Assembly: GCA_944324915.1 (NCBI GenBank)
Contig: CALUYD010000007.1
Location: forward strand, 1 to 64,000
Origin: Candidatus Gastranaerophilales bacterium
GTDB taxonomy: Bacteria > Cyanobacteriota > Vampirovibrionia > Gastranaerophilales > Gastranaerophilaceae
DNA length: 64,000 nt
Reading direction: 5' to 3'
Made by a program: the position numbers and the translations under genes. The notes under the pieces are model-generated. The model searched no databases and was not told the DNA's origin. It worked only from the letters and a program-made list of their open reading frames with translations. Shown here piece by piece: positions 1-64,000 of the stretch; position 1 is the stretch's first letter, and each line of letters opens with the position of its first letter.

Positions 1-71
1 ATGACACTAAAAATAATCAATGCCACAACGATTTCGACAAGCGAAAACGCCAGATAGAAAATCTTTTTCAT
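1..71 (-). CDS. type IV prepilin-like protein (partial, N-terminus only)
   Basis: Only the first 23 codons lie in the window; the rest is off the left edge. The protein starts MKKIFYLAFSLVEIVVALII, a short basic leader followed by a prepilin N-methylation motif: F+1, S, L, V, E+5, then a hydrophobic helix. This is the mark of type IV pilins and type II secretion pseudopilins, which are cut before the Phe by a prepilin peptidase. The residue before the cut is Ala rather than the usual Gly, which is tolerated but less common. A GGAA ribosome site precedes the ATG. The visible codons (CTG, GCG, TCG, GTC, GTG) are richer in G and C than those of neighbouring genes. It diverges from the XRE regulator at 136. 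Pilin versus pseudopilin cannot be decided. Confidence 0.7.
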   Translation of the reverse strand, partial: MKKIFYLAFSLVEIVVALIIFSV

Positions 72-86
72 ATTATTCCTTAACTG

Positions 87-100
87 TTACATACGTGTAA
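87..100. promoter_or_regulatory. inverted repeat between prepilin and XRE regulator genes
   Basis: TTACA-TACG-TGTAA is a perfect 5-bp inverted repeat with a palindromic centre. It lies in the 64-bp gap between the two divergent starts. Its position suggests an operator for the XRE regulator, controlling itself and/or the prepilin gene. That role is inference; the repeat itself is plain. Confidence 0.35.
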
Positions 101-135
101 TGATTTTTTTAAATAATAACATTACCATTACATAT

Positions 136-387
136 ATGCAACAAATTAAAAAAAATAATTTACTTGTATTGGCTAAACGCATTAAAACATTAAGGTTAGA
201 GCGCTCTAAGTCTTTGAATAAATTTTGTTTTTCAAGGGGGAATGTAACATCCGCTACATGGAGCAGAATTGAAAATGCACTTGTCGACCCTAAATTTACG
301 ACATTAGTTGAAGTTTGTGCCATGCTTGATATAAGTTTGGCTGAATTATTTAAAGATTTAGAATTAAATTACGATAGCGAATTATAA
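136..387 (+). CDS. XRE-family helix-turn-helix regulator
   Basis: An 83-residue protein that is almost entirely one HTH_3 (Cro/CI type) domain. The pattern LAKRIKTLRLER, then SATWSRIENALVDPKFTTL, then CAMLDISLAELF matches the five-helix fold, with the recognition helix around SATWSRIE. The ATG at 136 is chosen because the domain begins right after it; an in-frame ATG at 100 would add 12 residues unlike the family. Neither start has a clear Shine-Dalgarno site. A single-domain repressor divergent from a prepilin gene suggests local control of pilus or competence genes. The target is unknown. The 3' end overlaps the stop of the convergent deoB by six bases. Confidence 0.8.
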   Translation: MQQIKKNNLLVLAKRIKTLRLERSKSLNKFCFSRGNVTSATWSRIENALVDPKFTTLVEVCAMLDISLAELFKDLELNYDSEL

Positions 388-1512
388 AAGATGTTTTTGA
401 ATAACATCAGCAACATAAGTGAATGAGTCCATAATTCCAATATTTTTACCTGTTGCGCCTTTTTTATACATTAAATATGGAACCATTTCTCTTGTGTGGT
501 CTGTTCCTCTGAAAGTTGGATCGCAACCATGGTCTGCTGTTATAATTAATATATCTTCATCTGTCATATTTTCGATAAAACTTGGAATATATGAATCTAT
601 TTCTTCAATTGCTTTTTTGTATCCCATAGCATCGCGTCTATGTCCATAGAGCATATCCGTATCAACTAAATTTGTAAAAATTAAATCGGATGTTGAATTT
701 TTTATAGCATCAAGTGTTTTATTTAAGCCATCTGTGTTACCTTTTGTTAGTATTTTTTCACTTATTCCAGAACCAACAAAAATATCATAAATTTTGCCTA
801 TTCCAAGAGTTTTTTTGTGGTTTTTTTCTAAAATATTTAATAGCGTATCTTTTGGAGGTTCTACTGAATAGTCATGTCTTAAACTACCAATTCTTGTGGG
901 TTTGCCTTCTATAATTTGGTATGGACGAGCAATAACTCTTGATATACCGTAATTGTGTTTATCGAGAATTTCACGCGCGATTTTGCACCATTCATATAAT
1001 TTTTCTATTGGTATTAAATCTATATCAAGTGCAACTTGAAATACGCTATCTGCAGATGTATAAATTATAGGATATTTTGTTTTTTGATGTTCATCATTTA
1101 GTTCTTCTATGATTTTTGTGCCAGACGCTGGATAGTTTCCTAAAATTCCTTTACAGCCTGTTTTTTCAATAAATTCATTTATTATAAAATCATCAAATTT
1201 TTTATATGTTTTAAAAGGATTATCTAAAATAAGTCCCATTAACTCCCAATGACCTGTTGTTGTATCCTTTCCTTTTGATTTCATTTTTAAAATACCATAG
1301 TCGGCTTTGGGTTCATTGGTTTTATTTACGCCTTTTATATCTATAATATTTCCAAAACCAAGTTTTTCTAAGTTTGGAACATTTAATCCGCCTGTTTTAA
1401 GAGCTAAATTTGCTAATGTATTGCAACTTAAATCATCATTATATTCTTCAGCATCCTTTAACGCTCCGCAACCCATTGAATCTATCACTATAACAATTGC
1501 TCTTTTTTTCAT
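382..1512 (-). CDS. deoB: phosphopentomutase
   Basis: Phosphopentomutase interconverts ribose 1-phosphate or deoxyribose 1-phosphate and the 5-phosphates, linking nucleoside salvage to the pentose phosphate pathway in the cytoplasm. The 376 residues match the family length. Alkaline-phosphatase-superfamily landmarks are visible: the N-terminal metal Asp11 (VIDSMGCGA), the phosphorylated-Thr region DTTTGHWE around residues 83-90, and the C-terminal metal cluster TADHGCDPTFRGTDHTRE. The gene starts two bases after the stop of the PLP decarboxylase upstream, so the two are almost certainly co-transcribed. No other nucleoside catabolism gene (deoA, deoC, deoD) is in the window. Confidence 0.95.
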   Translation of the reverse strand: MKKRAIVIVIDSMGCGALKDAEEYNDDLSCNTLANLALKTGGLNVPNLEKLGFGNIIDIKGVNKTNEPKADYGILKMKSKGKDTTTGHWELMGLILDNPFKTYKKFDDFIINEFIEKTGCKGILGNYPASGTKIIEELNDEHQKTKYPIIYTSADSVFQVALDIDLIPIEKLYEWCKIAREILDKHNYGISRVIARPYQIIEGKPTRIGSLRHDYSVEPPKDTLLNILEKNHKKTLGIGKIYDIFVGSGISEKILTKGNTDGLNKTLDAIKNSTSDLIFTNLVDTDMLYGHRRDAMGYKKAIEEIDSYIPSFIENMTDEDILIITADHGCDPTFRGTDHTREMVPYLMYKKGATGKNIGIMDSFTYVADVIQKHLL

Positions 1513-1514
1513 AT

Positions 1515-2826
1515 TTACACCATTATTTCTACATCATTATTCAAATAATCTAAATGCCACTTTTGAATTGCTTCACCAGGGTATAATAAACCTATTCCTG
1601 GTGGATATGGCATTATCATTTTGTTTGATATTTTAAGCAGTGCTTCATCTTTGTTGACAAAAATATAATCACGATTAAATGTGTCAACAGGTTGTATTTT
1701 GACAAGCGGAAAAGGTTGAAAATCAACTTTTTCAAATTTAAAAGACGGATTTGTAACAACTTTTTTAAGACTGTTTTTTAATTTTTCTAATTTTGATTTT
1801 GTTGTGCCAATACCTGTTAAATAAAGACATGCAACTGAATTATTTAATTCATCTTCTATATTAAACTCATCAAACATAGAATCCGATAAATCAAAACCTG
1901 AAATACCTTCTTTTCTAACTAAAATTTTAGTTGGGTCATGATTTTCGCTCTCAAAAAATTCAACGCCAAATCTTGATAAATCTTTTTTAAATTTATCGAT
2001 TTCATTTAATAAATTATCAATTTCATTTTTTCCTTCTTTTGAATTAAGGAAGTTTATGCAACTTTCAATATTTTCCAATAACGGATAAGAAGGTGATGAT
2101 GTGTGAAATAAATTTATCGATTTTTGGAAAATATCAATATCAACTTTTTGTATATTTTGTCCAATATTTAATAGTGCACATTGATTAAGCGCTCCTGCTG
2201 TTTTATGGAGTGAATTTATTGTAATATCAGCACCTTGAGCTATTGCTGATTTAAATAATTTATCGCTAAAATTGTAAAGTGAGCCATGAGCTTCATCTAC
2301 CATTAAATATGTGTCATATTTTTTGCAGATTTTTGCAATTTTTTCAATGTCAGAATTAATGCCTTCATAAGTTGGAGAGGTCATTATAAACATTTTATAT
2401 TGATTTAGACTAAGTGTTGCTTCTAATTTATCAGTATCAATATGAGTATAAATGCCCCAATTTTCATCGGTTTCAGGCATAAACCAATCAACATAAGCTG
2501 CAGTTAGAATTAACCCGTTAAATACTGATTTATGACAATTTCTTGCAACAAGAACCCTATCTGCAGGATTAATTATTGCTTTCATAGCAGCTAGAATTGC
2601 AGTTGTTGCACCTTGTGTTATAAAAAATGTTTTTTTTGCATTTAATATTTCAGCTGTTTTTGATTGAGCATGAAATATTGAACTTTTTGGGTTAGACAGG
2701 TTGTCAAATCCGTCAATTTCAGAAAAATCATGATTGTAAAAGCAATTAAAATTTTGATTAAATAATGCTTTTTGAGAATGTGACGGCGTTGTAAAGAGTG
2801 TTCTATCTATTTTTTTACTTAACAAT

Positions 2827-2840
<14 letters not shown>
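1515..2840 (-). CDS. Orn/Lys/Arg decarboxylase family PLP enzyme
   Basis: A fold-I PLP decarboxylase of the Orn/Lys/Arg group, 441 residues, the short form seen in Gram-positives and cyanobacteria. Visible features: TQGATTAI cofactor phosphate loop (75-82), VDEAHGS with the PLP-ring Asp182 and His185, and SLHKT with the Schiff-base lysine Lys213. The family removes CO2 from basic amino acids to make agmatine, cadaverine or putrescine for polyamine synthesis or acid tolerance. Substrate cannot be read from sequence. It leads a two-gene unit with deoB. Its start is 23 bp from that of the divergent ligA, and a -10 box (TAATAT) ends six bases before its ATG, so its mRNA may be leaderless. Confidence 0.88.
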
Positions 2841-5603
<2,763 letters not shown>

Positions 5604-5720
5604 GACTTGCGTTTTTTTCTTGGTGATGTTATTTTATAATTGTTAGCACTGGATGGAGTAACCTTTTTTGGTTTTAAGATTTTCGTGCTTTTCTATTATA
5701 TAGTCAGTCATTAGGTAATT

Positions 5721-8700
5721 GTGAAGTACACTTTTAACAATAAATATCTTAAAGATAATTCAAAACCGGGTTCGTACCGACGTGGTTATGAAACCTTTCA
5801 AAAAGGCATGGTTGAAGAACTTAAGTTTAACGAGAACATCGTTAGAGCTAAAGTGAAAGGTAATTTTAAATCTCATTATGAAACAGGTATCAAGTTCACA
5901 AAGGCAGGCGCAAAACCAACCTGCAACTGTCCTTTGGAAGAACCTTGGTGTAAGCATGCTATTGCATTAGGTTTTGCTTCTTTAAAAAATCATTTTTGGG
6001 AAGAATTTTTATATGAAAAAATGAATATCGAACCCAATTTGATTGATGAAGATTTGCCAATGTGTGAAAATCCTCAAGGGGATTTTATATTTCACTTTAA
6101 CCCTAAAAGACGACAAAATTTCTTTTCTATTCTTGTTATGAATAGACATACTAAAAAGGTTATTCGTGATTTAGAAGCAGTGTTTAAACAAATCATTGCA
6201 AGACAAAAAGAAGAAGAAAATTTTGAATTAAATAATGCTCAAAAACTTGAAGTTGTTATGTTTAAAATGCTTTTGAGCCAATCAAGGCTTGACAAGAAAT
6301 CCGGATGGTATGATGTTCAGATAAATAAATTTGATGAGTTTTTCAAAATGCTCTCTAAAATGGAAGATGTAATTGATGCTAAAACTCATAATAAAATCAA
6401 ATTTTCAGATTCTATTTGGAATTTATGCCTTGATGTAAATGTTTCTTTTGTTGGAAATATTTTACTGAGTCTTTATTGGAAAAGAAACGATATTGATGAA
6501 ATTTACCCTTTTGAAGAAGTAAGATATTTTTCAAGACAGTTAAAATGGGGTAGATATAAGGATGTAATTTTTCAAGTTGATACACCTGTTAGTGTTGTTC
6601 CTCAAAATCTTACTAAGGCAAGTTTTTCTGATATTAAAGATGCTGATGGCGGAAAATTTGTGTATGAAGAATTGCCAAAACTTCGTGAAACAATGACTGT
6701 CAACTTATCAGAAGAAATGGAAAAATTAACTTTTGAAAAAAGGCCGCCAAAATGTATTGTGGAACTTGGTGTTGATTATGACCAATCATTAAAGGCGTCA
6801 TTAGATTTTGAATACGATGGTGTTAGAGTGCCTTATCAAAAACAATATAAGAGCCCTTATGTCACTATTAAAGACCCTAAAAAAGATTTATTATATTGGA
6901 TAAAACGTGATATGCAATTTGAGCATGCAGCATATCAAATGCTTTTAGCGTGCAGATTTGCGCCTGTTCAATCCAATAATTTAGCTTTAGATAAAGAATA
7001 TGCAATTGATTTTTATAATTATTACATCTCTAAAGCAGGCGACGGTTGGCAATTTATTGAAAAAGATGATTTATCATTCTATAAGTTAAACAAAAATGGT
7101 TTAAAACTTATTGCTGATATTGATTTTTCACAAGATGGAACTGATATTTTTGAAATTCAATTAAAGGGCTTAGCTGATGATAGAGAAGTTGATTTTGAAA
7201 AAGTGATTGACTTAACTTATGAAGGTGCAAAATATTATAATATTCCTTCCGGTGGTCAAGTATCAATTCCTGTTGATGATGTTTTATCTTTATTAAAATC
7301 ATTCAATACTTATGATGTTTACAAGAATAATGAAGATAAATATATTGTAAAAACATATCGCGCAGGCGTTGTGTCTGAAATGGAGAAAATGGGTATAACT
7401 CTTAAAATGAGCAGAGCCTTTTCTAAGTTTTGGAAAGAAATCTCAACATTTTCAACTATGGATACAACAGCGCTACCAAAAGCTACTAAAGCTGAGCTTC
7501 GTGAATATCAGCTTAAGGGGTATTCTTGGCTTTGGTTTTTGTATAAATATGGTTTAAATGGCGTTTTAGCTGATGATATGGGTCTTGGTAAGACATTGCA
7601 AACTTTAACTTTGCTTCAAAAAGCCAAAGAAAAAGACGGCAAAGAACCAAGCCTTGTTGTTTGTCCAACATCAGTTGTATTCAATTGGGAAAAAGAAATT
7701 GAAAAATTTGCGCCAAATCTTAAATTTTTAACTTTATCAGGTGTCGATAGAAAGAAAAATTTCGATAAAATCGAAGATTATGACGTTGTTATTACAAGTT
7801 ATGCGCTAATTAGACGCGATATTGATGAGCTAAAAGATATAAAATTCAGATATATCATTCTTGATGAATCTCAAAATATTAAAAATTCGTCAAGTCAAAC
7901 AGCTAAAGCATGTAAAACCTTAAATGGAGCTCATAGACTTGCTTTATCAGGTACTCCGATTGAAAATAAATTGGAAGAATTATGGTCAGTGTTTGATTTT
8001 CTTATGCCGGGATTTTTGTTTGATGCTAAAGAATTTAATAATCGTTTTGTTGTTCCGATTGTGGATAGCGAAGACACTGAGGTTCAAAAACGCTTAAAAT
8101 CTCAAATTTATCCGTTTATTTTAAGACGTATGAAAAGAGATGTTGCAAAAGATTTACCAGATAAAATCGAATCAGTTGCATATTGCGAACTTACGCCTGA
8201 TCAAAAAGATTTATATTTGCAAGTTCTTGATTCTACTAAAGAAGAATTGTTTAAATCAATCGAAACTGTTGGACTTGAAAAATCAAGAATGTCAATTTTT
8301 TCAGCTTTATTGCGCTTAAGACAAATTTGTTGTCATCCGAGATTATATGATAAAGAAGGACAACTTGGAATTAATGAATCAGGCAAATTTGAACAATTGC
8401 AGAATATGCTAGAACAAGTAATAGCTGAAAAACACAGAGTTCTTTTATTCTCTCAATTTGTTGGTATGCTTGATATTATTAAAGTATGGCTTGAACAAAA
8501 AGGAATTAAGCACGAATATCTTTCAGGTAAAACTAAAGATAGACAAGCGGTTGTTGAAAGATTTAATAATGATCCAACTATTCCAATATTCCTTGTATCC
8601 CTTAAAGCAGGCGGTACAGGCTTGAATTTAACAGGTGCAGATTACGTTATTCATTATGATCCTTGGTGGAACCCTGCGGTTGAAGATCAGGCTACTGATA

Positions 8701-8888
8701 GGGCGTATCGTATCGGACAAACCAAAAAAGTATTTGTTTATAGATTAATTACAAAAGGAACTGTTGAAGAAAAAATCCAAGCATTAAAATCTAAAAAACG
8801 TTCATTGGTAGATAGTGTTATATCTATCGATAGAAATATTGTTAAATCACTTACATATCAAGATATTAAGGATATTTTCTCAATTTAA
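5721..8888 (+). CDS. SWIM zinc-finger SNF2-family helicase/ATPase
   Basis: A 1055-residue SNF2 ATPase of the bacterial type that carries an N-terminal SWIM domain. The SWIM motif CxC-x6-CxH is Cys68, Cys70, Cys77, His79. After a long middle region (about 100-570, likely the bacterial SNF2-associated domain), the helicase core holds Walker A DDMGLGKT (Lys624), motif II DESQ (715-718), LSGTPIENKLEEL, and motifs V and VI ending in the DRAYRIGQ box. These proteins translocate on double-stranded DNA and probably remodel DNA-bound proteins; the specific role is unknown. Motif II is DESQ rather than DEAH, as often in this family. Translation starts at GTG 5721 behind a weak AGGT site. Confidence 0.92.
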   Translation: MKYTFNNKYLKDNSKPGSYRRGYETFQKGMVEELKFNENIVRAKVKGNFKSHYETGIKFTKAGAKPTCNCPLEEPWCKHAIALGFASLKNHFWEEFLYEKMNIEPNLIDEDLPMCENPQGDFIFHFNPKRRQNFFSILVMNRHTKKVIRDLEAVFKQIIARQKEEENFELNNAQKLEVVMFKMLLSQSRLDKKSGWYDVQINKFDEFFKMLSKMEDVIDAKTHNKIKFSDSIWNLCLDVNVSFVGNILLSLYWKRNDIDEIYPFEEVRYFSRQLKWGRYKDVIFQVDTPVSVVPQNLTKASFSDIKDADGGKFVYEELPKLRETMTVNLSEEMEKLTFEKRPPKCIVELGVDYDQSLKASLDFEYDGVRVPYQKQYKSPYVTIKDPKKDLLYWIKRDMQFEHAAYQMLLACRFAPVQSNNLALDKEYAIDFYNYYISKAGDGWQFIEKDDLSFYKLNKNGLKLIADIDFSQDGTDIFEIQLKGLADDREVDFEKVIDLTYEGAKYYNIPSGGQVSIPVDDVLSLLKSFNTYDVYKNNEDKYIVKTYRAGVVSEMEKMGITLKMSRAFSKFWKEISTFSTMDTTALPKATKAELREYQLKGYSWLWFLYKYGLNGVLADDMGLGKTLQTLTLLQKAKEKDGKEPSLVVCPTSVVFNWEKEIEKFAPNLKFLTLSGVDRKKNFDKIEDYDVVITSYALIRRDIDELKDIKFRYIILDESQNIKNSSSQTAKACKTLNGAHRLALSGTPIENKLEELWSVFDFLMPGFLFDAKEFNNRFVVPIVDSEDTEVQKRLKSQIYPFILRRMKRDVAKDLPDKIESVAYCELTPDQKDLYLQVLDSTKEELFKSIETVGLEKSRMSIFSALLRLRQICCHPRLYDKEGQLGINESGKFEQLQNMLEQVIAEKHRVLLFSQFVGMLDIIKVWLEQKGIKHEYLSGKTKDRQAVVERFNNDPTIPIFLVSLKAGGTGLNLTGADYVIHYDPWWNPAVEDQATDRAYRIGQTKKVFVYRLITKGTVEEKIQALKSKKRSLVDSVISIDRNIVKSLTYQDIKDIFSI

Positions 8889-8972
8889 CAATTGTTTATA
8901 TTTTGTAAATAATTAGCAATTTTTTATCTGTTTTGTATTGATATTTAATATAGTACAAAATGGAGTGTAGAT

Positions 8973-9191
8973 ATGAACATTGGAAATAAAATCTCATCAG
9001 CAGTTACAGACGGATTAAATGCTTCAATTAAAACAAGTAAAAATATAAAAAATTGTACACCAATCGACAAATTAGATAGTGCCGAAAACTACGCTAGTTA
9101 TTTTATTTTCCCTAACGGCAAAAAAGTTTACGATATGACAAGTGCCTTAGAGGAAGCAACAGGCGTTAAAGTTCTTGATATATATGGTTAA
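8973..9191 (+). CDS. small protein of unknown function, 72 aa
   Basis: I do not recognise this protein. It has a good ribosome site (GGAGTG, 6-7 bases before the ATG) and an even amino-acid composition that looks coding. There is no signal peptide or membrane helix. The C-terminal half (YFIFPNGKKVYDMTSALEEATGVKVLDIYG) looks like a small alpha/beta unit. It stands alone, 84 bp after the SNF2 helicase gene and tail-to-tail with prfA, one base apart. It could be read through from the helicase gene, because I see no strong terminator between them. Confidence 0.6.
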   Translation: MNIGNKISSAVTDGLNASIKTSKNIKNCTPIDKLDSAENYASYFIFPNGKKVYDMTSALEEATGVKVLDIYG

Positions 9192-9192
9192 A

Positions 9193-10284
9193 TTAAACTT
9201 CAGTTTGTGCTAATTTTTCCATTTTTAATTTTTGATCATATTCGATTAACATACCGATTAGTTTATCTAAATTACCTTCTATAACTTCCCAAACATCAAG
9301 GTTTTGACCAATTCTATGGTCGGTAAGTCTGCCTTGAGGGAAATTATAAGTTCTAATTCTTTCGGATCTATCGCCTGTACCTATTTGGGAACGACGTAAA
9401 TCGGTTACTTCTTGCATTTGTTTTTGCACTTCCATATCGTACAATTTAGCTTTTAAAATTTGCAATGCGCGTTCTTTGTTTTGCAATTGTGAACGTTCTT
9501 CAGTACAGAAAATCATTATACCTGTTGGTTTATGAAATACACGAGCTGCAGTTTCAACTTTATTTACGTTTTGTCCGCCAGCACCTCCTGAGCGAGCAGT
9601 AGTGATTTCGATATCATTCATATTAAGTTCAATTTCAACGTCATCTACTTCAGGCATAACCGCAACTGTGGCTGTTGAAGTATGAACTCTGCCTTGAGAT
9701 TCGGTTTGAGGAACTCTTTGAACCCTGTGTACACCGGATTCATATTTTAATTGCGAGTAGATATTATCTCCACCTTTAACTGAAATAACAACTTCCGAAA
9801 CACCGCCGGCTTCGCATTCATTTATTGATAAAATTTTTGTTTGCCAACCTTTATTTGCAGCATATCTTAAATACATTCTCATAAGATCGCCTGCAAAAAT
9901 ATTTGCTTCATCACCACCTGCTGAACCTCTGATTTCAAGCATAATATCTTTGTCATCCATTGGATCTTTTGGCAACAACAAAACTTTTAATCTGTGTTCA
10001 TATTCCTCGATTTTTGCTTCTGCGTTTGCAATTTCAGAGTTTAAAAATTCTCTCATTGAAGAATCTTTTTCGCTATGTAGCATTTCTTTTGAATCTTTAA
10101 TTGTTTCCATAGCTTCTTTATATTTGTAATAAATTTCAACCGTTTCTTCCATTGTTTTTCTTTGTTTAGAAAGGTCACGGAATTTTTCATAGTCTTGAAT
10201 TACTTTAGGATCGGAAAGAATTGTGCCCAACTCTTGATATTTTTTTTCAATTTGTTCAACTTTTTCAAATATTGAGTTATCCAT
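9193..10284 (-). CDS. prfA: peptide chain release factor 1
   Basis: RF1 reads UAA and UAG stop codons and triggers peptide release. The 363 residues match the family. The peptidyl-hydrolysis motif GGQ is at 236-238 ([12 protein letters not shown]). The stop-codon recognition tripeptide PxT is PQT at 192-194 ([12 protein letters not shown]), which identifies RF1 rather than RF2 (SPF). The N-terminal coiled-coil domain spans about residues 5-100. It overlaps the end of thyX by eight bases and is probably translated by coupling. No prmC methyltransferase gene, its frequent partner, is next to it. Confidence 0.97.
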
Positions 10285-10972
10285 TTTTCTTTTTCATCCT
10301 TCCACAAGAGTTGTCTTCGTCACAATATCCTAATCGTTCGCATTTTGGAACTAAGTGTTCTGCAAGCCATGGTTCACGTTCTTCAACAAGTGCACACATT
10401 TTTTTAACAACCATTCTGATTTCTAGCTGTGCTCTTGTGCAAAGTCTTAAATTTGCAAGGTGAATTAGTTCTCTTAAATTTAAACTTGCTACCATTGAGC
10501 TTGTTGTTGCATTTGGAAGTATAGAGCGAGCATCTTCGCCTTTAATACCGTTTTGTAGGAATTCTTGATACAAATCTGCTGTATCTTTCATGTGTTGTTC
10601 AAATTTTTTATACAGTTCTTTATTTGCTTCTATTGCAGGTGGTACTATAAAATCAAATTCGCCTTTTTCTCTAACGTATCTTTGTGATTTTTGAGAAAAA
10701 CTCATGTGTCTGTGTCTAACAAGTTGATGAGTTGCAGCTCTTGATATGTTATTTATTGCAAATGTAAGCTGTATATGTTCAATAGTCGAATAATGTCCGG
10801 ATGAGATAACTCTTCTAATTAATGCCAATTTTTTTTCATTATCATCAGTGATATTGTTAATAATTTCAACGGCTCCATCAGCACTATAACAAGTTCTGCA
10901 AGCTGTATATATTATATCGAGTAAATTATCAGGTATTCCTATTAATGATACTTCTAAATTTGTTTTTGGCAT
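10277..10972 (-). CDS. thyX: FAD-dependent thymidylate synthase
   Basis: ThyX makes dTMP from dUMP with methylene-THF, FAD and NADPH, regenerating THF without needing DHFR for that step. The signature RHRxxSx4SxR is complete: Arg86, His87, Arg88, Ser91, Ser96, Arg98. The length (231) is typical. A cysteine-containing tail ([17 protein letters not shown]) follows the core, as in several anaerobe ThyX proteins, and may bind a metal. No thyA is seen in the window. A strong GAGGAG site lies nine bases before the ATG. prfA overlaps downstream. Confidence 0.95.
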
Positions 10973-11008
10973 GTTATCTCCTCGACGCTATTTTAATTCA
11001 TTAGATAA

Positions 11009-11038
11009 ATTTTTGGCTGGTAATTAGCCAGCCAAAAA
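11009..11038. terminator. hairpin between rpmE and thyX
   Basis: TTTTGGCTGG-TAATTAG-CCAGCCAAAA is a perfect 10-bp stem (11011-11037). It lies just after the rpmE stop in the leftward direction. The run of T after the stem is poor in that direction (AAAAATTTAT on the minus strand), so it may slow polymerase rather than stop it fully. Confidence 0.45.
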
Positions 11039-11058
11039 AAATATTTTTTAAGTTACTG

Positions 11059-11259
11059 TTATTTTTTTTCGTAACGTTTTTTAAATCTTTCAACTCTACC
11101 TTCAGAGTCAAGAATTTTTTGGTTACCGGTATAAAATGGGTGACAAGCGTTGCAAATTTCAACAGTTATATTTTCTTCAACAGAACCTGTTTCGATTTCA
11201 TTGCCACATACACATTTTATAGTAGTTTTTTTGTAATCTGGATGAATATCTTTTTTCAT
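11059..11259 (-). CDS. rpmE: 50S ribosomal protein L31
   Basis: L31 sits at the central protuberance and helps bridge the two ribosomal subunits. The 66 residues begin [20 protein letters not shown] and carry two CxxC pairs (CVCG and CNAC), so this is the zinc-binding (C+) form. Such forms are often replaced by a zinc-free paralogue under zinc starvation; no such paralogue is in the window. AAGGAA precedes the ATG. A promoter (TTGAAA, 16 bp, TAAAAT) lies upstream. Confidence 0.96.
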
Positions 11260-11296
11260 TGTGCATTCCTTTTAATGGTAATATCAATATATTACT

Positions 11297-11324
11297 ATTT
11301 TACAGTGTGAAAAAAATATTTCAA
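11297..11324 (-). promoter_or_regulatory. rpmE promoter
   Basis: Minus-strand TTGAAA (11319-11324), a 16-bp spacer, TAAAAT (11297-11302). It gives a leader of about 30 nt with a normal ribosome site. Confidence 0.5.
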
Positions 11325-11327
11325 GTG

Positions 11328-13130
11328 CTAGTTATCTTCTTCTTTTTCTTCTTCAACTTTGTCCTTGTTTTCTTTTTCCCATTTTTCTTTATCGGCTTTC
11401 ATTTCTTCTTCTGACCATTCAACAGCTTCTTCTTCTTTTTTTGCTACTTCTTCAAATTTTTCTTCAATAGATTGACCTTTTCTTTTTGCTTCAGAGTTAG
11501 TTAAATTTAAGATAGATTTTGTTGTTGAATCACTTATTCCGTATATGCTAAAGGCTTCATTTAAGTTAGATTCAAGTTCAGAGTTTCTTACTGTAAATAT
11601 ATTTATTTTTTCATCAGCATTATATGCTTCTGCTATATCCGTAGAATCAAGCGTGAATCTACCTATGCCTTCATCTTTATCAGAAAAATCATAGTTTTTA
11701 TCTAGCCATTCGTTAGTATCAAGAGTTTGGTAACCTTCAAGAGTCTTGCCATTTACAGACGCGCTAAATGTCCCTATTAATTTATTACCTTCGCCAATGT
11801 CTTCATTAGCTTCTTTATAACTTCCTAAATGAATGCCATCATTTGGATTTGCAAATATTTCATCAACGTCAACAATTTCTTGAGAACCATCGATATTTGT
11901 TTTTACAATTTTAATATTTGCTTTTTCTAATTCCGAAGCTGAAACGACATTATTGCCGTCACTATCAAGTTTTTTTACTTCTTCAAAACCACTTTGTGCA
12001 CCAAGAAATTCTTTTTCGTTTGATATATCTTCATTTTTATCTCTATCTACAAAAAAGTCATATCTTGTTTCGTTGTTATAAAATCCGATAGGGTCTGTGC
12101 ATTCGGCGTCAGGGTCATTTGAGTTGCTTTCTGCTGCTTCTTTTAGTAAAGTATCTAAATCTTCTTTTGCAACTTCTGCATCGGATGTTAATTGGATATT
12201 ATCTTGATTTAAATTTGATAAATCAGAAACATATCCTTTTAATAAATTCATCTTATAGTTAGCATCCAAAAGCGAATTTACAACTTCAGATAATTGTCTG
12301 CCTGATTTAGTTTCAATTCCTTTTAAATCGCTTGAAATGCCGTTTTGAAATTCTTCATAGGTCATCTCACCATTAGAGTTTGTATATGAATTTAGATTTT
12401 TATTAATTGCTTCTTTGGCTTTCTTTTTGCTTTCTTCTTGTATATCTTCACTATCTTCGATAGCTTTATCAACTTGTTCTTCAACTTCATCTTGCAGAGC
12501 TTCAATAGTTACTTCTAAAACCTGCATTTCATAATTATTTGACTGAATTTGATTGTTTATGGAATTTAATTTTTCCCTTGCTTCTTTTATTTCGGGTGAT
12601 TCTGTGCCTGTTGCAGCAACTAAATGAGATGAAAATCTTGAAAATATTTTTTGCGCTTCTGCATCGTGTCCAATTGGGCGAGTATATTCTCCATTGTCGC
12701 CTTTTGATTTTATTCCTAATGACGGAAATATTTGAGAAATAATATCAACAATTTGAGTTTTTGAAAAACCCTCATTTCCCAATGTTAACACTACACCGTC
12801 ATCCAATAATTTATTGAGTGCTGTTAATTCAGGGTTTGTTGATTTATATGGATCACCAGAAGAAAATGCTGTTGTAAAATATTCCTCGGTTAATTCCTTT
12901 ATTTTGTCATCTATATCATCATTGGTTTTTGTGGCTTTCTTGGTGTCATCAGTTGATGAATTTTTTTTAATTAAAGATGTATCAATACCATCTTCTTCAA
13001 GAGACTTCAATTCTTCTGTTGTAAAACCGCCTTTTGACGCTTTTTCAATAGATTCAATTTGTTCCTTGTCTAAGTCTTTGTATAGCTCGGAAATTTTTAC
13101 CCCACTGTTTAAATTGTACACACCTGTCAT
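11328..13130 (-). CDS. large acidic protein with EF-hand-like loops, unknown function
   Basis: A 600-residue, strongly acidic protein that I do not recognise. There is no signal peptide or membrane segment. The middle (about 180-245) is predicted coiled coil. A canonical 12-residue EF-hand loop lies at 389-400 (DSDGNNVVSASE: D1, D3, N5, S9, E12). Two weaker loops lie at 362-373 (DRDKNEDISNEK, last Glu missing) and 249-260 (position 1 not acidic). The C-terminal 50 residues are almost only E, K, D and W, likely disordered. The start has GGAG eight bases upstream. Calcium binding is inferred from the one good loop. It may be a structural or secreted protein; nothing nearby tells its job. Confidence 0.7.
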   Translation of the reverse strand: MTGVYNLNSGVKISELYKDLDKEQIESIEKASKGGFTTEELKSLEEDGIDTSLIKKNSSTDDTKKATKTNDDIDDKIKELTEEYFTTAFSSGDPYKSTNPELTALNKLLDDGVVLTLGNEGFSKTQIVDIISQIFPSLGIKSKGDNGEYTRPIGHDAEAQKIFSRFSSHLVAATGTESPEIKEAREKLNSINNQIQSNNYEMQVLEVTIEALQDEVEEQVDKAIEDSEDIQEESKKKAKEAINKNLNSYTNSNGEMTYEEFQNGISSDLKGIETKSGRQLSEVVNSLLDANYKMNLLKGYVSDLSNLNQDNIQLTSDAEVAKEDLDTLLKEAAESNSNDPDAECTDPIGFYNNETRYDFFVDRDKNEDISNEKEFLGAQSGFEEVKKLDSDGNNVVSASELEKANIKIVKTNIDGSQEIVDVDEIFANPNDGIHLGSYKEANEDIGEGNKLIGTFSASVNGKTLEGYQTLDTNEWLDKNYDFSDKDEGIGRFTLDSTDIAEAYNADEKINIFTVRNSELESNLNEAFSIYGISDSTTKSILNLTNSEAKRKGQSIEEKFEEVAKKEEEAVEWSEEEMKADKEKWEKENKDKVEEEKEEDN

Positions 13131-13168
13131 CTTATTTCTCCATATATTGCCACAGAATTAATAACGGC

Positions 13169-13198
13169 ATTATATTGGTGCAACTTTAATAATTGTAA
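13169..13198 (-). promoter_or_regulatory. promoter of the EF-hand-like protein gene
   Basis: Minus-strand TTACAA (13193-13198), an 18-bp spacer, TATAAT (13169-13174), leaving a leader of about 30 nt with a GGAG site. Confidence 0.5.
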
Positions 13199-13232
13199 TA
13201 TTTCTTAATAATGAACAGTTGATTTTTTATTG

Positions 13233-13238
13233 TATAAT
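13233..13238 (+). promoter_or_regulatory. lepA -10 box, leaderless geometry
   Basis: A perfect TATAAT ends seven bases before the lepA ATG at 13246. There is no Shine-Dalgarno site between them and no convincing -35 box. Confidence 0.45.
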
Positions 13239-13245
13239 TAATTTT

Positions 13246-15048
13246 ATGAAGAAATTAGAACATATTAGAAATTTTAGTATAATTGCTCACATTGACCATG
13301 GCAAGTCAACTCTAGCGGATAGACTTTTAGAGCTTACAGGAACAATATCCAAAAGAGATATGCAAGATCAATTATTAGATACTATGGATATCGAGCGTGA
13401 GCGTGGTATTACAATTAAATTAAATGCCGCAAAAATGAATTATAAGAGCAAAGAAGGCAAAGATTATATTTTAAATTTAATCGATACCCCAGGGCACGTT
13501 GATTTTTCTTATGAAGTTTCTCGCTCACTTGCGGCTTGCGAAGGCGCATTGCTCATTGTTGATGCTACTCAAGGTGTTGAAGCTCAAACATTAGCAAATG
13601 TTTATCTTGCAATGGAACAAAATCTTGAAATTATACCTGTAATTAACAAGATTGATTTACCTTCAGCAGACGTTGAAAGAGTTAAAAAAGAAATAGAAGA
13701 TGTACTTGGAATAGATGCTTCTATGGCTATTCCTGTAAGTGCGAAAACGGGCGCTGGTGTAGATGAAGTTTTAGAAGCGATTGTAAAATATATACCTGCT
13801 CCAATTGATACATCAGATAAACCTTTAAGAGCACTTGTTTTTGATAGCGCTTATGACGCTTATTTAGGTACAATATGCTTTTTTAAAGTTGTAGATGGTT
13901 CAATAAATCTTGGCGATAAAATTAAATTCATGGCAACAGGGCGTGAATTTGAAGTTATTGAACTAGGGTTTTTAAATCCCAACAGAAATCAAGTTCAAAC
14001 CTTAAAGACAGGTGAAGTTGGTTATTTTGCCGGTTCAATTAAAGAAATCACAAGATTTGTAGGCGATACTATTACAAATGCGCAAAACCCAGCACCAGAA
14101 CCACTAGAAGGCTACAAAGAAGCAAAACCAATGGTATTTTCAGGGTTATATCCCGTAAATAATGAAGATTATCATGAACTCAAAGAAGCGCTTGAAAAGC
14201 TAAAGTTATCTGATAGTTCAATTACTTATGAACCTGAAACATCAAATGCTCTTGGTTTTGGCTTCAGATGTGGTTTTTTAGGGATGTTACATATGGAAAT
14301 TGCTCAAGAAAGGCTTGAGCGTGAATATGATTTATCATTGATTACAACAGCGCCTTCTGTAATTTATAGAGTCTATAAAACAGATGGTTCTATGGTTGAA
14401 ATTGACAATCCTGCTGAACTTCCGGCTCCACAGTATAGAGATTACATTGAAGAGCCTTATGTTCGAGTTAATATATTCACACCGAATGATTATGTAGGAA
14501 CATTGATGGAGTTATGTCAAGATAAGCGTGGAATATTCATAAATATGCAATATATTGATGATATCAGGGTAAATCTTGAGTACCAAGTCCCATTATCTGA
14601 AGTTATTACCGATTTTTATGATCAGCTTAAATCCCGCTCTAAAGGCTATGCGTCCTTAGATTATGAATTTTGTGATTACAAGCGTTCTGATTTAGTTAAA
14701 ATGGATATTTTACTTGCTAATGAAATAGTTGATGCTCTATCAGTTATTTGTCATAAAGACAGTGCATATAATATCGGTCAAAAGTTAACTACAAAATTAA
14801 AAGAGATTATCCCTCGTCAAATGTTTGAAGTAGCTATTCAGGCTGCAATCGGTGGCAGAGTTATTGCAAGAACAAATATTAAAGCATTAAGAAAGTCAGT
14901 ACTAGATAAATGCTACGGTGGTGATATTTCACGCAAAAGAAAACTTTTAGAAAAGCAAAAACGTGGTAAAAAACGCATGAAAGCAGTAGGTAGAGTTGAA
15001 ATACCTCAAGAAGCATTTATGGCTGTATTATCCTTAAATGAAGAATAG
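13246..15048 (+). CDS. lepA: elongation factor 4 (LepA)
   Basis: EF4 is a translational GTPase that back-translocates or remodels stalled ribosomes. From the ATG at 13246 ([22 protein letters not shown]) it is 600 residues, the usual size. GTPase motifs: G1 [10 protein letters not shown]3 DTPGHVDF, G4 NKID. The C-terminal domain with the LepA-specific tail ([22 protein letters not shown]) is complete. An upstream in-frame TTG would add nine residues that overlap the promoter, so it is rejected. The gene ends three bases from the convergent Nudix gene. Confidence 0.97.
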
Positions 15049-15050
15049 AT

Positions 15051-15629
15051 TTAGAGTGAATTCAATCTGTTTAGCGCATAGAAAATACCGCAAACAGTTG
15101 CTGCTGCTATTGATATTTCTTTTTGATTTATTGCTTGAAGATGTGATAAAATTTCACTTGCTTTAACAAAATATCTTTCAACAATTATTCCACCGTCATT
15201 TATAGGCTCTTGAGAGAGCGTATAATCATCAACAATGGCTGTTGTATAAGATAATGTTTCAGATGATAGCCCAGCGCTTGTAGAGCAATTTATAAGCTCT
15301 GTATAAATTTTTTGGGCTTTTAGTCCTGTTTCTTCTAAGAGCTCTTTTTTAGCGCACTCAAGCATACTTTCATTGCAATCAATATCCCCAATTAATCCGG
15401 CTGGAGATTCTAAGCAGTATTTAGCTTTATTTTCAGATGTGATTGGAGGTCTATTTGTTCTAAATAAAAGAAAATTATATTCGTTATCTATTTTAACTAA
15501 AGTTGTTATAACAACGGCGCTATCATGGTTATTTGTATCATTACAACGTCTGACATAGTACCAATCTTTTCCTGATGGCGCTTTAGAGGATTTAAATTCT
15601 AAAAATTTTGTTTTTGAAATTATTGTCAT
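15051..15629 (-). CDS. Nudix hydrolase
   Basis: A 192-residue Nudix pyrophosphatase. The Nudix box G-x5-E-x7-KELLEETGL is complete, with Lys in place of the first Arg of REUxEExGU, and lies in ESPAGLIGDIDCNESMLE and beyond. The larger fold with an N-terminal strand pair resembles ADP-sugar pyrophosphatases, but the substrate cannot be read. It follows the ThiE-like gene by four bases in the same direction, so the two form an operon. AGGT lies before the ATG. In some Proteobacteria a MutT-type Nudix domain is fused to a ThiE-like domain, which this gene pair recalls. Confidence 0.88.
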   Translation of the reverse strand: MTIISKTKFLEFKSSKAPSGKDWYYVRRCNDTNNHDSAVVITTLVKIDNEYNFLLFRTNRPPITSENKAKYCLESPAGLIGDIDCNESMLECAKKELLEETGLKAQKIYTELINCSTSAGLSSETLSYTTAIVDDYTLSQEPINDGGIIVERYFVKASEILSHLQAINQKEISIAAATVCGIFYALNRLNSL

Positions 15630-15633
15630 ATTT

Positions 15634-16068
15634 TTACCTAATCAACCTAATAAATTTATAATCTTTTTTAGTGCTATTTTCAAATGAGCATATATAATCA
15701 AAATCATTATTATAACTTGTGTCATCGTCAAAATAGCAAAAAATTTTGTCGTTTCCTAAAATATCTTTAGCATATTTTACATCAATATCATTTTTGTTAA
15801 GGCAAATTCCGTCTGCATTGGTTATTTTTGCTATATCTGCTCTTGAATTAATAATAAATAATGAATCATATATTGAGCATAATTGCCTTATTTTAAAAGC
15901 TAGTTCTATATTTTTTTTATCTGATAAATTTTTAATAAAAAAATGTATTATTTTAATATTGTTTTTTAGAGCTTGCGCAATATCATCAAGCGTATTTTCG
16001 GTTTTATTATCGATATATAAGGCTTGATTTTTATCTTTTAGCAAAATTTCTTTTAAATTTGATGTCAT
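15634..16068 (-). CDS. half-length ThiE/TenI-like protein
   Basis: A 144-residue protein with one stretch that matches thiamine-phosphate synthase: residues 70-105 (FIINSRADIAKITNADGICLNKNDIDV) fit the ThiE pattern FxxNDRxDxAxxxxADGVHLGxxD. A real ThiE is about 210 residues. Here the C-terminal third, with the phosphate-binding Gly-rich loops, is missing, and the conserved Asn-Asp is Asn-Ser. It probably cannot make thiamine phosphate and may be a regulatory or binding remnant. It is the first gene of a two-gene unit with the Nudix hydrolase. Its start is about 70 bp from the divergent sigma factor. Alternatively it is a decaying gene, but its frame is intact. Confidence 0.6.
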   Translation of the reverse strand: MTSNLKEILLKDKNQALYIDNKTENTLDDIAQALKNNIKIIHFFIKNLSDKKNIELAFKIRQLCSIYDSLFIINSRADIAKITNADGICLNKNDIDVKYAKDILGNDKIFCYFDDDTSYNNDFDYICSFENSTKKDYKFIRLIR

Positions 16069-16138
16069 TATAAATTACCAAGGTTGCTATATATATTTGA
16101 TTATAGCTAATTTTTAAAATTTTTAATAGTCTGAATTT

Positions 16139-16705
16139 ATGGATACTGAATTAAATGAATTGATAAAAAATTCGCAAAAAGGCAACAAAGAAGCATTAGA
16201 AAAGCTAATTAAATCCCAACAATCGCTAATTTATGCTACGTTATATTATCTAAAAAAAGATGGGTCAGACATTAATGATTTGGTTCAAGAAGTTTTATTG
16301 AAATTAACAAATAAGATAAAACAGCTTAAAAATCCGGATTACTTTAAGACTTGGCTTAATCAGATTGTCGTTAATTCTTATTATGATTATTTAAGAAAAA
16401 ATAAAAAATATTCAAATGAATTGTATTTAGATAAAAAAGAAGCTGATTCTATTTTTGAAATTCCCGATTATTCGCAAAACCCTCAAGAATCAATCTTAAA
16501 TAGCGAGCTTGATTATATTATTAAAACATCGATAAATAATTTACCTATTCAATATAAAATTCCTATAACTCTAAGAGAAATTCAAGGGTTATCCTATGAT
16601 GAAATATCTAATATTACAAAAACATCTCTAGGAACGGTAAAGTCAAGAATTGCAAGAGCAAGAGCAAAAATTAAAGATGATATTAATAAATATTCAGGAG
16701 CATAG
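16139..16705 (+). CDS. ECF-type RNA polymerase sigma factor
   Basis: An extracytoplasmic-function sigma factor of 188 residues. Region 2 (about 25-95) holds DINDLVQEVLLKL and YFKTWLNQIVVNSYYDYLRKN for -10 binding. Region 4 (about 125-180) holds LPIQYKIPITLREIQGLSYDEISNITKTSLGTVKSRIARAR, the -35-binding HTH. Such factors are usually held by an anti-sigma factor encoded next door. The next gene (16706) starts directly after this stop codon with GGAG inside the sigma gene, so the two are coupled, but it lacks a membrane helix or zinc motif. No clear sigma-specific promoter is recognised upstream. Confidence 0.92.
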   Translation: MDTELNELIKNSQKGNKEALEKLIKSQQSLIYATLYYLKKDGSDINDLVQEVLLKLTNKIKQLKNPDYFKTWLNQIVVNSYYDYLRKNKKYSNELYLDKKEADSIFEIPDYSQNPQESILNSELDYIIKTSINNLPIQYKIPITLREIQGLSYDEISNITKTSLGTVKSRIARARAKIKDDINKYSGA

Positions 16706-16897
16706 ATGAATATAATTTATGAAAAAATTAGCGAAGATTATGATTGCCAGATGCCAAAATCAAAGAAGTTATTTTGGGAAGCAAGTATTTGCAAATCACA
16801 AATATTGAGCGAATTTGTTTGCGAACAACAATTTGAGTATTATAAAATATCACAATCGATTAAAAGAGTAAAAAGAAGAATTTCTACTCTACATTAA
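16706..16897 (+). CDS. small protein coupled to ECF sigma factor, unknown
   Basis: A 63-residue protein starting immediately after the stop of the ECF sigma gene, with GGAG five bases before its ATG. Three cysteines (in DCQM, ICKS, VCEQ) and a basic C-terminus (KRVKRRI) are visible. There is no transmembrane segment and no HxxxCxxC zinc anti-sigma motif. The position suggests a sigma-factor partner, either an anti-sigma or a small activator, but this is inference from context only. Its last 14 bases overlap the end of the convergent RWYD-repeat gene. Confidence 0.6.
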   Translation: MNIIYEKISEDYDCQMPKSKKLFWEASICKSQILSEFVCEQQFEYYKISQSIKRVKRRISTLH

Positions 16898-17204
16898 TCC
16901 CGTTTTCTTTTAGTGTATTTATAAAATCTTGCGCAACTTTTTGTTGTATATTTTGAGGAACAACCCTAAGCAATTCAACTGTCTTAGATATTACAGGGTC
17001 TTTATCATACCATCTTGAACCGCCATTTATCGGTTTTACCATTTGATAATATTTTTCAATAGCTTCTTTTGAAACTTTTTTTTCAATATTTTCTAAGAAA
17101 ATCTCGGCTTGTTCTTTTAATTCTGTTTGATAATCTCTAAGTATATCAATTACTTTCACTAATAGAGGATCATAATCGTACCATCTTTTAAATTCGTTAG
17201 TCAT
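16884..17204 (-). CDS. RWYD-repeat protein, unknown
   Basis: A 106-residue protein made of two copies of one helical unit: residues 7-43 (RWYDYDPLLVKVIDILR and on) and 64-100 (RWYDKDPVISKTVELLR and on). Each begins RWYDxDPxxxKxxxxLR and continues with an amphipathic helix. I do not recognise a named family. The soluble, acidic/basic mixed helices suggest a small all-helical protein, perhaps a protein-protein adaptor. It follows murA's start by 14 bp in the same direction order (murA lies downstream, leftward genes read from 18493 to 17219, then this gene), so it is the last gene of the murA unit. Confidence 0.65.
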   Translation of the reverse strand: MTNEFKRWYDYDPLLVKVIDILRDYQTELKEQAEIFLENIEKKVSKEAIEKYYQMVKPINGGSRWYDKDPVISKTVELLRVVPQNIQQKVAQDFINTLKENGINVE

Positions 17205-17218
17205 AAATTCTCCAATCT

Positions 17219-18493
17219 TTAAGGCTCAGAAACTCTTTGAGCGTCAATATTTAGCGCATGCAGTTTTTCTACAAAATTTTCATAGCCTCTATCGATATGT
17301 TTTAATTCGCCGATTTCTGTTTCACCACGGGCAGCAACTGCTGCTGTAACTAATGCTGCGCCTGCTCTAAGATCAGTTGAAGCAACGGATGTTCCAACTA
17401 AACATTCAACCCCTTTAATAATTGCATGTTTTTTGTTAATGATTATATTTGCACCCATTTTCCATAATTCATTTACATGCATAAAGCGATTTTCATAAAG
17501 ACTTTCTGTTACAACAGAAATTCCATCAGCGCAACACAATAATGCCATTGCAAGAGCTTGTAAATCTGTTGGAAACCCCGGGTAGGGCTGAGTTATAAAG
17601 TTCATTGCTTTTAATCTTTTGTTGTTAGATACTTCCATAGTATTTGGGTCAATAAGTCTAATATTTGCGCCCATTTCAAGTAATTTGCCCGTAAATAAAG
17701 TTAAATGGTTGGGAAATATATTTTTAATTATTCCACTGCCTCTTGAAGCAATGATAATACTCATAAATGTACCTGCTTCGATTCTATCAGGTAATGTTGT
17801 GTATTCACAACCTCTTAAATCACTTTGTCTAACCCCCGTTATTGTAATTTGGCTTGTGCCTGCACCTTCAATTTTAGCTCCCATTGATTTTAAAAAGTTT
17901 GCTAAATCGACAATTTCGGGCTCTTGTGCTGCGTTTTGAATGATTGTAACACCATCTGCAGTAACTGATGCCATCATTACATTTTCTGTTGCACCAACAG
18001 AAGGTATATCAAAACACACAATAGAACCACGTAATTTAGAGGCTTTTGCCTTCACATAACCATCATTAATGGCACATTCGCAACCTAATGCTTCTAAACC
18101 TTTTATATGGAAATTTACTCTTCGCTCGCCTATTTTACATCCACCAGGGAGTGCTACTGTTGCTTCTTTTAATCTACCTACTAATGAACCTAATACACAA
18201 AAACTTGCGCGCATTTTAGAAACATATTCTTGAGATGCAAAACAACTTGTGATATTAGTTGAATCAATTTCAATTTTTTTTAGTTTTTTGTCATATTTTG
18301 TTTTTGCCCCCAATTCATTCAACACTTCCAGCATAATATCAACGTCAGATAAATTAGGAACATTATATATAACACATATATCACTGCATAAAAGAGAAGC
18401 TGCCATAAGTTTAAGTACCGAATTTTTTGCACCGCTTATAGTAACTTCACCTTTTGTTGGGTTTAAACCTTTAATTATTAATTTTTCGCTCAA
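17219..18493 (-). CDS. murA: UDP-N-acetylglucosamine 1-carboxyvinyltransferase
   Basis: MurA transfers enolpyruvate from PEP to UDP-GlcNAc, the first committed step of peptidoglycan synthesis. The 424 residues show the family marks: N-terminal GAKNSVLKLMAASLL with the catalytic-site Lys, and Cys119 in PGGCKIGERRVNFH, the residue that fosfomycin alkylates. The start is TTG, supported by AAGGTG seven bases upstream and by the family N-terminus MSEKLIIKG. An unusual start codon may lower expression. The gene lies between yidC (upstream, 88-bp gap) and the RWYD-repeat gene (14 bp downstream). Confidence 0.96.
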   Translation of the reverse strand: MSEKLIIKGLNPTKGEVTISGAKNSVLKLMAASLLCSDICVIYNVPNLSDVDIMLEVLNELGAKTKYDKKLKKIEIDSTNITSCFASQEYVSKMRASFCVLGSLVGRLKEATVALPGGCKIGERRVNFHIKGLEALGCECAINDGYVKAKASKLRGSIVCFDIPSVGATENVMMASVTADGVTIIQNAAQEPEIVDLANFLKSMGAKIEGAGTSQITITGVRQSDLRGCEYTTLPDRIEAGTFMSIIIASRGSGIIKNIFPNHLTLFTGKLLEMGANIRLIDPNTMEVSNNKRLKAMNFITQPYPGFPTDLQALAMALLCCADGISVVTESLYENRFMHVNELWKMGANIIINKKHAIIKGVECLVGTSVASTDLRAGAALVTAAVAARGETEIGELKHIDRGYENFVEKLHALNIDAQRVSEP

Positions 18494-18581
18494 ATTTTTT
18501 CACCTTTTCTAACTGATTTTATAATATTTTTGATGGTTTTTAAAGTTCTCAGGTAAAAAATAAAATTTTTGTAGGATATAT

Positions 18582-19685
18582 TTAGTTATTTTTGTTATCA
18601 ACAACCTTAGCGTCAATTACTTTTGCGTCAATAACGTTATTTTGAGCGTTTTTTTCTTCCTCTTTTTTCTTATCTTCAAACTCTAATTGTTTATTGATAA
18701 TAATTGTTTGGAAAATTTGGAAAATATTACTTGTAACTAGATATAATAAAGCGCCCGCAGGAATTGGAATAAATACAAAAGTTAAAATAATCATAACAGG
18801 CATAATTGTGCCCATAGATTTTTGTATTGCTGCTTGTTGCGGGTCTTGATTTTTTGTTTGAGTTGTAGCCATCATAACTTTTTGAGATAGCCAAATTGTT
18901 AAACCAAATAAAGCAACAAGAGCTATAACATCATAATGAATTGCATTTTGTACAGGAATTGTAGGAACGCTTGCAACTAAAATATCGCCCATTCTGTTAA
19001 ATGTAATATTTTCAGTTTCTTTTGTCATAATGTTCATAACAGAAACATCTGCTTTTTGAACTTTGTTTAATTCAGAAAAACTTAAGTTCAAGCTATCAAG
19101 AGCCATTTTAAGCTCAATTGGTTTATCTTTTTCAATTTCACCTTGAATTTCAATGGCTTTTTGTGGTTTTTGAATTTTTACGTTGTCGATTTTTTCATTA
19201 TCAATATAGACAATTGCCGATTTTCCTGCTTGAAATTGTGCATTTTTAGAAACAGAGAATTTACCGTCTAAAGACACACCAGCATTTGATTTAATTGTTG
19301 CATCAAGTCTATTTATAAAAAGAAAATTAGTATTTCCTGCCATTTGTATAAATTGAGGGCTCATTAAAGCGCTATATAGCATAATGAATATAGGAATTTG
19401 TATTAACATAGGAAGACAACCTGCAGTAGGGTTGAAATTATGTTCTTTATAAAATTCCATCATTTTCTTTTGCATTTGTTCAGGATTATTTTTATATTTT
19501 TCCTGAATCATTTTCATTTTTGGGGTTAAATTTTGCATGTTTTTCATAGAGCGTTGTTGTGAAACATTTACATGCCACAAACACAATCTCATTAGAATTG
19601 TGAATATAATAATTGCCATGCCGTAAGAGCCTGCAAAATGTGCTAATTTATTCAATATTTCTATTGTTAATGCTACAAAATCCAT
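18582..19685 (-). CDS. yidC: membrane protein insertase YidC with large TM2-TM3 insertion
   Basis: YidC inserts proteins into the inner membrane, alone or with SecYEG. Core helices lie at about 18-38, 92-112, 250-272, 290-312 and 312-330. The conserved groove Arg33 is in ILMRLCLWHVN. The cytoplasmic helical hairpin with QQRSMKNMQNLTPKMKMIQEKY follows TM1. Between the second and third core helices lies a beta-rich extracytoplasmic insertion of about 120 residues (127-249), far longer than in E. coli or Bacillus but like the one I know from cyanobacterial YidC. The E. coli P1 domain is absent. The C-terminus is charged, with a short VIDAKVIDAKVVD repeat. GAGGAG precedes the ATG. Confidence 0.93.
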   Translation of the reverse strand: MDFVALTIEILNKLAHFAGSYGMAIIIFTILMRLCLWHVNVSQQRSMKNMQNLTPKMKMIQEKYKNNPEQMQKKMMEFYKEHNFNPTAGCLPMLIQIPIFIMLYSALMSPQFIQMAGNTNFLFINRLDATIKSNAGVSLDGKFSVSKNAQFQAGKSAIVYIDNEKIDNVKIQKPQKAIEIQGEIEKDKPIELKMALDSLNLSFSELNKVQKADVSVMNIMTKETENITFNRMGDILVASVPTIPVQNAIHYDVIALVALFGLTIWLSQKVMMATTQTKNQDPQQAAIQKSMGTIMPVMIILTFVFIPIPAGALLYLVTSNIFQIFQTIIINKQLEFEDKKKEEEKNAQNNVIDAKVIDAKVVDNKNN

Positions 19686-19734
19686 TATTTTCTCCTCAAA
19701 ATTAAAATTATATGTGTTTATTTTACTATGAACA

Positions 19735-19743
19735 TGATAAAAT
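19735..19743 (+). promoter_or_regulatory. mnmE extended -10, leaderless geometry
   Basis: TGATAAAAT, an extended -10 element (TGnTAAAAT), ends seven bases before the mnmE ATG at 19751, with no Shine-Dalgarno site between. Confidence 0.45.
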
Positions 19744-19750
19744 TTAACCT

Positions 19751-21073
19751 ATGGAAAACAATTTTGATACAATTTGTGCAATAATCACTCCGCTATCCCT
19801 TGGAGCAGTTGGTATAATTAGGATTTCAGGTAATAAATCCTATAAAATAGCTCAAGAGATTTTTGATAGAAAAATCAAACCAAAAATGATTAATTATGGT
19901 CATATCGTTGATAGTGACACTATTTTAGATGAAGTTATATTATTACCATTTGTAGCGCCTTCAAGCTATACAGGCGAAGACGTTATCGAAATTCAAACCC
20001 ATGGCAGCCCTGTAATTATAAATTCAATTTTAGAGCTTATTTTATCTAAAGGCGCAAGACTTGCTCAAAGAGGTGAATTTACAAAAAGAGCCTTCTTAAA
20101 CCATAGAATTGATTTATCTCAAGCAGAAGCTGTCTTAGACGTTATTCAATCTAAAAGCACAAAATCTGCACAAAATGCGCTATCAAACTTAGGTGGATAT
20201 TTAAAAAATAAAATAGAAGAAATTAAGAAAGATTTAATTGAAATATATTCAAAAGTTATCGCTTCGGTTGATTTTCCTGAAGATGTTGCTGAAGTAGATA
20301 AAAATTACATCGTATCGATATGTAGCGATAAAATTCTACAAATTGATGAAATTCTATCTAACTCTAAAAGCCACGATTTTATAAGGGATGGATTAAATGC
20401 ATGTTTAATAGGACGTCCTAATGTAGGCAAAAGTTCATTATTTAATGCGCTTTTAAATTACACAAGAGCTATTGTAACCCCAATCGAAGGCACAACCAGA
20501 GATACCATTAAAGAAACTATCAATCTCAACGGTTATTTAATCAATTTTATTGATACTGCAGGAATTAGAGATAAAAATGAAGCCGATTTAGTTGAGCAAA
20601 TTGGTATCGATAATTCCCTTGAAGCAATTAATCAATCTCAAATTGTGTTATTTTTGTTTGAAAATTCTAAAGATGAAATTGATAAAGAATTAATCAAAAG
20701 AGCACAAGGAAAGCAAATTTTATATGTTAAGACAAAATGTGATATTAATTCAAACAGTATGGATGATTGTATTGAAATTAGTTCTAAAACAGGGTTTGGA
20801 ATTAATATTTTAAAAGATAACATAGCGCAAATTATTAAAAATCTTATTCCGCAAGATAATAACTATACAACAAATAAACGTCAGCAAACTTGTCTTTTAA
20901 GAGCGAAAAATGGACTTGAAAATGTTATTAAAACGTCAGAATTTAGCGATGAAGCTGATTTATATGCAATGGATTTAAAAAATTCTATTTTAGCTCTTGA
21001 TGAAATTGTCGGTGAAGTATTAACAGATTCAATTTTAGATAATATATTTGATAATTTCTGTATCGGAAAATAA
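19751..21073 (+). CDS. mnmE: tRNA modification GTPase MnmE
   Basis: MnmE works with MnmG to put carboxymethylaminomethyl groups on U34 of certain tRNAs. The 440 residues hold an N-terminal formyl-THF-binding domain (1-120), a helical domain split around the G domain, and the G domain with GRPNVGKSSLFNALL, a potassium-type GTTRDT loop and DTAG. The C-terminus ends CIGK, the universal MnmE end (FCIGK) with the catalytic-site Cys. It is divergent from yidC with 65 bp between the starts. In many bacteria yidC and mnmE lie in one operon, so here the neighbours are kept but the direction differs. It ends flush with the next convergent gene. Confidence 0.97.
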   Translation: MENNFDTICAIITPLSLGAVGIIRISGNKSYKIAQEIFDRKIKPKMINYGHIVDSDTILDEVILLPFVAPSSYTGEDVIEIQTHGSPVIINSILELILSKGARLAQRGEFTKRAFLNHRIDLSQAEAVLDVIQSKSTKSAQNALSNLGGYLKNKIEEIKKDLIEIYSKVIASVDFPEDVAEVDKNYIVSICSDKILQIDEILSNSKSHDFIRDGLNACLIGRPNVGKSSLFNALLNYTRAIVTPIEGTTRDTIKETINLNGYLINFIDTAGIRDKNEADLVEQIGIDNSLEAINQSQIVLFLFENSKDEIDKELIKRAQGKQILYVKTKCDINSNSMDDCIEISSKTGFGINILKDNIAQIIKNLIPQDNNYTTNKRQQTCLLRAKNGLENVIKTSEFSDEADLYAMDLKNSILALDEIVGEVLTDSILDNIFDNFCIGK

Positions 21074-21802
21074 TTATTTTCTAAAATAAATCGTCTTATA
21101 TTTTATATATTCACCATCTGCACTGTATATTACAGGTAAAACTTGACCATTTTCATCATAGTAATCTTCTTCAAGAAAATCTCTTGAAATAGCATCTAAA
21201 TTATCAATAGCACATCTGAATTGTGTTTGAATATTGCTTCCATATTTTGCTAAATTTCTTAATGGATTATTTGATGTTGAAGATGATAAAAAGTGTCTGT
21301 TTTTAGGATCATTAAAGATTTTAACTATCTTTTTTTGAAGATTGGTTAATAATTCATCTTGAGATACTAAATAAAACATTTGAGCACAATCTGCGCCTGT
21401 TTGTTCATCTTTATAAAATGAATTAAATAGAATATATCTTCTATTAACATCATCCAGCCCGCTTAGCATAAACAAATCTTCTTTAGGGTTAACTTGGTTA
21501 TCTTTGCAAATGTTTAATATAGAACTTGTTAATTTATTTGAAAAATCATTTTGAGTTGATGCTGTGTATGTTATATAAGTCTTTGTGCCTTCATCATCTA
21601 AATCAATTGTTTGTCTTAAAATCGAAAAACTATCTGAATTATCGCTATTTTCAACTTCTTTTATTGTTTCAGGTTCTCTAGGCTCTATTTTTTCTTCATC
21701 AATATCAAAATCTGATATTAAAGCGTCTAAATCTGATATTTCAAAACTACCTGAAAAAGAAATATTATTATTTTTAATATAATTAATTGGACTAATTTGC
21801 AT
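21074..21802 (-). CDS. unknown protein with FSG N-terminal leader
   Basis: A 242-residue protein I cannot assign. It opens MQISPINYIKNNNISFSG, a short polar stretch ending in FSG. As I remember, many Gastranaerophilales proteins of unknown role start with such a leader (FKG or FSG). No signal peptide or membrane helix is present. The middle has mixed alpha/beta character (TKTYITYTASTQNDFSNKL; DEQTGADCAQMFYLVSQDEL) and the end is strand-rich (VLPVIYSADGEYIKYKTIYFRK). It stands alone between convergent mnmE and the FAD oxidoreductase gene 40 bp upstream in the same direction. Confidence 0.6.
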   Translation of the reverse strand: MQISPINYIKNNNISFSGSFEISDLDALISDFDIDEEKIEPREPETIKEVENSDNSDSFSILRQTIDLDDEGTKTYITYTASTQNDFSNKLTSSILNICKDNQVNPKEDLFMLSGLDDVNRRYILFNSFYKDEQTGADCAQMFYLVSQDELLTNLQKKIVKIFNDPKNRHFLSSSTSNNPLRNLAKYGSNIQTQFRCAIDNLDAISRDFLEEDYYDENGQVLPVIYSADGEYIKYKTIYFRK

Positions 21803-21841
21803 AATATAAACCTATTTAATTGCTGCAAATTTATAAAGCAG

Positions 21842-23116
21842 CTAAATATTAATTTTTGCTATATATTTTGCAGTGGCTTCACCCATAGACATACAACTTT
21901 TTTGAACTCTTAGCGCGCTATGGGCTTCAAATTCTGCGCCTAATATTTTGCCAATTACAAATAGATTATCAAAATTATAGCTCATAAGTGATTCAATCGG
22001 TAATTGATAAGAGTTTGTTTTCTGCAATATCGAGCAATCTTTTTTATCGGAATGTACATCGATTGAATAATTAGCAACTAAAACAGGATTATTGAATTCT
22101 CTGGAGCTTAATAAATCGTCTTTTTTAAATATATACTTAGTTTTTACCCTATTTTCTTCACGAACTCCTGTTTGGGTTGCAATATTTGTGATAATAGCAT
22201 TTTGAAACCCCGGAAAATATCTTTTTACAAAAGTGTAAATACGCCAAATAGCTCTTTTTGCGTTAATTAGTTCTCTTGAGTACATAAAAGGATTATTTCT
22301 GTAATTGTTTATACGAGGACAATTAAAAGCAACTTGATTATCGCCTCCGGCAACTGAAAAAAGCTGAAAATAGGCTCTATCCTGCTCTTTTAAGATACCG
22401 TCTTTTACCCCTTTTTGAAGATATTTATCTAGCGCCCATATTTTATTAGTATCCCAAGTACAAGCAGTAGTAAAATGAATTTTATTATTTGTATCTCTAT
22501 CGTTTCGATAGGTATTGGTAATATTCTCATCTTTATCAACATTTAAAATAAAATTACAAAATTCATCTAAATTGACATTTCCTAAAATAAACCTTAGCGA
22601 ATTTTGTTGCAAGTTATTATTATCGTTCAATAATTCACATCCGCATTGAATTGAAAATTCCGCTGAACCTGTTGCATCAATAAAATATTTCGCTTCGATT
22701 GGTATTGATAACATTCTTGAATTTAAAACAATAGAATGTATATTATTTGATTTTTTATTTACACTTAAAACTGATGTTTCAAATAAAATTTCAAGATTAT
22801 CAAATGATAAAACGTCTTCTAAGACAATTTTTAAAAGCTCTGGATTTAACCAACCATCATTTTTATCTTTATATGTTATTTGTGCATTATATTTTTTAGC
22901 GGTTTTGATTAATTCCTTGTAATAATCACAGTTAATTTCTTCGACTGATGATTTCATAATTGGAACAACAAGACCAGCTGTCATCAATCCGCCTAAGAAA
23001 TTATTTTTTTCAACAAGAAGTGTTTTTAGTCCATTTTTAGCACAATTATATGCGCAAGCACAACCTGATGTGCCTCCACCTATTATTACAACGTCATATT
23101 TTAATTGATTTTCCAT
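21842..23116 (-). CDS. FAD-dependent oxidoreductase
   Basis: A 424-residue flavoprotein of the FAD_oxidored family. The N-terminal dinucleotide fold VVIIGGGTSGCACAYNCAKNGLKTLLVEK is clear, then FLGGLMTAGLV, a motif of this family. The end has SAxRVQxxCMSMGEATA. Substrate is unknown; relatives are annotated loosely as succinate or xanthan-lyase-like oxidoreductases. The start is set at ATG 23116: a perfect promoter (TTTACA, 17 bp, TATAAT) has its -10 box six bases before it, and a longer form starting at 23134 would place the -10 box inside the gene. It is divergent from the response regulator. Confidence 0.85.
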   Translation of the reverse strand: MENQLKYDVVIIGGGTSGCACAYNCAKNGLKTLLVEKNNFLGGLMTAGLVVPIMKSSVEEINCDYYKELIKTAKKYNAQITYKDKNDGWLNPELLKIVLEDVLSFDNLEILFETSVLSVNKKSNNIHSIVLNSRMLSIPIEAKYFIDATGSAEFSIQCGCELLNDNNNLQQNSLRFILGNVNLDEFCNFILNVDKDENITNTYRNDRDTNNKIHFTTACTWDTNKIWALDKYLQKGVKDGILKEQDRAYFQLFSVAGGDNQVAFNCPRINNYRNNPFMYSRELINAKRAIWRIYTFVKRYFPGFQNAIITNIATQTGVREENRVKTKYIFKKDDLLSSREFNNPVLVANYSIDVHSDKKDCSILQKTNSYQLPIESLMSYNFDNLFVIGKILGAEFEAHSALRVQKSCMSMGEATAKYIAKINI

Positions 23117-23122
23117 AACCTG

Positions 23123-23151
23123 ATTATAAACCATGTTTTACTAAATGTAAA
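23123..23151 (-). promoter_or_regulatory. promoter of the FAD oxidoreductase gene, leaderless geometry
   Basis: Minus-strand TTTACA (23146-23151), a 17-bp spacer, TATAAT (23123-23128), then six bases to the ATG. This is the clearest leaderless promoter in the window. Confidence 0.65.
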
Positions 23152-23189
23152 AATGATATTATTATTGAATAAAATACCTGTTTTAATAT

Positions 23190-23202
23190 TAATCGATTGG
23201 TA
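23190..23202 (-). repeat. 13-bp TACCAATCGATTA element, copy 1 (inverted)
   Basis: TAATCGATTGGTA on the plus strand is the exact reverse complement of copy 2. It lies about 75 bp before the FAD oxidoreductase start and about 190 bp before the response regulator start. Confidence 0.6.
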
Positions 23203-23390
23203 GTGATAATGTATATTATGTAAACAGGCTTATTAATTTATAACTAGGTTAAATTATACTATCTAAATTCTTTTATAAATGATATTTCAAGTTTAAATTC
23301 GCATAATAATACTACTTAATTTTAAAAAATCTCCTAATGAAATGCAAAATATTAACTGATAATTTAAGTTTGTCAATAAAGGAGTTTAAT

Positions 23391-24083
23391 ATGGAAAACA
23401 GTGTATCGACTAATAAATTACAACAAACAGTAAGATTAATGCTCGTTGATGACCATAAATTATTTAGATGCGGAATAAAATCGCTTTTTGAAAATTCAAA
23501 AGGTGTTTGTGTTGTAGCTGAAGCGTCGAATGGTAAAGAGGGTGTTTCTAAAATATTAGCTCAAAATCCGGATGTTGTTTTGCTTGATTTGGAATTGGGC
23601 GATATCAACGGATTAGATTTAATTGAAAAGGTTACAGCTCAAAAACCAAATGTTAAATTTGTGATTTTAACCTCACATATAAATGAACATGTAATAAATA
23701 AAGCAATGAAAATGGGGATTTATGGATATATTTTAAAAGATATAAATGCTGAATTTTTAGATATGATAGTTAAATCTATTTCAAATGGCGCAATGTGGAT
23801 TGACAAAAAAGTTGTGCAAATTTTGCGCGAATTAAATCCAAATGTAATTCCTGCTACTCAAGTTTCAAGAACAAATTTTAAATCAACACATGCAAATTTG
23901 ACTGCTCGAGAATATGAAGTCTTAAAATTGGTTGTAGACGGTAAATCAAATCTTCAAATTGCAAATGAATTACATATTTCAGAACATACATCAAAAGCAC
24001 ATGTTTGTAATATTATTCAAAAACTTGTTGTTGATGATAGAACACAAGCTGCTGTTAAAGCTATAAGAGAAGGTATTGTATAG
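23391..24083 (+). CDS. NarL/LuxR-type response regulator
   Basis: A two-domain response regulator of 230 residues. The receiver domain has the acidic pair (LVDDHKLFR), the phosphate-accepting Asp in VVLLDLELG, Thr in VILTSH and Lys in YILKD, so it should be phosphorylated normally. The C-terminal GerE/LuxR HTH is LTAREYEVLKLVVDGKSN and following. No sensor kinase is adjacent; it is an orphan. The ATG at 23391 has AAAGGAG nine bases upstream; an in-frame ATG at 23337 has none. Copies of a 13-bp element lie upstream and just downstream, candidate binding sites. The downstream rhodanese gene may be its partner or target. Confidence 0.93.
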   Translation: MENSVSTNKLQQTVRLMLVDDHKLFRCGIKSLFENSKGVCVVAEASNGKEGVSKILAQNPDVVLLDLELGDINGLDLIEKVTAQKPNVKFVILTSHINEHVINKAMKMGIYGYILKDINAEFLDMIVKSISNGAMWIDKKVVQILRELNPNVIPATQVSRTNFKSTHANLTAREYEVLKLVVDGKSNLQIANELHISEHTSKAHVCNIIQKLVVDDRTQAAVKAIREGIV

Positions 24084-24092
24084 AATTTTATC

Positions 24093-24111
24093 AATACCAA
24101 TCGATTAGTTA
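24093..24111 (+). repeat. AATACCAATCGATTAGTTA element, copy 2
   Basis: It lies between the response regulator stop and the rhodanese start. It matches copy 3 at 17 of 19 positions, 38 bp apart start to start. It covers the place where a -35 box would sit for the TAGAAT at 24119-24124. Confidence 0.6.
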
Positions 24112-24130
24112 TATATTATAGAATATTATA

Positions 24131-24149
24131 AATACCAATCGAATAGATA
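24131..24149 (+). repeat. AATACCAATCGAATAGATA element, copy 3
   Basis: The second direct copy in front of the rhodanese gene, ending 19 bases before its ATG and just before the AGGAGG ribosome site. Confidence 0.6.
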
Positions 24150-24168
24150 CATATTAAAGGAGGTAAAA

Positions 24169-24570
24169 ATGAAGAATAAAAATTATACTTTTGATTCAAA
24201 CAAAGCAAAAGAATTTTTTCTTGAGAAAATATCTTTCCAAGTTACTCCAAGAGAACTTGAAAAACTTATTAAATCGGATATAGAAAATTTTAATATTGTT
24301 GACGTTAGAAAATATGACGATTATATTGATGGACATATTCCTTTTGCAATTCATGTGCCCTTAGATAGTATTGAAGAACACCTTGTTATGTTTGATAAAG
24401 ACAAAGTAAATATTGTATATAGTTACTGTCCATATTGCCAAAAATCCGCTCTAGCAGCTTATATCATAGCAAATAAGGGGTATCCTGTTATGACACTTAT
24501 GGGTGGGTATAAAATATGGCATGAAATCGGCTTTGACACTGTAAAAAATGCTTCTGAAGCCGATAAATAA
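24169..24570 (+). CDS. single-domain rhodanese-like protein
   Basis: A 133-residue protein with one rhodanese domain (about 25-125). Typical parts are VTPRELEKLI, FNIVDVRKYDDYIDGHIPFAIHVPL and GGYKIWHEIGF. The catalytic loop reads YSYCPYCQKSA, with Cys present but spaced as CxxC rather than the standard CxxxxR, so a redox or sulfur-carrier role is as likely as thiosulfate transfer. A very strong AGGAGG site precedes the ATG. Two direct repeats shared with the response regulator region lie in its promoter, suggesting control by that regulator. Confidence 0.88.
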   Translation: MKNKNYTFDSNKAKEFFLEKISFQVTPRELEKLIKSDIENFNIVDVRKYDDYIDGHIPFAIHVPLDSIEEHLVMFDKDKVNIVYSYCPYCQKSALAAYIIANKGYPVMTLMGGYKIWHEIGFDTVKNASEADK

Positions 24571-24605
24571 TATAAAAGATGTATTTAATATTATCCCAAA
24601 AAATG

Positions 24606-24733
24606 TATAATTTTAATAAATGCTGTTTGTACAAGCATAAAAAAAAGCCCTAAAATTGGGCTTTAAGATTTACTAACGATACAAGACTCATTATATAACC
24701 GGTTTTGAAATTATATCAAATTCGGTTTTTTTT
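24606..24733 (+). ncRNA. possible small RNA or double 3' end after the rhodanese gene
   Basis: The 310-bp stretch between 24570 and 24881 has no reading frame worth calling. It holds TGTATAAT (24604-24611), a small hairpin ATGCT/AGCAT (24619-24637), a hairpin AAAGCCC/GGGCTTT (24644-24664) and a terminator ending at 24733. A transcript of about 115 nt could run from about 24618 to the terminator. A simple 3' tail of the rhodanese mRNA is the plainer reading. No convincing -35 box is present. Confidence 0.25.
24697..24733 (+). terminator. intrinsic terminator downstream of rhodanese gene
   Basis: Outer stem AACCG/CGGTT, inner stem TTTGA/TCAAA around AATTATA, followed by T8 (24726-24733). Confidence 0.6.
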
Positions 24734-24880
24734 ATGCCTTAACTCAAGGCGCATTATTTATAATATCTTATAAATAAAATTTTGCAATAAAAAACCAATA
24801 TTTTTAACTTTACTTAATAATTAAGCAAAAAAACCGCTTTATCCGACTTTATATATAGTGTAGTATTTAAGAAGTGCGTT

Positions 24881-26581
24881 ATGTCAGTAGTTAAAAATTA
24901 TCAAGATTTTAAAAAAAATCAACCTCAATACAAGCCTTGGAAACAAGGGCGTGACTTAAGTTTAGAAAAAAAAGTAGAATACATAAAGAATAACAAAATT
25001 AATCCTAATGATTACAACAATGATATAGAACGCGCAAAAATAGTTTTAAATGCAGTTGATGTTATGGATGAATATTCTCAAAGTAGCGCCGAGAATATGG
25101 AGCAAGTTACACAAGCTGCGATTATGCCAATAGGAACTGCGCTGCCTTATGTTTCATTAGGTGTTGGTGGTCTTGTTGGTCTTATAGGCAAAAAATCAAG
25201 AAATGCTTTTAATGAAATATTTAATGGTAATTTTAAAAATATAAAACACCTTATCCCATCAGGACTTGCAGCTGCTGCTACTTTAGTTTCAGGTTTATCA
25301 GCTCTTACATTTTGGGCATGTAAAAACCAAATAAGAGCTTCGAGATTAGCAAGAACAGAAGCTATGATAAACGACTTATCCAGTATAAATCAATTTGCTG
25401 TATTAGATGAAAGTCAAAAAGCTGAAGTTGAAAAAATTGCTGATACAATTCAAGTTGATAAAAAAGAATCTAAACAAACAATACAAAAAAGAACAGGTCT
25501 TGGAGTATTATCTTCACTAAAAACAATGGTTAAACCAGATCAAAAAGTCGTTGATAAATATAATGAAATTAGTAAAAATACAGAAGAAGAAATAAAAAAT
25601 ATTGATAATATAAAATTAAATAAAGAACAAGAATTAGAAGCAAAAAAAGATAAAGAATTAATACAAACAATTGTCGAAAAAGTTGATATCGCCTCTCAAG
25701 ATTATGCAGAAAACACTGAACTTGCAACAGGTGTATTGGGCGCAATTTTTGCAGGTTTAGGTGTTGGTTCGTATGCAGGAATTAAAAAAATTCTTTCTTT
25801 CATCAATCCGCTTAAGAAATATTCTAGCATTTGTGCTGTTGTAATTTCTTATGTTGGAGTGCTTGCTGGCGCTATATATGCCACAAAACTACAAAAACAA
25901 GCGTCTAGAGTTGGTCGTTATAAAGCAAGAAAAGAGCTTTTAGATAATCCTGAGCAATTGGTATATGTTGACTCAGAAAAATATAAAGACACTCAAATAC
26001 AACCAAAAGAAAACAAAAAAGACGGTTACTTTAAAAGATTATTTAATTTAATCAAAGACAACAAAGAATATAATGAATACATCAAAAGCAACAATACAAG
26101 AAATATACAATTAAGAAAAGCAAAAGATAAAATTAAATTATCGGATAAACAAGCATTGCGTGCTGAACAACTTCAAAAAAATGTATTTAAAATGTTTAAC
26201 AGGCTAGATGATAAATCACAATCTTACGCTGAAGCAACCGAGGCAATAGGAGATGTTGCTATGCAAATGTTAACTTTAATATCTAGTCTTATTCCAATGA
26301 TAGTAATAGCAACAAAGACCCTTAAAACAAAAAAAATTGGTCTTAAGGATTTCGCTGTATCATTTCTTCCATTAATTCCCACTATTTTATTAAATATTTA
26401 TATTACAAAAGAGCAAAAAAGCGCTTCAAGAGTAGCTGATATGGTAGCAATAAATGAATTATCGGATTATCGTCATTTTGGTTCAACAAGAACAATAAAT
26501 TCTTCAAATAATGAAAGTGAAAAAAATATCGACATAAATGTTAGTCCAATGTTAAAGAAAGTTTTAGGCAAATCTATTTAA
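24881..26581 (+). CDS. membrane protein with three repeats of a two-helix unit, unknown
   Basis: A 566-residue protein I do not recognise. It contains three diverged copies of one module: about 67-173, 273-362 and 447-534. Each copy begins with an (S/Y)AExxE motif (SSAENMEQ, DYAENTEL, SYAEATEA), has two hydrophobic helices (80-103 and 126-147; 283-302 and 313-334; 458-478 and 489-508), then a basic motif KxQxxASRxxR and an acidic helix (for example KLQKQASRVGRYKARKELLD). The links between copies are highly charged. Six membrane helices with charged cytoplasmic links are predicted. No signal peptide is seen. A weak AAGAAG precedes the ATG. It overlaps convergent rex by eight bases. Confidence 0.75.
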   Translation: MSVVKNYQDFKKNQPQYKPWKQGRDLSLEKKVEYIKNNKINPNDYNNDIERAKIVLNAVDVMDEYSQSSAENMEQVTQAAIMPIGTALPYVSLGVGGLVGLIGKKSRNAFNEIFNGNFKNIKHLIPSGLAAAATLVSGLSALTFWACKNQIRASRLARTEAMINDLSSINQFAVLDESQKAEVEKIADTIQVDKKESKQTIQKRTGLGVLSSLKTMVKPDQKVVDKYNEISKNTEEEIKNIDNIKLNKEQELEAKKDKELIQTIVEKVDIASQDYAENTELATGVLGAIFAGLGVGSYAGIKKILSFINPLKKYSSICAVVISYVGVLAGAIYATKLQKQASRVGRYKARKELLDNPEQLVYVDSEKYKDTQIQPKENKKDGYFKRLFNLIKDNKEYNEYIKSNNTRNIQLRKAKDKIKLSDKQALRAEQLQKNVFKMFNRLDDKSQSYAEATEAIGDVAMQMLTLISSLIPMIVIATKTLKTKKIGLKDFAVSFLPLIPTILLNIYITKEQKSASRVADMVAINELSDYRHFGSTRTINSSNNESEKNIDINVSPMLKKVLGKSI

Positions 26582-27197
26582 TATCAGATATTGCACAAAA
26601 TTGAAGAAAACTACCAATTAAATTTTCATTCCAAACCTTAACATCGTCAGGAACAGTAAGTATACTCGGTGCAAAATTCCAGATATATTTAATTCCGGCT
26701 TTAATAATTTCATCTGCAACTTCTTGAGCAACTTTGTTTGGAATGGTTAAAATAGCAATATTTGCACCTGTTTCCTCTATTTTATTTTTTAAGGTTGAAA
26801 GATGATAAATTTCTTTATTATCAAATTTTTTACCTATTTTTGCCTCATTTATATCAAAAAGTCCTAATATTTCAAGCCCAAACTCACTAAATTTAGAGTA
26901 TTTAGAAAGCGCTATACCTAAATTCCCTGCACCAATTACAAAGGCTTTTTTTGTAGTTTTATAATCAAGTACATCTTCTATAATATTTTTTAACTCGCTA
27001 ACAACATAGCCAACTTTACATTTACCCTTGCAATTAATGCTTTTTAAGTCCTTTCGAACTTGTGTTTCATCTATTTTTAAGAATGATGATATTTGAGCAG
27101 AGGTAATATTTTCAATATCTTTTTTAGAATATTCACGAAGGATTGTATGATATTGAGTAAGCCTGTTTATTGTTCTTTGCGATAGTGTATGTTTCAT
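26574..27197 (-). CDS. rex: redox-sensing transcriptional repressor Rex
   Basis: Rex represses fermentation genes and lets go of DNA when NADH is high. The 207 residues have an N-terminal winged helix (1-70; SQRTINRLTQYHTILREY, SAQISSFLKIDETQVRKDL) and a Rossmann domain with GAGNLGIAL (89-97). The gene lies directly downstream of adhE, the classic Rex target, in the same direction. A strong hairpin lies between them (27211-27240). GGAG precedes the ATG. The pairing strongly suggests that adhE is Rex-controlled here, although no clean Rex box was found at the adhE promoter. Confidence 0.94.
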   Translation of the reverse strand: MKHTLSQRTINRLTQYHTILREYSKKDIENITSAQISSFLKIDETQVRKDLKSINCKGKCKVGYVVSELKNIIEDVLDYKTTKKAFVIGAGNLGIALSKYSKFSEFGLEILGLFDINEAKIGKKFDNKEIYHLSTLKNKIEETGANIAILTIPNKVAQEVADEIIKAGIKYIWNFAPSILTVPDDVKVWNENLIGSFLQFCAISDIK

Positions 27198-27210
27198 AAA
27201 ACTCCATTAG

Positions 27211-27240
27211 AAAAGGGGCTACAATCACTTGTAACCCCTT
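27211..27240. terminator. strong hairpin between adhE and rex
   Basis: AAAGGGG, one mismatch, TACAA, a short loop, TTGTA, one mismatch, CCCCTTT. On the minus strand it is followed by TTTTCT. It lies 15 bp after the adhE stop and 14 bp before the rex start, so it can end the adhE mRNA with partial read-through into rex. Confidence 0.6.
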
Positions 27241-27254
27241 TAATTTATAAGTAA

Positions 27255-29897
27255 TTATACATTGCCGTTGAATGCGTCAATATATAATTGTTTCATATCT
27301 TCCATTATAGGATATACAGGGTTTGCGCCTGTGCATTGGTCATCAAATGCTAACTCAACCATTTCGTCTAATTTAGCATAGAAATCTTCTTCTGATACAC
27401 CAAAGTCTTTAATTGAATTAGGAAGTTGAACTTCTTTCATTAATTTATCAATTGCATCAAGCAACAATTGAGTTTTTTCTTCGTTTGTTTTGCCGCCCAA
27501 TTTTAATTCATCTGCAATTTGAGCATATCTTTCAACTGCACATGGATATTTGTATTGAGGGAATGTTGCTTGTTTTTTAGGACAATCAGTTGCATTATAT
27601 TTAATTACTTGTCTGATTAATAATGCGTTAGCTACACCATGAGGAATATGGAACATTGCACCTAATTTGTGTGCCATAGAGTGGCATAATCCTAAAAATG
27701 CATTTGCAAACGCCATAGCAGCAATTGTTGCCGCATAGTGCATTTTTTCTCTTGCAATAGGATCATTTGCGCCATCATGGTATGAACGACCTAAGTATTT
27801 AAATACTAATTTAACTGCTTCTAGAGCATTAGAATTAGTGAAGTTAGTTGCCATACAAGATACATACGCTTCAATAGCATGTACTAAAGCGTCAATACCA
27901 GATGCTGCAGTAAGTCCTTTTGGCATACCATCTACAAAGTTAGGGTCAACAATTGCCATATTTGGAGTTAGTGCATAATCTGCAATTGCATATTTAACGC
28001 CTGATTTATCATCAGTGATGATAGAGAATGGTGTAACTTCAGAACCTGTACCGGATGTTGTTGGAATTGCAACCATAAGAGCTTTTTTACCAAGTTCAGG
28101 AAGTTGACAAATTCTTTTTCTAATATCCATAAATCTCATAGCGATATCTTCAAATACTGTATCAGGTTGTTCATATCTTAACCATAAGATTTTAGCAGCA
28201 TCCATTGGAGAACCGCCGCCAAGAGCGATAATTACATCCGGTTCAAATGGTTTCATAATAGCAAAAGCATCTTCAATTGTAGATAATGTTGGATCCGGTT
28301 TAACATCAAAGAATACTTCATGATCAATACCAATTTCATCTAATGTTTTAATAATTTGATCGCAAGCACCTGAGTTAAATAAGAATCTATCTGTAACGAT
28401 AAATGCTTTTTTTCTGCCTGCTAATTCACGTAGAGCTAAATCAGTAGCGCCACGTTTGAAGTATACTTTTTGAGGAACCTTAAACCAAAGCATGTTTTCT
28501 CTCCTTTCTGCAACTCTCTTATAGTTTAATAAGTCTTTAACACCAACGTTTCCTGATACTGAGTTTTTACCCCAAGAACCGCAACCTAATGTTAAAGATG
28601 GTTCCATACGGAAGTTGTACAAATCACCAATACCACCTTGAGATGATGGTTGATTGATTAATACACGACATGCCGGCATTTTCTTAGCGTATGCATCAAT
28701 TCTTTCTTTTTTTCTTTCATCAGTGTATAAAACAGCAGTATGACCAGCACCACCACGTGATACAAGGTAATATGCTTTTTCTGATGCATCTTCAAAGTCA
28801 GAAGCTTTATACATAGCAAGAATTGGTGATAATTTTTCTCTTGAGAATGGGTCTTCCCAATCAACAGTTGGTCTTTCACCAATTAAAACTTTAGCATTTT
28901 GATCAACTTCAAAACCTGCCATAGCTGCAATATCATGTGCACTTTGACCTACGATTTTAGGATGAGCAGTTTTTCTGTTTGGATCAATAAATTCGAAATC
29001 AACAAGTTTTTGCATTTCTTTATCACTCATAATATGAGCACCACGATATGCAAATTCTTTTTTAACTTCTTCATATATAGAATCAACAATGATAACTGAT
29101 TGTTCAGAAGCACAAATCATACCATTATCAAATGTTTTAGACATAAGAATTGAAGAAACTGCTGTTTTAATATCGGCTGTTTCATCAATAACAACAGCAG
29201 TATTTCCAGGGCCTACACCTAACGCAGGGTTGCCTGATGAATATGCAGCAGTAACCATACCAGGACCACCTGTTGCTAAGATACAAGAGATTTTTTTATG
29301 TCTCATCAATTGACCTGATAATTCCATACCTAGTTTAGGATCAGCGTCAGGTGAAATTTCAATCCAACCGATAATATCTTTTGGAGCCCCTGCTTCAACA
29401 GCTGCATTTAAAACGATTCTAGCTGCTTCAATTGTGCTTTTTTTTGCTCTTGGGTGCGGAGAGAAGATAATACCGTTTCTTGTTTTAAGTGCAATTAATG
29501 ATTTAAAAATTGCAGTTGAGGTTGGGTTTGTAGTTGGAACAACACCGGCTAAAACACCCAAAGGTTCTGCAACGATTTTAATTCCGTTTGCTTTATCTTC
29601 TTCGATTACTCCGCAAGTTTTAGTATTTTTGTGTTTATTGTAAATGTATTCTGCGGCGTAGTGATTTTTAATAATCTTATCTTCAACTACACCCATACCT
29701 GTTTCTTGTCTTGCCATTTTTGCAAGAGGAATACGAGCTTTGTCTGCCGCTGTTGCTGCTGCTTTAAAAATTTTATCTACTTGTTCTTGAGAAAAAGTAG
29801 CATAAATTTTTTGTGCTTCAGCAACTCTGTCAATTAGAGCGTCTAATTGTTCAGCAGATTCAATCAATCCGTCTTTGATTTCTTCTGTTGCTGTCAT
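27255..29897 (-). CDS. adhE: bifunctional acetaldehyde-CoA/alcohol dehydrogenase
   Basis: AdhE turns acetyl-CoA into ethanol in two NADH-using steps and forms spirosome filaments. The 880 residues show the N-terminal aldehyde dehydrogenase (1-about 440) with catalytic Cys262 in NGMICASEQ, and the C-terminal iron alcohol dehydrogenase (about 460-880) with GGGSPMDAAK, TSGTGSEVTPFS and the metal histidines in HAIEAYVS and CHSMAHKLGAMFHIPHG. It indicates anaerobic ethanol fermentation. It has a strong promoter (TTGACA, 16 bp, TAAAAT), a leader of about 35 nt and a good AGGAG site. Its downstream neighbour is rex. Confidence 0.98.
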   Translation of the reverse strand: MTATEEIKDGLIESAEQLDALIDRVAEAQKIYATFSQEQVDKIFKAAATAADKARIPLAKMARQETGMGVVEDKIIKNHYAAEYIYNKHKNTKTCGVIEEDKANGIKIVAEPLGVLAGVVPTTNPTSTAIFKSLIALKTRNGIIFSPHPRAKKSTIEAARIVLNAAVEAGAPKDIIGWIEISPDADPKLGMELSGQLMRHKKISCILATGGPGMVTAAYSSGNPALGVGPGNTAVVIDETADIKTAVSSILMSKTFDNGMICASEQSVIIVDSIYEEVKKEFAYRGAHIMSDKEMQKLVDFEFIDPNRKTAHPKIVGQSAHDIAAMAGFEVDQNAKVLIGERPTVDWEDPFSREKLSPILAMYKASDFEDASEKAYYLVSRGGAGHTAVLYTDERKKERIDAYAKKMPACRVLINQPSSQGGIGDLYNFRMEPSLTLGCGSWGKNSVSGNVGVKDLLNYKRVAERRENMLWFKVPQKVYFKRGATDLALRELAGRKKAFIVTDRFLFNSGACDQIIKTLDEIGIDHEVFFDVKPDPTLSTIEDAFAIMKPFEPDVIIALGGGSPMDAAKILWLRYEQPDTVFEDIAMRFMDIRKRICQLPELGKKALMVAIPTTSGTGSEVTPFSIITDDKSGVKYAIADYALTPNMAIVDPNFVDGMPKGLTAASGIDALVHAIEAYVSCMATNFTNSNALEAVKLVFKYLGRSYHDGANDPIAREKMHYAATIAAMAFANAFLGLCHSMAHKLGAMFHIPHGVANALLIRQVIKYNATDCPKKQATFPQYKYPCAVERYAQIADELKLGGKTNEEKTQLLLDAIDKLMKEVQLPNSIKDFGVSEEDFYAKLDEMVELAFDDQCTGANPVYPIMEDMKQLYIDAFNGNV

Positions 29898-29936
29898 AGT
29901 TTATATCTCCTTTTCGTGATAAAAATCTCTATTTAA

Positions 29937-29964
29937 ATTTTACAACATAATCATTAAATGTCAA
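29937..29964 (-). promoter_or_regulatory. adhE promoter
   Basis: Minus-strand TTGACA (29959-29964), a perfect -35, a 16-bp spacer, then TAAAAT (29937-29942). A weak Rex-like half site TTGTAAAA overlaps the -10 box. The transcript has a normal leader with AGGAGAT before the ATG. Confidence 0.65.
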
Positions 29965-29991
29965 TCATACACTAATTATAATTTATGTTTA

Positions 29992-30000
29992 TGTTATATT
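29992..30000 (+). promoter_or_regulatory. extended -10 of the TOPRIM gene, leaderless geometry
   Basis: TGTTATATT (TGnTATATT) ends six bases before the ATG at 30007. No Shine-Dalgarno site is present. Confidence 0.4.
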
Positions 30001-30006
30001 TTAAAT

Positions 30007-30966
30007 ATGAAATTTAAAAAAATCCCTAAAGAGTATTTTCCGACAATTTTAGATAGATTAAGTCGCTTTGAACCGGCAAATATCAGATATAAAAGAGTTT
30101 TTGATGATATTATTAATAAATTTTCAATATCAGAAAAACTTAAAAACTTAACTCTAGAAGATGAAATAGCTCTTGTTGTTGAAATTTTCAACTCATCAGT
30201 TAATGAAAATAACGACTATTACATAAATGATATCTTACGAAAGTTGGAAGATAAATGTTTTAATTTTAATTCTGAATCTTATCAATACCTATCGGCTCGA
30301 ATTAATTTATCGGCTATGATTAATGAAATCATAATTAATGACAATCTAGCAAAAAATGTAATTTGGCTTAAAAAAATATCCGATGAAAAAAAAGACATAT
30401 ATCAACTAAGAAAGGAATATTCTTTAATTTACCCTATTGAAAAAATCATATTATGCGAAGGACAAACTGAATACACCCTTCTTGATACAATATTTAAGCT
30501 ATTTAATATAGATATAAATAAGCTTGGTTATATACCTATTGCTGCAGGGGGTAAAAATCAGGTAGCAAGAAAATATTATAAAATGCAAGAATATACAAAA
30601 ACACCGTTTTTTATATTATTGGATAAAGATGCATATTCTATAAAAGAACTGATTGAACCAAAACTACGCAAATGTGATACTTTATACCTTTTAAAATGCG
30701 GTGAATTTGAAGATTTAATACCAAAAATAATACTTCAAAAAACAATAAATTATGTTCATAAAAATGAATACAACTGTATTTTTGATGATTTTTCAGATGA
30801 TAATTCAATGGTTGAAAATTTAGAATTTATCTACAAAAAATATGGTTTTGGGGAATTTAAAAAAGCGAAATTTGCGCTTGAATTAAAAGAATATATTGAA
30901 AATAATTGCACAAAAGAAGATTTTATCGATTCTGAAATTGTTGAAATTATTAAAATCTTGGAATAA
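30007..30966 (+). CDS. stand-alone OLD-type TOPRIM protein
   Basis: A 319-residue protein. Its C-terminal half has a TOPRIM fold of the OLD-nuclease type: EKIILCEGQTEYTLLD with Glu151, FFILLDKDAY with Asp206 and Asp208, and a following GEFEDLIP. In OLD proteins this domain is the nuclease and is fused behind an ABC-type ATPase. Here there is no Walker motif; the N-terminal 140 residues are helical and unrecognised. The next gene (SDR-like) starts nine bases later in the same direction. It could be a nuclease, a stray part of a defence system, or a repair protein. The TOPRIM call is fairly safe, the role unknown. Confidence 0.75.
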   Translation: MKFKKIPKEYFPTILDRLSRFEPANIRYKRVFDDIINKFSISEKLKNLTLEDEIALVVEIFNSSVNENNDYYINDILRKLEDKCFNFNSESYQYLSARINLSAMINEIIINDNLAKNVIWLKKISDEKKDIYQLRKEYSLIYPIEKIILCEGQTEYTLLDTIFKLFNIDINKLGYIPIAAGGKNQVARKYYKMQEYTKTPFFILLDKDAYSIKELIEPKLRKCDTLYLLKCGEFEDLIPKIILQKTINYVHKNEYNCIFDDFSDDNSMVENLEFIYKKYGFGEFKKAKFALELKEYIENNCTKEDFIDSEIVEIIKILE

Positions 30967-30975
30967 TATAAATAT

Positions 30976-31845
30976 ATGGATAGAATATTAATAACAGGTG
31001 TATCAGGGTTTATTGGCTCATATTTAGCTAAGTATTTGTTGCGAGATGAAAATAATTTGGTTTATGGTATAGATGACTTTTCATCATCAACAATGACAAA
31101 TCTCTATCCGCTTTTAAAAAACAGAAGATTTCATTTTCTTGAGCATAATTTATTATCTGAAATCCCTTTTAGCGTTGATTATATCTATCATTTAGCCGGA
31201 AACGGTGATTTAGCAAATTATTCAAAAAATAAGTATAATTTTATTTTAAACAAGATTGATGTACTCAAAAATATTATAAATTATACGATTTTAAATGGTT
31301 CAAGAATAATTATTCCAACACAATATTGTGATTATCAATTGCACAAAATCGAATATAGTGAATATTTTGACTGTATCAAGTTGTGTGATGATTTATTGCT
31401 TAATTTAATCGATAAAAATAAAATTAATTGCACACTAGCAAGGCTGGATTCGGTTTATGGCAAAAACATGCTTAAAGATGATAATCGATTTATCCCAAAA
31501 GCAATAAATGACGCATTATTAAACAAAAACTTCACACTTGATTTTGATGAAGAATATTATTTTACATATATTGATGATGTTGTAATTAATCTTGTAAAAT
31601 TGATGAATAATTACTCTAAAAAGCCCATTGTAGATATAATTCACAATTTTAAAAATTTAAAATCAGATGTTATTAAAATGATTATAAAATGCGCAAATTC
31701 ATCATCAAGTCTTAAAGTTAATTCAAATATTGTAATGCCAAGCGAATTTAAGCCCAACTTTAGCATTAACTATGAATGCAATACCAGCTTAACTGAAGGC
31801 ATATTAAACACTGTAAAATATTTTAAATTAATGTATTTTAGCTAA
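30976..31845 (+). CDS. degenerate extended SDR (UDP-sugar epimerase/decarboxylase-like)
   Basis: A 289-residue protein of the NAD-dependent epimerase/dehydratase family. The NAD motif GVSGFIGSYLAKYLL and VYGIDDFSSS are intact, and IYHLAGNGD matches the next conserved block. The catalytic YxxxK is changed: aligned to UDP-xylose synthase (YDEGK) it reads FDCIK, with Phe131 for Tyr and Lys135 kept. The serine/threonine region (STSEVYG in relatives) reads PTQYCDY. The ring-opening or redox step may be lost, leaving a binding or regulatory protein. It is nine bases behind the TOPRIM gene. Convergent with nadC, overlapping by four bases. Confidence 0.8.
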   Translation: MDRILITGVSGFIGSYLAKYLLRDENNLVYGIDDFSSSTMTNLYPLLKNRRFHFLEHNLLSEIPFSVDYIYHLAGNGDLANYSKNKYNFILNKIDVLKNIINYTILNGSRIIIPTQYCDYQLHKIEYSEYFDCIKLCDDLLLNLIDKNKINCTLARLDSVYGKNMLKDDNRFIPKAINDALLNKNFTLDFDEEYYFTYIDDVVINLVKLMNNYSKKPIVDIIHNFKNLKSDVIKMIIKCANSSSSLKVNSNIVMPSEFKPNFSINYECNTSLTEGILNTVKYFKLMYFS

Positions 31846-32708
31846 TCTTGCGGATTATAATCAAACGCTAAATCAAGCGTTGGTGCTTTCATAACGATGG
31901 CACTTGTAGAAATTACATCAACTCCTGTTTGAGCAATTTGCTCAACATTATCAAATGTGACACATCCTGAGGCTTCTACTATTGCCTTTTTATTAATAAC
32001 TTTACAAGCCTCACTCATTTGCTCGCAAGTCATATTATCAAGCATGATAATATCAACGTTATTTTCAAGCGCTTCTTTAACTTGATCTAGCGTATCACAT
32101 TCAATTTCAATTTTATGAGCATGTGATAAATGTTTTCTAATTTCTTTAACTGCTTTTGTAATAGAGCCGTCATATAATGCAATATGATTATCTTTTAGCA
32201 TTACACAATCTGATAAATTAAAGCGGTGTAAATGATTTCCGCCAACTTTTACAGAATATTTTTCAAATAGTCTGAAGTTTGGGGTATTTTTTCTGGTATC
32301 TACTATTTTTACACCGTATTTTGAAATTAAATCTTGAAATTTTCGAGTATATGTAGCAATACCGGACATTTTTTGCACAAAATTCAACGCTAAGCGCTCA
32401 CCTGTTAAAATTGAATGAGCGTCGCCTGAAATTGTTGCGATTTTGTCGCCTTTTTTAATAATGTCGCCATCTTCAAAATAAAATTGAATTTTTACTTTAT
32501 CATCACATAATAATTTGAAAACTCGCTCAAATACGTTTCTACCGCATAAAACACCGTCAGCCCTAGTTTTTAGTGCAACTTGAAAATCAACTTGTGATAA
32601 ATCAGCACATATTGCATCTGTTGTAATATCGCCATAATACATATCTTCTTTGAGAGCTGAAATTATAAAATCATCAATTGCAAAATTATTTAGCCAATAT
32701 TTTGTCAT
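31842..32708 (-). CDS. nadC: nicotinate-nucleotide pyrophosphorylase (carboxylating)
   Basis: NadC (quinolinate phosphoribosyltransferase) makes nicotinate mononucleotide from quinolinate and PRPP. From ATG 32708 it is 288 residues. Family features: LKEDMYYGDITTDA at the start, GERLALNFVQKMSGIAT, DTRKNTPNFRLFEKYSVKVGGNHLHRFNLSDCVMLKDNH, and the C-terminal TIM-barrel strands ending GVDVISTSAIV. The start has AAGGATT upstream; an upstream in-frame TTG is rejected. It overlaps the end of nadB by 23 bases, so the two are coupled. nadA is not in the window. Confidence 0.95.
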   Translation of the reverse strand: MTKYWLNNFAIDDFIISALKEDMYYGDITTDAICADLSQVDFQVALKTRADGVLCGRNVFERVFKLLCDDKVKIQFYFEDGDIIKKGDKIATISGDAHSILTGERLALNFVQKMSGIATYTRKFQDLISKYGVKIVDTRKNTPNFRLFEKYSVKVGGNHLHRFNLSDCVMLKDNHIALYDGSITKAVKEIRKHLSHAHKIEIECDTLDQVKEALENNVDIIMLDNMTCEQMSEACKVINKKAIVEASGCVTFDNVEQIAQTGVDVISTSAIVMKAPTLDLAFDYNPQD

Positions 32709-34299
32709 TTTTATATAATCCTTTTTCTTTATTTTGTTCAATTTCTAAATCATTTCGATAGTGTGAACCAATTGAATTATTGCGCTTTAGCGCTGATTGC
32801 GCTACTAACTTAGCAACACAAAGTGCGTTTTGCAATTCATAGAGTTTAAAACTAAAAACATTATTGATTTTTTTAATTTTTGATTGAATGTTATTTATAT
32901 TAAATAAAGCTCGATTTAATGACTCTACATTTCTTGTTATGCCGACGTTTTGGCTCATGTTTTCCTTTAATTGTATAAATAGCTCTTGTATATATTCATC
33001 ATTAACTAAATCAACATTAATTTGAGAATATTTGTCGATTACAGTTTTAATTTTTTCATCATTTTTATTTGGCGGAATTTGATTATTTTGAATAATAATA
33101 TCAGCCAAACTTTGAGCAAAAACAACACACTCTAACAATGAATTAGACGCTAATCTATTTGCACCATGAAGCCCTGTTGATGAACATTCTCCAATAGCAT
33201 AAAGATTTTTAATATTAGTTTTTGAATTAATATCAACTTTAATACCGCCCATAAAATAATGTTCACAAGGCACAACGGGAATTAAACCACTTGATAAATC
33301 AATATTATTTTCTTCACATAAAGATGTAATTGTAGGAAAACGTTTTTTAAATTTTTCAATACCAATTTGAGAAATATCTAAATTAACATATTCAAAATTA
33401 TTTTCTTCCATTTGCTGCTTGATTGCTCTTGCTACAACATCCCTCGGAGCCAAATCAGCTTGATGATGATAGTTTTTTGCAAAATAATCACCGTTTAAAT
33501 CAACGAGCTTTGCACCCTCTCCTCTGGCTGACTCTGAAACCAAAGGCATTGAGATTTTATCTTTGCAATATAGTGCAGTAGGATGAAATTGCACAAATTC
33601 CATATTTTCAACTTCAGCGCCAATATTGTAAGCAAGCGCTATACCGTCTCCTGTTGAGACTGCTGGGTTTGTTGTCGTTTTATAAATTTGACCTATTCCG
33701 CCTGTTGCAAGAATAATGTTTGAAGAATATATCGCTTCAAAAGTGGAGTTAATATTGTTATAAACAATAACACCTTTACAAGTTTTATCAGAATCAACCA
33801 AAAGCTCTGCGACTATTGCATTTTCATAAATATCAACATTATCAGCTTGAAGTATTCTTTGACATAGTGCCTGTTCTATCACTCTACCTGTTGAATCACC
33901 TTGAGAATGCAATATTCTTGGATGAGTGTGTGCACCTTCTAAAGTAAAATTTAGTGAGTTTTTATCGTTTTTATCAAACTCAACACCATATCTGATTAAT
34001 TCTTGAGCTGCATCTGCAGAATTTTCAGAAACGAACTTAACGACATTTAAATCATTCAAGCCGCAGCCTGCAATAATAGTATCTTTAATGTGTGATTCTA
34101 TACTATCTTCTTTATTTATTTCAGGTATTACAGAAACAATCCCGCCTTGAGCTAAAGCGCTAGAGCCTGAAAATAATTTATCTTTAGTTATTAAAAGTAC
34201 GCCATCGTCTAATTTATTACTTTCAGATAGTTTGTTTGCTAAAAATAATCCGCTAATGCCACTGCCAACGATAATTGCGCTATATTTAGAATATTTCAT
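32686..34299 (-). CDS. nadB: L-aspartate oxidase
   Basis: NadB oxidises L-aspartate to iminoaspartate, the first step of de novo NAD synthesis; in anaerobes fumarate can be the electron acceptor. The FAD fold SAIIVGSGISGLFLANKL, the flavin loop SSALAQGGI, FHPTALY, SARGEGAKLVD and the active-site block HYFMGGIKVD are present. From ATG 34299 the protein is 537 residues. That start has AAGGATG nine bases before it, whereas a longer TTG start at 34320 has no support. It is coupled to nadC. Together they supply quinolinate to NAD via NadA encoded elsewhere. Confidence 0.95.
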   Translation of the reverse strand: MKYSKYSAIIVGSGISGLFLANKLSESNKLDDGVLLITKDKLFSGSSALAQGGIVSVIPEINKEDSIESHIKDTIIAGCGLNDLNVVKFVSENSADAAQELIRYGVEFDKNDKNSLNFTLEGAHTHPRILHSQGDSTGRVIEQALCQRILQADNVDIYENAIVAELLVDSDKTCKGVIVYNNINSTFEAIYSSNIILATGGIGQIYKTTTNPAVSTGDGIALAYNIGAEVENMEFVQFHPTALYCKDKISMPLVSESARGEGAKLVDLNGDYFAKNYHHQADLAPRDVVARAIKQQMEENNFEYVNLDISQIGIEKFKKRFPTITSLCEENNIDLSSGLIPVVPCEHYFMGGIKVDINSKTNIKNLYAIGECSSTGLHGANRLASNSLLECVVFAQSLADIIIQNNQIPPNKNDEKIKTVIDKYSQINVDLVNDEYIQELFIQLKENMSQNVGITRNVESLNRALFNINNIQSKIKKINNVFSFKLYELQNALCVAKLVAQSALKRNNSIGSHYRNDLEIEQNKEKGLYKNDKILAK

Positions 34300-34417
34300 G
34301 GTGGTTTCATCCTTATTCAATAATATAATAATATAAAAACATTTGAATTTACATCTAGTCTTTTTGAACTATTTTTTATGTTAAAATAAATCTGTAAAAA
34401 AGTTTTATGAGGTAGAT

Positions 34418-35959
34418 ATGACAAATAGTAACAAACGTGTTTTATTATGCATTTTAGACGGTTGGGGCATTTCTGATGATACAAAATATAATGCTGTTTA
34501 TAGTGCTAAAACTCCAAATTTTGATAAATTTATGTCTGAAATGCCAAGTGTTAAAATCCATGCTGACGGTTTATCAGTTGGCTTACCTGAAGGTCAAATG
34601 GGTAATTCAGAAGTAGGACACTTAAATATAGGTGCTGGCAGAGTTGTATATCAAGAATTAACAAGAATTAATAAAGCAATAGATGAAGGCGATTTCTTTA
34701 AAAATGAAGAATTTTTAAATGCTATAAATCATGTTAAGAAAAATAATTCAGCTATGCACATTTATGGACTTGTTTCTCCCGGTGGCGTACATAGCTCAAT
34801 GAAACATTTAAATGCACTAATTGAAATGATGGCCAAAAATGGATTAAAAGATGTTTATGTGCATGCTTTTTTAGATGGTCGTGATACACCGCCAAAATCA
34901 GCTCATGAATATCTAAATCAAACAGAAGAAGTATTAAAAAAGAACAATCTTCCAAAAATTGCCTCAATCATAGGAAGATATTGGGCAATGGATAGAGATA
35001 AAAGATGGGATAGGGTTGAGCGTGCTTATGATTGCTTAACTTTAGGCGAAGGAATAAAAGAAGAAAATTCAAAAGTTGCTATCGAAAATTCATACAATAA
35101 AGATGTTACTGATGAATTTGTTGAACCAACTGTAATTTCTGATAGAAGAATTGAAGATAATGACGCTATTATTTTCTTTAATTATAGACCTGATAGAGCT
35201 CGTGAAATAACTAGAGCATTTACTGACAAAAACTTTGACGGTTTCAACAGAAAGAAAACTATAAATAACTTATATTATGTTTGTATGACACAATATGATG
35301 AAACTATGGATGTTCCTGTTGCATTTAAACCACAAGTTTTGGTTAATATCCTAGGTGATGTTTTAGATGATAACAATATCAAGCAATTCAGAACCGCAGA
35401 AACAGAAAAATATGCCCACATAACATTTTTCTTTAATGGCGGAGTTGAAAAAGAAGGTAAACTTGAAACAAGAGCTTTAGTAAACTCTCCAAAAGTAGCT
35501 ACTTATGATTTGAAGCCTGAAATGAGCGCATATCAAGTTTGCGATAACGTATTAAAAGCGCTTGATGATGAAGAATATCAATTTATTTTAGTTAACTTTG
35601 CAAATCCTGATATGGTTGGTCATACAGGCGTTATGGACGCTGCAATTAAAGCATGTGAAGCAGTTGATGAATGCGTTGGAAAAATTGCTCAAAAGGCACT
35701 TGATAATAACGTTACAATGATTATTACAGCAGACCACGGCAACGCTGAATGGATGTATAACGAACAAACTCAAGCTCCTCAAACAGCACACACAACAAAT
35801 GTTGTACCATTTATTGTAGTTTCTAATGATAAATATGAGCTAAATAACGAAGGTGCTTTATGTGACATCGCACCATCTGTTTTAGAAATATTAGGAATTA
35901 AGAAACCTGCTGAAATGACAGGAAAATCAATGATAAAATCAATGGCTTATAAAGCATAA
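34418..35959 (+). CDS. gpmI: 2,3-bisphosphoglycerate-independent phosphoglycerate mutase
   Basis: GpmI interconverts 3- and 2-phosphoglycerate in glycolysis, using two manganese ions and a phosphoserine intermediate. The 513 residues match the family. Asp14 (CILDGWG) and the catalytic Ser64 in GNSEVGHLN are visible, as are YVHAFLDGRDTPPKSA, RYWAMDRDKRWDR, NYRPDRARE and the metal site TADHGNAEWM. An extended -10 (TGTTAAAAT, 34379-34387) and GAGGTAG lie upstream. A hairpin terminator follows at 35979. Confidence 0.98.
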   Translation: MTNSNKRVLLCILDGWGISDDTKYNAVYSAKTPNFDKFMSEMPSVKIHADGLSVGLPEGQMGNSEVGHLNIGAGRVVYQELTRINKAIDEGDFFKNEEFLNAINHVKKNNSAMHIYGLVSPGGVHSSMKHLNALIEMMAKNGLKDVYVHAFLDGRDTPPKSAHEYLNQTEEVLKKNNLPKIASIIGRYWAMDRDKRWDRVERAYDCLTLGEGIKEENSKVAIENSYNKDVTDEFVEPTVISDRRIEDNDAIIFFNYRPDRAREITRAFTDKNFDGFNRKKTINNLYYVCMTQYDETMDVPVAFKPQVLVNILGDVLDDNNIKQFRTAETEKYAHITFFFNGGVEKEGKLETRALVNSPKVATYDLKPEMSAYQVCDNVLKALDDEEYQFILVNFANPDMVGHTGVMDAAIKACEAVDECVGKIAQKALDNNVTMIITADHGNAEWMYNEQTQAPQTAHTTNVVPFIVVSNDKYELNNEGALCDIAPSVLEILGIKKPAEMTGKSMIKSMAYKA

Positions 35960-35978
35960 TAATTAAAAAATCAACTAA

Positions 35979-36013
35979 TAGCTTGCATGTGTTTAATATG
36001 CAAGCTATTTTAT
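35979..36013 (+). terminator. intrinsic terminator after gpmI
   Basis: TAGCTTGCAT (35979-35988), a nine-base loop, ATGCAAGCTA (35998-36007), then TTTTATT. It is also just past the end of lgt on the other strand and may serve both. Confidence 0.7.
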
Positions 36014-36015
36014 TG

Positions 36016-36807
36016 CTATTTTTTATAAATTAAATAAAGCCAAATTAAAGATAAAATGATTGCAATAATACTTATTATACTTGCAATGGGAATTACTCCA
36101 ATATTTAATACACTATCAATTCTGATATTTTCGACAAATAATCGAATTATACCATATAATATCAAATAGATTGAAGCAATTGCGCCCTTTTTGATGTTTT
36201 TAAATTTAAAAAATATAGTAAATAAAACAACAAATAATATTAAATCAAGTACACTTTCATACAAAAAAGCGGGATGATAGTAGTCAATATTAATAAATTC
36301 ATCAATTCTATGACTTTTAGAAACATAAAGTTTTAAAAAACTATTGGTTGGTAAACCATAAGCCTCTTGATTAAAATAATTGCCAAATCTTCCTATTGAT
36401 TGACAAATTGGGAATGCAACAGCTAAAGCGTCTATATGTTCCCAAAAATCAAATTTTTTAATTTTAGATAAAAAATATAATCCGATAATTCCAAAAAATA
36501 TTGCACCATACAAAGATAAACCGCCATGGTTAATTAAAAAAATTTCTTTTGGATATTTTAGATAAAAATCTAAAGAACCTAATATATAAAATAATCTGGC
36601 ACCAATTATGGACAAAACTATTAAATATGGTGAATAATCAAGAAAAATTTCGCAATTAAATTTATTGTATTTTCTAAATAATAAAAAATAGACAACACTA
36701 ACGCCCACAAAAAAAGAAATTGCCATTAATAAACCGTAAAAACGTAATGGAAAATTGAATAAATAAAATGCTATTGAGCTATTAGGTGCAGGAATTATTA
36801 TGTTCAT
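36016..36807 (-). CDS. lgt: prolipoprotein diacylglyceryl transferase
   Basis: Lgt moves diacylglycerol from phosphatidylglycerol onto the lipobox cysteine of prolipoproteins in the inner membrane. The 263 residues hold seven predicted membrane helices. The Lgt signature GRFGNYFNQEAYG (with the essential Arg) and the early RFYGLLMAISF are present, as is HGGLSLYGA. Its start overlaps the stop of the TPR lipoprotein gene by one base (TAATG), so the two are coupled. Lipoprotein substrates in the window include that TPR protein and the small lipoprotein at 63275. Confidence 0.95.
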   Translation of the reverse strand: MNIIIPAPNSSIAFYLFNFPLRFYGLLMAISFFVGVSVVYFLLFRKYNKFNCEIFLDYSPYLIVLSIIGARLFYILGSLDFYLKYPKEIFLINHGGLSLYGAIFFGIIGLYFLSKIKKFDFWEHIDALAVAFPICQSIGRFGNYFNQEAYGLPTNSFLKLYVSKSHRIDEFINIDYYHPAFLYESVLDLILFVVLFTIFFKFKNIKKGAIASIYLILYGIIRLFVENIRIDSVLNIGVIPIASIISIIAIILSLIWLYLIYKK

Positions 36808-37379
36808 TATTCGTTAGACTTTATATTGTATTGAGCTTCTTTTTGCGCAATTTTATCTTTATTTTCTTGAATAATTTCTAAAACTTGTTGAGTATCTTCA
36901 GCATTTGGAGCAAGAGTTGTATATTTATCAAAGCTCTTATTTGCTTTAGTTAATAAATCAATGTAATTTTGTGCAGCTTCAAGCTCTTTTTCAGGTGATT
37001 TAAAAGTAACTTCTACCATTTCACCATTTTCATCTTTTGTTTCATAAATACCATCAGCAACATGCATTGAACTAACGCCATGTGTATAATAAACCGCCGG
37101 TTCATCTTTAGCTAAAGGTATTGCAGCTTCGATATTTGTTAGCGCTTTTTTGTATTCACCTACCATAATATAAGCACTTGCAAGGTTATATCTAGATTCA
37201 TAAATACTGCCATCTAAATCAACTGACGCTTCAAGTCTTGAAATAGCAGCTTCAACATTGCCTTCGTTTAGATAATCACTTGCTTTTTGATTAAGCTCGT
37301 GTACCGCAACAATATTAACGCAAGCGCACGAAATAACCCCTAAAAACAATACAAAAGCAAATTTTATTAATTTTAACAT
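36807..37379 (-). CDS. TPR-containing lipoprotein
   Basis: A 190-residue lipoprotein. The signal MLKLIKFAFVLFLGVISCAC has a lipobox ending VISC. Two or three TPR units follow (YLNEGNVEAAISRLEASVDLD, YNLASAYIMVGEYKKALTNIEAAIPL, ANKSFDKYTTLAPN). TPR lipoproteins usually scaffold envelope complexes. The ATG at 37379 has AGAGGATATT just upstream; a GTG 24 bases earlier is in frame but would break the signal peptide. It leads a two-gene operon with lgt, the enzyme that would lipidate it. Confidence 0.85.
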   Translation of the reverse strand: MLKLIKFAFVLFLGVISCACVNIVAVHELNQKASDYLNEGNVEAAISRLEASVDLDGSIYESRYNLASAYIMVGEYKKALTNIEAAIPLAKDEPAVYYTHGVSSMHVADGIYETKDENGEMVEVTFKSPEKELEAAQNYIDLLTKANKSFDKYTTLAPNAEDTQQVLEIIQENKDKIAQKEAQYNIKSNE

Positions 37380-37477
37380 AATATCCTCTAAATTTTTATT
37401 CACAATTCCTTGTTACATAAGAATATTTATAATAAAGTTAAATGTAAATCATACATTTGATTAATTTTTGAGAGTTT

Positions 37478-38230
37478 ATGGAAGAAAAATTACTTTTAGT
37501 TAAATATCAAGATAATTTTGCAGATAATTTTACATCTTATGCTTATGGAAAAATTATCTCAAAAAAGGCACATGTTAAATATTTCTATGAAAATTGCCCA
37601 AAAAATCGTGAAAATTTTGAAAATATAATGTCTGATTTTAATTTAAGATGTGATTATATTTCAAAAAATAGAGCTGAACAAGTAACAAAAAATGCGCTAA
37701 AAAACAAAAAAATACATCTAAACGGCAATTTTAAAAGAAAAAAACAATATGTCGATGAATGCATATTCAATTTAAATGATATTGATTTAATCAGCGCTGA
37801 TATAATGAATGATTTTAAATTTTCAAATTCAGATTTTCTGATTAACTTTGATATATTAGAGGAAATCAATAATACAAATTCAATCGGTCTATATATAAAT
37901 TCTAACGATAAACCCGATTATAACTATATAAATAGAGCCCTTAAAAGGCTAAATAAATATTTAAAGCAACCAAAATTATTTATATTTGCAAACAAAGATT
38001 TTAATATTAACTCAAAACTGTTTTTAGATTATAAAAAAATATCAATTGATGATTACAGAGAAGAATTTTATTTATTAAAAAATTGCAAACATAAAATTAT
38101 TTTAAACACGCAAAAATCTTATTCAGCGGGCTTTTGGGCATCTATATTGAACCAAAAAAGCTATCATTATATCGTTTATGATAAAAACATAAAAACCAAA
38201 AAAATGAACTCAAATTGGCTTAAAGTCTAA
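37478..38230 (+). CDS. GT11 fucosyltransferase-like protein, derived
   Basis: A 250-residue protein that I read as a diverged GT11 (alpha-1,2-fucosyltransferase) fold. The N-terminus (ADNFTSYAYGKIISKKAHVKYFYE) resembles GNQLFQYAFGxALA of that family. LFIFANKDF resembles FFIFSDD. The C-terminal FYLLKNCKHKIILNTQKSYSAGFWASILN fits the GT11 end (LMSxCKHxIIANSTFSWWAAWLN). The donor-binding HxRRxDY loop, however, reads GLYINSNDKPDY and lacks both His and Arg. Thus enzymatic activity is doubtful or altered. The similarity is by eye and weak. A GAGAG site precedes the ATG. It overlaps the convergent GerMN gene by four bases. Confidence 0.5.
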   Translation: MEEKLLLVKYQDNFADNFTSYAYGKIISKKAHVKYFYENCPKNRENFENIMSDFNLRCDYISKNRAEQVTKNALKNKKIHLNGNFKRKKQYVDECIFNLNDIDLISADIMNDFKFSNSDFLINFDILEEINNTNSIGLYINSNDKPDYNYINRALKRLNKYLKQPKLFIFANKDFNINSKLFLDYKKISIDDYREEFYLLKNCKHKIILNTQKSYSAGFWASILNQKSYHYIVYDKNIKTKKMNSNWLKV

Positions 38231-38850
38231 TCAAGCGGTTGTTTAATATATACACCGTCTCCGCCAAGATATTCAACTTCTTTGCCATTTATATAAAGAT
38301 ATACGTTTTTATTGGGTTCATAATATTTAATAGTTTTAGATAGCTGAGAAACTCTATTTGTAATGCTTTTAGAGCCGCCGCCATTGCCAAAATTTGATGA
38401 TAAATCAACAATTATGTCCTTATCAAGTCTTTTAACTGAAATTAAATCAACATTAGCAGGAATTTCAGAATATAAACCTTTTTTTGTTTCAGAAATTAAT
38501 GGACCTTTTAACAAGACCATTATTGCATTTTCAAGAGAAGGTTTAAAAGAAAGCTCTCTATATACTTTTGTTAATTCGCCATTATTGTTATAAAAATAGC
38601 AATAATGCTTGTATTTAGTATCTTTAACAACTTTTTGCTGATTTTCCTGTTTTGTCGGATGATGAATTTGTTGAACTTTTGTCTGCTCAATTGCAGGAGC
38701 CTCGGTGTAATCCTCATGTATTCCAAAAACAGGACTATTTTCTGAAGGCTTTAAATCAAGCGAATAGCTATCAGATGAAGTAAATTTGTATGCTAAAAAT
38801 CCAAAAGCTAATATCAAACATACAAAAAATGTTTTAAAGAATGTATTCAT
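38227..38850 (-). CDS. GerMN-domain membrane-anchored protein
   Basis: A 207-residue protein with one N-terminal membrane helix (FFKTFFVCLILAFGFLAYKF), a linker, and a GerMN domain (about 85-200): LKGPLISETKKGLYSEIPANVDLISVKRLDKDIIVDLSSNF, then the closing YLYINGKEVEYLGGDG. GerMN domains occur in spore germination proteins and in many cyanobacterial envelope proteins; here no other sporulation gene is seen, so an envelope or wall role is likely. The start overlaps the end of truB by four bases (coupled), so it belongs to the infB-rbfA-truB unit. Confidence 0.85.
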   Translation of the reverse strand: MNTFFKTFFVCLILAFGFLAYKFTSSDSYSLDLKPSENSPVFGIHEDYTEAPAIEQTKVQQIHHPTKQENQQKVVKDTKYKHYCYFYNNNGELTKVYRELSFKPSLENAIMVLLKGPLISETKKGLYSEIPANVDLISVKRLDKDIIVDLSSNFGNGGGSKSITNRVSQLSKTIKYYEPNKNVYLYINGKEVEYLGGDGVYIKQPLD

Positions 38851-39689
38851 TCATCCTCCTTAAAAACTTTTTTAGGTTTTATTAAATTATCTGATAAATT
38901 TGCAATTGATACAAGTTTGTTATTTTTTGTTAATAAAACTTTATCAGATGAAACATTATAAGAATTATCTATAAAGTTACCATTCAAGACTTTTTGATAA
39001 TCGTAGTCAGAAATTTCAATTTTTTCTAAATTTAGCGCATCCAAAGGATTGATTTTAACTAAATTATCAGAAATCAAATTAGCCTTATCAAGAGTAAAAT
39101 TACCTGCTTTTGTTCTGATTAATTCGCTTAAAGTTGCACCGCAACCTAGTTTTAAACCTATATCATTTACAAGAGAGCGAATATATGTGCCTTTCTTACA
39201 ATTTACCTTAATTTTTGCGCTATTTTTGCTAAATTCAAGTAACTCAATAGAATAAATTTCAATTTCTCGAGCAAAATCTTCGATATTAATTTCTTTATTT
39301 TGTCTTGTTAAATCACAAAGTTTTTTTCCATTATATTTAATTGCAGAATATTTTGGAGGAATTTGTTTTGTTAATCCTATAAATTCTTTTAAAACTTTTT
39401 CTAATTTAATTTGAGTAAAATCAGGCTCTTTTATATATTCTTTTTCGCCTTCTAAATCAAACGTATCTGTCACATAACCAAAATCGATGCTTGCAATATA
39501 TTCTTTATCAGAATCAAGATAATTGAGCAATTTTGTAGCAGAACCAACAGCAACCTGCATAACACCATAAGCGAGCGGGTCTAGTGTACCGCTATGACCA
39601 ATTTGTTTTATTTTAAGTCGTTTTCTTAATTCTCTAATTACATCAAAAGAGGTCACACCTTTTGGTTTGTTTATGTTTAAAAAATACAT
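38847..39689 (-). CDS. truB: tRNA pseudouridine(55) synthase
   Basis: TruB makes pseudouridine 55 in the T-arm of tRNAs. The 280 residues show INKPKGVTSFDVIREL, the catalytic Asp37 in GHSGTLDPLAYGVM, then the later PPKYSAIKYNGKKLCDL and CKKGTYIRSLVNDIG. It follows rbfA directly, in the standard infB-rbfA-truB order, and is coupled downstream to the GerMN gene. Confidence 0.96.
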   Translation of the reverse strand: MYFLNINKPKGVTSFDVIRELRKRLKIKQIGHSGTLDPLAYGVMQVAVGSATKLLNYLDSDKEYIASIDFGYVTDTFDLEGEKEYIKEPDFTQIKLEKVLKEFIGLTKQIPPKYSAIKYNGKKLCDLTRQNKEINIEDFAREIEIYSIELLEFSKNSAKIKVNCKKGTYIRSLVNDIGLKLGCGATLSELIRTKAGNFTLDKANLISDNLVKINPLDALNLEKIEISDYDYQKVLNGNFIDNSYNVSSDKVLLTKNNKLVSIANLSDNLIKPKKVFKEDE

Positions 39690-40040
39690 CTAAACTTCGC
39701 CACGCTCGATTTTATTAATTAATTCCATCATTTTTGCACCATGCTCAAGAGAATCATCTAAAATAAATAACAAAGTTGGAGTTTTCCTAAGTCTAATTCT
39801 TTTTCCAACTTCATGTCTTATTTGACCAACATGGCGCTCAAGAGCTTTTTTGGTTTTTTCTTTAACATCATTTGAGCCATAAACGCTATAAAATACTCGA
39901 GCTGCGGAATTATCTGATGAAACATCAACATCAGTAATTGAAACCATACCACAGATTTGAGGGTCTTTAATTTCGCGAAATATGATGTCAGAGATTTCTC
40001 TCATCAATGCTTTTCTAACACGTTCATTTCTTAAACTCAT
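39690..40040 (-). CDS. rbfA: 30S ribosome-binding factor A
   Basis: RbfA helps mature the 16S rRNA 5' end and the 30S subunit, and matters in the cold. About 116 residues with the KH-like fold: RVRKALMREISDIIFREIKDPQICGMVSITDVDVSSD, ARVFYSVYG, and the end RLRKTPTLLFILDDSLEHGAKM. The ATG at 40040 has AGGTGA right upstream; a GTG at 40046 directly after the infB stop is equally possible. It sits between infB and truB. Confidence 0.94.
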   Translation of the reverse strand: MSLRNERVRKALMREISDIIFREIKDPQICGMVSITDVDVSSDNSAARVFYSVYGSNDVKEKTKKALERHVGQIRHEVGKRIRLRKTPTLLFILDDSLEHGAKMMELINKIERGEV

Positions 40041-40046
40041 ATTCAC

Positions 40047-42545
40047 CTACACCAAAGTCTGTGGCTCAATTTCTTTTGTAGTTGATACTTCAATTATATC
40101 GCCTTCTTGAATATCATTAAATTTTGAGAATGAAATACCACATTCGAAACCTTCTTTAACTTCTTTAACATCATCTTTAAAGCGTTTCAATTGATCGATT
40201 TCACCTTTAAATATTTCTTGACCATTTCTAATTAAACGAGCGGTTTTAGAGCGTACAATTTTTCCTTCAAGAACATAACAACCTGCAATTTTTGTTGTTT
40301 TGCCGATAGTAAACACTGCTCTAACTTCAGCCTTGCCAAGTTCAACATCTTCAATTTCTGGAGATAATAAAGAAAGCATAGTTTTTTCAATATCTTCTAA
40401 AACTTGATAGATAATATCGTATTTTTTAATTTTTACACCTTCTTTTTGTGCTGAAATTAAAGCATTTGCATCTTCTTTTACGGTAAAACCAAGAATAATT
40501 GCATTTGATGCGCTTGCAAGCATAACATCAGCTTCTGAAATATCACCAACACCGGCATGAACGATTTTTGGAACAACTTTAAGCGATTTAACATTTTGAA
40601 TTGCATTTGAAACCGCTTCAGCAGCACCATTTGTATTCGCTTTAATAATTAAATTCAAATTAGTTACTTGATTATCAGCAGCAATAGCTTCTCTTTGAAC
40701 GTGAGCCGCTGTCATAGCATCAAGTCTTGTTGAGCGTTCTTTTTGTTTTCTTTCAGCAACAATTTGTTTCATTGTCTTATCATTTGCAACAACTTCAAAT
40801 ATATCGCCAGCTTGCGGGACTTCGTTTAAACCTAATATTTCAACAGGAGTAGAAGGACCCGCTGTTCTAACTCGTTTTCCTGAATCATCTAATAGTGCTC
40901 TAACTTTTCCGCCAACTGTTCCAACAACAATAGAATCACCAACTTTAAGCGTACCATTTTGTACAAGCATTGTAGCAACAGGACCTTTACCTTTATCAAG
41001 ATTAGCTTCTATTATAACACCTGTTGCAGGACATTTTTCCACTGCTTTTAATTCTTGCATTTCAGCTACAAGCAAGATATATTCAAGCAAATCATCGATA
41101 CCTGTTTTTTGAAGAGCTGAAATTTCTACACAAATTGTATCTCCGCCCCATTTTTCAGGAACAAGACCGTGTTCAACAAGCTCTTGCAAAACTCTATCAG
41201 GATTTGCATCCGGTTTATCGCATTTATTAATCGCAACAATAATAGGTACATTTGCACTTCTTGCATGTGAAATTGACTCAACAGTTTGAGGCATAACGCC
41301 GTCATCTGCTGCAACAACTAGAACTGCAATATCAGTCGCTTGCGCACCACGCAAACGCATTTGAGTAAATGCTTCGTGACCCGGAGTATCTATAAATACA
41401 ATCTTTTTCTTGTCAACCCAAACGGTGTAAGCACCAATACTTTGAGTAATACCGCCAACTTCTGTTTGAACAATTTTGTGTTTAGATGCCCTGATTGAAT
41501 CAAGCGTAGTTGTTTTACCATGGTCAACATGCCCCATAACAGTAACAATAGGAGCACGTCTTATAATATCTTCTTCTTTTGCATTTAAAAGATATTTATT
41601 TACTTCTTCTTTTTCTTCTTCTTGAGCAATAAATTCTTCTAAATCTTCTTCTAGAATTTCTAAACCAAAATGTTGTGCAACTTTTTTGCTTGTTTCAGTA
41701 TCGATTGGGGTATTAACTGTAACCATAATACCTTCAAGCATTAAAAATTTAATAATTTCAGCAGGGGTTTTCTTAATTTTATCCGATAATTCACCAACTG
41801 TCATCGGTTTATTAATAACAACAGATGTTACTTCTTCAACAGCTGCAACTTCTTGTGTGTGTTTTTTATGTTTATTTTGTACCGCTTTTTCTAGGCTAAT
41901 TCTTTCTTGTTCTTCTTGTTTATTGTTGTATGAGTGATCTTTTTTCTTTTTTTTGTTTCCTCTGCCTTGATTGTTATACATATCTTGAGAGATTATATGT
42001 CTTTTAATCGGACCTTGAGGAGCTTGAGATGGTTGCTTTTGTTGTTTTTCTTTTTTCTCTTGCTTTTCAGAATTATCTTGTTTTAATTGTTCTTGACGAG
42101 CAAAGTTTTTTCTTGTCATAGAAGGCAAACTTGCTAATTTATCAGTAGAATTCACAAGCGGAGATTTTGGAGCTGATTTTTGAATGTTTTGAGGCCTGTC
42201 TTCCTGTTTTGGTTGTGCTTTAGGCTTTTCTTGAACTTGTTTTTTTGTTTGTTCATTTGCGCTTCTAACTATTTCAAGTTTAGAGACTGTTTTAATAACG
42301 GGAATTTGCTCTTTTTGCACTTCTTTTTCAACCACATCTTGAGCTTTTTGTTTTTTTACAATAAAAGCCTTTGGTTTAGAAGAAGGTTTAGCAGTTTTTG
42401 TATAAAGCGCTTTAATTTTATCAATTGAACTGTCACTAACGGTTGAACTATGGGATTTTAAAGATAGTCCAAGTGTTTCATTAGCTTTTTCTATTAGTTC
42501 TTTTGAAGTTATATTTAATTCTTTTGCAAGTTCGTGTACTCTCAT
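40047..42545 (-). CDS. infB: translation initiation factor IF-2
   Basis: IF-2 brings fMet-tRNA to the 30S subunit and joins the 50S. The 832 residues start with the IF2-N domain ([23 protein letters not shown]), then about 200 residues of low-complexity K/Q/E-rich linker, a second IF2-N-like segment ([22 protein letters not shown]), the G domain (GHVDHGKTT about residue 340, [12 protein letters not shown]) and domains II to IV. It heads a unit with rbfA and truB. nusA and ylxR, usual upstream partners, are absent; a TPR gene lies upstream instead. GGAG precedes the ATG. Confidence 0.97.
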
Positions 42546-42608
42546 GATTCTCCAATTTTAATTTTCTATATTTTTAAAATAACACAAGAAAATTTTAAAG
42601 TATAGTAT

Positions 42609-43868
42609 TTATGTATTTATAAAATCTATTTTAATCAACACCCAAGGAGCTTCCTCTCTTTTTTTGGCAAAATATCTAACAAAAATATCGTTATTTTCCT
42701 TAATATCATTGAATTTTATCTCATCATCAAGTATTAATTGAATATTATTTAACTCATCAAACCCATCAAGAGGTCTTGTTTGAGCAACAACTCTTTTTTC
42801 GATTTCATATTTATTACCATTAACAAACAATTCTGCTTTAATATAAAGATTATCGATTGCATTTGGAGTATTATTTTTTAATTCAAATGTCAAAATATTA
42901 CTTATTTTACCAAATATATTCTTCTTTGAAACAATTTTAGAGTTATCTGCAATAAGCTCATCTTTATACAAATATACTTGTGAAACTTTGTTTTTAAATC
43001 TTGTCATTTTAGAATCATAATAATTAAATTCACCGTTTTTGTTGTTTAATCTTGCGCTATCCATCAATTTTTGCAAAACAGAATTAAAAACATAAGGATT
43101 TACCAAATAAGGGTCTTTATAAAAGGCTTCAGAAATATATTTTTCAGCTTCTTTTGGGTTATTTTGAGCATAAATTAAACCAAGTTTATAGTTAGCTTGC
43201 GCACTTTTTTGAAGTTTAAGAGAATTTTTAAGACTTGCAATAGCTTCTATTGGTTCATTTTGCTCCATATAATAATCAGCTAGTTTTATATATTCTTTAG
43301 AAAAAATATCTCTTATTTCATTTGCATATTTAAAGTCATTTAAACCTTTTGCGTATTTATAGACAATTTGATAGCTTTTTGTTGAAGCAAGGTAGTTTTT
43401 TTGTTTGCTTAATCCTTTTGCTATTTCTTCATATATTTTTGCTTTGTAAAAATTAGTTTTTTTGGAGTTTCCGCTTAGTTCTTCGGCTAGTGTAGCACTA
43501 TGAGCAAATAAATTGTTTTTAGCGCAAAAAATAGCATAAGAATACAAAGTATAATTTGAACGAGCAGAATATTTTAGAGCATTTTTATAATATTCATTTG
43601 CTTTTTCTAATAAATTTAATCCTTCATACATTTTTGCAAGTCTTAAATTTATAATTACATCCTCAGGATTTTCAATTAATTTTTTTTCAAGCTGTTCGAT
43701 TGTAAAAAACTCGGATAAATTTTCAACTTTTAGTTCATTAGAATTAATATAATCTTCTGATCTAAACAATAAATCAAGCTCAACAACAAGTCCTATCGCA
43801 ACAGAAATAATAAGCGACAGAATTATTGTTACAACATACTCATTAATTGATAAATACTGTTTATTCAT
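42609..43868 (-). CDS. membrane-anchored TPR protein
   Basis: A 419-residue protein with a short cytoplasmic start, one membrane helix (about 9-31, VVTIILSLIISVAIGLVVEL) and then six or more TPR-like units (about 60-260; for example RLAKMYEGLNLLEKANEYYKNALKYS and KLADYYMEQNEPIEAIASLKNSL). The C-terminal 120 residues are strand-rich (ILTFELKNNTPNAIDNLYIKAELF) and resemble an immunoglobulin-like fold. I do not recognise a named family. Its start overlaps the end of the mgtC-like gene by eight bases, so it is coupled to that gene. Confidence 0.75.
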   Translation of the reverse strand: MNKQYLSINEYVVTIILSLIISVAIGLVVELDLLFRSEDYINSNELKVENLSEFFTIEQLEKKLIENPEDVIINLRLAKMYEGLNLLEKANEYYKNALKYSARSNYTLYSYAIFCAKNNLFAHSATLAEELSGNSKKTNFYKAKIYEEIAKGLSKQKNYLASTKSYQIVYKYAKGLNDFKYANEIRDIFSKEYIKLADYYMEQNEPIEAIASLKNSLKLQKSAQANYKLGLIYAQNNPKEAEKYISEAFYKDPYLVNPYVFNSVLQKLMDSARLNNKNGEFNYYDSKMTRFKNKVSQVYLYKDELIADNSKIVSKKNIFGKISNILTFELKNNTPNAIDNLYIKAELFVNGNKYEIEKRVVAQTRPLDGFDELNNIQLILDDEIKFNDIKENNDIFVRYFAKKREEAPWVLIKIDFINT

Positions 43869-44568
43869 AATGTTCTCTTATTTCAATAGATTCAATGCAA
43901 TTCATATTCCTAAAATAATCATTAATTTCTTTAAGCGATTTTTTGGTTGAAACGACTGCATTATAGCGCAATTCAGAATGATTGATTAATTTTTTATTTA
44001 ATTTAAGCGTCTTTTTAAAACTTTTTTCAAATATTAACTCGATATTATCACAAGCCTCAACCGAAGCTACAATTGAAATTTCAAAGTCTTTATAAGCAAT
44101 TTTTCTTTTTGATAAAACATTTTTTTCTAAGCGTCTTATTGAAATTAAAACAACTAATGTTGCAAAAGAAGCAATAATAGCTGTAACATATTCACCGCAA
44201 CCGCAAGACATACCAATAGCAGCACAAACCCATAAAGTTGCAGCGGTTGTTATACCAAAAACATTACTTCCATGACGCATAACAGTACCGGCACCAATAA
44301 AACCGATACCTGTGATTACTTGCGCTGCAATACGCGCTGGATCATTTGTTCCAATGACATCGACTGCTATGTGCATTTTAAAACCATATATCGATAAAAT
44401 CGTAAACACACAAGCACCCAGACAAACAAGAATATGTGTTCTAAGCCCTGCAAATTTTCCTGTTAATTCTCGCTCAATCCCCGGAATAAATGCCAATAAA
44501 ACAGCAAGCGTTATTCTAAATAATATTGTAAGAGTTTGATTTATATCAATGTTTATCATATCCAGCAT
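43861..44568 (-). CDS. MgtC/SapB family membrane protein
   Basis: A 235-residue membrane protein. Four N-terminal helices carry the MgtC signature: FIPGIERELTGKFAGLRTHILVCLGACVFT and AAQVITGIGFIGAGTVMRHG, then TTAATLWVCAAIGMSCGCGEY. A C-terminal cytoplasmic domain of about 80 residues (ACT-like) follows. Family members affect magnesium homeostasis, ATP synthase or acid tolerance; the exact role here is open. AAGGAAT lies before the ATG. It is followed by the coupled TPR gene and preceded by oppC ten bases upstream, so it may be the fourth gene of one unit. Confidence 0.9.
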   Translation of the reverse strand: MLDMINIDINQTLTILFRITLAVLLAFIPGIERELTGKFAGLRTHILVCLGACVFTILSIYGFKMHIAVDVIGTNDPARIAAQVITGIGFIGAGTVMRHGSNVFGITTAATLWVCAAIGMSCGCGEYVTAIIASFATLVVLISIRRLEKNVLSKRKIAYKDFEISIVASVEACDNIELIFEKSFKKTLKLNKKLINHSELRYNAVVSTKKSLKEINDYFRNMNCIESIEIREHYE

Positions 44569-44578
44569 AATAAATTCC

Positions 44579-45640
44579 TTATTTTAGAGTTTTTGGGTCG
44601 AGTATATCCCTTATTTTATCGCCTAACACATTAAAAGACAAAACCGCAATAAAAATTAAAAAACCCGGGGCTAAAAGCCATGGTCTATAAAGAATATTTG
44701 CAAATTCTTGCGCTTCTCTTAGCATATTACCCCAACTAGCATCCGGTAGTTGTATTCCAAGACCTAAAAAACTCAAGCCTGATTCAGCTAAAATATAAGA
44801 TGGAACAGATAAGGTAATTGCAATAATTACATAGCTTGAAGTTTGAGGAAGAATATGTTTTAAAATTATTCTTTTTCTATCAGCCCCGATTGTTTCTATT
44901 GCTTTAATATATTCTTGGTTTTTTATTGATAAAACCATGCCTCTTATAACTCTTGAAAACCCAGCCCAGCCGATAAAAGCAAGAATTGCGGTAATTAGAG
45001 CAAAACGCTGATTAGATGTCATATTAGATGGCAAAATAGAAGCTAAAATAATCAACAAATAAAAACTAGGTACCGACATAATTCCTTCTGCTAAGCGCAT
45101 AAGAATTTTATCGGTTCTACCTCCAATATAGCCTGAAATACCACCATAAATAGCCCCAATAGGAAATGATATTAATAACGCCAAAAAGCCTATTGTTAAA
45201 GATATTTGACCTCCAAAAAATAATCTTGAATAAACGTCACATCCATTTATATCACAGCCCAAAATATGTAAATTACAGCCGCTATCGCAACCTATAAAAT
45301 GTTTATTGGTTTTAAAAATTCCAAAGAGTTTATATTCATAGCCATTAGCAAAAAATTTAATTTTGTATTTTTTGGTCCTATCCTGCTTGTATTCAATAGA
45401 TAATGTATCTTTATTAAAGGTTTTTAGATAGTTATAAGTATAAGGATGAACAAATTTATTATCTTTATTTATTAAATAAATATTACTTGGCGGTTGATAT
45501 GCAATTTTTCGATTTGAATAGGTTGATGGATAAACTGCAAAAAAATCAGCAAAAGCAACCAAAAAATATAGCAAAAATAAGACACATAAGGCAATAAAAG
45601 GGATTTTATCTTTTTTTAATTTCAAATAAAAATTATTCAC
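44579..45640 (-). CDS. oligopeptide/dipeptide ABC transporter permease (OppC/DppC type)
   Basis: A 353-residue inner-membrane permease of the OppC family. An N-terminal helix (about 14-36) is followed by an extracytoplasmic region of about 100 residues, then five more helices. The usual HxLGTDxxGRDVxSR motif is HILGCDINGCDVYSRLFFGG, with Cys in place of Thr and Arg. Four Cys in a stretch of 20 (DSGCNLHILGCDINGCDVYS and just before) is unusual. The cytoplasmic EAA-like loop AIETIGADRKRIILKHILP couples to the ATPases. It starts directly after oppB. No binding protein or ATPase gene is adjacent. Confidence 0.9.
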   Translation of the reverse strand: MNNFYLKLKKDKIPFIALCVLFLLYFLVAFADFFAVYPSTYSNRKIAYQPPSNIYLINKDNKFVHPYTYNYLKTFNKDTLSIEYKQDRTKKYKIKFFANGYEYKLFGIFKTNKHFIGCDSGCNLHILGCDINGCDVYSRLFFGGQISLTIGFLALLISFPIGAIYGGISGYIGGRTDKILMRLAEGIMSVPSFYLLIILASILPSNMTSNQRFALITAILAFIGWAGFSRVIRGMVLSIKNQEYIKAIETIGADRKRIILKHILPQTSSYVIIAITLSVPSYILAESGLSFLGLGIQLPDASWGNMLREAQEFANILYRPWLLAPGFLIFIAVLSFNVLGDKIRDILDPKTLK

Positions 45641-46606
45641 TTACACCCTCACTCTCGGATCAGTAAGTTTTAATAAAATGTCTGAAATTAAATTACCCAA
45701 AATAAGCATTATAGCGCCTATCATAAGACTTGCCATAACTAAATTAATATCAGATTGCATAACGGCTTCTAAAATCAATTTTCCTAAACCCGGATATTGA
45801 AATACATATTCTGTTAACGCTGCTCCTGATAATAATCCCGCAAATTCAAATCCTAAAAGAGTAATAATGGGATTAATAGCATTTCTTAGAGCATGTTTAA
45901 TTATAACTTTAGATTTATTTAAGCCTTTTGCATAAGCAAATTTGACATATTCAGAATTTAAAACATCTAATAAATTTGCTCTCATTTGACGAGCCAAAGA
46001 TGATAGAGAAATTGTAGTTAAAACAAAAACAGGCAAAAACAGATGATGAATTATATCTAAGACTTTTGCAAAAGAAGACAATTCGCTAAAATTAGCACTA
46101 GTTAATCCACCAATCGGAAACCAGCCTGTTTTTTGGGCAAACAAAAGCATTAAAATCGCAAAGAAAAAAGATGGAATTGCCATACCAACACTTGATAAAA
46201 CAGTAAGCATTTTATCAAACCAAGAATTATAATATACAGCAGCTAATACACCTAATGGTATTGCAATAATCCAGCTAAAAAATATAACACACACCGAAAG
46301 TAAAAGTGTATTCAATATCCTTCCTTTTAGTTTTGTTGAAACTTTTGTATTATCGGTGCAATAGCCCATATCTCCTTTAATGAAATTTTTTGCCCATAGG
46401 ATATATTGAACACCGATTGGTTTATCAAGCCCTAATCTTTTAACTTCAGAATTAATTGTTTCTTGACTAATTGCAGGATTTAATCTTAATTGAGCTAAAG
46501 GATCAACAGGAGATAAACGAATTAAGAAAAAACTTATTAACGATACTATAAATAATATCGGAATAGAACTTGCAATTCTTTTTAAAATGTAAACCCAAGT
46601 GTTCAT
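45641..46606 (-). CDS. oligopeptide/dipeptide ABC transporter permease (OppB/DppB type)
   Basis: A 321-residue permease of the OppB family. It begins TWVYILKRIASSIPILFIVSLISFFLIRLSP and PLAQLR, then has the periplasmic insert with GLDKPIGVQYILWAKNFIKGDMG, and the EAA-like loop FAYAKGLNKSKVIIKHALRNA. Six helices are predicted. The ATG at 46606 has AGGAT eight bases upstream; the TTG one codon earlier is dismissed. With oppC it forms the transmembrane pore of a peptide (or nickel) importer. Partner genes for ATPase and binding protein must lie elsewhere. Confidence 0.92.
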   Translation of the reverse strand: MNTWVYILKRIASSIPILFIVSLISFFLIRLSPVDPLAQLRLNPAISQETINSEVKRLGLDKPIGVQYILWAKNFIKGDMGYCTDNTKVSTKLKGRILNTLLLSVCVIFFSWIIAIPLGVLAAVYYNSWFDKMLTVLSSVGMAIPSFFFAILMLLFAQKTGWFPIGGLTSANFSELSSFAKVLDIIHHLFLPVFVLTTISLSSLARQMRANLLDVLNSEYVKFAYAKGLNKSKVIIKHALRNAINPIITLLGFEFAGLLSGAALTEYVFQYPGLGKLILEAVMQSDINLVMASLMIGAIMLILGNLISDILLKLTDPRVRV

Positions 46607-46641
46607 CAAAAATATCCTACATTAAAATTTAATTAAATAAA

Positions 46642-48261
46642 TTAATCAAATAAGCTATTTAATCTTTCTTGAATATCAGCAGGATCAATTTCATTGGTTA
46701 TATTATTAACATCCATTGCCTGCTGAAAATATCTTGCAGCTTCAACGTTTTCGCCTTTAAGAGCATAACATCTTCCAAGATTATAATAAGCAAGAGCATA
46801 ATTCGGATTGCATTGAATTGCTGTTTCAAAGGCTTCAATAGCATTTTTTAACTGAACTAAATCATCTAAATAAATAACACCTAAGTTATTATGAGCAATA
46901 TCATAATTAGGATCAAATTTAATTGATAATTTGTATTCTTTTATTGCTTCATCTAAATCACCCATGCCCCAATATAAATAACCTAAATTACAATGAATTC
47001 GAGAGTTATTGGGTTCTAGCTCTAGTGCTCTTCTATAAACAATAAGTGCGTTTTTATAATCTTCATTATCATAAAAAGCACTACCCAATGAAACATAAAC
47101 ATCAATTTCTTTAGGAGTTAAATTGTTTGCAATTTGATAATTAGCGATAGCACAATCTGTATTTTTGATAACATTTTGTTCAATATAGCCTAAAGTTTGT
47201 GCTACAATACTTGTCCAATCCGCTTTAGGATTGATAGATATAGCTGATTGATAATGAGAAACCGCTAGGTCAGTTTCTCCTTTCATAAAATACAAATTAG
47301 CAATATTAGAATGCAAAACTGCATTGTAAGGATGAATTGCAATATATTTATTATAATACGCTATTGCATTATCATAATCACCAAGCTCTTCATAGGATTG
47401 AACTAAGCCTGAATAAGCGCTATATGAAAGAGAATCAATCCATAAAGCCATTTTATATTCAACGATTGCTTCTTCTAATTTTCCGGCACGTCTGTATGTA
47501 TCACCAAGTGCGGTATATAAGGCAGAAAACCCTGGCATTTTATCAATTGCATCAGAATAACAAGCAAAAGCTCGCTCTAAATCGCCTTGAGCAAAATAAG
47601 CGTCAGCTTTACAAAGTACAGGAATAATCTTAAACCATTTTAATTTATCTTTTAAATTTTTTATAGCTTCTTTATCAAATGGCAAAGTCAAATAGGATAA
47701 AATTAATTCGTATAAACTCATTAATTTCATTTTTTTATTTCTAAAATACAATGTATTTAATAATCTTGCCTTAGAATAATGTAATCTTGAAGATTTTAAA
47801 ACGGTATATTTTAAGCCTTGCTCAATATGATCCAGCGCATCTTGAAATCTGTCTTTTTTCTTCAAACAATTAGCAATCATATAATGACATTGAGCTTTAG
47901 ATGCATTTTTATCAATTGCAATATTAAAATAGTTAATTGCTTTATCTAATTCACCCTTATAATAAAGTGCAAGACCGATTTTATAATAAATTTCACCGTT
48001 ATCAATTAATATTTCTGCTGCTTTTTGATATTCTGTTATAGCTTCATCAATGTATTGTTTAGCTTGATAAACATCTAAATGCCAATCAAGATATAAATCC
48101 CCTAATCTAATATGTAATTTTGTATCAGCAGGCTCTGCCATAAGCAAATTTCTGCAATATTCTATCGCTTGTTGAATTTCGCCTTTTTTAGTAAATTTAT
48201 TTATTGTTTTTTCTATTTTTTTAATGTCTTCCAAAATAACTCCAAGTCTATTTTTTAGCAA
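46642..48261 (-). CDS. TPR-repeat protein
   Basis: A 539-residue cytoplasmic protein built almost entirely of TPR units, about 13 in all, from residue 25 to the end (for example IGLALYYKGELDKAINYFNIAIDK and HCNLGYLYWGMGDLDEAIKEYKLSIKFDP). No enzyme domain or signal peptide. Long regular TPR solenoids act as protein-binding scaffolds. It overlaps the end of the PilZ gene by 14 bases, so it is co-translated with a c-di-GMP receptor, which suggests a shared surface or motility role. oppB starts 36 bases downstream. Confidence 0.88.
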   Translation of the reverse strand: MLKNRLGVILEDIKKIEKTINKFTKKGEIQQAIEYCRNLLMAEPADTKLHIRLGDLYLDWHLDVYQAKQYIDEAITEYQKAAEILIDNGEIYYKIGLALYYKGELDKAINYFNIAIDKNASKAQCHYMIANCLKKKDRFQDALDHIEQGLKYTVLKSSRLHYSKARLLNTLYFRNKKMKLMSLYELILSYLTLPFDKEAIKNLKDKLKWFKIIPVLCKADAYFAQGDLERAFACYSDAIDKMPGFSALYTALGDTYRRAGKLEEAIVEYKMALWIDSLSYSAYSGLVQSYEELGDYDNAIAYYNKYIAIHPYNAVLHSNIANLYFMKGETDLAVSHYQSAISINPKADWTSIVAQTLGYIEQNVIKNTDCAIANYQIANNLTPKEIDVYVSLGSAFYDNEDYKNALIVYRRALELEPNNSRIHCNLGYLYWGMGDLDEAIKEYKLSIKFDPNYDIAHNNLGVIYLDDLVQLKNAIEAFETAIQCNPNYALAYYNLGRCYALKGENVEAARYFQQAMDVNNITNEIDPADIQERLNSLFD

Positions 48262-48835
48262 TTAATTTAAATACATACTTCACAATTTTATCTTCATCAT
48301 ACATTTTCAAATTATTAAATTTAGCAACATAATAATTGTCATAAACTTTAATTATATCTGAATCAATGACAATTTCCTTTTCAAATTCAGATTCAGGAAG
48401 CACAACACGAACCTTTTCACCAATTTTAAAAGAAACATTATTAACACAAAATGCAATACCGCCTGCTGAAATATTAATACAATAACATTCAACTGTTTGA
48501 AAATCGCTTTTAACTATTTTAAAGACGATATTTGATAATACTCTCACAAATTCACGCTTTTGCTCAACAGGCATGGTTTCATTATTTTCTATTACAATAC
48601 AATTTGATGAATTTAATTTATCAATAACATGACTTTTCATCTTTTTAACGCCCAGATGAGTATTGACACTGACTAAAAGCTCATCTAATTCATTTAATTT
48701 TTGAGCTAAATATAATGATTCATACGCAATCAAAACCGCAATTCTGTCGTTTTCATAATCAAAAACAATACCTTCTAATTTAGTATTGTCAGCAGTTTGA
48801 ATTTGTACAATATGATTTTTTCGAATTTCTTTCAT
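48248..48835 (-). CDS. PilZ-domain (c-di-GMP-binding) protein
   Basis: A 195-residue protein with an N-terminal YcgR-like strand domain (1-85) and a C-terminal PilZ domain (about 90-190). Both ligand motifs are intact: RxxxR as Arg94-E-F-V-Arg98, and NxSxxG as Asn121-I-Ser123-A-G-Gly126. It should bind cyclic di-GMP. Partner and output are unknown; the coupled TPR gene is the best candidate partner. A promoter (TTGCTA, 17 bp, TAAAAT) ends six bases before the ATG, a leaderless arrangement. Confidence 0.9.
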   Translation of the reverse strand: MKEIRKNHIVQIQTADNTKLEGIVFDYENDRIAVLIAYESLYLAQKLNELDELLVSVNTHLGVKKMKSHVIDKLNSSNCIVIENNETMPVEQKREFVRVLSNIVFKIVKSDFQTVECYCINISAGGIAFCVNNVSFKIGEKVRVVLPESEFEKEIVIDSDIIKVYDNYYVAKFNNLKMYDEDKIVKYVFKLIAKK

Positions 48836-48841
48836 AAACTG

Positions 48842-48870
48842 ATTTTAGATTATTTTTCAATTTTTAGCAA
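48842..48870 (-). promoter_or_regulatory. PilZ gene promoter, leaderless geometry
   Basis: Minus-strand TTGCTA (48865-48870), a 17-bp spacer, TAAAAT (48842-48847), six bases, ATG. No Shine-Dalgarno site. Confidence 0.55.
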
Positions 48871-48882
48871 ATTAATTAAACC

Positions 48883-49407
48883 TTATGCACTAATTATCCC
48901 ATCACATTTATAATCAAATTCATCCTCAATAAAGTTATCGTTGATTAATTCATTAGCTACAACAATTAATTTACGCGCATTAATTTGATTATTTTTAAAA
49001 AATCTATCGTAAAATCCTTTGCCATAGCCAAGTCTAAAACATCTTTTATTTGCCATAAGAGCAGGAATATAAATAATATCTAATATTTGAGGATTAATTT
49101 TTTCGCTCGTTGGTTCTAATATATTGAATTTACCTTTTTTTAGTGATTCTAAAGCGCAAAATTTCGCAAATTCAATATTGTTATCAACACAACGAGGCAG
49201 ATAAAAATTTTTATCCTTAATTTGCAATAAACCCGTTAAATCAATTTCATGGTTTATAGGATAATAAAGCGCAATATTTTTAGCATTTTTAAATTCAGAT
49301 GAATTTAAAATTTTTTGCACAATTAGAACAGATTTTTCTTTGCTAAATTCTGCTCTTTTTGATAGTGCAATTTTTCTTAATTCATCTTTTTTGGTTAGTG
49401 TAATCAT
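48883..49407 (-). CDS. 5-formyltetrahydrofolate cyclo-ligase
   Basis: The enzyme turns 5-formyl-THF into 5,10-methenyl-THF with ATP, rescuing a stored or inhibitory folate. The 174 residues include the N-terminal KDELRKIALSKRAEFS, the IALYYPINHEIDL block, and the family signature RLGYGKGFYDRFF. It begins one base after the HIT gene ends, so the two form an operon. The folate role fits with ThyX and MnmE, which also use folates, but there is no direct link in gene order. Confidence 0.92.
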   Translation of the reverse strand: MITLTKKDELRKIALSKRAEFSKEKSVLIVQKILNSSEFKNAKNIALYYPINHEIDLTGLLQIKDKNFYLPRCVDNNIEFAKFCALESLKKGKFNILEPTSEKINPQILDIIYIPALMANKRCFRLGYGKGFYDRFFKNNQINARKLIVVANELINDNFIEDEFDYKCDGIISA

Positions 49408-49408
49408 A

Positions 49409-49717
49409 TTAATTAGCCAAAATATGAATATGCAAATGCATAACTTCTTGTCCTGCCTGAGAACCTGTATTTATTTGAGTTCTAAAATGTGTAATATTTT
49501 CTTGAGAATTAATTTTTTTAATAGCTTCAAACATTTTTGAAATCAAAGAAAAATCCTTAACTTCGTTTAAAGATTCGATATGTTCTTTTGGGATAACTAA
49601 AATATGTTTTTTTGCTTTTGGATTAATATCATTAATAGCAAAACAATAATCATCTTGATAAATAATCTTAGAAGGAATTTCACCCTTTAAAATCTTACAA
49701 AAAATACAATCTGACAT
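49409..49717 (-). CDS. HIT family nucleotide hydrolase/transferase (HinT-like)
   Basis: A 102-residue HIT protein. CIFCKILKGEIPSKIIYQDD is the standard HinT start, with Cys4 and Cys7 as half of the usual zinc site. The catalytic triad HxHxH is His94, His96, His98 (HLHIHILAN). HinT enzymes hydrolyse AMP-lysine and other nucleoside phosphoramidates. It ends right after the triad, about ten residues shorter than E. coli HinT, so the C-terminal loop that shapes specificity is missing. GGAGG precedes the ATG. Confidence 0.93.
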   Translation of the reverse strand: MSDCIFCKILKGEIPSKIIYQDDYCFAINDINPKAKKHILVIPKEHIESLNEVKDFSLISKMFEAIKKINSQENITHFRTQINTGSQAGQEVMHLHIHILAN

Positions 49718-49783
49718 ATTACCTCCATCAAATCTATAATAAAATTATAGATTAAAAATATTAAAAATTCGCAATTTATTTTA

Positions 49784-49812
49784 TTTAAAATAAATATATA
49801 TTAAAATAGAAT
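49784..49812 (+). promoter_or_regulatory. promoter of the exported VirB10-like gene, leaderless geometry
   Basis: TTTAAA (49784-49789), a 17-bp spacer, TAGAAT (49807-49812), then seven bases to the ATG at 49820. A nearer TATAAT at 49813 would put the start site inside the gene. Confidence 0.45.
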
Positions 49813-49819
49813 TATAATC

Positions 49820-50950
49820 ATGGGAGTTAGTTTTAAAAAAGGTTTATCGTTATTCTTAATAAGTACATTTTTATGTACTCAATTTTCTTTTGCTGCTTCT
49901 ATGCAAGGTCATATTCAAAAGGATGACCACAATCAAACAGAATTAAACAAAGAATTATTTACAGGCGAAATTGAAACGCTGGATCACAAAGATGTAATCA
50001 ATTTAACCGTATCTCAAGTGTTAAGCTCAGGCTACACCATGGAAGGTGATGAATTTTTCGCTGAAGTTACATCTGATGTTGAATCAGATAAAGGCGTAAT
50101 AATTCCCACAGGAACCATTGTTCATGGCAATGTTCAATATATTGAAGAAGCAAAAAATATGGGTCGAGATGGCTATATTGAAGTAGCTTTTGATTATATG
50201 GTAACACCTGATGGCAGAGAAATTCCAATACATGCAACACTATCAACAAAGCCAACTGCTATAAAAGGAGCAGCTAAAGCAGTAGCTCATCATGCCGGAT
50301 ATACGCTTTTAGGCGGTGTTGCCGGAGGATTTTTTGCACTAAATACACTAGGTTTAGGCGCAGCAATTGCCTCAAACGGATATACATTAGCAGGGGGTGC
50401 TGCTGTTGGTGGTCTTGTAGGGTTAACTGCAGCAATTATAAAAAAAGGTGAAGGTTTTGTAATTAACCCAGGAGATGAGCTAAAAATAAAAGTAGACACA
50501 GAAATCGATATGCCTGTATTTTCAAAAGACGCTTTTAGACAAGAAGAATTATTTTTAGAAGGACTAAATGTAAGAATAAACTCTGTAACACTTGAAAAAG
50601 ACCCGTTTGGAATTGAAAACACCATAACGCTTTCTTTAGGAATAGATAATTATACAGATCATGCTTTCTCAACATTCGACATAGCTTTAACATCAAATAC
50701 TCAACAAGTATATTTTCCAAGCCCTTTTGGTGATACTTCACTTTGGTTTAAAACAATTAACCCGGGAGATAGAGTGGTTGGCAAATTATCTTTTAATGTT
50801 AACGATAAAAAAGCTCGTCATTGGCTTGTTTTTTATGATAGAAAAACAAAAAAACCATTAGCAAAATACTCAATCGATAATGCAAAATCTGATTTAAAAG
50901 AAATTGCGAAACAAAAAGAAAAAAATAAAAAAAAGAAAAATAAAGGGTAA
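49820..50950 (+). CDS. exported protein of unknown function, VirB10-like middle
   Basis: A 376-residue protein with a signal peptide (KKGLSLFLISTFLCTQFSFAAS, cut about residue 26). The region 65-150 (EFFAEVTSDVESDKGVIIPTGTIVHGNV and EVAFDYMVTPDGREIPIHA) recalls the C-terminal fold of VirB10/TrbI proteins. Residues 160-206 form a glycine-rich hydrophobic hairpin. A strand-rich domain (250-350) and a Lys-rich tail follow. No other secretion or conjugation gene is nearby, so the likeness is only a hint. I do not know the function. There is no Shine-Dalgarno site; the ATG is seven bases after a -10 box. Its neighbour at 50982 may be co-transcribed. Confidence 0.65.
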   Translation: MGVSFKKGLSLFLISTFLCTQFSFAASMQGHIQKDDHNQTELNKELFTGEIETLDHKDVINLTVSQVLSSGYTMEGDEFFAEVTSDVESDKGVIIPTGTIVHGNVQYIEEAKNMGRDGYIEVAFDYMVTPDGREIPIHATLSTKPTAIKGAAKAVAHHAGYTLLGGVAGGFFALNTLGLGAAIASNGYTLAGGAAVGGLVGLTAAIIKKGEGFVINPGDELKIKVDTEIDMPVFSKDAFRQEELFLEGLNVRINSVTLEKDPFGIENTITLSLGIDNYTDHAFSTFDIALTSNTQQVYFPSPFGDTSLWFKTINPGDRVVGKLSFNVNDKKARHWLVFYDRKTKKPLAKYSIDNAKSDLKEIAKQKEKNKKKKNKG

Positions 50951-50981
50951 ATTTTTTTCTTAAATTTGTTTTTATTATTAT

Positions 50982-52337
50982 ATGAACAATCTTGCGCATA
51001 TAGATAATGCCATAATACAAAATAGGCAGATATACAATAATATATCTGCAAAACCTAATGCGTTTGTTAACTTATCAAGCCAAAAAGATGTATACACCTC
51101 ATCTAAGGTGCAATATTACAATGATGAAAAATCTCAAAAAGCACAAAAAGATAAAAAATTAAGTAAAATTCTTGTTTTAGGTTTTAGCGCAGTGTCAATT
51201 CTAGGCTTAGGAGCAACTGCCGCTATTCAAATTTTAAAGCATAAAGTAAAGATACAAGATATACCAAAAATTGCAACAGATACAATAGATGCTGCAATGC
51301 AAACTCAAGCAGGACAAACTGCAAAAAAATGGACAAATAAAATATTGAATATGTGTATAAATTTAGATGCACTAAAAAATAACATCTGGACAGGTATTTC
51401 AAATAAACTTCATTTAAATAAATTTGATGACTATATTGCCAACACATATAGCAAACTTTCAATAAAAGAAAGTCTTGATAAGTATGCAAAAAGCAGTTCA
51501 AGAATTAATATATTTAACGATTTAATTGGTAAAAATAAACTTAAACCACAAGAATACGAAGAATTCTGTTCGGATATGGCAAACGCCATTAAAAATAAGG
51601 TAAGTCCAGAAGGCGGAAAAGTATATCAAGTACTTTTTGAAGGCTTCAAAAAAACAGATAAAAACCAGAACTTTATTCAAAGAATGAAAAATGGCTTTAA
51701 AACGTTCTGGAAAAATGGAACGAAAGAAGTTATTGCTGATACCAACTTAAATAATGTATATAAGAAATATACACAAGGCTTAGAACAAGATTTTATACCA
51801 AATGAAATATTTGACTCTATTCAAAATATGAAAAAAGCATTGCCTGAAGCAAGAGCTACAATGCACGCAAGTATAGTTAACCAAATTAAAAAGTTACTTG
51901 AAAATCAGGATTTAGATGAACTTAAGAAAGCATATAATATCGATGATACAGATAAATTAGCGCAAGCAATTGCAAAAGACTATGAACAACTTGACTTTTT
52001 GTATTCAAAAGGTGCTAGAAATATAGCAGAAAAACAAAGAGATTTAAAACTTGGTAACGCTTCAGTAGATGTCCTTGGTATGACTTCAACTATTGGTATG
52101 CTGGGAGTTGGTGTTGCTAAAGCAGAAGACAAAAAAGAAAAAGAATCAATCATGTTGGATTTAGGTATTCCATTAACCTCATCAATGATATTCTCATTTG
52201 TTGGCGGTCTAAAAAACATTTCAGGCGTTGCATCAATGCTAACCGGTTTAGCAGTGGGTTCAGCTACATCTTTAGGGGTAAAATTAATACAAAGTTTAAA
52301 AGGCAACAAAGAACAACAAAACTCAACAACAGTATAA
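50982..52337 (+). CDS. membrane protein of unknown function, 451 aa
   Basis: I do not recognise this protein. The N-terminal 60 residues are polar. One membrane helix lies at about 62-84 (ILVLGFSAVSILGLGATAAIQIL). A long helical, charged region follows (90-350). The C-terminus has two more hydrophobic stretches (ASVDVLGMTSTIGMLGVGVA, and LGIPLTSSMIFSFVGG with SGVASMLTGLAVGSATSLGV). It looks like the same broad class as the triplicated protein at 24881, but lacks its ASR motif. It starts 31 bp after the exported gene. A strong terminator follows the stop. Confidence 0.65.
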   Translation: MNNLAHIDNAIIQNRQIYNNISAKPNAFVNLSSQKDVYTSSKVQYYNDEKSQKAQKDKKLSKILVLGFSAVSILGLGATAAIQILKHKVKIQDIPKIATDTIDAAMQTQAGQTAKKWTNKILNMCINLDALKNNIWTGISNKLHLNKFDDYIANTYSKLSIKESLDKYAKSSSRINIFNDLIGKNKLKPQEYEEFCSDMANAIKNKVSPEGGKVYQVLFEGFKKTDKNQNFIQRMKNGFKTFWKNGTKEVIADTNLNNVYKKYTQGLEQDFIPNEIFDSIQNMKKALPEARATMHASIVNQIKKLLENQDLDELKKAYNIDDTDKLAQAIAKDYEQLDFLYSKGARNIAEKQRDLKLGNASVDVLGMTSTIGMLGVGVAKAEDKKEKESIMLDLGIPLTSSMIFSFVGGLKNISGVASMLTGLAVGSATSLGVKLIQSLKGNKEQQNSTTV

Positions 52338-52367
52338 AAAAAACGCTTCAAAGGAAGCGTTTTTAAT
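52336..52367. terminator. bidirectional intrinsic terminator
   Basis: AAACGCTTC-AAAG-GAAGCGTTT (52341-52362), a 9-bp perfect stem with A-run before and T-run after. It serves both the plus-strand membrane protein gene and the minus-strand ferredoxin gene. Confidence 0.8.
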
Positions 52368-52381
52368 ATTTTTAAAAAATA

Positions 52382-52561
52382 TTATTCTTGAACGTTAATT
52401 ACGCTTACAGGGCAAGCGTCAGCTGCATCTTTAACGCAATCTTCGTTACCTGCAATTTTTGACTCATCTACTGTGCAAACATCTTCTACTTTAAATACAT
52501 CAGCGCAGAAAGATTCACATGCGCCACATCCGATGCAACCATCTTCAATAATAACTTTCAT
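52382..52561 (-). CDS. 4Fe-4S ferredoxin, 59 aa
   Basis: A short gene of 59 codons. The protein begins MKVIIEDGCIGCGACESFCA and ends with ADACPVSVINVQE. Cys9, Cys12, Cys15 and Cys50-Pro are the ligands of one [4Fe-4S] cluster, as in monocluster ferredoxins of anaerobes. Cys19, Cys29 and Cys42 are extra; two of them may form a disulfide as in some such ferredoxins. It would carry low-potential electrons in fermentation. AAGGAG before the ATG is strong. It is alone, between the terminator at 52336 and tolC-like genes. Confidence 0.92.
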   Translation of the reverse strand: MKVIIEDGCIGCGACESFCADVFKVEDVCTVDESKIAGNEDCVKDAADACPVSVINVQE

Positions 52562-52642
52562 TTATTATCTCCTTAATTCAAATAACTTATAAAAGTATAT
52601 AGAAAAATGTTAATTTTGACAAGCTAACTTAAAGATTGATTT

Positions 52643-54091
52643 TTATGGATTATAATTATCAATTATTTTTTGAGATGTAATTGTACCAATATTATACAAA
52701 AGCTCAACTTGTGCAATGTTGTATCTTATAATCGATGAAGCATATTGAACTCTTGCTTGAGTTGCTTCGCTTTGTGCTTGAATAACATCAATTAAAATTC
52801 CTTTTCCGTTATCAAATCGCAAAAGTGCTAATTTTATCCCTTGTCTTGAATAATCAAGTCTTGTTTTATTGATTAACATTTCTCTTTGAGAAAAAATTGA
52901 TGTAGATTTAGCATCAACTATTAATTGTTCAATTTCTCTTAATTTATTTTCTAATTCAAGAGCTGTCTTTTTTATTTTTTCTTTTTGAGCTTTTATTTTC
53001 GTCGCTGTTCCAACACCAAGATATTCACCAGGCTTCCAAATCATAGCAAGAGTAATATTATAATTAGGACTTATTGTTGTAGATAATGTCCCTTGTAATT
53101 GATATTGATAATCGACCAAAGGCTTTGGCATAAAATCAGTATAATAAGAATTTTTAACTTGTTTTTGATATGAAATTAAATCTTTGTAAGACATAATATC
53201 TTCTCTATTTTCTATTGCGATTTTAAATAAATCCTTAGTATCTGTATCAACATCAACTAAATTCATAGGGTTAATTTCATTTTCAAAAGGCATTAAAGGA
53301 GTCTGAACATCTATTCCCATAATATTTGCAAGGCGAGACTGACTTAATCTGAATTGATTTAGCGCATTTAATAATTCAACTCGAGCATAAGCAGACAAAT
53401 TTTGAGCTCTCACGACATCAAATTGAGTGCCAAAGCCTGATGTTGCAAGATTTTTTGTAAGTGCAAATTGAGCATTTCTTTCAATTAAATTTCTTAAAAA
53501 TATCTCAATATTTATTTTTGCAAGTAACATTTCAAAATAATATCTGGTTGTTAAATATAAAACCTCTGTTCTTGTAAAATTTAAATCGTGTTTTTTAGAC
53601 TTTGCAAAATATTTTGCAGCACGTGCTTCAAATATAGTTTTCCCGCCTTGAGTTAAGTCATGACGAACAGTTAAATTAAAAGAAAGAGCCGTTTCATTAA
53701 AACTATCGCTTAAAATATTATCAACAAGAAATTGACCTTGATAACCTGAAATATAAGATGTTGTTCCTAATGTAGGCAAAAATTTAGCAAGTGCGTTTTG
53801 ATATTCATAACGATAACTGAAATATTCCTTATCACTTATTTGAACATTAAAGTTATTTTTCATTGCAACATCAAGACATTCATCCAAACTTACAACAACA
53901 TAATCATATTCCATCTCTCTTTTTATAAATTTTTCTATATCAACATCATCAACAAATTGCTTACAAAAACTATCCAAAGAACAATCTTTTTTATGAATAA
54001 GCTCAATCGGAGAATCAAAAAGATTTTCATTTGCATAAGAAAAATTTAAATTTATAAGTAATATTAGCAATATTAAACGCACTATTCGCAT
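52643..54091 (-). CDS. TolC-family outer membrane protein
   Basis: A 482-residue outer-membrane efflux protein. Signal peptide MRIVRLILLILLINLNFSYA, then two OEP domains with long helices (ECLDVAMKNNFNVQISDKEYFSYRYEY; ARAAKYFAKSKKHDLNFTRTEVLYLTTRYYF; and a mirrored second half ending QAQSEATQARVQYASSIIRYNIAQVELLYNIG). It confirms an outer membrane. It would serve type I secretion or RND/ABC efflux; no inner-membrane partners are nearby, so which system is unknown. A TAAAAT box ends six bases before the ATG. Confidence 0.92.
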   Translation of the reverse strand: MRIVRLILLILLINLNFSYANENLFDSPIELIHKKDCSLDSFCKQFVDDVDIEKFIKREMEYDYVVVSLDECLDVAMKNNFNVQISDKEYFSYRYEYQNALAKFLPTLGTTSYISGYQGQFLVDNILSDSFNETALSFNLTVRHDLTQGGKTIFEARAAKYFAKSKKHDLNFTRTEVLYLTTRYYFEMLLAKINIEIFLRNLIERNAQFALTKNLATSGFGTQFDVVRAQNLSAYARVELLNALNQFRLSQSRLANIMGIDVQTPLMPFENEINPMNLVDVDTDTKDLFKIAIENREDIMSYKDLISYQKQVKNSYYTDFMPKPLVDYQYQLQGTLSTTISPNYNITLAMIWKPGEYLGVGTATKIKAQKEKIKKTALELENKLREIEQLIVDAKSTSIFSQREMLINKTRLDYSRQGIKLALLRFDNGKGILIDVIQAQSEATQARVQYASSIIRYNIAQVELLYNIGTITSQKIIDNYNP

Positions 54092-54097
54092 TCAATA

Positions 54098-54103
54098 ATT
54101 TTA
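54098..54103 (-). promoter_or_regulatory. TolC-like gene -10 box, leaderless geometry
   Basis: TAAAAT on the minus strand, six bases before the ATG, with no Shine-Dalgarno site. A -35 box is weak (TTATTA at 17 bp). Confidence 0.35.
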
Positions 54104-54190
54104 TATAATGATAAAAATGATAATAATGTCTTTATTGGCTAATACTTTTGTGATAAATTTAAATTAAAAATATATTACAGAGGACTAAAT

Positions 54191-56797
54191 ATGACAAATA
54201 TAAATCAAGAGCTAGCTACGACATACGAAGCAAGAAAAATCGAAAAAGAAATATATGATTTTTGGGAGAAAAACGATTGTTTTAAAGCTGATTCAAATTC
54301 TCAAAAAGAGCCTTATTCAATAGTTATCCCGCCACCTAATGTTACAGGTGTATTACACATGGGTCATGCTCTTGATGGAACATTGCAAGACATTTTAGTT
54401 AGATACAATAGAATGCTGCAAAAAGAAGTTCTTTGGATGCCGGGATGCGATCATGCAGGTATAGCTACTCAAAACGTTATAGAAAAAAATCTGGCTAAAG
54501 AAGGTTTATCTCGTCATGATTTAGGTAGAGAAAAATTCCTAGAAAGAACTTGGCAATGGGCAGAAGAACACAAAAATCGAATTTTGGAACAATTTAAATT
54601 ATTAGGTGCCAGCTTTGATTTATCAAGAAAAAGATTTACTCTTGATGAGGGCTGTTCTAATGCAGTTAAAAAAGTTTTTGTTGATTTATATAATAAAGGT
54701 TTAATTTACAAAGGTAACTATATTGTAAATTGGTGTCCACGTTGTCAAAGCGCTATATCAGACGTTGAAACAAACTATGAAACAGAAGATGGACACTTAT
54801 GGGAAATTTCATACGCACTTAAAGATAAAATGGGCGCAATTGTAATTGCTACAACAAGACCGGAAACAATGTTTGGCGATGTTGCTATTGCAGTAAATCC
54901 TAATGATTATAAATATAAAGAATTAATTGGTTGCAACTGTGTAATGCCTCTAACAGGCAGAGTAATACCAATAATTGCCGATGAATATGTTGATAAATCA
55001 TTTGGAACAGGAGCTCTTAAGATTACACCGGCACACGATCCTAACGATTTTGAAGTTGGTATAAGACACAACTTACCTCAAATAAAAGTAATTGATGAAA
55101 AAGGATGTATGATGAAAAATGAATATGTTCCGCCTCAATTACAAGGATTAACAAGAGAAGAAGCAAGAGAAAAAACAGTTAAAATGCTTGAGGAAAATCA
55201 AGTATTAGTTAGAGTGACACCGCATGTTCATAACGTTGGAAAATGTCAAAGATGCAATACAACAATTGAACCTCTATTATCTCGTCAATGGTTTGTGAAA
55301 ATGGAACCACTTGCAAAACCAGCCATTGAAGCTGTTAAAACAGGGGCTATCAAATTCATTCCGCAAAGATGGGAAAAAAATTATCTGATGTGGATGGAAA
55401 ATATACGTGATTGGTGTATTTCAAGACAACTATGGTGGGGTCATCAAATTCCTGCTTATTATCATAATCAAACAGGCGAAATGGTTGTTGCTGTTGAAAA
55501 TCCAGACCCTAACAATTACACTCAAGAAACCGATGTATTAGATACTTGGTTTTCATCCGGTTTATGGCCATTTGAAACAATGGGCTGGCCGGATACAAAT
55601 CATCCGGATTATAAGAAATTTTATCCTACAAACACTCTTGTAACAGGTTTTGATATTATATTTTTCTGGGTTGCAAGAATGATTTCAATGGGATTGGAAT
55701 TTACTAAAAAACCACCATTTTCAACTGTTTACATCCATGGATTAATCAGAGATGAACATGGTCAAAAAATGTCTAAATCAAAAGGTAATACAATCGATCC
55801 TGTTGATTTAATTGAAAAATACGGTTGTGACGCATTAAGATTTACTTTAACTTATCTTTGTACTTATGGCGGACAAGATATAAAAATCAGTGATGAAAAA
55901 TTTGAATTCGGAAGAAATTTTGCAAATAAAATATGGAATGCATCAAGATTTGTTTTAATGAATTTATCTAAAAAAGATGATGAATTAAAACTTGACTTAA
56001 ATAACCTATCTATTGCAGATAAATGGATTTTAAACGAATTAAACGAAACATCAAAATTAGTCAATGAAAATCTTAAAAATTACCGAATAGGCGAAGTTGC
56101 TTCAATTTTATATGAATTCTTCTGGAATAAGTATTGTGATTGGTATGTTGAACTATCTAAAATAGAAAAAAATGAATCTGTTTTAGTTTATGTTTTAGAA
56201 AATTTCTTAAAATTAATTCATCCTATTATGCCACACATAAGCGAAGCAATTTGGCAAAAAATGCCTATAAATAAATCAACTGTGGGCATTTTAAATGCAC
56301 AATATCCAAGCTATGATGAAAAATTATGCTTTGCAAATGACGCTAAAAAAATGGAAATGGTTTTTGAAACAATAAAAACATTGAGAAATTTAAGAGCTGA
56401 ATTTAATATTCCTCTAGGCTCTAAAATAGATATTATAATTGATAAAAACGAAGAACTTTATTCTCAAATCATTCCATATCTTGAAAGATTGGCTAAAGTT
56501 AATTCAGTAAAATTTATGGCTGATTCTAGTATTCCAAAAAGCGCATATTGCACTGTGGGAGATACAAAAATTACAGTACCTTTAGAAGATTTAATTGATT
56601 TAAATCAAGAAATAGCTCGACAACAAAAGAAAATCGATAAACTTCAAGCTGAGCTAAATTCAATCGAAGGACGATTAAAAAATACTAAATTTACTCAAAG
56701 CGCACCAAAAGAGGTTGTTGAAAAAACAAAAGAAAGAAAAGATGAGCTTTTAAGTGAAATTAATTTAGTAAATAAAACAATTAAAAAACTTTCATAA
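54191..56797 (+). CDS. valS: valyl-tRNA synthetase
   Basis: ValS charges tRNA-Val. The 868 residues have the class I signatures HIGH as HMGH (56-59, in PPPNVTGVLHMGHALDG) and KMSKS (GQKMSKSKGNTIDP, about 525). The editing domain lies between, with TTRPETMFGDVAIAV. A zinc-type cluster (CPRC) and the C-terminal coiled-coil tRNA arm (about 800-868, rich in EIARQQKKIDKLQAEL) are present. AGAGGA precedes the ATG. No T-box leader is present. A strong bidirectional hairpin follows. Confidence 0.98.
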   Translation: MTNINQELATTYEARKIEKEIYDFWEKNDCFKADSNSQKEPYSIVIPPPNVTGVLHMGHALDGTLQDILVRYNRMLQKEVLWMPGCDHAGIATQNVIEKNLAKEGLSRHDLGREKFLERTWQWAEEHKNRILEQFKLLGASFDLSRKRFTLDEGCSNAVKKVFVDLYNKGLIYKGNYIVNWCPRCQSAISDVETNYETEDGHLWEISYALKDKMGAIVIATTRPETMFGDVAIAVNPNDYKYKELIGCNCVMPLTGRVIPIIADEYVDKSFGTGALKITPAHDPNDFEVGIRHNLPQIKVIDEKGCMMKNEYVPPQLQGLTREEAREKTVKMLEENQVLVRVTPHVHNVGKCQRCNTTIEPLLSRQWFVKMEPLAKPAIEAVKTGAIKFIPQRWEKNYLMWMENIRDWCISRQLWWGHQIPAYYHNQTGEMVVAVENPDPNNYTQETDVLDTWFSSGLWPFETMGWPDTNHPDYKKFYPTNTLVTGFDIIFFWVARMISMGLEFTKKPPFSTVYIHGLIRDEHGQKMSKSKGNTIDPVDLIEKYGCDALRFTLTYLCTYGGQDIKISDEKFEFGRNFANKIWNASRFVLMNLSKKDDELKLDLNNLSIADKWILNELNETSKLVNENLKNYRIGEVASILYEFFWNKYCDWYVELSKIEKNESVLVYVLENFLKLIHPIMPHISEAIWQKMPINKSTVGILNAQYPSYDEKLCFANDAKKMEMVFETIKTLRNLRAEFNIPLGSKIDIIIDKNEELYSQIIPYLERLAKVNSVKFMADSSIPKSAYCTVGDTKITVPLEDLIDLNQEIARQQKKIDKLQAELNSIEGRLKNTKFTQSAPKEVVEKTKERKDELLSEINLVNKTIKKLS

Positions 56798-56805
56798 ACA
56801 AAATT

Positions 56806-56830
56806 AAAACCCTCTTAAATAGAGGGTTTT
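56806..56830. terminator. bidirectional terminator between valS and the DPM1-like gene
   Basis: AAAACCCTCT-TAAAT-AGAGGGTTTT, a perfect 10-bp stem with A/T flanks on both sides. The GT2 stop codon overlaps its right arm. Confidence 0.8.
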
Positions 56831-57539
56831 AAACTATAAACTTAATTTTAATAACATTGAATAAAGCTTCAAGAAAAATCTTATAATTCATTTTAGATTT
56901 TCCAAATTTTCTATCTTCAAAAATTATCGGAAATTCAGCTATTGTTGCGCCATTAACATAAGCACGATATTTCATTTCAATTTGAAAAGCATAACCCTTT
57001 GAAATAATATTATTTAAGCCGATTTTATTTAAAATATCCAATCTCCAGCCGTTATAACCCCCTGTTAAATCTTTAATTGGGCAATTTAAGATTAATCTTG
57101 AATATAAAGAGCCGCCTCTTGAAATAAGGCTTCTAAATAAATTCCAGCCCTTAACTTTAGCACCTTGAATATTTCTTGAAGCAATTACTACGTCATTATC
57201 TTGTAATTTGTCTATAATATTAACCAAATACTCCGGATTATGCGAAAAATCGGCATCCATTTCAATAAATGCTTTATATCCTAAATCAGCGCCATATTTA
57301 AAGCCATCAATATATGCGCTTGCAAGCCCGTATTTTCCGCCTCTTTCCAGCAAGTAAAGATTGTCATTATTATATTGCAAGCGTTTTACAATTTTTGCGG
57401 TTTCATCCTTTGAATTATCATCAACAACTAAAACGCCAATATCCTTGCCTTTTAGAATATCAAAAACACATTTTATAATGCTTTCTATGTTCATTTCTTC
57501 ATTAAAAGTAGGAATAATAACTAATGTCTTCAATTTCAT
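56829..57539 (-). CDS. polyprenol-phosphate mannosyltransferase-like GT2
   Basis: A family 2 glycosyltransferase of the DPM1 type, 236 residues from ATG 57539. It shows the start LVIIPTFNEEMNIESII, VVDDNSKDETA, the metal motif EMDADFSHNPEYL (DxD), and the later RGGSLYSRLILNCPIKDLTGGYNGWR and FEDRKFGKSKM. These enzymes load mannose or glucose onto polyprenol phosphate for wall or glycan building. No C-terminal membrane domain is present. The ATG is chosen because a TATATT box ends seven bases before it; an upstream TTG has no support. No glycan cluster surrounds it. Confidence 0.9.
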   Translation of the reverse strand: MKLKTLVIIPTFNEEMNIESIIKCVFDILKGKDIGVLVVDDNSKDETAKIVKRLQYNNDNLYLLERGGKYGLASAYIDGFKYGADLGYKAFIEMDADFSHNPEYLVNIIDKLQDNDVVIASRNIQGAKVKGWNLFRSLISRGGSLYSRLILNCPIKDLTGGYNGWRLDILNKIGLNNIISKGYAFQIEMKYRAYVNGATIAEFPIIFEDRKFGKSKMNYKIFLEALFNVIKIKFIV

Positions 57540-57546
57540 ACCTTGC

Positions 57547-57552
57547 AATATA
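57547..57552 (-). promoter_or_regulatory. GT2 gene -10 box, leaderless geometry
   Basis: TATATT on the minus strand, seven bases before the ATG. The AAGGT between them is too close to the ATG to serve as a ribosome site. Confidence 0.35.
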
Positions 57553-57637
57553 TATCTAATTACTATTAAACTACTTTTTTTAAAATCAATAAATTAATTA
57601 TTAAGTTTTATTAAAAAAAGAAATTAAAACTATCAAT

Positions 57638-57666
57638 TTGTATTAGAAAAAATACTTTATTAGAAT
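57638..57666 (+). promoter_or_regulatory. promoter of the small-RNA unit
   Basis: TTGTAT (57638-57643), a 17-bp spacer, TAGAAT (57661-57666). No reading frame follows; it points to the terminator at 57782-57815. Confidence 0.6.
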
Positions 57667-57672
57667 GTAAGG

Positions 57673-57815
57673 GAAGTTAATAAATTATTTTGAAAATATG
57701 ATATAGATAATCACTAAAATTAAATAATAGAGGATAATAAAAAAAGTATTTTACTCTCTCTCTTGATATCCTCGTGTTTATAATGTTTGACCAAGTTATG
57801 TCAAACATTTTTTTT
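57673..57815 (+). ncRNA. candidate small RNA, about 143 nt
   Basis: A complete transcription unit without a reading frame lies between the divergent starts and ends of GT2 and murE: promoter at 57638-57666, then a hairpin GAGGATA/TATCCTC (57730-57736 with 57767-57773) whose 30-base loop holds CTCTCTCTCTTG, then a perfect intrinsic terminator. The loop could pair with ribosome sites of the GAGAG or GGAGAG type. The terminator faces the plus strand only, and no plus-strand gene precedes it. It matches no RNA family I know (6S, SRP, tmRNA, RNase P and common riboswitches were considered). Confidence 0.5.
57782..57815 (+). terminator. intrinsic terminator of the small-RNA unit
   Basis: AATGTTTGAC-CAAGTTAT-GTCAAACATT (57782-57809), a 10-bp perfect stem, with eight T in 57808-57815. 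In the other direction, past murE, the stem lacks a T-run. Confidence 0.8.
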
Positions 57816-57830
57816 ATTTATAAATTTTTA

Positions 57831-59291
57831 TTATTCACCAAAAACTTTTACAACTTCTTCTCTATCATCAAAATGAACAGTTCTATCTGCAAGAATTTGA
57901 TAATCTTCATGACCTTTTCCTGCTAATACAAGAACATCATTTTCAGATGAAATATCTTTTAAAAGTTTAATTGCAAGATGTCTATCTGATTCAACAAAAA
58001 CTGTCTTTGGATTAATTAATGCAAGTCCAGATAAAATATCAGTTATAATTTGTTGAGGATCTTCGCTTCTTGGGTTATCGGATGTGATAATAATCTTATC
58101 GCATAATTGTTGAGCAATTTTACCCATTTTAGGTCTTTTTGTGCAATCTCTGTTGCCACCACAACCAAATAGACAAATTAAATTACCGTCTTTTGGAGTT
58201 AATTCTCTTGCTGCTCTTAAGATATTTTCTAAACCATCCGGAGTGTGAGCATAATCAACAATCACCATAGGATTGGTTCTTACTATCTCAAATCTTCCTG
58301 CAACGCTTTTTGTTTCTTCAAGAGCAGATTTAATAACTTCAAGTTCAATTCCGTTAAATAAACCGGCACCTATTGCAGCTAGGCAATTATAAACACTAAA
58401 CATACCGTTTAAATGAAGTTTAAAGTTAAGAGATTTTTCTTTATAAACAACATCAAACGAAACACCATCAGACATAAATTCAACATTTTTAGCCATTAAA
58501 TCAGCTTTATTTTTTACACCGTAAGTAATTACATTAACACCTTGAGGAACAACGTCGATAAGTTTTTTTGCATACTTATCATCCATATTTATAACAGCAC
58601 CAGCACCTTCTTTTAAACCTTTGAACAATTTAGCTTTAGCGTTAAAATAATTGTCCATTGTAATATGATAATCAAGGTGATCTTGAGTTAAATTAGTAAA
58701 AATTGCAAGAGAAAAATTACAATTTTTAACTCTGAATTGTTCAAGAGCATGACTAGACACTTCAGTTATTACATTTAAAACATCTGCTTTTAATATTTTT
58801 TGCAATGTTTCTTGCATTTGCGGAGCTTGAGGCGTTGTGTGTTTTGCTTCTAAATAATCATCTTTTGAAGCAAGTTTATAGCCTAAAGTTCCAATTAAAG
58901 CACATTTTTTATTGTTTTCTTCAAAAATCTTTTGAACCAAATGAGCAACGGTAGTTTTGCCGTTTGTTCCTGTAACACCCATCAAATTTAAAGATAAACT
59001 TGGGTTATGATAAAATGCTGCAGCCAAATCTGCGATTGATTCTTGAGTTGATTTAACGATAATTTGAGGTATTTCAATATTCAAAGGTCTTTCACACATC
59101 AGTGCAACTGCACCTTTTTCAAAAGCGCTTTGAGCAAAATCATGTCCATCAACATGTTCGCCTTTAAGACAAACAAAAATCTCATGCGAATTAATCGTAT
59201 TTGAATTATATGAAATTCCTTTTATATCAATATCTTTAAAGTTCAATACTTCGATAGCATCTATATTTTTTATTAATTTACTTAAGTCCAT
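57831..59291 (-). CDS. murE: UDP-MurNAc-tripeptide synthetase (meso-DAP type)
   Basis: MurE adds the third residue to the peptidoglycan stem peptide. The 486 residues have the ATP motif GVTGTNGKTT (105-114) and the MurE substrate loop SDNPRSEDP (about 405-413), whose DNPR form selects meso-diaminopimelate rather than lysine. It lies directly downstream of ftsI in the same direction, in a standard wall/division cluster. GAGGAA precedes the ATG. It marks the wall as meso-DAP type, as in Gram-negatives and cyanobacteria. Confidence 0.96.
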   Translation of the reverse strand: MDLSKLIKNIDAIEVLNFKDIDIKGISYNSNTINSHEIFVCLKGEHVDGHDFAQSAFEKGAVALMCERPLNIEIPQIIVKSTQESIADLAAAFYHNPSLSLNLMGVTGTNGKTTVAHLVQKIFEENNKKCALIGTLGYKLASKDDYLEAKHTTPQAPQMQETLQKILKADVLNVITEVSSHALEQFRVKNCNFSLAIFTNLTQDHLDYHITMDNYFNAKAKLFKGLKEGAGAVINMDDKYAKKLIDVVPQGVNVITYGVKNKADLMAKNVEFMSDGVSFDVVYKEKSLNFKLHLNGMFSVYNCLAAIGAGLFNGIELEVIKSALEETKSVAGRFEIVRTNPMVIVDYAHTPDGLENILRAARELTPKDGNLICLFGCGGNRDCTKRPKMGKIAQQLCDKIIITSDNPRSEDPQQIITDILSGLALINPKTVFVESDRHLAIKLLKDISSENDVLVLAGKGHEDYQILADRTVHFDDREEVVKVFGE

Positions 59292-59333
59292 ACAATTTCC
59301 TCAGTTTTCTATATATTTAATTTTACCAAAAAA

Positions 59334-61049
59334 TTATTTTTTAGCTTGCTTATCCGGATTTAAATTCAAAATTCTGACTAATTCCATTGAAATTTCTTTA
59401 AATACAGGGGCTGCAACAGTAGAACCCCATATACCTTCGCCGTTTGGCGAATCAACAATAACATATAACACAACTCTAGGATCGGTTGCAGGGAAATAAC
59501 CAATCATGGATGTATATAATTTATTTGAATAACCTGTACCATTTGCATTTGGCTTTCTTGAGGTACCTGTTTTAGCTGCAATATAAAAATCATCCATTTT
59601 TGCGGTGTTTCTGCCATTTTCCATTGATTTTACAAGCAATTGAGTAATATCCTTAGCATCTTGTTCTTCAAGTATTCTTCTTCGAACTATTTTTTGCTCT
59701 GCTTCTTCAGGTGAATACTTTATAACATGCGGAGTAACCCAAACCCCATTATTTGCAATCGCACTAACTGCTGCGACCATTTGAATAACAGTAGTTGAAG
59801 CGCCGTATCCATAACCCATAGCGCCATGTGTAGCTACATCCCAATATTTAGGAGATGGTAATAACCCGGCTGATTCACCAGGTAAATCAATTCCTGTTTT
59901 TTCACCAAAATTGAACAATTTTAAACTATCATAAAATTCTCTATCAGTCATCATTTGAGCTATTTTAATAGACGCTATATTTGATGAATGTTCAAATAAA
60001 TACACTAAATCAATAACTCCCGGTGCACCTTTAGATTTGTAATCGTAATTATAAATATCCCACCAACCAATTTTCATTTTACCTGTGTCATTTATGCGAG
60101 TGTTTTTATTGATTTTTTTATTCATAAACCCGCATGCAACAGTAATAATTTTAAAAGTTGAACCAGGCGGGAAAACATCAGATATAGCCCAATTTTTCAT
60201 ATCTTGCATAGAATATTTGTTATATTCATTAGGATTATAAGTAGGAGCTATCGCAAGAGCTAAAATTTCGCCTGTTTTAGGGTCCATTACAATAGCTGCT
60301 GCTCTTGGGGCTTTAAATTTTTGGATTGCTTTAAATAAATATTTTTCACATACATGCTGAACCGCACTATCAATTGTAAGTGCTAAAGTTTTACCTTTAA
60401 CGGGAGCTGAAACATCTGCAGGATTTACACTGATATTATAAATAATATCTCCATTTGGAGCTTTTTCGTAAGTAATTGTCTTATCTACATATTCCAGATA
60501 ATCTTTAGCACGATATTCGATACCGCCTGCAGTATCAGCATTTGGATTATAAAAGCCTAAAATATGAGCAGCGAGTGTTCCTTGAGGATAAACACGTTTG
60601 TTTTTAACCTCATAAGATAATTCTCGCAAACCCTTTTTCTTGATTTCACGAACAGTTTTTCTGTCTAAATCTTTCTTTACGGTAATTATTTTTTTATTTG
60701 TTTGAGATAATTTTTTAGTTAATTCTCCAACAGGAATTTTAACATAAGGAGATAATATCTCGGCTAATTCCCTTGGAGTGTAATCATAATATTCAGGATG
60801 TGCATATAAAACAAATGTTGTTTTATCGGCAGCGAGTTTAAAACCGTATCTATCTACAATTTCACCTCTTAAAACATACATTTTGGATGTTCTTTGAGAT
60901 TTTGCTTTATTTTTACAATGTCTGATATCGCAAACTTGCAATAAAAAAAGATACAATATCAACCCAAGAAAACAAAAATAAAATATGGATTGCAAGCATC
61001 CCATACGTCTGTCAAATTTGTTATGAACGCTGTTTTTCAACTCTCTCAC
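59334..61049 (-). CDS. ftsI: division transpeptidase FtsI (PBP3 class)
   Basis: A class B penicillin-binding protein of 571 residues. A membrane helix lies at about 20-40, then the dimerisation region (TSKMYVLRGEIVDRYG, the RGxIxDRxG motif), then the transpeptidase domain with Ser297-x-x-Lys300 (PGSTFKI), SSN at 355-357 and KTGT at 493-496. It cross-links septal peptidoglycan. The position between an FtsL-like gene and murE fits FtsI. It starts six bases after the FtsL-like gene ends. Confidence 0.94.
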   Translation of the reverse strand: MRELKNSVHNKFDRRMGCLQSIFYFCFLGLILYLFLLQVCDIRHCKNKAKSQRTSKMYVLRGEIVDRYGFKLAADKTTFVLYAHPEYYDYTPRELAEILSPYVKIPVGELTKKLSQTNKKIITVKKDLDRKTVREIKKKGLRELSYEVKNKRVYPQGTLAAHILGFYNPNADTAGGIEYRAKDYLEYVDKTITYEKAPNGDIIYNISVNPADVSAPVKGKTLALTIDSAVQHVCEKYLFKAIQKFKAPRAAAIVMDPKTGEILALAIAPTYNPNEYNKYSMQDMKNWAISDVFPPGSTFKIITVACGFMNKKINKNTRINDTGKMKIGWWDIYNYDYKSKGAPGVIDLVYLFEHSSNIASIKIAQMMTDREFYDSLKLFNFGEKTGIDLPGESAGLLPSPKYWDVATHGAMGYGYGASTTVIQMVAAVSAIANNGVWVTPHVIKYSPEEAEQKIVRRRILEEQDAKDITQLLVKSMENGRNTAKMDDFYIAAKTGTSRKPNANGTGYSNKLYTSMIGYFPATDPRVVLYVIVDSPNGEGIWGSTVAAPVFKEISMELVRILNLNPDKQAKK

Positions 61050-61054
61050 CGAAA

Positions 61055-61540
61055 TTAATAGCTAACGACCAAAGACTTTTTAGATTGTTTTTTATTTAAA
61101 TTCAAATCGGGTAAAGCAATCGCATCAACTTCAACAACATGTCTTGCACGTTCTAATATATTTGTTTTTGAAACTGCTTTATCGATATTGTAATAAGATT
61201 GCAAACTATCAACTTTATTTTGCAATTCATCATTTTCATAATTTAATTCCAAAGTTTCTCTTGAAATTTGATTTAATTGAACTTCTTTACAAGAAACAAA
61301 ATAATAACAAACAAGACAAAATACTACCAAAAATATTAAAACACCATACAAAAAGTTATTAACTCTCTGTATAATCATTTCTTTATAAGATTTCTCATTT
61401 ACAAAATAACCGCTTATAATTTGACTATTATCGCCGCTAATTGGGTTTGTCACCTCATTAGAATGAGGATTCTTTTGAGCTTCGGTTTTTTGTTTCTTGG
61501 TATTTATTTTATTTTTATATTTATTAAACGAAGGTTTCAA
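61055..61540 (-). CDS. FtsL-like division protein
   Basis: A 161-residue protein with a polar N-terminus (about 58 residues), one membrane helix (FLYGVLIFLVVFCLVCYYFV, about 63-83) and a short coiled coil (LNQISRETLELNYENDELQNKVDSLQ). This layout and its place between rsmH and ftsI are those of FtsL, which holds FtsI and FtsW at the septum with FtsB. FtsL evolves fast, so sequence alone cannot prove it. Naming rests on topology and context. Confidence 0.7.
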   Translation of the reverse strand: MKPSFNKYKNKINTKKQKTEAQKNPHSNEVTNPISGDNSQIISGYFVNEKSYKEMIIQRVNNFLYGVLIFLVVFCLVCYYFVSCKEVQLNQISRETLELNYENDELQNKVDSLQSYYNIDKAVSKTNILERARHVVEVDAIALPDLNLNKKQSKKSLVVSY

Positions 61541-61547
61541 TTATTTC

Positions 61548-62495
61548 TCACTTAATTTTTCTTGCAATTCGTAGTTTAGCACTCCTTGATGGAGGATTTA
61601 TTTTTAATTCTTCTTCAGTTGCCATAATCGGCTTTTTGTTCACTAATTCTAACAATCTACCGCCGCATGTGCAAATGGGAGCGGCTTTGTCGCAACGACA
61701 CTGTGAAGAATATAATTTCAATGTTCTTTTTGCTAATCTGTCCTCTAATGAGTGGAAAGATAACAAACTTATTATAGCACCAACATCCGTTAATTCGATA
61801 ACTTTCTTCAATGTATTTTCAAAATTTAACAATTCATGATTAACTTCAATTCTGATAGCTTGAAACACTCTTGTAGCAGGATGTATCTTAGATTTAATAT
61901 TTGGAGTTGACCTTTTTATTAAATCGGCAAGCTCAAGCGTGGTATCAATTGGTCGATTTTCAATTATTGCCTTTGCTATTCTTTTTGAAAAACGTTCCTC
62001 GCCATAATTTGAGAAAATATCAACAAGTTGCGCTTCTTTATATTTATTTACAACATCCCATGCGCTAAATTCTTGATCTTGATTAAAACGCATATCCAAA
62101 GGAGCATCTTTCATAAAACTAAAACCACGCTCTAAACAAGTTAATTGATGATATGAAGCACCTAAATCGAAAATAACTCCGCCTGTAATTTTTTCTATTC
62201 CTAATTTTTTCAAATGAATATCAATATCAGCATAACTGCCTTTTATAATTGTTAAGTTTTTGTAGTCTTGAAGCCTTTTAGTAGCATGTTTAATCGCATC
62301 ATCATCAACATCAAAAGAAATTAATCTTCCGCTAGGCGAAATTCTTTTTAATATTTCTTCACTATGACCGCCACCTCCTAGTGTGCAATCAACAAATATT
62401 TTATCCGAATTATAACAATTAAGACTGTCAACCACTTCATTTTTCATGACAGTATAATGTATAAATTCAGCCGTATTTTTTTGTTTATTTTCCAT
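61548..62495 (-). CDS. rsmH: 16S rRNA (cytosine-1402-N4)-methyltransferase
   Basis: RsmH (MraW) methylates C1402 in the decoding centre. The 315 residues show the start FIHYTVMKNEVVDSLN, the SAM motif FVDCTLGGGGHSEEIL, GVIFDLGASYHQL, and the end PSRSAKLRIARKI, all typical. It sits at the head of the wall/division cluster as usual, but mraZ is missing and an unknown gene lies upstream. It begins three bases after that gene ends. Confidence 0.97.
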   Translation of the reverse strand: MENKQKNTAEFIHYTVMKNEVVDSLNCYNSDKIFVDCTLGGGGHSEEILKRISPSGRLISFDVDDDAIKHATKRLQDYKNLTIIKGSYADIDIHLKKLGIEKITGGVIFDLGASYHQLTCLERGFSFMKDAPLDMRFNQDQEFSAWDVVNKYKEAQLVDIFSNYGEERFSKRIAKAIIENRPIDTTLELADLIKRSTPNIKSKIHPATRVFQAIRIEVNHELLNFENTLKKVIELTDVGAIISLLSFHSLEDRLAKRTLKLYSSQCRCDKAAPICTCGGRLLELVNKKPIMATEEELKINPPSRSAKLRIARKIK

Positions 62496-62497
62496 AT

Positions 62498-62878
62498 TTA
62501 AAAATTAATCATTCTTTTAAAATTTTTCAAAACGCCCTTTAGTGGTTTATCCCATTCACCCATAAGGTTTTCTGTATGATATTTTTGATATTGTTCAATT
62601 ATATTTTGAGGTAATCTTTCATTTTGCCTTAAAATATTAGCAATGCTATATAAAAATTCATCCTGAACTTCCGCATAATCCTTTATTTTAGCCCTTAATT
62701 CCTCATCTGCTTCACGATGAACAAGAGCATCAAAAGCACATTTTATATTAATATCATTTTTTTCTTTAGGAAAGCTACTTAACGCTTTACTTACGGTGAT
62801 TTTACCTTTCAAAACTTCGATAATCAGTTTTGCGGTAATCAACCTGTTTTCATATATTTTTAGTTTTTCACTTTCCAT
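62498..62878 (-). CDS. unknown protein at the head of the division cluster, 126 aa
   Basis: I do not recognise this helical protein of 126 residues (ENRLITAKLIIEVLKGKITVSKALSSFPKEKND at the start, ANILRQNERLPQNIIEQYQKYH at the end). No signal or membrane helix. It sits where mraZ often lies, upstream of rsmH, but has no MraZ motifs. The ATG at 62878 is chosen because a perfect TATAAT ends six bases before it; a GTG at 62893 would place that box inside the gene. Its start comes just after the BlaI-like gene ends, so it has its own promoter. Confidence 0.65.
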   Translation of the reverse strand: MESEKLKIYENRLITAKLIIEVLKGKITVSKALSSFPKEKNDINIKCAFDALVHREADEELRAKIKDYAEVQDEFLYSIANILRQNERLPQNIIEQYQKYHTENLMGEWDKPLKGVLKNFKRMINF

Positions 62879-62884
62879 GATTAA

Positions 62885-62890
62885 ATTATA
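62885..62890 (-). promoter_or_regulatory. -10 box before the rsmH-ftsI-murE cluster, leaderless geometry
   Basis: A perfect TATAAT on the minus strand, six bases before the ATG at 62878, overlapping the last codons of the BlaI-like gene. No convincing -35 box. Confidence 0.45.
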
Positions 62891-63239
62891 CACCGACTAA
62901 GCAATTTTGCTCCATCATAGATTTTAAAATTAAGGAAAGTCGCTCAATATCTCCATTACAGTACCTGTTTGAAATTTCGCTTAGTGATTTTACAATAATT
63001 TCATCGCTAGAATAAACAGTTCTATAATAGAATTTTTTGCCTTGTTTATATCTTAATAAAATCTTTTTTTCAAAAAGTCTGTCCATAACGGTTTTAATAG
63101 TTGTATATGCACGTTTGTCACCGTTGTTGTTCAAAATATGATAAACATCTTTAACAGAATTAGTATAAATTCCTTGTTGTTCCAAGTTCCATAATACATT
63201 TAATATTGCAGACTCTAAACTTCCATGTCTGGATAGCAT
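62886..63239 (-). CDS. BlaI/MecI-family transcriptional regulator
   Basis: A 117-residue winged-helix regulator (Penicillinase_R family): LESAILNVLWNLEQQGIYTNSVKDVYHILNN, then the recognition part AYTTIKTVMDRLFEKKILLRYKQGKKFYYR, then a dimerisation tail. BlaI-type repressors are released by proteolysis after a sensor (BlaR1) detects beta-lactam; no BlaR1 or beta-lactamase gene is near. Lying just upstream of wall and division genes, it may control them or respond to wall stress. The start is ATG 63239 with AAGGAAT upstream. Confidence 0.9.
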   Translation of the reverse strand: MLSRHGSLESAILNVLWNLEQQGIYTNSVKDVYHILNNNGDKRAYTTIKTVMDRLFEKKILLRYKQGKKFYYRTVYSSDEIIVKSLSEISNRYCNGDIERLSLILKSMMEQNCLVGV

Positions 63240-63274
63240 AATTATTCCTTTCTTGTTGTTAATGTCTTTTTATT

Positions 63275-63532
63275 TTATTTAAACTTTATTTGCATGTCAA
63301 AATTTAAATCAGAAGGTCCAAATTTAATAGTTTGCTTTGAATTATCATCCCTTAAATCAATTATACCGGAGTTAACAGGGGCGGTTCTTTGATTTCTGTT
63401 TAAACTATTCAGAAAATCACTAGCAGCACTCTCTCTATAAAATTTAATTTTTTCTTGTTTGCATCCAACCATAATAAAACTAAGAGCAAATAATGCAAAA
63501 AACAAAATCAAACCAAGTACTTTCTTATCCAT
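63275..63532 (-). CDS. small lipoprotein, 85 aa
   Basis: An 85-residue lipoprotein. The signal KKVLGLILFFALFALSFIMVGC ends in a lipobox (MVGC) with Cys24. The mature part is short (about 60 residues), polar and without recognised domain. Lipidation would be by the Lgt encoded at 36016. It lies between the mscS gene and the BlaI-like gene, all leftward. A role is not known. Confidence 0.7.
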   Translation of the reverse strand: MDKKVLGLILFFALFALSFIMVGCKQEKIKFYRESAASDFLNSLNRNQRTAPVNSGIIDLRDDNSKQTIKFGPSDLNFDMQIKFK

Positions 63533-63539
63533 AAAAAAC

Positions 63540-64000
63540 CTATTGCGCCTGAGTTATAACTAATTGATTAAACGGAATTTCAATGCCTTCTTTATCAAAT
63601 CTTTCTTTAATCATTTTATTAAATTCACGTTTAACTGACCATTGTTCTTTTGGTTTAGTTTTTATTCTTGCTTTAATACAAAGCGAACTTTCTTTAAACT
63701 CATCCAACCCAAATATTTCTATATCATCTATTATTTTGTCACTATATTCAGGATTTGATCTGATTTCATCAAAGCATGACTTTAAAACATTAATCACATG
63801 TGTAACGTTTTCTTTATAAGCAACATCAAAAGCAAAAAATGCGTATGAATAGTTCATAGTGTAGTTAATAATTGAATCAATATAACCACAACGCATAAAA
63901 CACAATGAACCTGTTGTAGCTGATCTTATTGTAATTAAAGGTATGGTAATTTTTTCAACAACACCTGATACACCTTGAATTTCAACATAATCACCAACTC
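63540..64000 (-). CDS. MscS-family mechanosensitive channel (partial, C-terminal part)
   Basis: The gene runs off the right edge; 153 codons of the C-terminal part are visible, reading VGDYVEIQGVSGVVEKITIP and on. That is the MscS beta domain just after the pore helix (usually VGDxVxVxGxxGxVxxIxxR). The stretch that normally reads IPNSxxxxxxxxNxS is altered here (CFMRCGYIDSIINYTM), without the Pro-Asn. The rest is the C-terminal alpha/beta domain with KEQWSVKREFNKMIKERFDKEGIEIPF, a typical MscS end. It would release solutes on osmotic downshock. It ends seven bases before the lipoprotein gene start. Confidence 0.85.
   Translation of the reverse strand, partial: VGDYVEIQGVSGVVEKITIPLITIRSATTGSLCFMRCGYIDSIINYTMNYSYAFFAFDVAYKENVTHVINVLKSCFDEIRSNPEYSDKIIDDIEIFGLDEFKESSLCIKARIKTKPKEQWSVKREFNKMIKERFDKEGIEIPFNQLVITQAQ

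Follow-up and report, generated by a model that had tools for sequence, protein, structure and literature searches.

Small RNAs of the RsaE/RoxS kind are CU/UCCC-rich and mask ribosome sites. In photosynthetic cyanobacteria, Yfr1 is a stand-alone RNA of 54-69 nt found in (nearly) every member of the lineage, where two hairpins enclose an ultraconserved, unpaired pyrimidine-rich stretch with the 11-nt ACUCCUCACAC (PMC2190773). Known pairs of a small RNA with its sponges include CrfA with SisA-D in Caulobacter (PMC12559287). The locus described here, termed sRNA1, lies in the window, that is to say the whole 64,000-nt stretch of a Candidatus Gastranaerophilales contig that was analysed. Even when 1 mismatch is allowed, a search of the window for the Yfr1 motif ACUCCUCACAC gives 0 matches, and the motif is missing from the sRNA1 alignments.

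The sRNA1 locus and its conserved blocks

The initial annotation of this region had proposed an undescribed, possibly trans-acting small RNA with its own promoter and terminator, in which a short stem closes a CU-rich loop. The features of the locus are:

57601..57614, plus strand: TTAAG-N5-TTAA box, 5' of the sRNA1 promoter (alignment; other promoters of the class)
57634..57637, plus strand: CAAT, within the conserved (GG)CAATTTT element at the -35 position (conservation)
57638-57643 and 57661-57666, plus strand: TTGTAT and TAGAAT, 17 bp apart, the promoter of the initial annotation (sequence)
57654..57672, plus strand: ACTTTATTAGAATGTAAGG, conserved -10/start block, family consensus ACTTTATATAAATGTAAGG (alignment, promoter loci)
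57655-57660, plus strand: CTTTAT, 17 nt 3' of CAAT
57669..57815, plus strand: predicted sRNA1 transcript, ~147 nt (start set by the promoter block, end by the T tract)
57730..57736, plus strand: GAGGATA, variable 5' segment that could pair with 57767-57773 (sequence)
57753..57781, plus strand: near-invariant, putative pairing segment ACTCTCTCTCTTGATATCCTCGTGTTTAT (conservation, complementary partners)
57754-57765, plus strand: CTCTCTCTCTTG (sequence)
57767-57773, plus strand: TATCCTC (sequence)
57782..57815, plus strand: intrinsic terminator with covarying stem (sequence, covariation)

Inspection of the interval bears out that it holds no plus-strand gene, with both neighbours on the minus strand (murE end 57831(-), GT2 gene start near 57548(-)). 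The perfect 10-bp terminator stem (57782-57791/57800-57809), then T8 (57808-57815), is likewise present as first described, and its T tract lies on the plus side only. An alignment of 30 sRNA1 loci was used to define conserved blocks and yields three of them, with a drifting middle. Block (i) is made up of the TTAAG-N5-TTAA box followed by the promoter, GGCAATTTT...ACTTTAT.A.AATRTAAGG, block (ii) is ACTCTCTCTCTTRATATCCTCGTGTTTAT, and block (iii) is the terminator, whose stem covaries across the family (98% of cells are paired, and one pair occurs as AU, GC and CG). sRNA1 has its own promoter and intrinsic terminator and no conserved reading frame. Its CU tract varies in length between 3 and 7 units of 2 nt, and these 2-nt steps argue against coding. 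Transcripts predicted across the family span 108-217 nt, with a median of 160.

The promoter is unusual, with GGCAAT and CTTTAT separated by 17 nt, and is kept across the family. This block is recognisable in 139 sRNA1 loci, where the C, A, A and T of CAAT are kept in 85-96%; the gap between CAAT and CTTTAT is exactly 17 nt in 109 of the loci of this set in which CAAT was found. The letters of the earlier TTGTAT-17-TAGAAT promoter are present, but TTGTAT is not conserved as a -35 element, whereas CAAT at 57634-57637 is. Upstream, the TTAAG-N5-TTAA box is a 10-bp repeat that appears in TTAAG-N5-TTAAC or GTAACA forms in relatives and at other promoters of the class, and it may be a regulator site.

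A pyrimidine-rich segment of 29 nt, ACUCUCUCUCUURAUAUCCUCGUGUUUAU, is near-invariant; it reads UUGAUAU in the window's genus (25/25 distinct loci) and UUAAUAU elsewhere (128/128). This segment bears directly on the GAGGATA/TATCCTC stem and CU loop, whose letters are present but whose role as a functional structure is not supported. The minimum-energy fold of sRNA1 lacks the stem, and 73% of cells are paired with 0 changes on both sides. Support from stem covariation, which the initial annotation had named as a check, fails because the 3' arm TATCCTC is invariant inside the 29-nt segment and the 5' arm GAGGATA drifts. That is to say, the terminator is conserved in relatives and the 7-bp stem is not. 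GGATA, the self-complement of the core, is somewhat enriched in 5' domains (35% vs 16% in shuffles), so that optional self-masking of the core by the 5' domain is possible.

Distribution of sRNA1 and the reality of the gene

A covariance search of relatives, also suggested in the initial annotation, was carried out by running the sRNA1 model, R1, on order-wide and class-wide genome samples. In the order-wide sample, sRNA1 is found in 164/170 genomes of the family Gastranaerophilaceae and in 165/192 overall, where the extra match is borderline (E 0.01) and belongs to another family. The class-wide sample gives 95 family genomes and 0 outside the family, with sRNA1 absent by the covariance model from the ~97 genomes outside it. 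A DNA search returned the region from congeners and from other genera of the family. Named records bearing sRNA1 are Candidatus Gastranaerophilales/Melainabacteria gut MAGs, and the few with other labels are probably mislabelled bins. Neighbours of sRNA1 vary by species (murE, radical-SAM, AAA ATPase, small regulators and others), and murE is not adjacent in many congeners. Because these flanking genes change among species, sRNA1 is regarded as an independent gene, and its position is independent of targets and neighbours alike. Some genomes hold 2-4 copies, some of them in tandem.

Tandem copies were observed in some genera, at G210:C2:88182 and 88439, at G180:C7:22648, 22914 and 25131, and at L114.

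It is this conservation on which the locus is judged real, since local statistics alone are weak. Promoter-like sites near sRNA1 occur at about the chance level (23 observed vs 19.9 expected from shuffles), and the plus-strand fold of the region is no better than shuffles (z -0.5). Such numbers would suit an AT-rich gap devoid of any RNA gene, where promoter- and terminator-like sites arose by chance, but an element kept almost throughout the family in varied surroundings refutes that explanation, whose probability is negligible. The minus strand folds better than its shuffles (z -4.3), and murE ends at 57831, which would fit a functional RNA read from that strand as a 3' element of murE. This candidate was rejected on orientation, as every relative has its promoter block and T tract oriented for transcription of the plus strand, and on the many congeners with non-adjacent murE; we find it barely credible.

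Rfam 15 holds no covariance-model match for the window, nor for the sRNA1 region at E up to 10. The literature searched, an incomplete collection that leaves absence unproven, yielded no paper on Gastranaerophilales sRNAs, and no small RNA of this group turned up in Rfam. With no Rfam match and no paper found, sRNA1 appears to be previously unlisted. The early proposal of an undescribed small RNA with its own promoter and terminator thus holds for an element that is family-wide and independent of its neighbours, and sRNA1 is almost certainly a real new sRNA family. Judged from the sequence, 57669-57815(+) is a stand-alone small RNA gene, where expression is predicted from a start near 57669-57671.

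Complementary RNAs and a candidate target

The window's own genome (G000) has 23 matches to GCAAT-N-ACTTTAT vs 4 for the reversed pattern, nearly all at one spacing. Reading the sequences 3' of these class promoters exposed complementary RNAs and leaders, described below as sRNA2, sRNA3 and an 87-aa gene.

sRNA2 is a non-coding RNA of ~110-130 nt with a terminator and the promoter core TATACTTTATATATA, identical to that of sRNA1. It carries a CAUUAAAUAAACACGAG(AG)AUAUUAAGAGAGAG segment, plus UUCCUAUUCCUACCUUCCU, and offers a 20-25-nt near-complement of the invariant segment. As for a sponge or antagonist, the extended complement resides in a separately encoded, non-coding RNA. Model R2 detects sRNA2 in 51/117 family genomes and 20/41 genera, and does not detect it in 66/117. 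Predicted sRNA1-sRNA2 duplexes have a mean energy of -33.2 kcal/mol vs -12.9 for shuffled sRNA2 (z < -3 in 29/29), and shuffled sRNA1 reaches -15.9 kcal/mol (best of 30, -20.2). The conserved complementarity of sRNA1 to a trans-encoded partner exceeds chance, and the positions paired by sRNA2 are those of the invariant segment, with fewer pairs at its central CC. Given the long matching sequence in sRNA2, the two RNAs probably regulate each other. A strict pattern, ACACG-N0-2-ATATTAAGAGA, has matches in 10 genomes and 0 for the reversed control; two of the ten (L331, L339) were rejected as sRNA2, as they lie inside reading frames and look like chance.

sRNA2 loci (L315, L316, L326-L329, L338, L340, L341-L370) often lie beside an apparent pyk 3' end. 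Pairing of the UUCCUAUUCCUACCUUCCU repeats of sRNA2 with ribosome sites could occur.

The partners also inform whether the conserved block might instead act through a protein or the transcription machinery, as a protein-titrating or 6S-like RNA would, and not by base pairing. A single-stranded segment conserved this strongly would be expected of such an RNA, and GGA motifs occur in 99% of 5' domains vs 93% in shuffles. The invariance is, however, directly explained by antisense partners that are themselves conserved and share the sRNA1 promoter core, and Rfam gives no 6S or CsrB-type match even at E 10, which leaves this possibility highly unlikely.

In the window's genus, the complement to sRNA1 is carried by sRNA3, a putative multicopy RNA with these copies in the window's own genome:

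G000 C3:134788, minus strand: sRNA3 copy, complementary to sRNA1
G000 C2:2927, plus strand: sRNA3 copy, complementary to sRNA1
G000 C18:1173, minus strand: sRNA3 copy, complementary to sRNA1

Related copies are found in 27/27 congeners searched. sRNA3 has ACCUCCCC near its 5' end and a CA-repeat single strand; CACGAGAAUCAAG is invariant in 18/18 copies examined, and the site pairs with sRNA1 at z < -2 in 18/18. Placements at C3:134572-134816(-) and C18:1145(-) were also noted for sRNA3 in this genome (L193, L188, L206).

The 87-aa gene (MARFQKRTN...), whose protein has no Pfam family, has AUAUCAAGAGAGAG spanning its ribosome site. Out of 784 genes taken from 40 stretches and the window, roughly half of the genome, this ribosome site is the strongest predicted target, at -28.1 vs -21.3 kcal/mol for the next. 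Orthologues in 23/27 congeners keep both the promoter class and strong pairing with sRNA1: their leaders have a mean of -23.4 and a mean z of -3.9, with 20/23 below -2, whereas shuffled sRNA1 gives a mean of -13.7 and a best of -15.2. Homologues are present in 101/107 family genomes, but leaders of other genera pair weakly (mean z -1.2, 6/27 below -2). Extension of the target to those genera was dropped, and the target is therefore taken as genus-limited. The 87-aa protein family (NPF...DPINLAF...LAKDFVKESF; loci L278-L300, L391-L420) was separately seen to be nearly universal in Gastranaerophilaceae.

When the G that sRNA1 carries in the window's genus is replaced by A, predicted pairing drops from -16.1 to -10.6 for sRNA3 and is also weaker at 19/23 ribosome sites of the 87-aa gene. 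Partners in the window's genus place C opposite this G, and partners elsewhere place U. Since U pairs with both, sRNA2 is blind to the A and G forms; A/G covariation between sRNA1 and sRNA2 was thus set aside; discrimination is confined to the partners with C, those of the window's genus. At the level of predicted duplexes, the exchange offers one-sided support for pairing in trans.

The initial annotation had further suggested that the CU-rich sequence masks ribosome sites. That idea fits one gene family in the window's genus, but it fails as a general rule. A global anti-Shine-Dalgarno RNA would mask many GAGAG/GGAG ribosome sites, for which the segment contains both CUCUCU and UAUCCUC, and ribosome regions do pair better than coding interiors (-10.2 vs -8.7 kcal/mol). 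Six dinucleotide shuffles of the seed, however, show the same or a larger ribosome-site preference, and 29 invariant nucleotides, including CGUGUUUAU, are more than such a role needs. A scan of both strands over ~0.86 Mb, which included some related loci, gave no excess of strong sites over shuffled seeds beyond the 87-aa gene. Global masking is accordingly quite improbable.

The earlier suggestion of a trans-acting role is supported by the conserved complementary partners. We consider it very likely that sRNA1 acts in trans by base pairing, and there is an equally high likelihood that its complementarity with the partner RNAs is functional. The fuller description, a trans-acting base-pairing RNA with its own promoter and terminator that is networked with complementary partner RNAs, is likely. 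Its pairing region would be the 29-nt pyrimidine-rich segment. In about half of the family, sRNA1 would form a 20-25-nt duplex with sRNA2, interrupted in its middle by a small bulge at the CC of AUAUCCUC; sRNA2 is then a probable sponge or antagonist, or each of the two RNAs antagonises the other. For the window's genus, two partners are proposed: the multicopy sRNA3 (CACGAGAAUCAAG) and, in the 87-aa gene family, a ribosome site of the GAGAGAG type. We infer the duplexes in cells, any chaperone and the direction of regulation; in the likeliest scheme for this genus, sRNA1 would cover the ribosome site of the 87-aa gene and repress it, and sRNA2 (or sRNA3) would bind the same segment and titrate sRNA1, or be under its control.

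Two further loci were observed. At G000 C1:292844(+) (L187), a short putative transcript reads ACAAGAGAGAUAG...AAAACACGAGAGAUGAAC...terminator and contains two complements of sRNA1 (-24.3 kcal/mol); it may be an additional partner, or else a leader that includes a 10-codon frame. Genus g39 has another RNA with a promoter of this class (L301), which carries ACAAGAGAGAUAUUAAGAGAGA and ends in a terminator; none of three sampled g39 genomes yielded the 87-aa family.

The 23 places in G000 (L185-L207) combine the GGCAAT-17-CTTTAT class with an upstream TTAAG-N5-TTAAC/GTAACA box. The class precedes the sRNAs as well as several protein genes that are uncharacterised (MGWV..., MSNVSFG..., MTVGATTG...).

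We rate as about even the chance of a family-wide RNA circuit, in which sRNA1, sRNA2 (many genera) and sRNA3 (window's genus) stand under GGCAAT-17-CTTTAT promoters that also drive protein genes. The regulator, its antagonists and at least one target would then form one co-expressed regulon with RNA cross-talk.

Comparison with described systems

sRNA1 is a near-universal RNA gene of its family with a concrete partner RNA, a candidate target and a promoter class, which together make post-transcriptional control testable in these mostly uncultured gut bacteria. In common with RsaE/RoxS, its putative pairing segment is rich in pyrimidines and its predicted target site spans a Shine-Dalgarno sequence; unlike them, sRNA1 has a longer invariant segment and no Rfam match, and general ribosome-site specificity is unsupported. 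The arrangement resembles CrfA/SisA-D, in which one small RNA likewise finds the complement of its pairing segment in another encoded elsewhere. In the predicted sRNA1-sRNA2 pair, the promoter core is common to both and the complement runs to 20-25 nt.

sRNA1 has neither ACUCCUCACAC nor the 54-69 nt, two-hairpin form of Yfr1, being ~147 nt (family median 160) with a different 29-nt segment. Given this other length and motif and the lack of a match, membership in Yfr1 is rejected and the likeness is kept. Like Yfr1, sRNA1 is stand-alone and lineage-wide within the same phylum, and it combines variable 5' hairpins with an unpaired, ultraconserved pyrimidine-rich segment before the terminator hairpin. 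By analogy, the two RNAs may work somewhat alike, with no relatedness implied, and sRNA1 would be a functional counterpart of Yfr1 in the sister group of cyanobacteria that lacks photosynthesis.
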